DNA from: Candidatus Buchananbacteria bacterium RIFCSPHIGHO2_02_FULL_39_17
Lineage (GTDB): Bacteria > Patescibacteriota > Patescibacteriia > Buchananbacterales > UBA6539
Direction: 5' to 3'
DNA length: 37,060 nucleotides
Assembly (NCBI GenBank): GCA_001817425.1
Contig: MHII01000024.1
Location: forward strand, 48,272-85,331
In this document: positions 1 to 37,060 of the stretch, in pieces
How the letters are laid out: each line of letters opens with the position of its first letter
Numbering within the stretch: position 1 is the first letter of the stretch
Program-made: the position numbers and the translations under genes
The notes under the pieces: generated by a model
Seen by the model: the letters and a program-made list of their open reading frames with translations, nothing else
Databases searched by the model: none
What the model was told of the DNA's origin: nothing

Positions 1-338
1 CCAAAGGAGTTGTCAGCGGCTTTGCCGAAATGCTCATGGGCGCCGATGACCAACGGACTGGCGTCTTATTAATTGACCCTTCAAAAAAACCAATCAGTTA
101 TCAAATCGCCAAAATTATCGGCTTTAATGAACAAAACGGCATTTTCTTGGTTCAGGATAATTTTTTAACTCAATTTGTGGTTTTTACCAATTTGGACACG
201 CCGCAGGATCGGGATAAAAGCGAGCAAATGGGTGCGGCTGCCTATATTTTTAAGCGCGATTGCACGCCGAGGGAAGTGATGGAAACGATTGCCGAGATTA
301 TCAAAAAAGACCGGGAAAAGAAAAAAATCAAAAAATAA
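1..338 (+). CDS. C-terminal fragment, receiver-like domain protein (partial)
   Basis: The reading frame is already open at the left edge (codons from base 3), so the ATG at 30 is probably internal and this is the 3' end of a longer gene. The last 45 or so residues (FTNLDTPQDR, then GAAAYIFKRD, then TPREVMETI) look like the end of a response-regulator receiver domain: a beta strand ending in T, the GA before the beta-5 lysine (IFKRD), and the final helix. The residues before that do not show an obvious receiver core, so the domain call is tentative. The protein ends in a lysine-rich tail. A terminator-like hairpin follows the stop, so this gene is probably not part of the glycan operon. Confidence 0.5.
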   Translation, partial: KGVVSGFAEMLMGADDQRTGVLLIDPSKKPISYQIAKIIGFNEQNGIFLVQDNFLTQFVVFTNLDTPQDRDKSEQMGAAAYIFKRDCTPREVMETIAEIIKKDREKKKIKK

Positions 339-383
339 TTAAAATAATTTAATAGAGAAGCTGAATAAAGATATCTTTTTTGC

Positions 384-420
384 AATAGTTTAATTTTTGC
401 TAAATTAAGCTATTTTTTTA
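384..420 (+). terminator. AT-rich intrinsic terminator-like hairpin
   Basis: Bases 384-396 pair with 402-414 over 13 bp (one G-U pair, at 389/409) around a 5-base loop. A run of seven T follows at 413-419. The stem is AT-rich and so rather weak, but the position, between the end of the first gene and the promoter of the next, fits a transcription terminator that separates the two units. Confidence 0.6.
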
Positions 421-436
421 TTTATTTTGATATCTC

Positions 437-466
437 TTGACACCTAATGATACTTAAAGATATAAT
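437..466 (+). promoter_or_regulatory. Consensus sigma-70-type promoter
   Basis: TTGACA at 437-442 and TATAAT at 461-466 are exact consensus hexamers separated by 18 bp. Transcription would begin near 473, leaving a leader of about 45 bases before the HTH gene at 520. Downstream genes run without an evident terminator, so this may be the main promoter of the glycan island. The remainder of the 339-519 gap holds only this and the hairpin at 384-420. Confidence 0.75.
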
Positions 467-519
467 GTTAATATTAAAATTCCTTAATTATTTGCTAATT
501 TTGTTAAATATATAGGCCT

Positions 520-768
520 ATGGAACAAGAAATTAAGCCAAATAGTGTTTATACCACGACCGAGGCTCAACAATTGCTTAAAGTCAGCAGCAGCACGATT
601 AAGCGGCTTTTAAAAAAGGGGTTAATCAGGGCGAATAAGGTCGGGCACCAATATCGGATTTTGGGTAAAGAGATTTTACGGCTAGTTTCGCCTGACGTTG
701 AGCAAAAGGCGGTGAAGTCTTATTTGAGAATGAAAGAAAAAATTATTGATAAAATTAATCAGTGGTAA
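520..768 (+). CDS. Small excisionase/MerR-like HTH DNA-binding protein
   Basis: This is an 82-residue protein. Residues 10-50 follow the helix_turn_helix_17 (excisionase-family) pattern: YTTTEAQQLLKVSSSTIKRLLKKG, with the winged part (IRANKVGHQYRI) right after it. This family binds DNA as small regulators or recombination directionality factors. It is the first gene behind the consensus promoter and ends 12 bases before the ABC transporter gene. A role as local transcriptional regulator of the island is therefore plausible, but this is inference from position. There is no recombinase nearby to support an excision role. No Shine-Dalgarno sequence precedes the ATG. Confidence 0.75.
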   Translation: MEQEIKPNSVYTTTEAQQLLKVSSSTIKRLLKKGLIRANKVGHQYRILGKEILRLVSPDVEQKAVKSYLRMKEKIIDKINQW

Positions 769-780
769 CACTCCCAATCT

Positions 781-2568
781 ATGGATCTTGCCAATAATCG
801 ACTTTTTAAGATTGCCTATATTACCCACAAAGCTTTTTTTGGCTACAGGTGGCAAATTATTTTATTAACCTTTCTAGGCTTGATTGGCGCCAGTCTTGAA
901 GGTATTGGCGTTAATGCGTTAATTCCATTATTTTCCTTTGCTTTAGATAATAATCAGGTCAGTAATAATTTAATTTCTCAATTAACGAAAAATTTTTTTG
1001 ATTTTTTGCACTTGGGATTTAATATCAATTTTTTATTATTTTTTATTATCGTTCTTTTTATTTTAAAAGCTTTAATTACTCTATTAATCGCTTTTATCAA
1101 AATAAATATTACTTCTGATTATGAAGAAAAAACTAGAAGTCGGCTTTTTACTAAGATTTTAAATTCCGCTTGGACTCATCTTCTAAAACAAAAATCAGGG
1201 CATTTGGAAACTATTTTAATGATTGACGTGCCGGCTGGTTCAAGTTTACTTGATCAGATTAGTAGTGTCATTATTGTTTTAGGTAATTTATTTATTTATA
1301 TCATTGTTGCTTTAAATATTTCTTTACCCATTACTTCAGTTACCATAATTTTGGGTGCGATTTTGTTTTTGACCATTAAGCCAATCATCTATAAAACAAA
1401 ACAAATCGCCTATGATCGAACCCAAGTCAATAAGGCAATTGGTCATCATGTTAGTGAGAATTTGAGTGGTATTAAAGTCGTTAAGGTTTTGGCAGTTGAG
1501 ACGGGGATTATTGATAAGGCTAATAATTATTTTAGTAAATTAAAAAAGTTATGGGTGAAAAGTCTGATATTAAAGACTTTGAGCGCGGTTTTTATCGAAC
1601 CCCTAAGTCTAATTTTTATTTGTTTAGTTTTTATTTTTAATTATCGCTCGCCGGATTTCAACTTAGCAGTCTTAATCGCTATTGTTTATTTAATCAACCG
1701 AATTTTTATTTATTTTCAGCAGTTGCAGCGGAATTTACAGACAATTTTAGATTTATTGCCTCATTTACAAAGTATTATTAAATATGAAGGACAGGCAGTT
1801 GATAATTTTGAACAAAGCGGCGGCCGTAAAAAATTTGAATTTAGCAAAGATATAAAATTTGAAAATGTTAATTTTGCTTATATTGAAAACAAGCCAACTT
1901 TGAGCGGCATTAATTTTCAAATTAATAAAGGTGAAATGGTTGGTTTAATTGGGCCTTCAGGTTCAGGCAAAACCACTTTAGTGGATTTAATTTTACGTCT
2001 TTTTAAGCCGTCAGCGGGAAAAATTTATTTAGACGGAGTTGATATTGCTGAAATTGATTTAAAGGAGTGGCGGGAAAATGTCGGTTATGTTTCCCAAGAA
2101 TTATTTTTGATTAATGATACCGTTGCCAATAATATCAGATTCTATAATCAAACATTATCTGAACAAGATATTATTGAGGCAGCAAAACTGGCAAATATTT
2201 ATGATTTCATCCAAACTTTGCCTAACAAATTTGAGACAGTAATTGGTGAACGCGGAATTTTAATTTCTGCCGGCCAGCGGCAAAGAATTGTCATTGCCCG
2301 GATTTTAGCCCGAAAACCGAAATTATTGATTTTGGATGAAGCGACTTCAGCCCTTGATAACAAATCAGAAGCGAAAATCCAGCAGGTGATTAAAAATTTG
2401 AAAGGCAAAATTACGGTTTTAGTTATTGCTCATCGGTTGTCCACGATTATGGACGCGGACAAATTATTGGTTTTGGATAATGGAAAAATTATTGAGCAAG
2501 GCGTGCCTGATAATCTTTTGAAAGATAAAAACACTTATTTTTACAAAGTTTACAATATTACCGCTTAA
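781..2568 (+). CDS. ABC transporter, fused permease-ATPase (glycan/lipid exporter type)
   Basis: This 595-residue half-transporter has an N-terminal membrane domain with several long hydrophobic segments (about residues 22-45, 80-105, 160-200 and 262-310) and a C-terminal nucleotide-binding domain. Walker A is GPSGSGKTT (391-399), the signature is ISAGQ (495-499, in place of the usual LSGGQ), Walker B ends in D519-E520, and the H-loop histidine is H551. The architecture matches MsbA and PglK, which flip lipid-linked lipids or glycans across the inner membrane. At the head of a glycan-synthesis island it is the obvious candidate to export or flip the product. The substrate cannot be read from the sequence. 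The start has no Shine-Dalgarno sequence. Confidence 0.9.
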   Translation: MDLANNRLFKIAYITHKAFFGYRWQIILLTFLGLIGASLEGIGVNALIPLFSFALDNNQVSNNLISQLTKNFFDFLHLGFNINFLLFFIIVLFILKALITLLIAFIKINITSDYEEKTRSRLFTKILNSAWTHLLKQKSGHLETILMIDVPAGSSLLDQISSVIIVLGNLFIYIIVALNISLPITSVTIILGAILFLTIKPIIYKTKQIAYDRTQVNKAIGHHVSENLSGIKVVKVLAVETGIIDKANNYFSKLKKLWVKSLILKTLSAVFIEPLSLIFICLVFIFNYRSPDFNLAVLIAIVYLINRIFIYFQQLQRNLQTILDLLPHLQSIIKYEGQAVDNFEQSGGRKKFEFSKDIKFENVNFAYIENKPTLSGINFQINKGEMVGLIGPSGSGKTTLVDLILRLFKPSAGKIYLDGVDIAEIDLKEWRENVGYVSQELFLINDTVANNIRFYNQTLSEQDIIEAAKLANIYDFIQTLPNKFETVIGERGILISAGQRQRIVIARILARKPKLLILDEATSALDNKSEAKIQQVIKNLKGKITVLVIAHRLSTIMDADKLLVLDNGKIIEQGVPDNLLKDKNTYFYKVYNITA

Positions 2569-2573
2569 ATCCA

Positions 2574-3620
2574 ATGTCAGAAAAAATTATTTTTAAAAAA
2601 GACGATGAAAATTTTTTTTGGCATTATTGGGAACAGTTAGTGATTGAGAGCAAAGCGAGCATTCGCTATTTCCCCGAAACTTTAAAAAGCTGGTATTTAA
2701 TTTCTCAAGACAAATCGTTATACTTTGCCGATTTCAGCTTTGTTTACTTGGTTAATGATCAAATAAAGGCCGGTGTATTTCTGCCCTTAGAAAAAAAAGG
2801 TAATGATATTTTTGGCACGATTATGGACGATTATATTGATGCGCCAATTTTTCTGGACCAGTCAGTTGAAAAAAATGTTTTTTTAAAAATTAATGAACTG
2901 GCTAAAGAAAATCAGGTTAAAAAAATAATGTTTTTAGTTGATCCTTTGGTTTTTCAGTCACATTACAATTATTTGCAAAAATATCATTATTTGGACACTT
3001 CAATTTTAAGTTATGTCATTGATTTAACCAAAGATGATTTGCTGGCCGCTTGTCGGCGAGGCCACAAAAGTGATATTAAAAATATCTTAAAGAATAAAGA
3101 TTTTAATATTTTCTACATTGATAAAAACAACGCCAATTACAATATTCACGAGGAATATCGTTTATTACATCATAAATGTTCCGGTCGCGTGACTCGGCCA
3201 AAGCAGACTTTTGATTTACAATTTGAAAAATTGAAAAAAGGTTATGCCGTTTTGTTTGGTTTAAACCATCAGGGGAAAAATGTCGCTTTTTCCTATTTTG
3301 ATTTCTTTAAAGAAAAAGCGGCTTATGCTTCGGCGGCTGATGACCCAGATTACAATAATTTGTCGCTTTATCACCCATTAATTTTCTCTGCTATGGAATA
3401 TTTGAAAAAATTTGGTTGTCGCTATCTCGACGTTGAACCGCCTTGTAGTCCATCAGCTCAATATGATTATTACCCAACTCAAAAAGAATTAAATATTGCT
3501 TTGTTTAAGCGGGGTTTTGGTGGATTTTTTGTCCAGAATTTCCGGGGCATAAAATATTTTGACCAAAAAATTTTTGAGCAAGATACTAGTAATTTCATGA
3601 AACAATATGAACCCCATTAG
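2574..3620 (+). CDS. FemAB/GNAT-like acyl- or aminoacyltransferase
   Basis: The protein has 348 residues. The C-terminal half (about 150-320) resembles the GNAT-like fold of FemAB-type proteins (Acetyltransf_6 group): a RRGHKSDIKN stretch, then CSGRVTRPKQTFDLQ, then GKNVAFSYF and AYASAADDPDY, where the cofactor-binding strand and helix would lie. Such proteins add amino acids or acyl groups to amines, and relatives are common in surface-polysaccharide clusters. A role in N-acylating an amino sugar is inferred from context. The stop codon lies inside the left arm of an inverted repeat (3611-3627) whose right arm reaches the next gene. The gene begins 5 bases after the ABC transporter stop, so the two are likely co-transcribed. 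Confidence 0.65.
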   Translation: MSEKIIFKKDDENFFWHYWEQLVIESKASIRYFPETLKSWYLISQDKSLYFADFSFVYLVNDQIKAGVFLPLEKKGNDIFGTIMDDYIDAPIFLDQSVEKNVFLKINELAKENQVKKIMFLVDPLVFQSHYNYLQKYHYLDTSILSYVIDLTKDDLLAACRRGHKSDIKNILKNKDFNIFYIDKNNANYNIHEEYRLLHHKCSGRVTRPKQTFDLQFEKLKKGYAVLFGLNHQGKNVAFSYFDFFKEKAAYASAADDPDYNNLSLYHPLIFSAMEYLKKFGCRYLDVEPPCSPSAQYDYYPTQKELNIALFKRGFGGFFVQNFRGIKYFDQKIFEQDTSNFMKQYEPH

Positions 3621-3716
3621 AAATTTAACAAAACACTTATTTTTATTTAGAAATGTTTAACTGGTTATTTACTTTTTAATTAAAATTAAAAAGATTTTAT
3701 AAATTTCTAACGGGGT
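3611..3716. repeat. Long inverted repeat bounding an intergenic region (element A)
   Basis: The left arm ACCCCATTAGAAATTTA (3611-3627) and right arm TAAATTTCTAACGGGGT (3700-3716) are complementary at 16 of 17 positions, with 72 bases between. The upstream stop codon TAG (3618-3620) is in the left arm, and a possible GTG start (3715) begins in the right arm. A third related motif, TTAGAAATGTTTAAC, lies at 3647-3661. The inside also holds a small hairpin, CTTTTTAAT/ATTAAAAAG (3672-3680 with 3685-3693). Its arms resemble those of the repeat at 11209-11344. Confidence 0.7.
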
Positions 3717-3741
3717 GAAATTAACCAAAACGTTTAATCTT

Positions 3742-4986
3742 ATGGAAAATATTTGGAAAAACTGGCCGGAATTTAATCAAATTATTAAGGATAAAAAAGT
3801 CGTATTTTTCGGCGTGGCTGATGATTGGTTTAAAAAGACTTTTCAGTATTCAAATCCAAATTTGGTTTATATTGTTGACAATAATCCGACGCGCAAAAGC
3901 AAAAAATATTTTGTTAATGAAGTTAATGGCGAATTAGACGTTAAATCACCTGAAGTTTTAAAAAATAAAGAAAAAGATATTTATATTGTTATTACCACCG
4001 GTGCTTATCTTTCGGTGATTCCTCAATTGGAATCTTTTGGTTTAGTGGCGGGCCGAGATTTTTGCTGCACCCCGGCTTTGAATAACTTAAAAATTATTGC
4101 TGATTTTGATAATTGTCAGACAAAATTACTAATTTGTTCTTCAGAACACCCGATTTATTCTGAGCTAGATAAAGAGCAGGATAAAAACAGCGGCGGTGGG
4201 TTGTATATTTATGATTTAAAAAAACGAGAGGCAAAAAAAGTTTTGGCTGGCAGTTTTCATCAAATCATTGACTTGGGTGATAAGTATCTAATTTTAGATG
4301 AAAAACGCGGCGGCCTAGAAGTGACAAAAGATTTTCAAATCACCAAGGAATTCGGTTTTGAAATGGATTCGTTTTCCCACGGCTTAACTTATTGCCCGAA
4401 AAGAAAATTAATTTTTATCGCTAAAGCTGGATTAGACAAGGTTTCGGTTTACCGTTTAGCTGGTTATGAACATGTCACTGATATTATACTCTCGGAAAAA
4501 TCACGGCGCTATCAAAAAGACACTCATCATGTTAATGACATTTGGGTGCAAGGCGACTATTTATACGCTTCCATGTTTTCTCATTCCGGCAATTGGCCAA
4601 ACGGCGTTTACGACGGCGGGGTATTGGAAGTTGATTTAGAAAATTATGAAAACCGAAAAATTTTAATCAGTAACGCTTGGATGCCGCACAGCGTTTGTTT
4701 TATTGACAATGAACTTCATTATTTGGACAGTATGAACAGTATTTTGTATCGCGGGAGCAAAAAGATTTTGGGCGAATTTTCCGGATTTTTACGCGGCTTG
4801 GCTTATGACGGCCGATTTTACTTTATTGGCCAAAGTGAAAGCCGCTATTTTGACCGCTTGGCCGGCATCAAAAATTATATTTCCCTTTCTGGCGGATTTT
4901 ATATGTTTGATCCAATTTCTAAAGCCGGACGGTTTTATAGTGTGCCCACAAGACAAATTAGAAATTTAATGATTTATCAATCGTAA
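3742..4986 (+). CDS. Rossmann-like domain fused to DUF4915/TIGR03032-like beta-propeller protein
   Basis: Counted from the ATG at 3742 the protein has 414 residues; a GTG at 3715 in the same frame would add nine residues but lies in the arm of an inverted repeat, so ATG is preferred. About residues 1-115 look like a Rossmann-type nucleotide- or sugar-binding module (KKVVFFGVADDW, later IYIVITTGAYLSVIPQLESF). The remainder has repeated beta-sheet blades with the motif WMPHSVCFIDNELHYLDS and then FSGFLRGLAYDGRFYFIG, which recalls the DUF4915/TIGR03032 family. I do not know a function. It sits just before pseB, with a 4-base gap, so a role in sugar modification or glycan handling is inferred only. 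Confidence 0.6.
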   Translation: MENIWKNWPEFNQIIKDKKVVFFGVADDWFKKTFQYSNPNLVYIVDNNPTRKSKKYFVNEVNGELDVKSPEVLKNKEKDIYIVITTGAYLSVIPQLESFGLVAGRDFCCTPALNNLKIIADFDNCQTKLLICSSEHPIYSELDKEQDKNSGGGLYIYDLKKREAKKVLAGSFHQIIDLGDKYLILDEKRGGLEVTKDFQITKEFGFEMDSFSHGLTYCPKRKLIFIAKAGLDKVSVYRLAGYEHVTDIILSEKSRRYQKDTHHVNDIWVQGDYLYASMFSHSGNWPNGVYDGGVLEVDLENYENRKILISNAWMPHSVCFIDNELHYLDSMNSILYRGSKKILGEFSGFLRGLAYDGRFYFIGQSESRYFDRLAGIKNYISLSGGFYMFDPISKAGRFYSVPTRQIRNLMIYQS

Positions 4987-4990
4987 TTTT

Positions 4991-6031
4991 ATGTTGAATT
5001 TAGAAAACAAAATTATTTTGATTACCGGGGGGACGGGTTCGTTTGGTAAAAATTTTGTTCGTTATTTGCTTGAAAAAACTGGGGCAAAAAAAATCATTGT
5101 TTTTAGCCGTGACGAATTAAAGCAATCGCAGATGGCGCATGAATTTGATGATGAAAGATTGCGTTTTTTCTTAGGCGACGTGCGAGACTTGTCGCGACTG
5201 CAGCGGGCTTTTTCCGGCGTGGATATTGTCATTCACGCCGCGGCTTTAAAGCAAGTGCCGATTTTGGAGTATAACCCGTTTGAAGCGGTTAAAACTAATA
5301 TTTTAGGCAGTCAAAACGTGATTGAAGCAGGGATTGACGAAAAAGTTCAAAAAGTTCTTTTGATTTCCACGGATAAAGCGGTTCAGCCGATTAATCTTTA
5401 TGGCTCAACCAAGCTTTGTGCGGAAAAATTATTTATTGCCGGCAATTCCTATGCGGCGGGTCAGACCAAATTTAGCGCGGTGCGTTACGGCAATGTTTTA
5501 GGCAGTCGCGGCAGTATTGTTGAATCATTGTTAAATCATAATGGCAAAGATGAAGTAAAAATTACTGATGAAGTAATGACACGTTTTTGGATTACACTTC
5601 CGCAAAGTTTTGAATTAGTGATGTTTGCCTTAGAGCAAATGGCCGGTGGAGAAATTTTTGTGCCCAAAATTCCCTCAATGAAATTAGTTGATTTATTTGA
5701 CGCAGTGGTGCCCCAATACAAAAGAAAAGTTATTGGTATTCGGCCGGGCGAAAAAATGCATGAAACTTTATTAACCGAAGACGAATCGCGCCATGCTTAT
5801 GAATTAGAAAAATATTATGTGGTTATTCCGGAATTTGAGCTTGGCCAAGTTTTGCAGGAAAAATATAAAAATTTGGGAAAAATTTTACCGCCGCGTTTTC
5901 GCTACACCAGCGATACAAATTCTGAATGGCTTACCAAAGGTCAGCTTAATTTATTAATTAATCCGCCTAACTTTTCTAACGAAAAGTTAGGCGGACAAGT
6001 GGTAATAAATAATAGAATTATTAAGGAGTAA
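4991..6031 (+). CDS. pseB: UDP-GlcNAc 4,6-dehydratase (inverting), PseB-like
   Basis: This 346-residue extended SDR enzyme has the NAD(P) motif TGGTGSFG (12-19). The active-site set typical of PseB/FlaA1 is present: S126-T127-D128-K129 and Y137-x3-K141 (YGSTK). PseB converts UDP-GlcNAc to the 4-keto-6-deoxy L-arabino intermediate, the first step of pseudaminic acid synthesis. Related retaining dehydratases start other pathways, so the stereochemistry is not proved. A PseC-like aminotransferase lies downstream at 7229, which supports the assignment. The last 20 or so residues are not typical of the family. They include a segment encoded by a perfect palindrome (5962-5995), so the C-terminus seems to have been extended by a repeat. 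Confidence 0.85.
   Translation: MLNLENKIILITGGTGSFGKNFVRYLLEKTGAKKIIVFSRDELKQSQMAHEFDDERLRFFLGDVRDLSRLQRAFSGVDIVIHAAALKQVPILEYNPFEAVKTNILGSQNVIEAGIDEKVQKVLLISTDKAVQPINLYGSTKLCAEKLFIAGNSYAAGQTKFSAVRYGNVLGSRGSIVESLLNHNGKDEVKITDEVMTRFWITLPQSFELVMFALEQMAGGEIFVPKIPSMKLVDLFDAVVPQYKRKVIGIRPGEKMHETLLTEDESRHAYELEKYYVVIPEFELGQVLQEKYKNLGKILPPRFRYTSDTNSEWLTKGQLNLLINPPNFSNEKLGGQVVINNRIIKE
5962..5995. repeat. Perfect 15-bp palindrome inside the pseB-like gene
   Basis: The arms TCCGCCTAACTTTTC (5962-5976) and GAAAAGTTAGGCGGA (5981-5995) are perfectly complementary around a 4-base TAAC loop. The element is read in frame near the C-terminus of the pseB-like protein (PPNFSNEKLGG). It shares the 9-mer TTTCTAACG with the right arm of the inverted repeat at 3700-3716. 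It is not a terminator, because the frame continues and no T-run follows. It resembles protein-coding palindromic repeats known from other bacteria. Confidence 0.8.
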
Positions 6032-6059
6032 TTTATAACTGATTAATTATTAGAATATT

Positions 6060-6557
6060 ATGGCTTATCGTTTTTGTTCAATTTGCGGCAGTAAATTAAA
6101 AAATCGAAAAGACGGGAACTTAGGCTGTGTCAGATGTGATTTTGTTAATTACCGAAATCCGCGGCCAACCGCTACTGGTTTAGTCTTATATAAAAATAAA
6201 TTACTTTTAACTAAGCGGGCTAGTAATCCATTTAAAGGCTGGTGGGATTTTCCCGGCGGATTTGTCGATCAAAGGGAAACCGCTGAAAAAGCTTTAATCC
6301 GCGAGTTAAAAGAAGAAACCGGCTTAAAAATAAAAATCAAAAAATTTTTTGGCACTTACAATGGGACTTATCCGTCAAAATTTGATCCTTTTTCCACCTT
6401 GAATCTAGTTTTTGTCGCGGAAAGTAGTCAGAAAAAATTAGAAGCCAATGATGACGTTTCGGCGAGCGAGTGGTTTGCCAAAAAAGATTTTCCGAAAAAA
6501 ATCGCCTTTGACTCAAACCAAAAGATTATTAAAGATTTTTTAAAAATATGGAAATAA
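6060..6557 (+). CDS. Nudix hydrolase with N-terminal zinc ribbon
   Basis: The protein has 165 residues. A four-cysteine zinc ribbon comes first (C6, C9, C23, C26), followed by a complete Nudix box from about G67 (GGFVDQRET, then RELKEETGL), which holds the metal-binding glutamates. The arrangement is like NudC-type or ADP-ribose pyrophosphatase-type enzymes, which cleave nucleoside diphosphates linked to another moiety. The substrate is unknown. Between pseB-like and acyltransferase genes, a role in nucleotide-sugar turnover or housekeeping is possible. The end overlaps the next gene by 10 bases, indicating co-translation. Confidence 0.85.
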   Translation: MAYRFCSICGSKLKNRKDGNLGCVRCDFVNYRNPRPTATGLVLYKNKLLLTKRASNPFKGWWDFPGGFVDQRETAEKALIRELKEETGLKIKIKKFFGTYNGTYPSKFDPFSTLNLVFVAESSQKKLEANDDVSASEWFAKKDFPKKIAFDSNQKIIKDFLKIWK

Positions 6558-7225
6558 AAGATTTTAGTTATTATTTTGATTTAAGCGACTTTGCCCATAA
6601 AGATTTATTTGAGGGTTGCAAGTATATTTTTGATTTTATTAAAATTTTGCCGGATTACATTAAAAAAAATTTAAAGCCGCAAATTTTGGGCAAAGTGATG
6701 CCCGGGGCTTATGTCGGCGATAATGTTTATTTGGGGGAAGGCAGTGTGGTTCAGCCCGGCACTTGGATTATGGGTCCGGCGATTATCGGCAAAAATTGCG
6801 AAATTCGCCATGGCTGTTTTGTCGGCGCCAACACTTTGGCCGGTGATAATGTGATTTTGGGACATGCTTCGGAAATCGGAAACGCCGTTTTTCTAAACGG
6901 CAGTCGGGCGCCGCATTTCGCTTTTGTCGGCCATAGTATTTTGGGTAAAAACGTCAATTTAGGCGCGGGCACGAAATTGTCTAATTTAAAAGTGACTGGG
7001 AAAGAAATTGAAGTTGCGGGAATCAAAACTGGTTTAACTAAAATTGGAGCGATTATCGGCGATAATAGTTCACTTGGCTGCAATACCGTTACCCAGCCAG
7101 CCACTTTTATCGGGAAAAATGTTTACAGCTATCCGTTATCGCTTTTAAGCGGCTTTATTCAATCAAACACGATTGTTAAAGTCCGCCCCAATCAGGAAAC
7201 TGCACCATTTGACCCTAATCGATAA
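6548..7225 (+). CDS. Left-handed beta-helix (hexapeptide) acyltransferase-like protein
   Basis: The protein has 225 residues. From about residue 50 on it is built of hexapeptide repeats (GKVMPGAYVGDNVYLGEGSV, then IIGKNCEIRHGCFVGANTL and further turns), as in the C-terminal acetyltransferase half of GlmU and related sugar acyltransferases. The nucleotidyltransferase half of GlmU is absent, although the N-terminal 45 residues (DLSDFAHKDLF...) recall the linker before such beta-helices. It probably acylates an amino sugar or nucleotide sugar with an acyl-CoA. It overlaps the Nudix gene and is 3 bases ahead of the pseC-like gene. The exact substrate is not visible. Confidence 0.8.
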   Translation: MEIKDFSYYFDLSDFAHKDLFEGCKYIFDFIKILPDYIKKNLKPQILGKVMPGAYVGDNVYLGEGSVVQPGTWIMGPAIIGKNCEIRHGCFVGANTLAGDNVILGHASEIGNAVFLNGSRAPHFAFVGHSILGKNVNLGAGTKLSNLKVTGKEIEVAGIKTGLTKIGAIIGDNSSLGCNTVTQPATFIGKNVYSYPLSLLSGFIQSNTIVKVRPNQETAPFDPNR

Positions 7226-7228
7226 AAT

Positions 7229-8341
7229 ATGATTCCTTACGGCCACCAAACTATTGATCAAAAAGATATTAATTCAGTTTTGGCGGTTTTGCAATCTGAC
7301 TGGCTAACGCAAGGCCCAAAAGTTTTAGAATTTGAAAAAGCTTTAGCGAAATATTGCGGCGCCAAATATGCTGTTTCCGCTTGTAATGGCACGGCGGCGC
7401 TGCATTTAGCTTATTTAGCTGCGGGCTTAAAAAAAGGCGATGAAGTAATTACCACGCCCAACACCTTTGCGGCAACAACTAATATGCTTTTAGCCGTTGG
7501 CGCCAAGCCAGTTTTTACTGAAATTCGGCTTGACAGTTATAATTTGGATGAAAATCAGATTGAAAAATTAATTAATAAAAAAATTAAAGCGATTGTGCCG
7601 GTTCATTTTGCCGGCCAGCCGGCTGATTTGGCAAAAATAAAAAAGATTGCCAAAAAACATCGGTTGCTAGTGATTGAAGACGCTTGTCATGCCTTAGGCG
7701 CGAAATATCATGGCAATAAAATTGGCGATTGCCGATATTCTGATTTAGCGGTTTTCAGTTTTCATCCGGTAAAAACCATTACCACCGGCGAAGGCGGGGT
7801 GATTTTGACCAATAATAAAAAATTTTATGACCAATTAATTTTATTGCGCAATCATGGGATTTATAAAGATAAAAACGGAAAAAATGTAATGGTTGAACTT
7901 GGCTATAATTATCGGTTAAATGATTTGGCCTGCGCCCTAGGTATTTCGCAATTGAAAAAAATTAAACCAATTATTAGCAAAAAAAGACAAATTGCTCAGT
8001 GGTATAACGAAGAGCTTAAAAATGTTAAAGAGGTTATTTTACCAAAAGAATTAAAGGGCAATTATTCAAGCTGGCATCTTTATATTGTCAGAGTTGATAA
8101 AAAATATCGTGATTTGTTGGCAAAATATTTGAAACAAAAAGACATTGGCGTTAATTTTCATTATCCGGCAGTTTATTCGTATCCTTATTATCAAAAATTA
8201 GGTTTTGGCAAAAATAATTTAAAAAATTCTAAAATTTACCATCAGACGACTCTGACCTTGCCCTTGCCGCCGCAATTAATGAAAAGTCAAGTTAAATATA
8301 TTAGTAATCAAATAAAATTTTTTTTTGGCTATGAAGTATAA
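7229..8341 (+). CDS. pseC: DegT/DnrJ/EryC1 aminotransferase, PseC-like
   Basis: The protein has 370 residues and contains the whole PseC-like series of motifs: SDWLTQGPKVLEFEKAL near residues 28-44, CNGTAALHLA, VPVHFAGQPADL, IEDACHALGA, and FSFHPVKTITTGEGG with the PLP-binding lysine K182. PseC uses PLP and glutamate to aminate C4 of the PseB product, giving UDP-4-amino-4,6-dideoxy-N-acetyl-altrosamine. The similarity to PseC is closer than to generic DegT sugar aminotransferases, judging by memory of the family. Together with the PseB-like gene at 4991 and the GNAT at 10692, it makes a pseudaminic-acid route the best guess. Confidence 0.85.
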   Translation: MIPYGHQTIDQKDINSVLAVLQSDWLTQGPKVLEFEKALAKYCGAKYAVSACNGTAALHLAYLAAGLKKGDEVITTPNTFAATTNMLLAVGAKPVFTEIRLDSYNLDENQIEKLINKKIKAIVPVHFAGQPADLAKIKKIAKKHRLLVIEDACHALGAKYHGNKIGDCRYSDLAVFSFHPVKTITTGEGGVILTNNKKFYDQLILLRNHGIYKDKNGKNVMVELGYNYRLNDLACALGISQLKKIKPIISKKRQIAQWYNEELKNVKEVILPKELKGNYSSWHLYIVRVDKKYRDLLAKYLKQKDIGVNFHYPAVYSYPYYQKLGFGKNNLKNSKIYHQTTLTLPLPPQLMKSQVKYISNQIKFFFGYEV

Positions 8342-9377
8342 AAACATTGAAAAAATTATTTTAATCGGCGGATCTTTTCTGCTAGCCGAATTAATTAAAA
8401 AAACCAAAGGTAAAATTGGTTTGCCTCTAGTGATTTTTACTAACCCCCGTTATTTAAATGAAGATTTTGACGGTTTAACCCTGAAAAGTATTTTAAATAA
8501 ATATAAAATTAAATACTATCTAATTTCTGATATCAATAATGATAAAAATTTAGCAAAAGAAATTACAAAAAATTCTTTAGCCATTGCTATGGGCTCTTGG
8601 TTTTTTGAGAAAAAAACGGTTAAGAAATTTTCCAAAAATCATTTGCTTGATTTTATGAGTATTGATCTTCCGCGCTATCGGGGCGGGGCGCATCACAGTT
8701 GGCGGATCATGCACCAAAATTATCAAAGTTCAATTAACCTGCAAATTATTAAAGGCGGACAAGAGACTTTTCAAAAAGGCGAAGTTATTAAAAGACAGGA
8801 ATTTATTTTTTCTAATAATCTAATTAAACCCGTTGATTTTTATAATTATTCTTTGAAAAAAGAAATTAATTTTTTTCTTGAATTTATTAATGATATTAAA
8901 AAAGCCAAAAATTTTGTTTTACAGCGTTTAGATGAAAATCAAAGTTCACATTATCCGTCTTTGTTCACTAAATTACACGGTTTAATTGATTGGTCTTGGC
9001 AAGGAAAAGATATCTATCTTTTTATCAACGCTTTTGATGACCCTTATTCGGGCGCGAACGCTTATTGGCAAGGACAAAAAATTTATTTAAGTGATTGTCA
9101 ATTATTACCCCAGCCAGAAGCATATCATCCATTTACTTCAGGATTGGTTGTTCGGCAAAATAAAAATGGCATTTTTGTCGCCACCATTGGAAATCTTTTA
9201 CAAATAAAAAAAGTCTTGGATGAAAAAGGAAGAGAAATATTTAAAAAAATTAAAGCGGGCGATCGATTTTACGCACCGCCCACAGAGCTTTTAAAATCCC
9301 GGATTTTGAAAGTCAGTTACGATAATAATGGTTTAAAAATACACAATAAGGATTTAAAATATGAGTTCAATGTATGA
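8331..9377 (+). CDS. Formyltransferase-like (Fmt-fold) protein lacking usual catalytic residues
   Basis: Counted from the ATG at 8331 (TTG at 8325 would add two residues), the protein has 348 residues. It has the layout of methionyl-tRNA/sugar formyltransferases: a hydrolase-like N-terminal domain with the hallmark LPRYRGG (113-119) and an Fmt-C-like domain around 210-310 (GLIDWSWQG, then NAFDDPYSGANAYWQG). However, in the alignment to the N-x-H-PSLLPRYRG motif the Asn is D107 and the His is M109, and the later Asp (usually DTG) is Q148. Formyl transfer by the known mechanism is therefore doubtful. It overlaps the pseC-like gene by 11 bases and the next gene by 17, so a joint role in sugar-amine acylation is inferred. 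Confidence 0.7.
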   Translation: MKYKNIEKIILIGGSFLLAELIKKTKGKIGLPLVIFTNPRYLNEDFDGLTLKSILNKYKIKYYLISDINNDKNLAKEITKNSLAIAMGSWFFEKKTVKKFSKNHLLDFMSIDLPRYRGGAHHSWRIMHQNYQSSINLQIIKGGQETFQKGEVIKRQEFIFSNNLIKPVDFYNYSLKKEINFFLEFINDIKKAKNFVLQRLDENQSSHYPSLFTKLHGLIDWSWQGKDIYLFINAFDDPYSGANAYWQGQKIYLSDCQLLPQPEAYHPFTSGLVVRQNKNGIFVATIGNLLQIKKVLDEKGREIFKKIKAGDRFYAPPTELLKSRILKVSYDNNGLKIHNKDLKYEFNV

Positions 9378-10695
9378 AATTTTAAAAAAAATTAATGGTT
9401 TGCCCGTGGCGCCGGTTTCACTCGGTACTGATCAACAAAACGAAATTTTACGTCAAGAATTGCCGTTTAAGGTTTTAGAATATGAATCTGGCCGCGAACA
9501 TAATGGCTGGATCGTGCCGGATGACTGGCAGGTGATTAAAGCCGAAATTAAAAAAGACGGTAAATTAATTTATGACGGCAAGGTTAATCCTTTGGGAGTG
9601 ATTGGCTACTCAACGAGTTTTAATGGCAAAGTTGATTTAACTGAATTAAAAAAACATCTGTTTTATTTTGAAAATTCGCCAGATGATTTGGTTTACCATT
9701 GTGATTTTTATTACAAACCGCATCAAAGAACTTGGGGATTTTCTGTGCCTTACAATTTATATAAAGATTTAAGTGAAGGAGAATACGAAATTAGTTTGGA
9801 AACCAAAAATACCAAAGGGAAAATGAAAGCTTTGGAATATACCCATCAAGGCGAATCAGAAAAAACCATTATTTTTAATGCTCATAATTGCCATGCCGCT
9901 CAATTAAACGACGGGCCGGCTGGTTATGTGGTTTTTATGGAAGCGATGAAGCGGTTAAAAGAAAGAAAAACTAAGTACACTTATCGTTTAGTGATTGCCC
10001 CGGAACATTTAGGCACGGTTTTTTACTTGATTGATTTAAAGCCCAAAGAAATTAAGAATTTTAAATTGGGAATATTTTTGGAAATGGTGGGGCATAATAA
10101 TCCGATTTTTTCACTCCAAGAAAGTTTTAACGGTAGAAGTTTAATTGATCGGATTGCGCATCATGTTTTGAAATTTAAAAGTCAGGGTTACTGGAGTGCG
10201 CCTTATCGAAAAATTATCGGCAATGATGAAAGCGTTTGGGAAGCCGCTGGGTATGAAATACCAATGATTTCGCTTTCGCGCTGTCAATCAGTTGATTTCA
10301 CTTATCCTCAATATCATCTAAGCAGTGATAATATTGATATTATCAATCAAGATAAATTAGAAGAAACCGTTGGAATGATTATGGCAATGATTGACATTTT
10401 AGAAAAAGATTGTTTTTTAAAGCGTAAATTTACCGGCTTAGTCGCTTTAAGCAATCCCAAATATGATTTATACATTGTGCCGGGAACAGACCCCTCAATG
10501 AAAAACGATGATCTCAAAAAAAATAATGATTCTTGGTATGAGTTAATGGATCGTCTGCCGCGTGAGTGTAATGATTCAATAACTATTTTTGACTTGGCGG
10601 AAAAATATCATTTACCTTTTGATCAGGTTTATGATTATCTCAAAAAATTTCAGGAAAAAGGTTTAATTGAATTTATAGAGAAGGATATTATATGA
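9361..10695 (+). CDS. DUF4910-type (M28-like) zinc aminopeptidase-like protein
   Basis: The protein has 444 residues. Its middle looks like the DUF4910/DUF2172 family, an M28-like metallopeptidase fold found in polysaccharide clusters. Probable zinc ligands are H178 and D184 (NCHAAQLNDGPAG), E215 (APEHLGT) and H319 (QYHLSSD). The C-terminal 45 residues (DLAEKYHLPFDQVYDYLKKF) look like a winged-helix tail typical of these proteins. Known members hydrolyse amide or peptide bonds, but their role in glycan loci is poorly known. It lies between a formyltransferase-like gene and a GNAT gene, each overlapping it, which suggests that all act on one acylated intermediate. A second ATG at 9370 is possible. 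Confidence 0.75.
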   Translation: MSSMYEILKKINGLPVAPVSLGTDQQNEILRQELPFKVLEYESGREHNGWIVPDDWQVIKAEIKKDGKLIYDGKVNPLGVIGYSTSFNGKVDLTELKKHLFYFENSPDDLVYHCDFYYKPHQRTWGFSVPYNLYKDLSEGEYEISLETKNTKGKMKALEYTHQGESEKTIIFNAHNCHAAQLNDGPAGYVVFMEAMKRLKERKTKYTYRLVIAPEHLGTVFYLIDLKPKEIKNFKLGIFLEMVGHNNPIFSLQESFNGRSLIDRIAHHVLKFKSQGYWSAPYRKIIGNDESVWEAAGYEIPMISLSRCQSVDFTYPQYHLSSDNIDIINQDKLEETVGMIMAMIDILEKDCFLKRKFTGLVALSNPKYDLYIVPGTDPSMKNDDLKKNNDSWYELMDRLPRECNDSITIFDLAEKYHLPFDQVYDYLKKFQEKGLIEFIEKDII

Positions 10696-11219
10696 ATGAT
10701 CAATTTTTTAGTCAAAGAATTTATTTAAGGCCGCTGACTTTGAACGACGTCAGCCAGAAATATTGTGATTGGTTAAATGATCCACAGGTCAATCAATTTT
10801 TGGAAACTCGGCAAACCACTCTTAATCAATTGAAAAAATATGTTTCCGATCAAATTGCTGACCCAAAATCATTTTTAATCGGCATTTTTGACAAAGAAAA
10901 TAATAATCATATCGGCAACGTCAAGTTTTATCTATTAGATGAGGCTAAAAAACGAGCGGATTTCGGCATTATTATTGGGGATAAAAATTATTGGCAAGCC
11001 GGGTTTGGCACCGAAGCGACGAAATTGGCGATTGATTATGGCTTTAAAATTTTGGGTTTTAACGAAATTGAACTTGGCGTTTTGGCGGAAAATATCCGCG
11101 GCCAAAAAGCTTTTAGCAAGGCCGGTTTTAAACCAATTACCGTGAAAAAAAATTATGCTAACCATAACGGAATATGGCATGACGCCATTTTAATGGAAAT
11201 AAAAAAATATATCCGGTAG
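10692..11219 (+). CDS. GNAT N-acetyltransferase, PseH-like candidate
   Basis: This 175-residue RimJ/RimL-type GNAT starts with the typical IYLRPLTLNDV, followed by YCDWLNDPQVNQFLETRQ. The acetyl-CoA loop is around GFGTEATKLAIDYGF (about 110-124), and ENIRGQKAFSKAGF follows. PseH acetylates the 4-amine made by PseC, and with PseB-like and PseC-like enzymes upstream this is the natural candidate. Other acyl-CoAs or other substrates are possible, since GNATs are hard to assign. The gene overlaps the preceding one as ATGA. The stop codon lies in the left arm of the inverted repeat at 11209-11344. Confidence 0.75.
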   Translation: MNDQFFSQRIYLRPLTLNDVSQKYCDWLNDPQVNQFLETRQTTLNQLKKYVSDQIADPKSFLIGIFDKENNNHIGNVKFYLLDEAKKRADFGIIIGDKNYWQAGFGTEATKLAIDYGFKILGFNEIELGVLAENIRGQKAFSKAGFKPITVKKNYANHNGIWHDAILMEIKKYIR

Positions 11220-11344
11220 TGAAATTTTGATAAGCCGCCTTCGGCGGCAAGATTACCGGGAAATATTTATCAAATAATTTTAATCAGGTTAATTAATAAT
11301 TTTGCTTTGATTTAATCTAAAATCAAAATTCTACTAACGGATAT
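11209..11344. repeat. Long inverted repeat bounding an intergenic region (element B)
   Basis: The left arm 11209-11231 (beginning ATATCCGGTAGTG, ending ATTTTGAT) is complementary to 11322-11344 (beginning ATCAAAATTCTAC, ending AACGGATAT) at 20 of 23 positions. The upstream TAG stop (11217-11219) sits in the left arm, and the next ATG (11343) begins in the right arm, the same plan as at 3611-3716. Inside are the GC-rich hairpin GCCGCC-TTC-GGCGGC (11234-11248), an 8-bp pairing of 11226-11233 with 11267-11274, and another 8-bp stem formed by TTTGATTT and AAATCAAA around 11306-11327. Nothing coding is evident in the gap. Confidence 0.7.
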
Positions 11345-12515
11345 GAATAATGATTATCAAAATTGGCAAGGCGGATTTCCAAATCTAAAGCGGTGCAGCC
11401 GCTGCATTATGCCGGAAACTTGGGAGTCAATTAATTTTGATGAAAATGGGGTTTGCAATATTTGCCGCAATTCGGAAATCAAACAAAAAATTGATTGGCA
11501 AAAAAAACGCCAAGAGTTTGTTGAATTAATCACCCAGTATAAAGGCAAGGGGCTTTATGACTGCATTGTGCCTTACAGCGGCGGCAAAGACAGCACTTTT
11601 ACTTTATATTCTTTAGTCAAAGATTTTGGTTTAAAGCCGTTAGTCGTGAGTTTTGACCATTGGTATTATCGGCCGAAGATTTTAGCCAACCGCGTTTCCA
11701 CCCAAAAGATTTTAGGCGTTGATTGCCTAACTTTTCGGACCGATTGGCAAGTGGTTAAAAAATTAATGCGCGAGTCCCTTGAGCGCAAAGGCGATTTTCA
11801 TTGGCATGCTCACACCGGTTGTTTTGCTTTGCCGATGCAAATGGCGGTTCGTTTCGAAGTGCCGTTAGTGATTTGGGGTGAGCCCAGTTCAGAATATACC
11901 GCTTATTATGCTTATGACGACAATGAAGAAATTGACGAGCGCCATTTCAATCGTTTGGTCAATTTAGGCATTAACGCCGAAGATATGGTCGGCATGATTA
12001 AAGGCGTGACCATGCGTGATTTAGAACCATACCGTTATCCGAGCTTGAAAGAATTAAAAGAGATTGGCTGTCGTTCGGTTTGTTTGGGCAGTTATATCCC
12101 TTGGGATGTCAGAACCCAAGCGCAAATTATTCATGATCAAATTGGCTGGCAGGGCGATGCCGTGGAAAATATTCCGCCGCAGTATTGGTGGGAAAAAGTT
12201 GAGGATTTATTTCAGGGCACAGATGATTATTTGAAATTTATCAAGCGCGGCTTAGGTCGGACGTGTCACTTGACCAGCATTGACATCAGAAATGGCCGAA
12301 TGACGCGGGAAGAAGCCATTGAATTGACTAAACGTTATGACGGTCTACGGCCGGCGAGTTTGGATGTTTTTTTGGATTATTTGGGAATGACAGAAAAAGA
12401 ATTTAATCAGATTGTTTTATCGCATCAGGTCGCCCCTTATCAGCATGATTTTTCCAAAACCGTGCGCGGCCCGGAACTTTGGGATCAAAAATTATGGGAC
12501 AAGACAAAATGTTAG
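11343..12515 (+). CDS. wbuX: N-acetyl sugar amidotransferase (WbuX/WbpG/PseA family)
   Basis: This 390-residue protein has two cysteine pairs at the N-terminus (C18-x2-C21 and C38-x2-C41) and the PP-loop SGGKDS at 79-84, where ATP activates the sugar amide. This is the family of WbpG and PseA, which use ammonia to convert an N-acetyl group of a sugar to an acetamidino group. The HisH-like and HisF-like genes that follow (12509, 13131) would supply ammonia, exactly as in known three-gene modules. The likely substrate is the nonulosonic acid or its precursor made in this island, which is inference. The start ATG lies in the arm of an inverted repeat. Confidence 0.9.
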   Translation: MNNDYQNWQGGFPNLKRCSRCIMPETWESINFDENGVCNICRNSEIKQKIDWQKKRQEFVELITQYKGKGLYDCIVPYSGGKDSTFTLYSLVKDFGLKPLVVSFDHWYYRPKILANRVSTQKILGVDCLTFRTDWQVVKKLMRESLERKGDFHWHAHTGCFALPMQMAVRFEVPLVIWGEPSSEYTAYYAYDDNEEIDERHFNRLVNLGINAEDMVGMIKGVTMRDLEPYRYPSLKELKEIGCRSVCLGSYIPWDVRTQAQIIHDQIGWQGDAVENIPPQYWWEKVEDLFQGTDDYLKFIKRGLGRTCHLTSIDIRNGRMTREEAIELTKRYDGLRPASLDVFLDYLGMTEKEFNQIVLSHQVAPYQHDFSKTVRGPELWDQKLWDKTKC

Positions 12516-13138
12516 CAATAATTGATTACGATATGGGCAATCTTCGATCCGTGGCCAAAGCTTTTGAGCTTTTAGATACAAAAGTTTTAATTACTTATAA
12601 TCAAAAAGAAATTTCAGAGGCAAGCCATTTGGTTTTGCCCGGCGTTGGCGCTTTTGCTGATGGTATGGCGAATTTAAAAAAATATGGTTTAATTGATTTT
12701 TTAGCCGATCAGGTTCTGGTTAAGAAAAAGCCGATTTTGGGGATTTGTCTTGGCTTGCAATTAATGGCTAAACAAAGCGAAGAATTTGGCATTCACCAGG
12801 GCTTGGGTTGGCTTGACGCGCAAGTTAAAGCCTTTGATCTGAAAAATTATGATTTAAAAGTGCCTCATGTTGGCTGGAATAATATTGAATTAGTTGGCCA
12901 CTGCCCGATTTTTCTCGGCATCAAACAAAATTCCGCCTTTTATTTTGTTCATAGCTATCATTTTGTGCCCAATAATTTAGAAATAGTTTCAGCTAAGTGT
13001 AATTACGGCATTGATTTTGTTGCCGCGGTTTGGCAAAAAAATATTTTTGCCACCCAATTCCATCCGGAAAAAAGCCAGTTTTTGGGTTTAAAGATTTTAA
13101 AAAATTTTTTGGGCGTCAAAGGAGAAAAAAATGGTTAA
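12509..13138 (+). CDS. hisH: HisH-like glutamine amidotransferase subunit of the amidination module
   Basis: The start is set at the ATG at 12509, which gives MLAIIDYDMGN as in HisH; in-frame upstream starts (12479 TTG, 12494 ATG) would add unusual residues. The protein then has 209 residues. The class I glutaminase triad is C80 (ICLGLQ), H185 and E187 (FHPEKS), so it should release ammonia from glutamine. In histidine synthesis it pairs with HisF. Here it sits between WbuX-like and WbuZ-like genes and overlaps the former by 7 bases and the latter by 8, so the ammonia is probably delivered for sugar amidination. Confidence 0.85.
   Translation: MLAIIDYDMGNLRSVAKAFELLDTKVLITYNQKEISEASHLVLPGVGAFADGMANLKKYGLIDFLADQVLVKKKPILGICLGLQLMAKQSEEFGIHQGLGWLDAQVKAFDLKNYDLKVPHVGWNNIELVGHCPIFLGIKQNSAFYFVHSYHFVPNNLEIVSAKCNYGIDFVAAVWQKNIFATQFHPEKSQFLGLKILKNFLGVKGEKNG
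13118..13124 (+). promoter_or_regulatory. Strong Shine-Dalgarno for the WbuZ/HisF-like gene
   Basis: AAAGGAG lies 6 bases ahead of the ATG at 13131. It is one of only two clear Shine-Dalgarno sequences in the window. It overlaps the end of the HisH-like gene and supports this start. Confidence 0.7.
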
Positions 13139-13916
13139 AACCAGAATTATTCCCTGTTTGCTTTTAAAAAACGGTCGCTGCGTTAAAGGTGTTAATTTTA
13201 CTAATCACCGCGATGTCGGCCATCCGGTGACTAATGCCAAAATTTACGAAGCCCAAGGCGCGGATGAATTAATTTTTTTAGATATTATTGCCAATAGCAA
13301 AGAAAGTTTAGTCTTGCTTGATATTGTCAGACAAACCGCGGATCAGTGTTTTATGCCTTTAACCGTGGGCGGCGGGATTAAAACTTTAAATGATATTTTT
13401 CAGCTTTTGCGCGCTGGGGCGGATAAAGTTTCTATTAATACGGCGGCCGTGCAAAACCCGGAATTTATCACCCAAGCGACCAAGAAATTCGGTAGTCAGT
13501 GTATTGTCGTTTCCATTGATTACAAAAAAAATCAAAATGGCAATTTGGAAGTTTTTATTCAAAGCGGAAATAGAGCCACTGGTCTTAAGCCGGTAGATTG
13601 GGCAAAAAAAGTCCAAACCCTTGGGGCTGGGGAAATTTTATTGACTAACATTGACCGCGAAGGCACGCGCACTGGCTATGATTTAGAAACTTTAAGAGCC
13701 GTTTCAGAACAGTTGAACATTCCAGTCATTGCCAATGGCGGCGTGGGCAGTATGGCAGATTTAAAAAGAGGAATTTTAGATGGCCACGCCCAAGCCGTGT
13801 CTTTAGCGAGTATTTTGCATTTTACTAATCAAAGCGTGATTAAGGCTCGAGATTATTTAGCCACGTCTGGTTTGGAAGTTCGTGTTGATGATTTAAACAT
13901 TCAAGTCTCAAAATAG
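13131..13916 (+). CDS. wbuZ: Glycosyl amidation-associated HisF-like protein (WbuZ)
   Basis: The protein has 261 residues and a HisF-type (beta/alpha)8 barrel. It starts with TRIIPCLLLKNGRCVKG, where classical HisF has CLDVDNGRVVKG, so the catalytic Asp at position 11 is a Leu (L11). The second catalytic Asp is kept at D130 (VSIDYKK). Loss of D11 argues against cyclisation in histidine synthesis and fits the WbuZ branch, which acts with HisH and WbuX as an ammonia conduit. A strong Shine-Dalgarno precedes the ATG. No other his genes lie nearby. Confidence 0.85.
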   Translation: MVKTRIIPCLLLKNGRCVKGVNFTNHRDVGHPVTNAKIYEAQGADELIFLDIIANSKESLVLLDIVRQTADQCFMPLTVGGGIKTLNDIFQLLRAGADKVSINTAAVQNPEFITQATKKFGSQCIVVSIDYKKNQNGNLEVFIQSGNRATGLKPVDWAKKVQTLGAGEILLTNIDREGTRTGYDLETLRAVSEQLNIPVIANGGVGSMADLKRGILDGHAQAVSLASILHFTNQSVIKARDYLATSGLEVRVDDLNIQVSK

Positions 13917-13918
13917 AT

Positions 13919-14854
13919 ATGCGCATATTAATTATTGGTTTTGGCTCAATTGGCCAACGCCATTATCAAAATTTAAAAAAAATTGGTTTTAGAAATGTTT
14001 GGGTTTTTGATGTTGACCAGAATAAAGTCAAAAGTCAAAAGTTAAAAGTCAAAATTATTGATGAAAAATCTTTAAAATGTTTTAATGTGGTTTTTGTTTG
14101 CGTGCCTAATTATTTGCATCTTAAATACGCATTGCTTGCCGCTAAAGCCGGCTGCCATTTATTTATTGAAAAGCCATTGAGTCACAATTTGGCTGGCGTT
14201 TCTAAATTAATTAAGACTTGCCAAAAAAATAAATTAATTACCATGGTTGGCTGTAATTTAAGATTTAATCCAGCGATTCAATTTATTAAAAAATATTTAG
14301 CCAGCAGTAAATTAGGCAGAGTTTATGCGATTCATCATGAATTTGGCTATTATTTGCCTTATTGGCGGCCGAAGCAGGATTACCGCAAAAATTACGCAGC
14401 CAAAAGAGCTTGGGGTGGAGGGATAATTTTAGATGATATTCACGAATTTGATTTATTGTTTTGGCTGAATAATTTTTCGGAAGTTAAAAAGGCAAAATTT
14501 ATTTATGACAAAATCAGTAATTTACAGATTGAAACTGAAGATATCTGTATAGCGTCATTTCAATTTAAAAACGGGGTTATTAGTTCGGTTCGCTGCGATT
14601 ATTTACAGCAAGTGCCATCGCGCAATTTAAAAGTGATCAGTGAAAAAGGCAATTTGGAATTTGATTTTAATTTAGGTGAGGTTTGGCTAAAAAATAAAAA
14701 AAATCAAAGATTATTTAGTCTGAAAAGAAAAAACGATAATCCTGATTATATTTCGGAAATTAAATATTTTTTGGCTTGCGTTAAAAATAAAAAACAGACT
14801 TTTAATAATCTAAATTTTGCCGCCAAAATTTTGGCCATATGTCTGAAAAGATGA
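13919..14854 (+). CDS. Gfo/Idh/MocA-family oxidoreductase
   Basis: The protein has 311 residues. The N-terminal dinucleotide motif is GFGSIGQRH (7-15) and the family's EKP motif is FIEKPLS, with K85 as the putative catalytic-centre lysine; the GG-containing HEFDLLFW stretch follows at about 180. These enzymes oxidise or reduce sugars or nucleotide sugars with NAD(P). The neighbouring SpsF-type and NeuB-type genes suggest a nonulosonic acid or keto-sugar step. A tandem 7-base repeat at 14026-14053 encodes KVKSQKLKVK between beta strands of the Rossmann domain. It does not break the frame in this sequence. Confidence 0.8.
   Translation: MRILIIGFGSIGQRHYQNLKKIGFRNVWVFDVDQNKVKSQKLKVKIIDEKSLKCFNVVFVCVPNYLHLKYALLAAKAGCHLFIEKPLSHNLAGVSKLIKTCQKNKLITMVGCNLRFNPAIQFIKKYLASSKLGRVYAIHHEFGYYLPYWRPKQDYRKNYAAKRAWGGGIILDDIHEFDLLFWLNNFSEVKKAKFIYDKISNLQIETEDICIASFQFKNGVISSVRCDYLQQVPSRNLKVISEKGNLEFDFNLGEVWLKNKKNQRLFSLKRKNDNPDYISEIKYFLACVKNKKQTFNNLNFAAKILAICLKR
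14026..14053 (+). repeat. Tandem 7-bp repeat (4 copies) inside the oxidoreductase gene
   Basis: Units AGTCAAA, AGTCAAA, AGTTAAA, AGTCAAA follow each other without gaps. The unit is not a multiple of three, so gain or loss of one copy would shift the reading frame. The current frame is open. Confidence 0.85.
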
Positions 14855-15588
14855 CAAAAAATCTTTGCATTATTCAGGCGCGGATGGGCTCAACTCGGCT
14901 GCCGGGTAAGGTTTTGCTTGAAGTTGACGGTGTGCCTTTATTGGAATATTTAATTAAGCGTGTTAAATTGGCAAAAAAAATTGATAAAATTGTCGTGGCA
15001 ACCGGTAGTAATCAAGAAAATGATCCGATTGAAAAATTATGCCTTAAGTTAAAAATTGATTGTTTTCGGGGTTCGGAAAAAGATGTTTTGGATCGGTATT
15101 ATCAATGCCTGAAAAATTATCCGGAGTATCAAAATATTGTTCGGGTCACCGGCGATTGTCCGCTCATTGATCCAAAAGTGATTGATCAAGTAATTGATTT
15201 ATTTGAACAAGGAAATTATGACTATGCCAGCAATGTCGTGTCCCCGACATTTCCGGACGGCATGGATGTGGAAATATTTCGCCGAGAAGTTTTAGAAGAA
15301 TCAGCGAAGAAAGCAACTACTGATTTTGAGCGTGAACATGTCAACGAATATCTGCTTGGCAGCGATAAATTTACCAAAGGCAATTTAAAGGCTGAAAATA
15401 ATTATTCAAAATACCATTTAACGGTTGATAATGAAGAGGATTATTTGGTCGTAAAATTTTTAGCCCAAAATTCTAAGATTGATGCTAGCTATTTAAATTA
15501 TGTTGAATTACTAGAGGAAAATCCGGAAATTAAAAAATTAAATGCTCATATTAATAGAAACGAATATGCTTTCAAAAATAAAAAATAG
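14851..15588 (+). CDS. SpsF-type cytidylyltransferase (nonulosonate/sugar activation)
   Basis: Taken from the ATG at 14851, which overlaps the upstream stop as ATGA, the protein has 245 residues; an ATG at 14839 would add four residues. The N-terminus LCIIQARMGSTRLPGKVL is the nucleotide-binding motif of the SpsF/CMP-sugar synthetase group, followed by VVATGSNQEND and the metal-site region VRVTGDCPLIDP. Members activate a sugar acid or similar with CTP. With the NeuB-like gene at 17500 it could make a CMP-nonulosonate. A second cytidylyltransferase lies at 35502, so the island may make two activated sugars. Confidence 0.85.
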   Translation: MTKNLCIIQARMGSTRLPGKVLLEVDGVPLLEYLIKRVKLAKKIDKIVVATGSNQENDPIEKLCLKLKIDCFRGSEKDVLDRYYQCLKNYPEYQNIVRVTGDCPLIDPKVIDQVIDLFEQGNYDYASNVVSPTFPDGMDVEIFRREVLEESAKKATTDFEREHVNEYLLGSDKFTKGNLKAENNYSKYHLTVDNEEDYLVVKFLAQNSKIDASYLNYVELLEENPEIKKLNAHINRNEYAFKNKK

Positions 15589-15599
15589 TTAAATAAGAT

Positions 15600-16889
15600 A
15601 TGAAAAATAAATTCAAAAAATCCAATCAATTATTCAAAAAAGTCAAAGAAATGATTCCCTTGGCGTCACAGACTTTCTCCAAAAGTTATTTGATATATGT
15701 CAAAGGTTTTGCGCCATTATTTTTGACTCATGGCCAAGGCAGCCGGGTTTGGGATGTTGATGGGCATCAATATATTGATTTTGTTAATGGTCTTTTGCCG
15801 ATAGTTTTGGGCTATCAATACCCGGCCGTGGATGAAGCAATTAAACGCCAATTAAAAAAAGGCATTACTTTTTCTATGGCTTCGGTTTTGGAATACGAAT
15901 TAGCCCGGCTCTTAATTAAACACATTCCTTGTGCCGAAATGGTCAGGTTTGGTAAAAATGGTTCTGATGTGACGGCTGGGGCTGTTCGCATCGCCCGGGC
16001 AGTGACCGGCCGCGAGCACGTCGCGGTTTGCGGCTACCATGGTTGGCAGGATTGGTATATCGGTTCAACCACCAGAAATTTGGGTGTACCGAAAAGCACT
16101 CAAGTTTTAACTCACCGCTTTAATTACAATGATTTAAATTCATTGAAAAAAATATTTAAAAATTATCCGAGAAAAGTCGCGGCAGTGATTTTAGAGCCAA
16201 TGAATTTTGAAGAGCCCAAAGATAATTTTTTGCGAAAAGTCAAAGAGTTAACTCACAAAAACGGGGCATTACTAATTTTTGATGAAGTCGTGACTGGTTT
16301 TCGTTTTCACTTGGGCGGGGCGCAAAAACTTTTTGGCGTCACGCCAGACTTGGCTTGTTTTGGCAAAGCCATGGCCAATGGCATGCCGATTTCGGCCTTG
16401 GTTGGCAAAAAAATTTACATGAAAAAAGTGACAGATATTTTCTTTTCTTTTACCAATGGCGGCGAAGCGCTGTCAATAGCGGCGGCCATTGCCACGATTA
16501 AAGAATTAGAGAGTAAAAAAGTCTTGGATTACTTATGGCGATTAGGCGCTTATCTTTCGGAGAAAACCAATTTATTGATTATTAAAAATAATCTGCAAGA
16601 GGTTTTGACTTTAGCCGGCAAGCCGTGCTGGTCGGTTTTTATTTTCAAAAAAACTAAAAAATATTCAGTTGAAGAAATTGAAAGTTATTTGCAGCAAGAA
16701 TTAATTCAAGCCGGTTTTTTGTGGCATGGTCAGCACAATTTAAGTTTTAGCCACACCAAAAGTGAAATTGATAAATTAATCGCGGTTTACGGAAAAATTT
16801 TTCCGAAACTGCGTCAATTAATTGACAGCGGCAAATTGAGAAATAATTTAAAAGGCAAGCCAATTAGTCATATTTTTAAAGTGCGATGA
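15600..16889 (+). CDS. Class III PLP aminotransferase (glutamate-1-semialdehyde aminomutase-like)
   Basis: The protein has 429 residues with the motifs of class III aminotransferases: NGLLPIVLGY, FGKNGSDVTAGAVRIARAVTGR (PLP phosphate site), LIFDEVVTGFR, and CFGKAMANGMPISA with the PLP lysine K256. It resembles HemL, but sits between SpsF-type and DUF218 genes rather than with tetrapyrrole genes. Such proteins in glycan loci are thought to transfer an amino group to a keto-sugar or form an aminated precursor. It is separated from the preceding gene by 11 bases and overlaps the next as ATGA. Confidence 0.8.
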   Translation: MKNKFKKSNQLFKKVKEMIPLASQTFSKSYLIYVKGFAPLFLTHGQGSRVWDVDGHQYIDFVNGLLPIVLGYQYPAVDEAIKRQLKKGITFSMASVLEYELARLLIKHIPCAEMVRFGKNGSDVTAGAVRIARAVTGREHVAVCGYHGWQDWYIGSTTRNLGVPKSTQVLTHRFNYNDLNSLKKIFKNYPRKVAAVILEPMNFEEPKDNFLRKVKELTHKNGALLIFDEVVTGFRFHLGGAQKLFGVTPDLACFGKAMANGMPISALVGKKIYMKKVTDIFFSFTNGGEALSIAAAIATIKELESKKVLDYLWRLGAYLSEKTNLLIIKNNLQEVLTLAGKPCWSVFIFKKTKKYSVEEIESYLQQELIQAGFLWHGQHNLSFSHTKSEIDKLIAVYGKIFPKLRQLIDSGKLRNNLKGKPISHIFKVR

Positions 16890-17494
16890 AAAAAATTATC
16901 GTGATTTTAGGCGGCGGGTTAAAAAAAGAGAAAAATGGCCTTTGGCGGACGACGAAATTTACCGAAGGTGATACTTTCGGCGTTAGCGGCGATTACATCA
17001 GAATTTACGCGGCTTATTATTTAGTGAGACAATTAAAAGATTATTTGATTATTGCCGTTGGCGGCAAGGGTCAATTAAAAAAAATCAAAGGCGCGCCAGC
17101 CGTGGCTCAAGTTTTGAAAAAAGAATTAATCGCTTTAGGCCTGCCAAAAAATAAAATTTTAACGGAAACCAAATCAGGCAAAACCTCAAGTCAACTTTGG
17201 GAATTAGCTAAAATTTTAAAACAAAAAAAGATTAAAGAAATTACGCTGATTTCTAATGGCTATCACTTGCCGCGGATTAAAACGATGATTAAATATTTGC
17301 CAAAATTAAACCAGTTTTATCAAAAAATCAAAATAAAATTCGTGGCAGCAGAAAAGGTGATTTTGGCCGCGGATAAAAGAAAATGGCAGTCAGTCATTAA
17401 AACTGCCTATCAAAGTCAAGCTTTAAAAGACCGTATTAAATTGGAAAAACAAGGAATTAAAGATTTAACAATGGGAAGATATAAATTTAATTAA
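16886..17494 (+). CDS. DUF218/YdcF-like protein
   Basis: The protein has 202 residues. The pattern KKIIVILGGG at the N-terminus, IIAVGGKG around residue 56, ILTETKSGKTSSQLWEL around 95-110 and TLISNGYHLPRIKTM around 122-137 match the DUF218 family (YdcF, SanA, ElyC), whose biochemical role is not settled. There is no clear membrane segment, unlike ElyC. It overlaps the class III aminotransferase as ATGA and lies 5 bases before a synthase, so it belongs to the operon. The function is unknown. Confidence 0.75.
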   Translation: MKKIIVILGGGLKKEKNGLWRTTKFTEGDTFGVSGDYIRIYAAYYLVRQLKDYLIIAVGGKGQLKKIKGAPAVAQVLKKELIALGLPKNKILTETKSGKTSSQLWELAKILKQKKIKEITLISNGYHLPRIKTMIKYLPKLNQFYQKIKIKFVAAEKVILAADKRKWQSVIKTAYQSQALKDRIKLEKQGIKDLTMGRYKFN

Positions 17495-17499
17495 ATTTT

Positions 17500-18555
17500 A
17501 TGATAATTAAAATCGGCAAAAAAATTATTGGCAAAAATTATCCGGTTTTTATCGTGGCCGAATTAGGCATTAATCATAACGGCCGTGTTGCTTTGGCTAA
17601 AAAAATGATGTTGGCGGCAAAAAAAGCCGGCGCTGATGCTTGCAAACTTCAGTCGTTTGTCACCAAAGATTTTGTCGGCGATCAGAAATTAAAATACACT
17701 TATATCAGTCAAGGCAAAAAAATCACGGAAAGCCAGTATCAGATGTTTAAACGTTATGAATTATCCCAAAAAATTCAAAAAGAATTATTTAATTATGCTA
17801 AGAAAATCGGAATCATTTTATTTTCCACGCCACAAGATAATGATTTTAAAATGGTTGATTTCCTTTGTTCGAAAACCATTAACATGCCGTCGATTAAGGT
17901 TGGATCTGATGATTTAACCAACTTAGCCATGCTTACTTATTACGCCAAAAAGAAAAAGCCGTTGATTATTTCCACCGGCATGGCGGATTTAGGTGAAATT
18001 AAAGATGCAGTTGAAGCGATTCAAAAGTATAATAAAAAATTGGCGATTTTAAAATGCACTTCGCTTTATCCGACCCCAGCCAGAGAAGCGAATTTAAATC
18101 AAATTTTAACTTTAAAGAAAATGTTTCCGCAGTTGATTATTGGTTATTCGGACCATACCATTGGCAGTCTGGCGGCAGTGATGGCTACAGCTTTAGGCGC
18201 CAAAATGATTGAAAAGCATTTTACTTTAAATAAAAATCTGCCGGGACCAGATCATCGGTTTTCGGCTGATCCCAAAGAACTTTCTGACTTAGTTAAAAAT
18301 GTCAGAGCCGCGGAACTAATGCTGGGTAAAAAGGAATTTATTTTATCAGCCGAGGAATTAAAAATGAAAAAAATCGCCCGGCGCAGTGTTATTGCCGACA
18401 GGGATATTAAAAAAGGCCAGAAAATCAAAACTTCCGATTTAGTGGTTAAGCGGCCGGGGACAGGTTTGCCGCCAAAATATTTATCAAAAATTGTTGGTAA
18501 AATTGCTAAACGAAATATTGAATCCGGTAAAATTATTAATTTAAAAGATTTTTAA
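17500..18555 (+). CDS. Nonulosonic acid synthase (NeuB/PseI/LegI family) with SAF domain
   Basis: The protein has 351 residues. The TIM-barrel part shows FIVAELGINHNG, DACKLQSF, ISTGMADLGEI, CTSLYPTP, IGYSDHT and EKHFTLNKNLPGPDHRFSADP, and the C-terminal 60 residues (RRSVIADRDIKKGQKI, then VKRPGTGLPP) are the SAF (antifreeze-like) domain. The enzyme condenses PEP with a 6-carbon amino sugar to give a 9-carbon nonulosonic acid. Choice between sialic, pseudaminic and legionaminic acid cannot be made from motifs alone; the PseB-like and PseC-like genes favour pseudaminic acid. A second, different synthase is at 36299. Confidence 0.9.
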   Translation: MIIKIGKKIIGKNYPVFIVAELGINHNGRVALAKKMMLAAKKAGADACKLQSFVTKDFVGDQKLKYTYISQGKKITESQYQMFKRYELSQKIQKELFNYAKKIGIILFSTPQDNDFKMVDFLCSKTINMPSIKVGSDDLTNLAMLTYYAKKKKPLIISTGMADLGEIKDAVEAIQKYNKKLAILKCTSLYPTPAREANLNQILTLKKMFPQLIIGYSDHTIGSLAAVMATALGAKMIEKHFTLNKNLPGPDHRFSADPKELSDLVKNVRAAELMLGKKEFILSAEELKMKKIARRSVIADRDIKKGQKIKTSDLVVKRPGTGLPPKYLSKIVGKIAKRNIESGKIINLKDF

Positions 18556-18559
18556 CAAT

Positions 18560-19006
18560 ATGGAACAAAAAAATGAAATATCCGAATTAATTAAAATGCC
18601 AAAAAACCAATTTCATCCTTTGGTTTATATCGGCGGTGAGCCAGAAATTGGAAAAAATGTTTACATTGGTCTTTTATCGGAAGTAAACGCTAAGGGGGCA
18701 AAAGTTAAAATCGGCGATAATTGCGATATTGCTTCTTTTGTCAGCATTAATGTGGCGGATTCGCATAAAAAAACACTTGGCTTGGCTAAAGATATTGAAC
18801 GAAAAGACATTACTTTGGAAAACGATGTTTTTGTCGGCTCGCACTGTTTTATTGGCGGCGGCGTTTATCTTGGCCATCACAGTGTCGTTGCCGCTGGAAC
18901 GATTTTAACTAAGTCTTGCCAAATTCCACCTTATTCATTGGTTGTTGGTAATCCAGCGGTGATTAAAGAAGGCTATTACCAAGATAAAATTGATAAATAT
19001 AAATAA
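18560..19006 (+). CDS. Hexapeptide-repeat acetyltransferase
   Basis: This short protein of 148 residues is made largely of hexapeptide turns (IGGEPEIGKNVYIG, VKIGDNCDIASFVSI, ITLENDVFVGSHCFIGGGVY, HHSVVAAGTILTKS), ending with the family's closing PPYSLVVGNPAVIKEG. It is of the left-handed beta-helix type that acetylates hydroxyl or amino groups of sugars with acetyl-CoA, like NeuD/PglD/WbbJ relatives. It lies 4 bases after the NeuB-like gene, so decorating the nonulosonic acid or its precursor is plausible. The sugar is unknown. Confidence 0.8.
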   Translation: MEQKNEISELIKMPKNQFHPLVYIGGEPEIGKNVYIGLLSEVNAKGAKVKIGDNCDIASFVSINVADSHKKTLGLAKDIERKDITLENDVFVGSHCFIGGGVYLGHHSVVAAGTILTKSCQIPPYSLVVGNPAVIKEGYYQDKIDKYK

Positions 19007-19013
19007 AAAATAT

Positions 19014-19620
19014 ATGGCTAAATTAAAGAAATTTCATAAGTTGAGATACGTTTATAGCGACGTTGTCTCATTAGTTAATACTTATTGTAAAAAGGGGAAA
19101 GTATTAGAGATCGGTTGTGGCACAGGAAACAATTTAGTATTTTTTGCTGAAAATGGTTGGGACACTTACGGTATTGATATTAATAAAAAAGCAATTGGCT
19201 ATGCCCATAAACTGCTTAAAAGTAAAAATCTTAAAGCCAAGATTACAATAGGTAATGTTGAAGAATTACCTTATAAAAACAGAGAGTTTGATTTAGTGTT
19301 AGATAGGGCCTGTCTACAACATAATAGGATTAATTCAATAAAAAAAATTATTAAAGAAGTAGAAAGGGTTTTAGTTAGGGGGGGGGGTATTCATAATTGT
19401 GAATTTTAGATCTATAAAAGATTTCTCGGCCAAGAATTTTAAGAAAGATAGAACATTTAAAATATATGATTATGTCCATTACACTACCGCAAAAGAACTA
19501 AAATCACTATTAGCAAAGTTTAAGATAATCTATATGGAGCATTTAAAAACCGAAGTATTAATTCCTAAAAAATTTAATAAAGGAACATATATTTTAGTAG
19601 CTAAAAAATTATTATCATGA
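19014..19620 (+). pseudogene. SAM methyltransferase interrupted by a 10-G tract (probably phase-variable, OFF)
   Basis: The ATG at 19014 opens a class I methyltransferase: VLEIGCGTGNNL (motif I), YGIDINKKAI and LPYKNREFDLVLDRACLQH. It runs into ten Gs (19378-19387) and stops at 19407-19409. The remaining part of the protein continues in the next frame to the stop at 19618-19620: with nine Gs the frame would read VLVRGGVFIIVNFRSIKDF and on to KKLLS, about 201 residues. The gene is thus either a phase-variable gene caught in the off state or a homopolymer sequencing error. Arginine codons are all AGA or AGG and GTA is common, unlike its neighbours, which suggests recent acquisition. It ends as ATGA with the next gene. 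Confidence 0.8.
19378..19387 (+). repeat. Poly-G tract of 10 within a methyltransferase gene
   Basis: Ten consecutive Gs occur in an AT-rich region, exactly where two methyltransferase halves lie in different frames. Removing one G joins them. Such tracts are the classical basis of slipped-strand phase variation, for example in Campylobacter surface genes. Confidence 0.9.
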
Positions 19621-20666
19621 TTTTTCATAATCAGCCGACAATTAGCAAAGACGAATTAAAGGCGGTAAAACAGGTTTTAGAATCCTATTGGATTGCCCAA
19701 GGAAAACAAGTGGAACTTTTTGAAACAGAATTGAGCCGTTATTTGGGCAGCAAAAACAATCAAGCCGTAGCGGTTGCCAGTGGTACAGCGGCTTTATATT
19801 TGGTTTTAATTGGTTTGGGTATTAAAGCCGACGATGAAATTATTGTTCCCACTTACACTTGTTCGGCGCTTTTAAATGCCATTTTTTTAGCCCGGGCTAC
19901 GCCAATTTTAGTTGACATAAATGAGAATGATTTGAATTTAGATTTTGAAAAAACAAAAAATAAAATTTCTAAAAAAACTAAAGCGATAATTATCACTCAC
20001 ACCTTTGGCCAGCCGGCGGATCTAAAAAAGTTTTTAACTTTAAAAATTCCGATTATTGAAGATTGCGCCGTGGCTTTGGGCTCAAAGTATAACGGCAGAC
20101 CGGTTGGCGTTTTTGGGGCAGCGGCAATTTTTTCTTTTTATGCTTCAAAAGTCATTACTGCCGGTTATGGCGGCATGATTTTTTCCAAAAATAAAAAGCT
20201 GATTGCCAAAATCAGAGATTACCGCGAATTTGACAATCGCAAGATTTATTATCCCAGATTTAATTTTCAAATGTCTGATTTGGCCGCGGCGATTGGCCGA
20301 GCCCAGCTTAAGAAACTGTCAAAATTTTTAGCCAAACGACAAGCGATTGCCAAAATTTATCGCCATTCAATTTCCGCTGATTTAATCTGGCCCAAAAATT
20401 TGGCCGGCAGAAAATCAAATTGCTATCGGTTGTTATTAAAATGCCCCTCCCCGCGAATAATCAAAAAACAATTCTTGAAATTCGGCATTAGAACCATTTT
20501 GCCGATTGAAACCTATGAATTGCTGCACCGCTATTTAAAACAAAAACCAAGTAATTTTCCAATTAGTGAAAAAATCGCCAAAACCATGATTTCTTTGCCG
20601 ATTTACCCGAATTTAGAAGATAAAGAAGTCAAAAAAATTATTAATCAATTAAATAAAATTTTATGA
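19617..20666 (+). CDS. DegT/DnrJ/EryC1 sugar aminotransferase (second copy)
   Basis: The protein has 349 residues with the family's motifs: ESYWIAQGKQVELFE, ASGTAALYLVL, IIVPTYTCSALLNAI, ITHTFGQPADL, IEDCAVALGS and FSFYASKVITAGYGG, with the PLP lysine K178. It clearly differs from the PseC-like protein at 7229 (SFYASKVITAGYGG versus SFHPVKTITTGEGG), so it is not a duplicate and should aminate a different keto-sugar. It starts as ATGA at the end of the methyltransferase region and ends as ATGA with the next gene. Confidence 0.85.
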   Translation: MIFHNQPTISKDELKAVKQVLESYWIAQGKQVELFETELSRYLGSKNNQAVAVASGTAALYLVLIGLGIKADDEIIVPTYTCSALLNAIFLARATPILVDINENDLNLDFEKTKNKISKKTKAIIITHTFGQPADLKKFLTLKIPIIEDCAVALGSKYNGRPVGVFGAAAIFSFYASKVITAGYGGMIFSKNKKLIAKIRDYREFDNRKIYYPRFNFQMSDLAAAIGRAQLKKLSKFLAKRQAIAKIYRHSISADLIWPKNLAGRKSNCYRLLLKCPSPRIIKKQFLKFGIRTILPIETYELLHRYLKQKPSNFPISEKIAKTMISLPIYPNLEDKEVKKIINQLNKIL

Positions 20667-21391
20667 TTGCCAGTATTCATCAACCCGCATATCTGCCCTG
20701 GCTTGGCTATTTTCATAAAATTATGTTGTCTGATGTTTTTGTTTTTTTTGATACCACCCAATTTGAAAAAAACAGTTTTATTAACCGCAATAAAATCAAA
20801 ACGTCAAATGGCGGTCAATGGCTAACCGTCCCAGTTAATTTAAAAGACCATTTTGGCAAAGAAATCAGAGAAATAAAAATTGCCGACCAAAATTGGCAAA
20901 AAAATCATTGGCAAGCGATTGAGTTAAATTATAAAAAAGCCCAATATTGGCCAAATTATTCTGATAAATTAAAAAAAATTTACGAAAATAAATACGATAA
21001 TATTTCGGATTTGTGTTATGATCAGCTGATTTTATTTTTAGATTTTTTGGAAGCCAAAACCAAAGTGGTCAAAACAAGCGAATTAAGAAATTATCAAAGC
21101 AAAAAGTTAGATATTGTGCTTGAGATTCTTAAAGACGTGAAAGCGGAGATTTATGTTTCCGGGGTATTGGGACGAGGCTACGTTGATGCTAATCGCTTTA
21201 AACAGGAAAATATTAAATTATATTTTCAGGATTATCATCACCCGACTTATCAGCAATTATGGGGAGACTTCGCGCCATATATGAGTGTTATTGATTTATT
21301 GTTTAATGAAGGATCAAATAGCCAAGGGATAATTTTTAAAAATAACATTTCCAAAGGGGATTTATTAACTAAACCAGAATTATATGAATAA
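20663..21391 (+). CDS. WbqC-like family protein
   Basis: The protein has 242 residues, and its N-terminus (IASIHQPAYLPWLGYFHKI, then DVFVFFDTTQFEKNSFINRNKIK and WLTVPV) is typical of the WbqC family, which is found in O-antigen and glycan loci. The biochemistry of WbqC is not well defined; an acyl- or aminoacyl-transfer role has been considered, but I do not claim it. It overlaps both neighbours by 4 and 8 bases and so is translated with the aminotransferase and the deacetylase. Confidence 0.85.
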   Translation: MIASIHQPAYLPWLGYFHKIMLSDVFVFFDTTQFEKNSFINRNKIKTSNGGQWLTVPVNLKDHFGKEIREIKIADQNWQKNHWQAIELNYKKAQYWPNYSDKLKKIYENKYDNISDLCYDQLILFLDFLEAKTKVVKTSELRNYQSKKLDIVLEILKDVKAEIYVSGVLGRGYVDANRFKQENIKLYFQDYHHPTYQQLWGDFAPYMSVIDLLFNEGSNSQGIIFKNNISKGDLLTKPELYE

Positions 21392-22049
21392 AATTTTAAT
21401 CATTGGCGCTCATCCGGATGATGAAATTTTGGGCGTGGGCGGGACAATTTTAAAACATGTTAAAGCCGGCGATCAGGTTAAGATTTTAATTTTAGGCGAT
21501 GGTGAAACTGCTAGAGAAACCGGAGATATTGCCAAAAGGCAAAATCAAGCTCAAACGGCGGCCATGGCTTTAGGCGTTAAAGATTTAATATTAGAAAAAT
21601 TACCGGATAATCAATTTGACTCAATGCCTTTGCTTGAGGTTGTCAAAAAAATTGAAAAAGTTATTAGCGAATTTAAGCCAGAAATCGTCTATACTCATCA
21701 CGGTAATGATTTAAACATTGACCACCAGCTGACTTTTCAGGCAGTGATCACCGCTTGCCGGCCCCAGCCGGAATTTTGTGTCAAAAAGATTTTAACTTTT
21801 GAAACTTTGTCTTCCACTGAATGGCAGAATAAAACAAGTGACAAAATATTTTTGCCCAATGAATATCAAGACATTTCAGAATTTATTGATAAAAAAATTG
21901 AAATTTTAAAAAATTATCAAGATGAATTAAGGCTTTATCCGCATCCGCGATCAGCTGAAGGCATAAAAATTTTGGCGCAATATCGCGGTTTGGAAGTTGG
22001 CTTTAAATATGCCGAAGCCTTTTGTTTAATTAGAAATATTATCAATTAA
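21384..22049 (+). CDS. LmbE/PIG-L family N-deacetylase
   Basis: The protein has 221 residues. The zinc-binding AHPDDE motif is at 9-14 (H10 and D13), and H105-H106 and D113-H114 (THHGNDLNIDHQ) form the second metal site. Members of this family remove N-acetyl groups from amino sugars. In this island it could free an amine for re-acylation by one of the acyltransferases, or act on a lipid-linked sugar. It overlaps the WbqC-like gene by 8 bases. Confidence 0.88.
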   Translation: MNKILIIGAHPDDEILGVGGTILKHVKAGDQVKILILGDGETARETGDIAKRQNQAQTAAMALGVKDLILEKLPDNQFDSMPLLEVVKKIEKVISEFKPEIVYTHHGNDLNIDHQLTFQAVITACRPQPEFCVKKILTFETLSSTEWQNKTSDKIFLPNEYQDISEFIDKKIEILKNYQDELRLYPHPRSAEGIKILAQYRGLEVGFKYAEAFCLIRNIIN

Positions 22050-22051
22050 TC

Positions 22052-23569
22052 ATGAATGAATCAAATTTAAAAAATAAAAGAATTCTTATTTTTCAGCAGC
22101 GGAATTGGGGGATTAATATTGGTCAGTATTTAGCAGAAAAGTTACAAATTGAGGGCTGCCATTTAGCCGCTTTGACGTTTAAACGCTCCACTCATGACTA
22201 TATTTTAAATCAGACTGAAGTCAAATATGACTTAATTTTGTCTAATGATGATATTGTGGACAAACCAAAAGAATTTTTAGGCAATGACGACTATTCGCTT
22301 GAGGATATTTGTCAAGCTCTTAGCATTAACTCGGTTTGGCCGTTAGTCATGAGTCTGCGCAATCACATTCGGTCTTATGGCGATAAATATTATTACAGTT
22401 TTAGGCAAAATGTTTCTGATGAAGTTATTATTGAATACGTCAAAGCGGTTTATAAATGTGTTAGAAAAGTTTTTAGCGAATTTAAACCTGATTTGATTAT
22501 TGCCCCAAATTTTGTTTCCTTTATGCATTTAATGTTTAATTTGTATGCCCAAAGCCAAGGCATAAAAATGCTAGCGGTGACTGATTGTAAAGTTGAAGAT
22601 CGAAGAATTTTTACTTATAGTTATCGCGATGATCAAGGGCCGTTTATTGAACGGGTTGATCAATTAAATTCGGGTCAAATTAAGTCAGATAACATTGAAT
22701 CAGCAAAAAAATTTATCAGCGAATTTCGCCAGAATTTCAAAAAGCCGCAGTCAATTCGGGAGCTTGAGGTAAAAAAAACTTTGGTTAAGAAAATCCGTCA
22801 TTTGCTTTCACCATACTATCAAATTTTACGTTGGTATCTTAAACGACCGGTTAATTTGGTGGAAACTTTAAAAATTACCGCTGATTATCGGTCGCCTAGG
22901 ATAATTTTGCGCGATCATTACAGCCATGACCGATACAAAAAATTTGCCGAAAGTTATAACTATTATCCTTTTGAAAAAATTCAAAAATTTGTTTATTTTC
23001 CTTTACAATTTCAGCCGGAAGCCAGTATTGACGTGGTGGCGCCATATTTTTCCAATCAGATTGAGACGGCCCGGCTTTTAGCCATGTCTTTGCCAGATGA
23101 TTACACATTAGTCGTTAAAGAGCATCCGACCATGGTCGGATTGCGACCACCATCATATTTAGAGAAAATTGCTAGAACCGTTAATGTTAAATTAATTGAT
23201 TATCGGATACCAAGCCAAGAGGTTTTGACTAAAGCTGATTTAATTATTAGCCCAAACAGTACAACTTTATTTGAAGCGGCTTTTCTAAAAAAGCCGGCAA
23301 TTCAATTAGGGGATTTGGGCACGACTTTACTTTTACCCAATGTCTTTAAGCATACTGATTTAACAACCATTACGGGGAAAATTAAAGAATTATTAATTTT
23401 AGATTTAAATAACCAAGGTTATGAAAGAAAATTGGAAAATTATGTTAGTGCAGCTTATGACGTTGGTTTTGAAGTAGATTACCTTGGTTTATGGCAGCGG
23501 GGAGCAGGGGATAAAGAAAAATTGTGGCAGATTTATCGTCAGGAAATTAAAAGAGTATTTGAAAAATAA
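22052..23569 (+). CDS. Capsule-synthesis-like GT-B glycosyltransferase (KpsC/KpsS-like)
   Basis: The protein has 505 residues. The region from about 310 on resembles the capsule polysaccharide synthesis domain: FVYFPLQFQPEASIDV, LVVKEHPTMVG, a middle part with VKLIDYRIPSQEVLTKADLIISPNSTTLFEAAFLKKPAI. The HP pair and the last motif are reminiscent of KpsC/KpsS, transferases that handle the ulosonic acid Kdo. That makes this a candidate nonulosonic acid transferase, but this is inference. The N-terminal 300 residues are less informative. It ends 5 bases before cysD. Confidence 0.65.
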   Translation: MNESNLKNKRILIFQQRNWGINIGQYLAEKLQIEGCHLAALTFKRSTHDYILNQTEVKYDLILSNDDIVDKPKEFLGNDDYSLEDICQALSINSVWPLVMSLRNHIRSYGDKYYYSFRQNVSDEVIIEYVKAVYKCVRKVFSEFKPDLIIAPNFVSFMHLMFNLYAQSQGIKMLAVTDCKVEDRRIFTYSYRDDQGPFIERVDQLNSGQIKSDNIESAKKFISEFRQNFKKPQSIRELEVKKTLVKKIRHLLSPYYQILRWYLKRPVNLVETLKITADYRSPRIILRDHYSHDRYKKFAESYNYYPFEKIQKFVYFPLQFQPEASIDVVAPYFSNQIETARLLAMSLPDDYTLVVKEHPTMVGLRPPSYLEKIARTVNVKLIDYRIPSQEVLTKADLIISPNSTTLFEAAFLKKPAIQLGDLGTTLLLPNVFKHTDLTTITGKIKELLILDLNNQGYERKLENYVSAAYDVGFEVDYLGLWQRGAGDKEKLWQIYRQEIKRVFEK

Positions 23570-23574
23570 TTTTT

Positions 23575-24480
23575 ATGTCTAACTATAATTTAGATTATTT
23601 AAAACAATTAGAGGCGGAAAGCATTAATATTATTCGCGAAACCGCGGCGGAATTTAAAAATCCGGTGATGCTTTATTCCATCGGTAAAGATTCTTCGGTT
23701 TTGCTCCGTTTGGCGCAAAAAGTTTTTTATCCAGGCAAAATTCCTTTTTCTTTGCTTCACATTGATACTGGTTATAAATTCAAAGAAATGATTGAATTTC
23801 GTGATTATTACACCAAAAAAATCGGCGCCAAATTAATTGTTCATAAAAATACCGAGTCGGAAGCGGAAAAATTAGGTCCGGATCAGGCGCATACGGATTT
23901 ATATATTTATTATAAAAAAACTAAGCCTTTATTAGAGGCAATTAAAATTAATAATTTTAACGCGGCAATCGGCGGGGCAAGACGGGAAGAAGAAAAATCC
24001 AGGGCCAAGGAAAGAATTTTTTCGGTGAGAACCGAAAGCGGGTCATGGGAGCCAAAAAATCAACGGCCCGAATTTTGGCATCTTTACAATTGCCGTTTAA
24101 ATGAAGGCCAGACCATGCGGATTTTCCCCTTGTCCAACTGGACTGAAGCGGATATTTGGGCTTATATTTTAATGGAGAAAGTTGAAGTGGTGTCGCTTTA
24201 TTTTGCTCAAAAAAGAAAATTGATAAAACGTCACGGTGTTTTATTAAGAATTGATGAATTTGTTCAACCTAAAACCGGTGAAGAAGTTTTTGAGGCGGTC
24301 TGCCGTTACCGGACACTGGGTTGTTCGCCTTCAACCGGTGCGGTTTTATCAAAAGCGTCAACGGTTGAAGAAATTTTAGCGGAGGTTTTGGCCGCAGAAT
24401 ATTCCGAGCGGCAGAACCGGGCGATTGACAATACTTCAGAAGCGGCAATGGAGCAAAAAAAATCAGAAGGCTATTTTTAG
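23575..24480 (+). CDS. cysD: Sulfate adenylyltransferase subunit 2 (CysD)
   Basis: The protein has 301 residues and the family's hallmarks: LEAESINIIRETAAEF, the PP-loop variant YSIGKDSSVLLRLAQK, HIDTGYKFKEM, GGARREEEKSRAKER, WTEADIWAYI and the C-terminal RYRTLGCSPSTGAV. CysD with CysN makes adenosine 5'-phosphosulfate (APS) from ATP and sulfate. The next gene is a CysN-CysC fusion, which gives PAPS. No cysH or cysI reductase is in the window, so the pair is probably for sulfation, and its location within a glycan island supports this. Confidence 0.95.
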   Translation: MSNYNLDYLKQLEAESINIIRETAAEFKNPVMLYSIGKDSSVLLRLAQKVFYPGKIPFSLLHIDTGYKFKEMIEFRDYYTKKIGAKLIVHKNTESEAEKLGPDQAHTDLYIYYKKTKPLLEAIKINNFNAAIGGARREEEKSRAKERIFSVRTESGSWEPKNQRPEFWHLYNCRLNEGQTMRIFPLSNWTEADIWAYILMEKVEVVSLYFAQKRKLIKRHGVLLRIDEFVQPKTGEEVFEAVCRYRTLGCSPSTGAVLSKASTVEEILAEVLAAEYSERQNRAIDNTSEAAMEQKKSEGYF

Positions 24481-24481
24481 T

Positions 24482-26305
24482 ATGGAAAAAAATCTGATTA
24501 ACCAAAATTTGGAATTAGTCAAAGTCGTTTTTGCCGGCAGCGTTGACGATGGCAAATCAACTTTGATTGGCCGGTTGTTTCACGATACCAATCAAATTTA
24601 TCGTGACCAGCTCGCGGCCATTAAAACTGCCAGCGCCCGTCAAGGCAGCGATAATTTAGATTTATCCCTTTTTACTGATGGTTTGGTTCAAGAGCGGGAA
24701 CAAAAAATTACTATCGATGTAGCTCATCGTTATTTTTCCACCCCTTTTCGACGCTTTATCATTGCCGATGTGCCTGGTCATGAAGAATACACCAGAAATA
24801 TGGTTAGCGGTTCGTCTGGCGCGGATGTCGCCGTAATTTTAGTTGATGCCCAAAAGGGTTTAGTCGAACAAACTAAAAGACATTTGTTTATCGTTTCTCT
24901 TTTGAAAATTCCTCATTTATTAGTCGTGATTAATAAAATGGACTTAGTGGCTTACCGCCAAGAAGAATTTGAAAAGATCAGAAATGATTTTATAAGTTTT
25001 GCGGCTAAACTTAATATTTCTGATCTGCAATTTATTCCTGTTTCCGCTTTAACCGGTGAATTAATCGTTGAACAAAGCGAGAGATTGCCGTGGTATCATG
25101 GACCAACGGTTTTGGGTTTTTTGGAAAATTTGGAATTAACCAGTTCCCGTAATCTAATTGATTTTCGGTTCCCGGTCCAATTGGTTTTGCGTCCGGATCA
25201 GAATTTTCGCGGTTATGCCGGAACCATTGTCAGCGGCGAAATCAAAAAAAATGAGGAAGTGATGATTTTGCCCTCTGGCAAAAAAGCGAAAATTAAATCA
25301 ATTATTGCTGATCAAAAAGAAACGGAGTTGGCTTTTTGCCCCCAGCCGGTGGTTATTGAATTAGACCGAGAAATTTCTTTAAACCGGGGCGAAATGTTAG
25401 TTCGGCCGAATAATCTCTGCGAAATAAGCCAGGAATTCGAAGCCATGGTTTTTTGGCTGGCAAAAAAACCAGCCCGAAAAAATCAAAGATTTTTAATCAA
25501 ACAAACGACTAAAACTACGACTGGTTTTTTTGATCAGGTAATTTATCAAATTGAAATTAATACCTTGCATCGGAAACAAAGTCAGGGTTTGGCGGAAAAT
25601 CAAGTTGGTAAAGTTATAATCAAAACCTTAGAACCATTACTTTTTGATCCTTATCAAAAAAATAAAGCCACTGGCAGTTTTATTATGATTGATGAAGAAA
25701 CTAACAACACGGTTGGCGCCGGCATTATTTTAGGTTCGAAAAGAAATTTAGCCACGACCAAAAAAGAATTAAAATCAAGGAGAGCCACTGCGCCGGTTCT
25801 TTGGTTTACTGGTTTATCTGGCGCTGGCAAAACAACGATTGCCGATAGAGTTAAAGAAAAGTTGGAAGAGATGGGTTTAGCGGTGGAACGAATTGATGGC
25901 GATGATCTTCGGCAATTAATTTCTTCAGATTTAGGTTTTTCCGCCCAAGATCGCGATAAAAATATTGCCCGTGCCGTTTATCTTTGTCAACTTTTAAGCA
26001 AACACGGTGTGATTGTGTTGGCGACTTTTATTTCGCCTTATAGCAAACAACGAGAATTGGTCAAGAGCCAAGTCGGTAATTTTATTGAAATATTCGTTAA
26101 TGCGCCGCTGGAAATTTGCGAGAAGCGCGATGTCAAAGGTTTGTATCAAAAAGCGAGAAGGGGGGAAGTTGAATATTTTACTGGTATTGCCGATGGTTAT
26201 GAAAAGCCGAAAAATCCGGAGCTTGAACTAAAAACCGATAAATTGACGGTTGATCAGTCGATTGATAAAGTGATTGATTATTTAACCCAAAATAATTTAA
26301 TTTAG
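24482..26305 (+). CDS. cysNC: Bifunctional CysN-CysC (sulfate adenylyltransferase GTPase subunit + APS kinase)
   Basis: Taken from the ATG at 24482, just after the cysD stop (an in-frame start further upstream would be inside cysD), the protein has 607 residues. The GTPase half has GSVDDGKST (19-27), DVPGHEEYTRNM (from D96) and NKMD (151-154), followed by the EF-Tu-like beta-barrel domains. The APS kinase half begins with the P-loop GLSGAGKTT (444-452) and ends with the ARRGEVEYFTGI region. The product, PAPS, is the donor for sulfotransferases. A fused NodQ-type protein is common where sulfation is wanted. Confidence 0.95.
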   Translation: MEKNLINQNLELVKVVFAGSVDDGKSTLIGRLFHDTNQIYRDQLAAIKTASARQGSDNLDLSLFTDGLVQEREQKITIDVAHRYFSTPFRRFIIADVPGHEEYTRNMVSGSSGADVAVILVDAQKGLVEQTKRHLFIVSLLKIPHLLVVINKMDLVAYRQEEFEKIRNDFISFAAKLNISDLQFIPVSALTGELIVEQSERLPWYHGPTVLGFLENLELTSSRNLIDFRFPVQLVLRPDQNFRGYAGTIVSGEIKKNEEVMILPSGKKAKIKSIIADQKETELAFCPQPVVIELDREISLNRGEMLVRPNNLCEISQEFEAMVFWLAKKPARKNQRFLIKQTTKTTTGFFDQVIYQIEINTLHRKQSQGLAENQVGKVIIKTLEPLLFDPYQKNKATGSFIMIDEETNNTVGAGIILGSKRNLATTKKELKSRRATAPVLWFTGLSGAGKTTIADRVKEKLEEMGLAVERIDGDDLRQLISSDLGFSAQDRDKNIARAVYLCQLLSKHGVIVLATFISPYSKQRELVKSQVGNFIEIFVNAPLEICEKRDVKGLYQKARRGEVEYFTGIADGYEKPKNPELELKTDKLTVDQSIDKVIDYLTQNNLI

Positions 26306-26306
26306 C

Positions 26307-28448
26307 ATGAGTTTAGCTAAAGATTTTATTAAAGTCTTATGTTGTCCGAAGCGGCTTTGTCGCGGTGATTTGTTATTGAAGTCAGAAAATGACCGTGAGT
26401 TTTTAATCTGTAATATTTGCCAGACAAATTATCCAATTGAGCAGGGTATTCCCATTCTTTTTCCCAATACTGAGTATTCGCCGGATTTATTTAAACGCCA
26501 TTGGGATTTAAAAGAAAACGCGGAAAGCTATGCCGCGAAATACAACAGCTATTTAAAAAAACAAGGTACGCCCTGGGGACTTTATACTCATTTTTCCGAA
26601 CTTTTGGCGATTGATAAGCTAATCTCAGCAGTAAATTTTGATTTAAGCGGCAAAACAATTATGGATTTTGGTTGCGGCAATTGTCGGTTTTTGACTCATT
26701 GTGAAAAAGCCAAAATTAAAATTGGTGTTGATACTTCACTTAATCTTTTGCTGGATGCGAAAAAAAGAAATCCAAGCTATTGGCTGGTCTGTGGCCAACT
26801 TGAAGATTTGCCTTTTAAAGACGCCATGGCCGATTTTTCTTGTAGTATTAGAGTTTATCAACATATTCGATCGCCTTTGGAAGCATTTTCTGAAATGGTG
26901 CGGGTGACAAAACCCAGCGGCTATGTTTCCTTGGAGATCTATAACAAGTTAAATTTAAAAGAAATTTATAAGCGTATAAGAATGACTAAATGGTTAGATA
27001 AAATTTGGTCTTGGGGGCTTGATTATGATTGTTATTATAGTTATCGGGAAATTAAAAAATGGTGTGAAGTTAATTTTATTAAACCGCTTAAATTTGTCGG
27101 TTCGGGCTGGGGTTTTTATTTTTATCTGTTAGAGCCGTTGAGATTTCGTGGCCATGCTCCCAATTTTTTCCAAAAATTAATTTATAATTCATTTTTTGCT
27201 TTAGAAAAATTGGTTAGCCATTGGCCATTAATTTCAGTGACCATGGAAAAAATTTCTTTTATTGGCCGATTACAAGAAAAAGCAAAATCCCAAAATTTAT
27301 GGCAAAAAACAAACAAGACTTTAAAACGAAAAACTCAGGCAAAAAAAATCAAAAATTGGCAAAAAATTTTCGAAAACCGGAATTATTGTTTAGTCGGTGA
27401 TGATGGGCAACATTTAAAGTTAACCATTGATTGGCTGAAAAAAGCCCAAGATGCCACCAGTGACGGCGGCGTGAGCCGAGGCTTTAGCTTAATTAAAGAA
27501 GCAAAATCCAATATCTTGGGCTGGCAGCCATCATATCCGGAAACAACTGGTTATATTATTCCGACATTTATTATTGCGGCAAAAATTTTAAATGACTCTG
27601 ATTTAATTCGGCGCGCCAAATTAATGGCAGACTGGGAAATCAGCCTGATGGACCCTGAAGGCTGGGTTCAGTCGGGAAATTTAAGCCAATTAGCCAAACC
27701 AGAAATTTTTGATACTGGCGCTGTGATTCGCGGGCTTTTGGCAATTTATCAGCAAACCAAAGATGAAAAATATTTAAAACAAGCAATTAAAGCCGGGGAA
27801 TGGATTTTAAGTCAAAATCCGGGGCAGGAGAGCAAATCTTATTACGTTTATGCTTTGGCGCCTCTGGCGCGTTTGGGGACTGAATTTTCCCGACCAGATT
27901 TTGTCGCCTTGGTTAAGAATTTTGCTGATTATGTTTTAAGTCAGCAGGAGGAAAACGGCTGGATCAATCAGGCGGACTTTAAATCTGATAGCGATGTTTT
28001 ACTTCATCCATTGGCTTATGCGATTAATGGTCTTTGGGAAATTGGCACAATTTTAAAAGAAGAAAAATATTTAGAGGCGGCAAGAAAAAGTTTAGATCAA
28101 GTCATTGGTCAGATGTCCAAAGAAGGAAAAATTGTCGGGCGGTTAGATAAAAATTGGCAGCCAACGGTTGACTGGGCGTGTTTAACTGGCATTGCCCAAA
28201 TCGCTGAGACTTGCTGTAAGATTTATGAAGCCTCTGATGAAATAAAATATTTAAATTCAGCTAAATTAGCTAAAGAATATCTGAAGAGCTGTCAGAATAA
28301 TTTTGACAATCGTTTTGGCGGACTAGGCGCGGTTTGGGGAAGCTGGCCGATTAACGTCGGTTATTGCCCAAACCAAGCTTTGAATTGGGCGGCTAAATAC
28401 TTTGCTGATTTATTGATTTACTTTATTAAAAACAAGAAAAATGCTTAA
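26307..28448 (+). CDS. Fusion: zinc-ribbon SAM methyltransferase + alpha/alpha-toroid domain
   Basis: The protein has 713 residues. Residues 8-50 look like a Trm112-type zinc ribbon (C13, C18, C35, C38, with the CNICQTNYPIEQGIPILF pattern), and the first two cysteines are four residues apart rather than two. Motif I of a class I methyltransferase follows (MDFGCGNCRFL, from about residue 119), with VYQHIRSPLEAFSEMVRVTKP. From about 360 to the end there is a helical repeat region (GYIIPTFIIAAKIL, DTGAVIRGLLAIYQQT, HPLAYAINGLWEIGTI, DWACLTGIAQIAET) that resembles an (alpha/alpha)6 toroid of the glycosidase, epimerase or lyase type. The two parts may methylate and otherwise modify the glycan; the substrate is unknown. 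Confidence 0.65.
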   Translation: MSLAKDFIKVLCCPKRLCRGDLLLKSENDREFLICNICQTNYPIEQGIPILFPNTEYSPDLFKRHWDLKENAESYAAKYNSYLKKQGTPWGLYTHFSELLAIDKLISAVNFDLSGKTIMDFGCGNCRFLTHCEKAKIKIGVDTSLNLLLDAKKRNPSYWLVCGQLEDLPFKDAMADFSCSIRVYQHIRSPLEAFSEMVRVTKPSGYVSLEIYNKLNLKEIYKRIRMTKWLDKIWSWGLDYDCYYSYREIKKWCEVNFIKPLKFVGSGWGFYFYLLEPLRFRGHAPNFFQKLIYNSFFALEKLVSHWPLISVTMEKISFIGRLQEKAKSQNLWQKTNKTLKRKTQAKKIKNWQKIFENRNYCLVGDDGQHLKLTIDWLKKAQDATSDGGVSRGFSLIKEAKSNILGWQPSYPETTGYIIPTFIIAAKILNDSDLIRRAKLMADWEISLMDPEGWVQSGNLSQLAKPEIFDTGAVIRGLLAIYQQTKDEKYLKQAIKAGEWILSQNPGQESKSYYVYALAPLARLGTEFSRPDFVALVKNFADYVLSQQEENGWINQADFKSDSDVLLHPLAYAINGLWEIGTILKEEKYLEAARKSLDQVIGQMSKEGKIVGRLDKNWQPTVDWACLTGIAQIAETCCKIYEASDEIKYLNSAKLAKEYLKSCQNNFDNRFGGLGAVWGSWPINVGYCPNQALNWAAKYFADLLIYFIKNKKNA

Positions 28449-29712
28449 TCAGAATTTAAAAAATATTTTTTCTATTTTTAACCAAAATCAAATTAATTAT
28501 TTGGTTTTGAGAAATTATTTTCCGATTGAAGAGTTAAATCATTCAGCGGACATTGATTTATTTATTATGCCAAAAGATTTTTATCAAGCAAGAAAATTGT
28601 TAAAAAAATTAGGCTGGCAAAAAAGATTAATTCCCAGAAATGATTTTGGCCATGAGGAATGGTTTAAATTTGATAAAATGGAAAATAAGATTTTTCATTT
28701 AGATTTGCAAAATTATTTAAAAGTTTTTAGCCAATATTTAAGAAAAAAGCAACTGGCAATGATTTTTTATTCGGCAATTAAATTAGATAATACTTTTTTT
28801 GTCCCCTCGTCAACTGTGGCTTTAATTTTACTGCTTTCGCGAGTAACTTTTGAAAAAGAAAAAATTGAGCCAAAAAATTTAATAAGCTTAAAAAATTTGT
28901 GGCCGCAAGTCAAATTAGTAAAAAATTATCAGAATGAAATAAAAGAAATCTTTGGGGAACAGGCAAGTCTAGCAGTCTCAAAATTAAATGACAGTAAAAT
29001 TATTGATTATAATTTTTATCAAAATTTAAAAATCAATTTTAGCAATAATTTTAAATTTAAAGAATTTTTTTTAGGATATTATCAAAAAATGAAATTAATT
29101 TTTTATAAAATTTTAATGATTTTTCGACCCATTAAATTAATTGTTTTTTTGGGAGTTGATGGTTCGGGCAAATCAACTTTAATTAGCTACTTAGCGGAAT
29201 TTTCTCCGATATTTAGGGCAAAGCTCTATTTGGGCTGGAATAATTATTTTTTTCCATTTTTAGAAAAATTAGATAAGCCCAAAAAAAATAAATTAGCGGC
29301 GAAAATATCTTTTTTTCTTTTTCATTTAATTTTGCCTTTTGATTATTTCGGCCGATATTTAAAAGCAAAAATAACCGCTAAATATGGATTTTTAGTCGCT
29401 GATCGCTATCCTCTGCCGAAAAGAGAAAGTGACCAAAATAATCTATCTGGTCGTTTTAGGGCATTTAGCTTGTTATTGACTTATTTGCTGCTGCCAGGGC
29501 CGAATATTCTTTTTATTTTAGGCGGTGATCCTAATTTAATTTGGCAGCGTAAAAAAGAAGGCAGCTATGACAAGTTTTTAGCCGAATATCAGCGCTGCTT
29601 AGAAGCGGCGAAAATTTTTAGTTGCGAAAAAACGATAATTGACACCACCAAGACATTTGATCAAACTTTTAATCAAATTAATAGTTTTTTGTTTAGTGTT
29701 TTTGGCATTTAA
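28441..29712 (+). CDS. Fusion: nucleotidyltransferase-like domain + thymidylate kinase-like P-loop domain
   Basis: The protein has 423 residues. The N-terminal part (INYLVLRNYF, then HSADIDLFIM with D37-x-D39) looks like the uncharacterised nucleotidyltransferase family that accompanies sugar-phosphate genes. The C-terminal part has a Walker A motif GVDGSGKS (238-245) and ends with the thymidylate-kinase-like LFILGGDPNLIWQRKKEGS and a following helix. Such fusions occur in polysaccharide clusters, where a kinase acting on a glycan or nucleotide is suspected. The real substrate is not known. It overlaps the previous gene by 8 bases. Confidence 0.7.
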   Translation: MLNQNLKNIFSIFNQNQINYLVLRNYFPIEELNHSADIDLFIMPKDFYQARKLLKKLGWQKRLIPRNDFGHEEWFKFDKMENKIFHLDLQNYLKVFSQYLRKKQLAMIFYSAIKLDNTFFVPSSTVALILLLSRVTFEKEKIEPKNLISLKNLWPQVKLVKNYQNEIKEIFGEQASLAVSKLNDSKIIDYNFYQNLKINFSNNFKFKEFFLGYYQKMKLIFYKILMIFRPIKLIVFLGVDGSGKSTLISYLAEFSPIFRAKLYLGWNNYFFPFLEKLDKPKKNKLAAKISFFLFHLILPFDYFGRYLKAKITAKYGFLVADRYPLPKRESDQNNLSGRFRAFSLLLTYLLLPGPNILFILGGDPNLIWQRKKEGSYDKFLAEYQRCLEAAKIFSCEKTIIDTTKTFDQTFNQINSFLFSVFGI

Positions 29713-29715
29713 TTT

Positions 29716-30498
29716 ATGTTTAAAGTTTTAGGAAAAAAATTTAAACGCGGGTCAAATTTTTCGGTTTTTAAAATTGGACATAGGGTTTATAAATTACCTT
29801 TGGTGCCAGCCGCTGTCCGGGAGCTGAAAATAGAAATGGAAAATATCAAAACAGCCAGGCAAGATCCGCATTTCCAAAACTATCTGCCGCCCTACCAATT
29901 TAATCAGTTTATGATTTCCTTGCCTTATTATCAGTCAATAATTTTAGATTCGTCGGATCAGTCATTAGTTTTAGATTACTTTAAAAATGCTTTCAATGAA
30001 TTCCAAGATTGGCCGGAGGTTTCCCTTAGTCAAGTAATTAATTGTACTTATCTTTTAGATTTTATCAAAAAAAATCTTGACGATAAATTAGAAATGTGGC
30101 AAAATTATCTATCAACCCAAAAAATTAGTTCTTCGTCGATGCATGGCGATTTTCATTGGGAAAATATTTTAATTAAAGATAAAATTTTATTTTTTGTTGA
30201 TTGGGTCCGGTATCAAAAAACCGGTAGCCGTTTTTTTGACTTAGTTGATTTTGCCGTTTTTGCCCGGAAAAAACCCGCTGATGCCTGGTTTGAGGGTTGG
30301 CAGCAGTTGAGTCAAATTTATCCTAATCATCTGTATAACGTAGCAGTTACTCAGGACGAAATTATGGCTTATTCAATCTGGAAAATCGCGGAAGAATTAA
30401 AAACCCTTAATTTAAGAAAGAAATTAGATGGTCAAAAGACCAAAAAATATTTAAGACTTTTAGAAATAATAGGTAAAAGATTAGGATTTTATGACTAA
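29716..30498 (+). CDS. APH/choline-kinase-like phosphotransferase
   Basis: The protein has 260 residues and keeps the aminoglycoside-phosphotransferase core: MHGDFHWENIL with H143, D145 and the asparagine four residues on, and VDWVRY with D162 in the metal-binding DW position, then FFDLVDFAVF. Family members phosphorylate hydroxyl groups of small molecules or sugars; WaaP-type and choline kinases are relatives. Next to a P-loop kinase-like protein and methyltransferases, phosphorylating a glycan or its end is plausible. Being in a glycan island argues against antibiotic resistance. It overlaps the next gene by 8 bases. Confidence 0.75.
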   Translation: MFKVLGKKFKRGSNFSVFKIGHRVYKLPLVPAAVRELKIEMENIKTARQDPHFQNYLPPYQFNQFMISLPYYQSIILDSSDQSLVLDYFKNAFNEFQDWPEVSLSQVINCTYLLDFIKKNLDDKLEMWQNYLSTQKISSSSMHGDFHWENILIKDKILFFVDWVRYQKTGSRFFDLVDFAVFARKKPADAWFEGWQQLSQIYPNHLYNVAVTQDEIMAYSIWKIAEELKTLNLRKKLDGQKTKKYLRLLEIIGKRLGFYD

Positions 30499-31696
30499 TA
30501 ATAATTTAAAAGTTTTGTGTTTGAGTTTTCGGACGCCGCCCCAAGTCCGGCCGCAAGCGATTTTAATTGGCAAAATGATTCCGGAATGGGTCCGGCAAGG
30601 AGTCAAGCCAATTATTATCACTTATCGCGAAAAAGAAAAATGGCAAATTGATTTGCCCATTTATAAAGTCGATAAATTTCAGCTTAATCGGTATTTGAGA
30701 AGATTGCCTTTGATTGCCAATCTGCTGGAAAAAAGATATTTTTATCGGCTTTTTAAACAAATGGAAGAAATTGTCAAAAAACACCAAATCAATCTGATTT
30801 ATTCATTTTCTAATCCTTATGCTTCCAATATCGTTGGCGCGAAATTAAAAGAAAAATTAGGCATAAAATTTATTTCTAATTTTAGTGATCCTTGGTACGA
30901 TGATCCTTATCAATCTTTTTCTAAATCTGAAAAAAAAGATATTGCTCGGAAAGAAAAAAATATTATTCAAACGAGTAATCGAATAATTTTTAACAATGAA
31001 GTAGCTAAAAATTTGGTAATGAAAAAATATCCGGTTGAGTGGCAAAAAAAAGCAATAGTCATTCCCCATTGCTTTGACAGCAAAAAATATCCGGCAAAAT
31101 TAGAAAAGAAAAAAGATTACTTTATCCTTAGCCATATCGGCGCTTTTTATCAGCAAAGAAATCCAGAGTTATTATTTTCTGCTTTAAGATCAGTTTTGGC
31201 CAAAGAGCCAAGTCTTAAGAAAAAATTAAGGTTAAGATTGGTTGGTGGTGATCTTAAATATACTAATTATCAAACAAAAGATTTATTATCAGTTATTTCT
31301 AATTTTGGTTTAGATGAAATTGCTGAAATTTTACCCGCGGTTTCTTATCAAGAAAGCTTAGAAGAGATGAAATTAGCCGATTGTTTAATCGTCATTGATG
31401 CTGATTTTAACCTTAGCCCGTTTTTCCCGTCAAAAGTTGTGGATTATGCCGGCAGCCAGACGCCGATTATTGGCATTACGCCAAATAATAGTCCAACCGC
31501 TCAATTACTCCGCGGGTTAGGTTGCCCCAGCTTTAATTATCAGCAAGAGAATAATTTGACTGGTTACTTAATAAAATTGATTAGCGGTCAAGTTGAAATA
31601 AAGATAAACCATGACTATCTGCAGAATTTTTCTGTTGAAAATACCACTAAATCGTTAATTAAAATTTTTAATGAGATTTTAACTGAAAAACTATGA
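30491..31696 (+). CDS. Glycosyltransferase family 4-like protein
   Basis: The protein has 401 residues and a GT-B layout: the N-terminal domain has LKVLCLSFRTPPQVRPQAIL and INLIYSFSNPYASNIVGAKL, while the C-terminal domain has ILSHIGAFYQQRNPELLFSAL, LRLRLVGGDL, EILPAVSYQESLEEMKLADCLIVI and PSKVVDYAGSQTPIIGI, the last in the place of the family's nucleotide-sugar binding E-x7-E stretch. It should transfer a sugar from a nucleotide donor to the growing glycan; neither donor nor acceptor is known. No membrane segment is visible. It overlaps wecB as ATGA. Confidence 0.8.
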   Translation: MTNNNLKVLCLSFRTPPQVRPQAILIGKMIPEWVRQGVKPIIITYREKEKWQIDLPIYKVDKFQLNRYLRRLPLIANLLEKRYFYRLFKQMEEIVKKHQINLIYSFSNPYASNIVGAKLKEKLGIKFISNFSDPWYDDPYQSFSKSEKKDIARKEKNIIQTSNRIIFNNEVAKNLVMKKYPVEWQKKAIVIPHCFDSKKYPAKLEKKKDYFILSHIGAFYQQRNPELLFSALRSVLAKEPSLKKKLRLRLVGGDLKYTNYQTKDLLSVISNFGLDEIAEILPAVSYQESLEEMKLADCLIVIDADFNLSPFFPSKVVDYAGSQTPIIGITPNNSPTAQLLRGLGCPSFNYQQENNLTGYLIKLISGQVEIKINHDYLQNFSVENTTKSLIKIFNEILTEKL

Positions 31697-32778
31697 GATT
31701 GGCAATTATTTTAGGCACTCGCCCAGAAATTATAAAAATGTCGCCGATTATAAGAATTTGCGAAGAAAAAAATATAGATTATTTTATTCTTCATACGGGG
31801 CAACATTACAGTTATGAAATGGATAAAAAGTTTTTTGAAGATTTAGAAATCAGCCAGCCCGCTTATAATTTAAATGTCGGCGGTCAGCCTTATCGCAAAC
31901 AGATTGGAAATATGACGCGAGAAATTATGGCGGTTTTGGAAAAAGAAAAACCAGATGTGGTTTTAGTCCAGGGTGATACGATTAGTGTTTTAGCCGGAGC
32001 TTTGGCGGCTAATAAATTAAAAATAAAAATCGGCCATCACGAAGCCGGATTGCGCAGTCATGATTTAACCATGCTTGAAGAAACCAATCGAATTATTACC
32101 GATCATATCTCGGATTATTTATTTGCTCCGACCGATGACGCTTTAAATAATTTATATGATGAGGGTATTACCAGCGATAAAGTTTTTTTAACCGGCAATA
32201 CGATTGTTGATGCCGTTTCCCAAAATTTAGCTTTAGCGGAAAAAAAAGTTGATATTTTGGAAAAATTAAATTTAAAAAAGAAAAATTATATTCTCGTGAC
32301 GGTTCATCGATCAGAAAATGTTGATAATGCAATAAGGCTCAAAGGTATTATTGAAGGGTTAAATCTTGTCAGCCGAGAATTTCAATTGCCAATTATCTTT
32401 CCGGTTCATCCTCATACCACCAATAGTTTAAATCAGTTTGGCCTTAATGCTAATTATATTCAATTAATCCAACCGTTGGGTTATTTAGAATTTATGCAGC
32501 TGGAAGCCAAAGCAAAGCTAATTATTACTGATTCCGGTGGCTTGCAGGAAGAAGCTTGTATTTTAAAAATTCCTTGCGTGACGGTTCGCGATAATACCGA
32601 GCGGCCGGAAACGATTAAGGCAAAAATTAATATTTTAGCCGGTGCGGATCCAAAGCGAATCTTGGCAGCGGCAAACGAGATGATAAAAAATAGTCGGCAG
32701 TGGGTTAATCCTTTTGGCAGCGGGGACGCAGCCCAAAAGATTTTATCGTTGATTGAAGAGCAATTAAAAAAATTATGA
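31693..32778 (+). CDS. wecB: UDP-N-acetylglucosamine 2-epimerase (non-hydrolysing), WecB-like
   Basis: The protein has 361 residues. Motifs include ILGTRPEIIKMSPII, HTGQHYSYEMD, VVLVQGDTISVLAGALAA, GHHEAGLRS, EETNRIITDHISDYLFAPT, TGNTIVDAV and TDSGGLQEEA. This is the fold of WecB/MnaA, which interconverts UDP-GlcNAc and UDP-ManNAc. The NeuC/LegG/hydrolysing branch is related, but the GHHEAGLRS and TGNTIVDAV features are closer to WecB as I recall it. ManNAc could feed a glycan unit or a sialic- or legionaminic-type synthase such as that at 36299. It overlaps both neighbours as ATGA. Confidence 0.85.
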   Translation: MRLAIILGTRPEIIKMSPIIRICEEKNIDYFILHTGQHYSYEMDKKFFEDLEISQPAYNLNVGGQPYRKQIGNMTREIMAVLEKEKPDVVLVQGDTISVLAGALAANKLKIKIGHHEAGLRSHDLTMLEETNRIITDHISDYLFAPTDDALNNLYDEGITSDKVFLTGNTIVDAVSQNLALAEKKVDILEKLNLKKKNYILVTVHRSENVDNAIRLKGIIEGLNLVSREFQLPIIFPVHPHTTNSLNQFGLNANYIQLIQPLGYLEFMQLEAKAKLIITDSGGLQEEACILKIPCVTVRDNTERPETIKAKINILAGADPKRILAAANEMIKNSRQWVNPFGSGDAAQKILSLIEEQLKKL

Positions 32779-33485
32779 ATTTCATGGTTCGTCCTTCAAA
32801 ATGTTTTTTATTTGATTATCTTGAGAAAACCCTTAAACCGTATAATCAGGGGATGGCTTTGGATGCCGGCTGCGCAAATTTTAAAAATCGGAAATTTTTT
32901 AAGACGGATAAATATATCGGTTTAGACATTGACTTAGAGGCAATTCGGGCGGGGATAAAAAAATTTTTGGATAATTCAAGTTTTGGTCTATTGGGTGATT
33001 TATCCAATTTAGCAGTAATCCCCGACAATAGTTTTGAGGCTGTGGTTTCCACTAATACTTTGTATGTTCTACCTTGGGTATTGCGGTTTAACGCCATTAA
33101 AAATTTATGCCGTATCACTTCAACTAATGGGATCATTTTTCTTGATTTAGAATTTGATAGCCAATCGGCTCAAGTTATTGATTTATTTAAATCTAATTTT
33201 CAGGAAGTCAAAGTCATTTATTATAAAAATATTTTCAGTAATTTTTATGAAAAAATTTTTGAACGCCAAGGGTTTTTAGGTGATCATCCGCTTGCCGGCA
33301 AAAAATCTTTTCGTATTCTAGCTTGGCTGATTAGCCGTTTAGAATTTTTAACTTGTCGTTTTTCTTTACTAAATAAGCATTTAATTTTGATGGGCACTAA
33401 AAAAATCGGGGAGGCGTGGAATAACCAATTTGAAATTTCCGCCCTGCCCTTGATGGAACCAAGAATTTATTATTTAATGAAATAA
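32775..33485 (+). CDS. SAM-dependent methyltransferase (class I)
   Basis: The protein has 236 residues. The methyltransferase core is visible as ALDAGCANFKNRKFF (motif I, slightly atypical because the usual GxGxG is GCANFK), YIGLDIDLEAI, LAVIPDNSFEAVVSTNTLYVL and IIFLDLEFD. It resembles Methyltransf_11/25 members. In this context it may methylate a sugar hydroxyl or phosphate. The overlap with wecB (ATGA) places it in the operon; an ATG at 32784 is an alternative start. Confidence 0.7.
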   Translation: MNFMVRPSKCFLFDYLEKTLKPYNQGMALDAGCANFKNRKFFKTDKYIGLDIDLEAIRAGIKKFLDNSSFGLLGDLSNLAVIPDNSFEAVVSTNTLYVLPWVLRFNAIKNLCRITSTNGIIFLDLEFDSQSAQVIDLFKSNFQEVKVIYYKNIFSNFYEKIFERQGFLGDHPLAGKKSFRILAWLISRLEFLTCRFSLLNKHLILMGTKKIGEAWNNQFEISALPLMEPRIYYLMK

Positions 33486-33486
33486 T

Positions 33487-34809
33487 ATGGATCTCGGAAA
33501 AAAAATTAAATATAAAATTAAGATTCCACTAGTTGATTGGCTGATGAGATTTAGCTTGAAAAATAATTTACCGATTTTAACGGCTTTATCTTTAAGTTTA
33601 GCGGCCACTAAAGCTAATCGCCATAGTCAATATACCGTGCTTTGTTTGGGCCGAAGTATTTTTACCAACGATATTGAAGCTCTGGCTCATTTCGGCAAAA
33701 AAATCAAATATTTGGTGATTAATTTGAAATATTTTGATTTTTTGCTTAATCATTTTATTTTGGCGGAAGACTTCAAAAATATTACCGAGAGTAATTACCA
33801 TAACGCCAATTTTGGCCAAGCGGGCAAACAAAATTTAAATCAGTATTTGAAAAAAGTTTTACCCTATTGGCAACGTTTTTCTGGGTTTTCTGCGGTAATG
33901 TCAGGCAATTTCGGCTATGTTCAACAGCAGGAATTAGCCAAGGTCTGCGAAGCAAAAAGAGTGCCGTTTATTGTTTTAAATAAAGAAGGCATTGCCATTC
34001 CCGGCGCTTTTGAAAAATATACCGAGCAATACAAAAATCACCATTTTTTTGGGGCAAAAATGTTATTATACAATAAGCAGATTAAAAAAGCGCTTTTAAC
34101 AACTAAAATTGCCGGTTTAACCGAAGACAAATTAAAAATTGTCGGCGTGCCGCGATTGGATTATTATTTTTTCGAAAGGACAAATAATAATTCAGCCAAC
34201 CAAAAGAAAATAACTTTTTTTTCTTTTTTCCCTCGGGATAAATTTTGGTATGCCATTGCCAATGATCAGGAATTAAATCAAATTGAAAACCGTTCAATTG
34301 AGTTTCACTATTGGGTAATGCTTTTTGCGCAAAAATATCCGGAATATCAAGTGATTATCAAAACCAAAGTGGCGGAACACTACGTTGACTATGTTTCAAA
34401 AATATTAAAAGAAAGATTTAATGAACCAATAAATAATTTAAAAATTATTAATGTTGGTAATCCGGTTGAATTAATTAAGCAGGCAAAAGTCATTTTAGGC
34501 TTTAATTCCACAACTTTATTGGAAGCGATTGCTGATGATAAGCTAATTATCACGCCTTATTTTGGCGATATTATCACCGGTCGCAACTGGGATTATTTCA
34601 GTGATTATCCCGATTTAGTCAATTATGCTAAGACTTATGAAGAGCTGGAAAATTATTTAGTTTCACCAAACAAATATTTAAACCAAGAAAACAATAAAAA
34701 CAAATTTTTGGAAAGTTATATTTTTACTCCTGATGGTAAATCTTGTCAGCGAACAGAAACAGAAATAATAAAAACTATCAGAAAGCCGGAATTTTATGAA
34801 ACGAATTAA
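33487..34809 (+). CDS. Surface-carbohydrate GT-B-like protein (CDP-glycerol/KpsS-like)
   Basis: The protein has 440 residues. Features are YTVLCLGRSIFTNDIEALAHF, VPFIVLNKEGIAIPGAFEKY, KIVGVPRLDYYF, ITFFSFFPRDKFWY, YQVIIKTKVAEHY and VELIKQAKVILGFNSTTLLEAIADDKLIITPYF. The last motif recalls the acceptor/donor region of CDP-glycerol glycerophosphotransferase and KpsC/S-like GT-B proteins. It is probably a glycosyltransferase or glycosyl-phosphotransferase; the donor is unknown. It is related in overall plan to the protein at 22052. It overlaps the next gene by 14 bases. Confidence 0.6.
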   Translation: MDLGKKIKYKIKIPLVDWLMRFSLKNNLPILTALSLSLAATKANRHSQYTVLCLGRSIFTNDIEALAHFGKKIKYLVINLKYFDFLLNHFILAEDFKNITESNYHNANFGQAGKQNLNQYLKKVLPYWQRFSGFSAVMSGNFGYVQQQELAKVCEAKRVPFIVLNKEGIAIPGAFEKYTEQYKNHHFFGAKMLLYNKQIKKALLTTKIAGLTEDKLKIVGVPRLDYYFFERTNNNSANQKKITFFSFFPRDKFWYAIANDQELNQIENRSIEFHYWVMLFAQKYPEYQVIIKTKVAEHYVDYVSKILKERFNEPINNLKIINVGNPVELIKQAKVILGFNSTTLLEAIADDKLIITPYFGDIITGRNWDYFSDYPDLVNYAKTYEELENYLVSPNKYLNQENNKNKFLESYIFTPDGKSCQRTETEIIKTIRKPEFYETN

Positions 34810-35500
34810 AATAGAAAAATTTAGGCCAGAAACTCTTGAGATTTATAATTATTTTAAGCAACAATCTGGTTCAGAACATATCGCTAAACCGACAACAATT
34901 GAAATTTTATTAGATATTTGCCGTGAACAGCAACCAAAAAAAATACTTGAGTTAGGGGGGGGGATAGGCACAATTAGTTATTTGCTTTTAAGCAATTCCA
35001 CGGCCCAAGTTGATATTTATGAAGATAATGACTTTTGTTTTAATAAGTTAGAAGAGAGAATATCTCCTTTTGGGGATGTCCGCTTCAAGGTTATTAAAAA
35101 CTATCATGAAATGCCGCCAGCTAAAGAATATGATTTGGTTATTGTTGACGGTGGCAGTGGTAAGGGACGAGGCAAAGATTTTGATGGAGGATATATGATG
35201 GCAGTAAGTGATATTCTAAAATGTATAGATCCAGTTAAAACTATTTATGTTGAAGGATATCGGCATATTCAACGATGGCTTATTTTTAAAGTGTTAAGGA
35301 AAAAATATACTTATAAACTTATTAGATACGACGAAACATCATTTCAGGGAAAGAGGTTGTCGGGTGGTTTAAAAATTGAATGTAAGTTTTCTCAATCAAA
35401 AATTTTACGATTAGTTAACTTTATTTTTTGGGCAATTGTTGAATGGTACCCCGTTAGAAATTTTATTAGTTATCGATTTAAAAAATTAATTGGCAAATAA
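34796..35500 (+). CDS. SAM-dependent methyltransferase with in-frame 9-G tract (probably phase-variable, ON)
   Basis: The protein has 234 residues. Motif I is KKILELGGGIGTISYLL at about residues 48-64, followed by VDIYEDNDFCFNKLEE and YDLVIVDGGSGKGRG. The three glycines are all encoded by GGG, giving nine consecutive Gs (34955-34963) in an AT-rich setting. A gain or loss of one G would shift the frame before residue 60 and remove the protein. The poly-G in the methyltransferase at 19014 supports a switch. The protein is predicted to modify the glycan; the acceptor is unknown. It overlaps the previous gene by 14 bases and the next starts 1 base after its stop. Confidence 0.8.
   Translation: MKRIKIEKFRPETLEIYNYFKQQSGSEHIAKPTTIEILLDICREQQPKKILELGGGIGTISYLLLSNSTAQVDIYEDNDFCFNKLEERISPFGDVRFKVIKNYHEMPPAKEYDLVIVDGGSGKGRGKDFDGGYMMAVSDILKCIDPVKTIYVEGYRHIQRWLIFKVLRKKYTYKLIRYDETSFQGKRLSGGLKIECKFSQSKILRLVNFIFWAIVEWYPVRNFISYRFKKLIGK
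34955..34963 (+). repeat. Poly-G tract of 9 inside a methyltransferase gene
   Basis: Nine consecutive Gs encode the glycine triplet of the SAM-binding loop. The frame is open here, unlike at 19378-19387, where the tract has ten Gs. Confidence 0.9.
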
Positions 35501-35501
35501 T

Positions 35502-36239
35502 ATGGGAAAAACTAAAAAGGAAATTTTAGCGGTGATACCGGCCAGAGGCGGATCAAAAGGTGTGCCGAAAAAAAATATCAAACTTTTGTGCGGCAAACCT
35601 TTAATCGTTTGGACTATTACTGAAGCGAAAAAATCAAAATATCTGACCAGAATTATTGTTTCTACAGATGACGAAGAAATTGCTGAAATTGCCAAAAGAA
35701 ACGGCGCCGAAGTGCCCTTTTTGCGCCCCTCGGAAATTTCCGGGGACTTGTCAACTGACGTTGAATTTTTGCTTCACGCCTTAAATTTTTTAAAACAAAA
35801 AGAAAATTATGAGCCCGAAATTGTTTTACGTCTACCGCCGACTTCACCATTAAGAACCGCCAAAAATATTGATGAAGGTATTATTAAACTTTTAAATACT
35901 CCAGGGGCTGATGCGGCGCGGCCGATTTTAGAAGCGCCAAAACATCCTTATAAGATGTGGAAAATTTCCGCTGATGGCCAATGGCTCAAACCTTTTTTGT
36001 CAAAAGAATTTACCGGTTTTGAGGAGCCGCATAATATCGCTCGCCAGCTTTTCCCAAAGGTTTATATTCATACCGGCGCCATGGATATTATGCGTTTAAA
36101 AACCATTCGCGAACTGAAATCAACTTCTGGCAATAAACTGACTTACTTTTTTATGAAACCGGAAGAATCAATTAACATTGATACGCCGCTAGATTTTGAA
36201 ATCGCTGAATATTTATCTAAAAAGATGGCGGCGAGTTGA
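35502..36239 (+). CDS. CMP-nonulosonate (acylneuraminate) cytidylyltransferase, NeuA/PseF/LegF-like
   Basis: Taken from the ATG at 35502 (a TTG at 35490 is in frame but unlikely), the protein has 245 residues. Motifs are ILAVIPARGGSKGVPKKN (8-25), LIVWTITEAKKSKYL, IIVSTDDEEIAEIAK, VPFLRPSEISGD, RLPPTSPLRTA, and a late FFMKPEESINIDTPLDFEIAE. This is the CMP-sugar synthetase family that activates sialic, pseudaminic or legionaminic acid with CTP. The synthase that would make its substrate lies immediately downstream. A distinct cytidylyltransferase of SpsF type is at 14851. Confidence 0.9.
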   Translation: MGKTKKEILAVIPARGGSKGVPKKNIKLLCGKPLIVWTITEAKKSKYLTRIIVSTDDEEIAEIAKRNGAEVPFLRPSEISGDLSTDVEFLLHALNFLKQKENYEPEIVLRLPPTSPLRTAKNIDEGIIKLLNTPGADAARPILEAPKHPYKMWKISADGQWLKPFLSKEFTGFEEPHNIARQLFPKVYIHTGAMDIMRLKTIRELKSTSGNKLTYFFMKPEESINIDTPLDFEIAEYLSKKMAAS

Positions 36240-36264
36240 CAAATTTCGGGACAAATGCTAATTT
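36236..36264 (+). promoter_or_regulatory. Promoter ahead of the second synthase gene
   Basis: TTGACA (36236-36241) overlaps the end of the cytidylyltransferase gene and is 17 bp from TAATTT (36259-36264), which is preceded by TG at 36256-36257 (extended -10). A transcript would start near 36271, leaving a leader of about 28 bases before the ATG at 36299. Confidence 0.6.
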
Positions 36265-36287
36265 TAGACATTAATTTAATTAATGAA

Positions 36288-36293
36288 AAGGTG
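36288..36293 (+). promoter_or_regulatory. Shine-Dalgarno of the second synthase gene
   Basis: AAGGTG lies 5 bases before the ATG at 36299. Together with 13118-13124 it is one of the few clear ribosome binding sites in the window, and it supports this start. Confidence 0.6.
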
Positions 36294-36298
36294 TAAAT

Positions 36299-37060
36299 AT
36301 GCTTGGAATTAAAGAAGTTTTAAACAAAGGCAAATTCAAATTTGACGGACTTTTTATCTTTGATTTAGCTAACAACCATCAGGGGAATGTTGAACACGGT
36401 AAAAGAATTATTCGCGAAGTGGCCGCGGTAGCTAAAAAAATTGGCATGAGAGCGGCTTGCAAACTTCAATTTCGCGATTTAGACACTTTTATCCATCCCT
36501 ATTTTAAAGAAAATTTAGACAATAAACATATCCCCAGATTTTTATCCACGAAGCTAACGGACGCTGAATTTGCCGAATTGGTGGCAGAAATAAAAAATCA
36601 GGGATTAATTTCCATGGCCACGCCTTTTGATGAGGCGTCAGTTGATTTATTAATCAAGCTTAACGTTGATATTTTAAAAATTGCCAGTTGCTCAGCCAAA
36701 GATTGGCCGCTTTTAGAAATTGCCGCGGCCGCTGGTAAACCGATTGTCGCCTCAACTGCCGGTTTAACCATTGAAGAAATTGATAATTTAGTGAGTTTTT
36801 TGGATCACCGAACCGTGCCGTTTGCGATTATGCATTGCGTGGCGATTTATCCGACGCCAACTGATCAATTACATCTCCATCAAATTGAGCTTTTAAAAGA
36901 AAGATATCCAAAAGTGCCCATTGGTTTTTCCACCCATGAAGACCAAAATGATTTTAGCATTATCAAAATGGCTTATGCCAAAGGCACGAGAATTTTTGAA
37001 CGTCATGTTGGCGTGCCAACCAATGATATTAAGTTAAATGCTTATTCTTCAACACCCGAA
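36299..37060 (+). CDS. Nonulosonic acid synthase, NeuB-like (partial, runs off the window)
   Basis: The frame is open from the ATG at 36299 to the last base (254 codons), so the gene is cut by the right edge. The translation shows GLFIFDLANNHQGNVEHG, ACKLQFRD, LISMATPFDE, ILKIASCSAKDWPLLE, IVASTAGLT, AIMHCVAIYPTP, IGFSTHED and FERHVG, the order of conserved motifs of the NeuB family. It differs at many places from the synthase at 17500 (for example CVAIYPTP versus CTSLYPTP, and FERHVGV versus EKHFTLN), so the two probably make different sugars. It has its own promoter and Shine-Dalgarno and follows a cytidylyltransferase. Confidence 0.9.
   Translation, partial: MLGIKEVLNKGKFKFDGLFIFDLANNHQGNVEHGKRIIREVAAVAKKIGMRAACKLQFRDLDTFIHPYFKENLDNKHIPRFLSTKLTDAEFAELVAEIKNQGLISMATPFDEASVDLLIKLNVDILKIASCSAKDWPLLEIAAAAGKPIVASTAGLTIEEIDNLVSFLDHRTVPFAIMHCVAIYPTPTDQLHLHQIELLKERYPKVPIGFSTHEDQNDFSIIKMAYAKGTRIFERHVGVPTNDIKLNAYSSTPE

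Follow-up and report, generated by a model that had tools for sequence, protein, structure and literature searches.

A poly-G tract in a glycan-island methyltransferase gene of a Candidatus Buchananbacteria genome as a candidate site of phase variation

Poly-G tracts that control surface sugars have been described in several bacteria. In Campylobacter jejuni, cj1426 encodes a phase-variable capsule methyltransferase responsible for the heptose 6-O-methyl group, switching has been measured at about 2-3 x 10^-2, and strain NCTC 11168 holds 29 poly-G/C tracts, eight of them in the capsule and LOS clusters (PMC8437040). In Neisseria meningitidis, a coding poly-G tract in lgtG controls a surface-sugar enzyme, while porA carries poly-G in its promoter (PMC3639595). 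The O-glycan cluster of Tannerella forsythia combines nonulosonate genes, glycosyltransferases, and three methyltransferases, and deletion of the methyltransferases alters the glycan (PMC6120980).

Here, we analyzed a window of 37,060 nucleotides, which is the whole stretch of DNA under study, from the draft genome of Candidatus Buchananbacteria bacterium RIFCSPHIGHO2_02_FULL_39_17. As with cj1426, a methyltransferase gene in a putative surface-polysaccharide cluster of the window contains poly-G within its coding sequence, and the genome contains several tracts; as with lgtG, the coding tract lies in a putative surface-sugar gene. The likeness to T. forsythia is one of gene content, as nonulosonic-acid genes, glycosyltransferases, and several methyltransferases are gathered in one cluster. 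In C. jejuni switching was measured and the methyl group is known, whereas both are predictions here; in comparison with N. meningitidis, the present system involves a methyltransferase and an uncultured lineage.

The G9 tract, the second tract and their island

The tract, its frame, and the effect of its length can be read directly from the window. Exactly nine Gs stand at 34955-34963 between TTA and ATA, in frame in an ATG-initiated open reading frame (ORF) of 234 amino acids (34796-35500). The codons ATA CTT GAG TTA GGG GGG GGG ATA GGC encode ILELGGGIG, with the tract supplying Gly54-56 of the SAM-binding loop, exactly as the first-pass annotation had described it. With eight Gs in place of nine the product ends after about 56 amino acids, and with ten after about 60; the repeat is thus placed as in genes whose phase variation depends on simple sequence repeats (contingency loci). 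None of the 27 tandem repeats reported for the window has a unit of 1-5 bases.

Matches of the product to Pfam and NCBIfam are weak and fall below the cut-offs. In an AlphaFold2 model (pLDDT 85.8), the motif loop comes after the strand formed by residues 49-53, and SAM methyltransferases stand at the head of the list of PDB fold matches. Because the motif I loop, the Rossmann-like fold of the model, and the fold matches agree, we place the modeled protein in the class I SAM-dependent methyltransferase superfamily, outside any named family, with SAM methyl transfer as its predicted activity.

A scan of genome contigs with the single sequence returned no relative, and a scan with a two-sequence alignment returned four. 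Altogether, six homologues were found, four of which belong to Falkowbacteria, Taylorbacteria, Harrisonbacteria, and Nealsonbacteria; among the relatives searched, the close ones lack the gene. These names, together with the phylum shared by the other homologues and the size of our genome (1.14 Mb at 96% completeness), point to Patescibacteria. The three glycines are kept in all six homologues, with codons such as GGT GGC GGT, GGC GGC GGC, and GGA GGG GGA, and in none are all three GGG. The protein therefore explains the glycines and not the G run, in agreement with the earlier proposal that an all-GGG loop is dispensable. The mixed codons of these six distant homologues rule out a tract conserved across homologues; mixed glycine codons in orthologues are an observation that the first-pass annotation had named as an argument against its reading, and the retention of a repeat among relatives that marks contingency loci was not found.

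A second methyltransferase gene of the island is interrupted by a G10 tract (Table 1). The frame break falls exactly at the tract, at the motif LVRGG, presumably the counterpart of the LxPGG loop in enzymes of this type, and with nine Gs the frame is open through to 19620. The downstream 80 amino acids alone match no Pfam family, and the identity of this piece hence depends on the reading frame. An overall look at the ORF list of the window revealed no other interrupted gene. Only three close homologues of this methyltransferase were found (36-43% identical), one of which, when its motif was read, encodes PGG as CCG GGG GGA without a long tract. The first-pass picture of two tracts in methyltransferases of one island, one off and one on, is thus upheld by a G10 that breaks its frame and a G9 that keeps it.

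Both tract genes lie in what the gene content indicates to be a nonulosonic-acid-type glycan island. A BFO_1060-like glycosyltransferase gene is also located shortly upstream at four of the homologue loci (L044, L045, L046, and L048; one gene lies in between at L045), and L044 additionally carries WbuX, NeuB-like, and PseF-like genes. The G9 methyltransferase is accordingly encoded among nonulosonate and glycosyltransferase genes both here and in relatives. Because of the island genes and these similar neighborhoods, a glycan is the likely substrate.

Table 1. Positions of the tracts, the genes that carry them, and related features (window coordinates unless a locus or contig is given)
Feature	Position	Strand	Basis or remark
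G9 tract, in frame, Gly54-56	34955..34963	+	exact sequence and translation
Predicted class I SAM-dependent methyltransferase, 234 aa, open at G9	34796..35500	+	motif ILELGGGIG, AlphaFold2 model, PDB fold matches
G10 tract, frame-breaking, in second methyltransferase	19378..19387	+	exact sequence
Second methyltransferase, Methyltransf_25 domain, stops early at G10	19014..19409	+	ORF list, Pfam; TTG start at 18990 also possible
Remainder of second methyltransferase, other frame, joined if G9	19388..19620	+	reading frame
PseC-type aminotransferase	7229..8341	+	TIGR03588, above cut-off
NeuB/PseI-type nonulosonate synthase	17500..18555	+	TIGR03569, 359 bits, below cut-off 399.65
WecB-type UDP-GlcNAc 2-epimerase	31693..32778	+	TIGR00236, above cut-off
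BFO_1060-like glycosyltransferase, just upstream, overlaps methyltransferase start	33487..34809	+	NF046086, 62 bits, below cut-off 200
CMP-sugar cytidylyltransferase-type gene, downstream of G9 methyltransferase	35490..36239	+	PF02348
Putative glycan-island Methyltransf_11 protein with in-frame G9 (LIEGGGF), relative G066	L137, 1343-2164	-	Pfam, translation
Own-genome poly-G upstream of DGR reverse transcriptase	G000:C16:7958-7966 (L032)		
Further own-genome tract preceding a reverse transcriptase gene	G000:C6:9518-9526 (L027)		reverse transcriptase frame interrupted (stops, split ORFs)

Lengths and locations of long G tracts

The draft genome comprises 1.14 Mb in 38 contigs (96% completeness). 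Among glycine codons in 240 ORFs (294 kb of the genome), GGG accounts for 11.9%, GGC for 46.9%, GGT for 28.5%, and GGA for 12.7%, so that 0.05 all-GGG triplets would be expected at the 31 Gly-Gly-Gly sites of these 294 kb. Exact genome-wide run numbers, derived from pattern counts for G6, G7, and G8, are 71 for G6, two for G7, four for G8, nine for G9, and one for G10, with none longer. In the 294 kb, A/T runs fall sharply past length 8 (161 of length 8 and 13 of length 9) and G/C runs climb again at lengths 8-9. A first-order model scaled from the examined sequence expects 2.9 G9, 0.7 G10, and 3.8 runs of at least nine, and it overestimates long runs, since it predicts 50 G7 and 205 G6 against the two and 71 observed. 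Extrapolation from the 71 G6 runs, with short G/C runs decaying roughly 0.2-fold (an about five-fold drop) per base, gives about 0.5 runs of at least nine, against 10 observed. The lengths of G runs are bimodal and the long tracts are not due to chance, in line with the first-pass view that two such tracts in one island are unlikely by chance; drift in composition would not leave a dip followed by higher counts. A simple repeat longer than chance allows, as contingency loci possess, is therefore present.

The genome contains 14 tracts of at least G8. The methyltransferases of the island account for two of them, another two immediately precede reverse transcriptase genes (C6:9518 and C16:7958), and one is in frame within a 157-amino-acid ORF of unknown function (C27:4953), while nine have no convincing gene and several of these nine lie in C-rich/G-rich palindromes. 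The first-pass annotation had named a genome free of other G tracts as an argument against switching, and 13 others of at least G8 are present. The concentration of such tracts in surface-glycan genes that it had asked about is not supported, with two of the 14 in the glycan island as compared with eight of 29 in the capsule or LOS clusters of C. jejuni; the concentration in surface-structure genes that is typical of contingency loci is not seen here.

Among 113 related genomes, 76 also carry long G tracts. A sample of 62 G9+ tracts from relatives was sorted by script into 11 upstream of reverse transcriptases, four in frame on the sense strand and two on the antisense strand, and 45 other. 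Among the sense in-frame cases are those in a Mur ligase gene and in a gene for a DUF4012 protein; these, and the tracts upstream of reverse transcriptases, show that long G tracts do not mark glycan genes exclusively. The Mur ligase tract is an in-frame G10 inside a MurD-like gene (L129, genome G080), an odd site for a switch. At another locus (L138, genome G025), what looks like a long secreted protein has an apparent signal peptide with a G10 shortly before it, and this tract is a candidate surface-protein switch.

One relative (G066), which belongs to the same class but to another family, has a methyltransferase gene with an in-frame G9 that adjoins an Epimerase_2 gene, and its other neighbor has a start that resembles, by eye, those of CMP-sugar cytidylyltransferases. 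A 43%-identical protein has IAKKHGV at the tract site, without a glycine run, and the G run in G066 is thus not imposed by conservation; the locus of this protein (genome G036) also holds a homologue of the G9 methyltransferase of our window. We regard G066 as an independent case of a tract-bearing methyltransferase in what appears to be a glycan island.

Slippage as the probable cause and its alternatives

Slippage-driven phase variation is, in our judgment, the best explanation of the G9 tract and probably the correct one, making the tract a candidate contingency site; the sequence supports this reading and falls short of proof. The tract would gain or lose a single G through replication slippage. 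At nine Gs the full 234-amino-acid enzyme would be made (on), whereas eight or ten would shift the frame in the SAM-binding loop and end the product at about 56-60 amino acids, a clean off state. The second methyltransferase would switch separately, being off at G10 and open at G9, and with two separate switches a nonulosonic-acid-type surface glycan could take as many as four methylation states. We favor slippage because G-run lengths are bimodal with all-GGG triplets hardly expected, because homologues keep the glycines with other codons, and because the second methyltransferase is broken at its own G10 with an open frame beyond. The independent in-frame G9 of G066, the glycan-island context, and the precedent of cj1426 also speak for it. 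From these observations we infer slippage in the living population and selection for switching, as well as the glycan substrate.

Three observations count against slippage, namely the six homologues without the tract, the 12 of 14 tracts of at least G8 outside glycan genes, and the in-frame G10 of the Mur ligase, an enzyme whose off state a cell would seem unlikely to tolerate. The absence of the run from homologues and the Mur ligase tract would also suit an unselected homopolymer, as would the predominance in the genome of long G tracts without a convincing gene, several of them in palindromes. Here, Gly3 would have drifted to GGG and the run would persist through mutation bias, even mutating above average, while switching would have no function and the second gene would be a recent pseudogene. 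We consider this rather unlikely, as tracts are found in two methyltransferases of one island and in one of another family, and the near absence of G7 while G9 is common is unlike simple drift. An assembly or sequencing artefact, in which tract lengths were miscounted and the G10 gene is possibly intact, is improbable; the genome is a draft in 38 contigs and homopolymers are error-prone, but the G9 gene has an intact frame in the assembled sequence and the recurrence of long G tracts in relatives indicates that the tracts themselves are real. Programmed transcriptional or translational slippage, by which a fixed DNA length would still yield some full-length protein, is very improbable, since although the G10 frame is open past the tract and partial rescue is conceivable, the precedent of transcriptional slippage in Buchnera concerns poly(A) tracts (PMC2831843).

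Short repeats upstream of DGR reverse transcriptases and the wider picture

A DGR-type reverse transcriptase was matched in 55 of 143 related genomes. Thirty reverse transcriptase loci (L149-L178) were fetched from related genomes by similarity, 28 of them with upstream sequence, and 17 of these 28 have G8-G14 no more than 170 bases ahead of the conserved N-terminal motif of the reverse transcriptase (or ahead of the beginning of the open frame at loci where the motif was not found). Further DGR loci have G7, G6, (GA)n, or (TTGA)6 at the equivalent position. At loci with a placeable start, which scripts assigned in part of the cases, the distance from the end of the repeat to the start codon is mostly 11-31 bases. 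The repeat is often directly followed by an apparent -10-like hexamer (TAGAAT, TATTAT, or TATAAT), and the arrangement resembles that of porA in N. meningitidis.

Template/variable repeat (TR/VR) pairs that differ mostly at template adenines were found several hundred bases from the tract at L183, L184, and L186-L189, as well as at the C16 locus of our genome, where an ORF that looks Avd-like by eye lies on the opposite strand between the tract and the pair. These are apparently typical DGRs, and given this distance the short repeat lies outside the template repeat. We also considered whether the methyltransferase tracts are themselves DGR variable repeats and rejected this, as their flanks have no such match in the own-genome sequence examined and the TR/VR pairs found elsewhere sit away from tracts. 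The short repeat before DGR reverse transcriptases is a candidate for a switch that makes the retroelement phase-variable. Titles and abstracts on DGRs and phase variation describe no such switch, nor do the keyword passages of a DGR review, and this lead is perhaps more novel than the methyltransferase tract.

Phase variation in Patescibacteria is not reported in the titles and abstracts retrieved or in passages of one Gracilibacteria paper, and the one paper that matched, judged by title and abstract, concerns archaeal DNA methylation. It is possible, though we advance it tentatively, that a class-wide poly-G program combines independent switches on methyl marks of a nonulosonic-acid surface glycan with short-repeat switches that precede DGR reverse transcriptases, so that variation of the glycan would be coupled to on/off control of targeted hypermutation in host-dependent Patescibacteria. 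If the proposed switching of the methyltransferase tracts is real, ultra-small and supposedly host-dependent bacteria would vary their surface sugars by slippage switches of the Campylobacter and Neisseria type.
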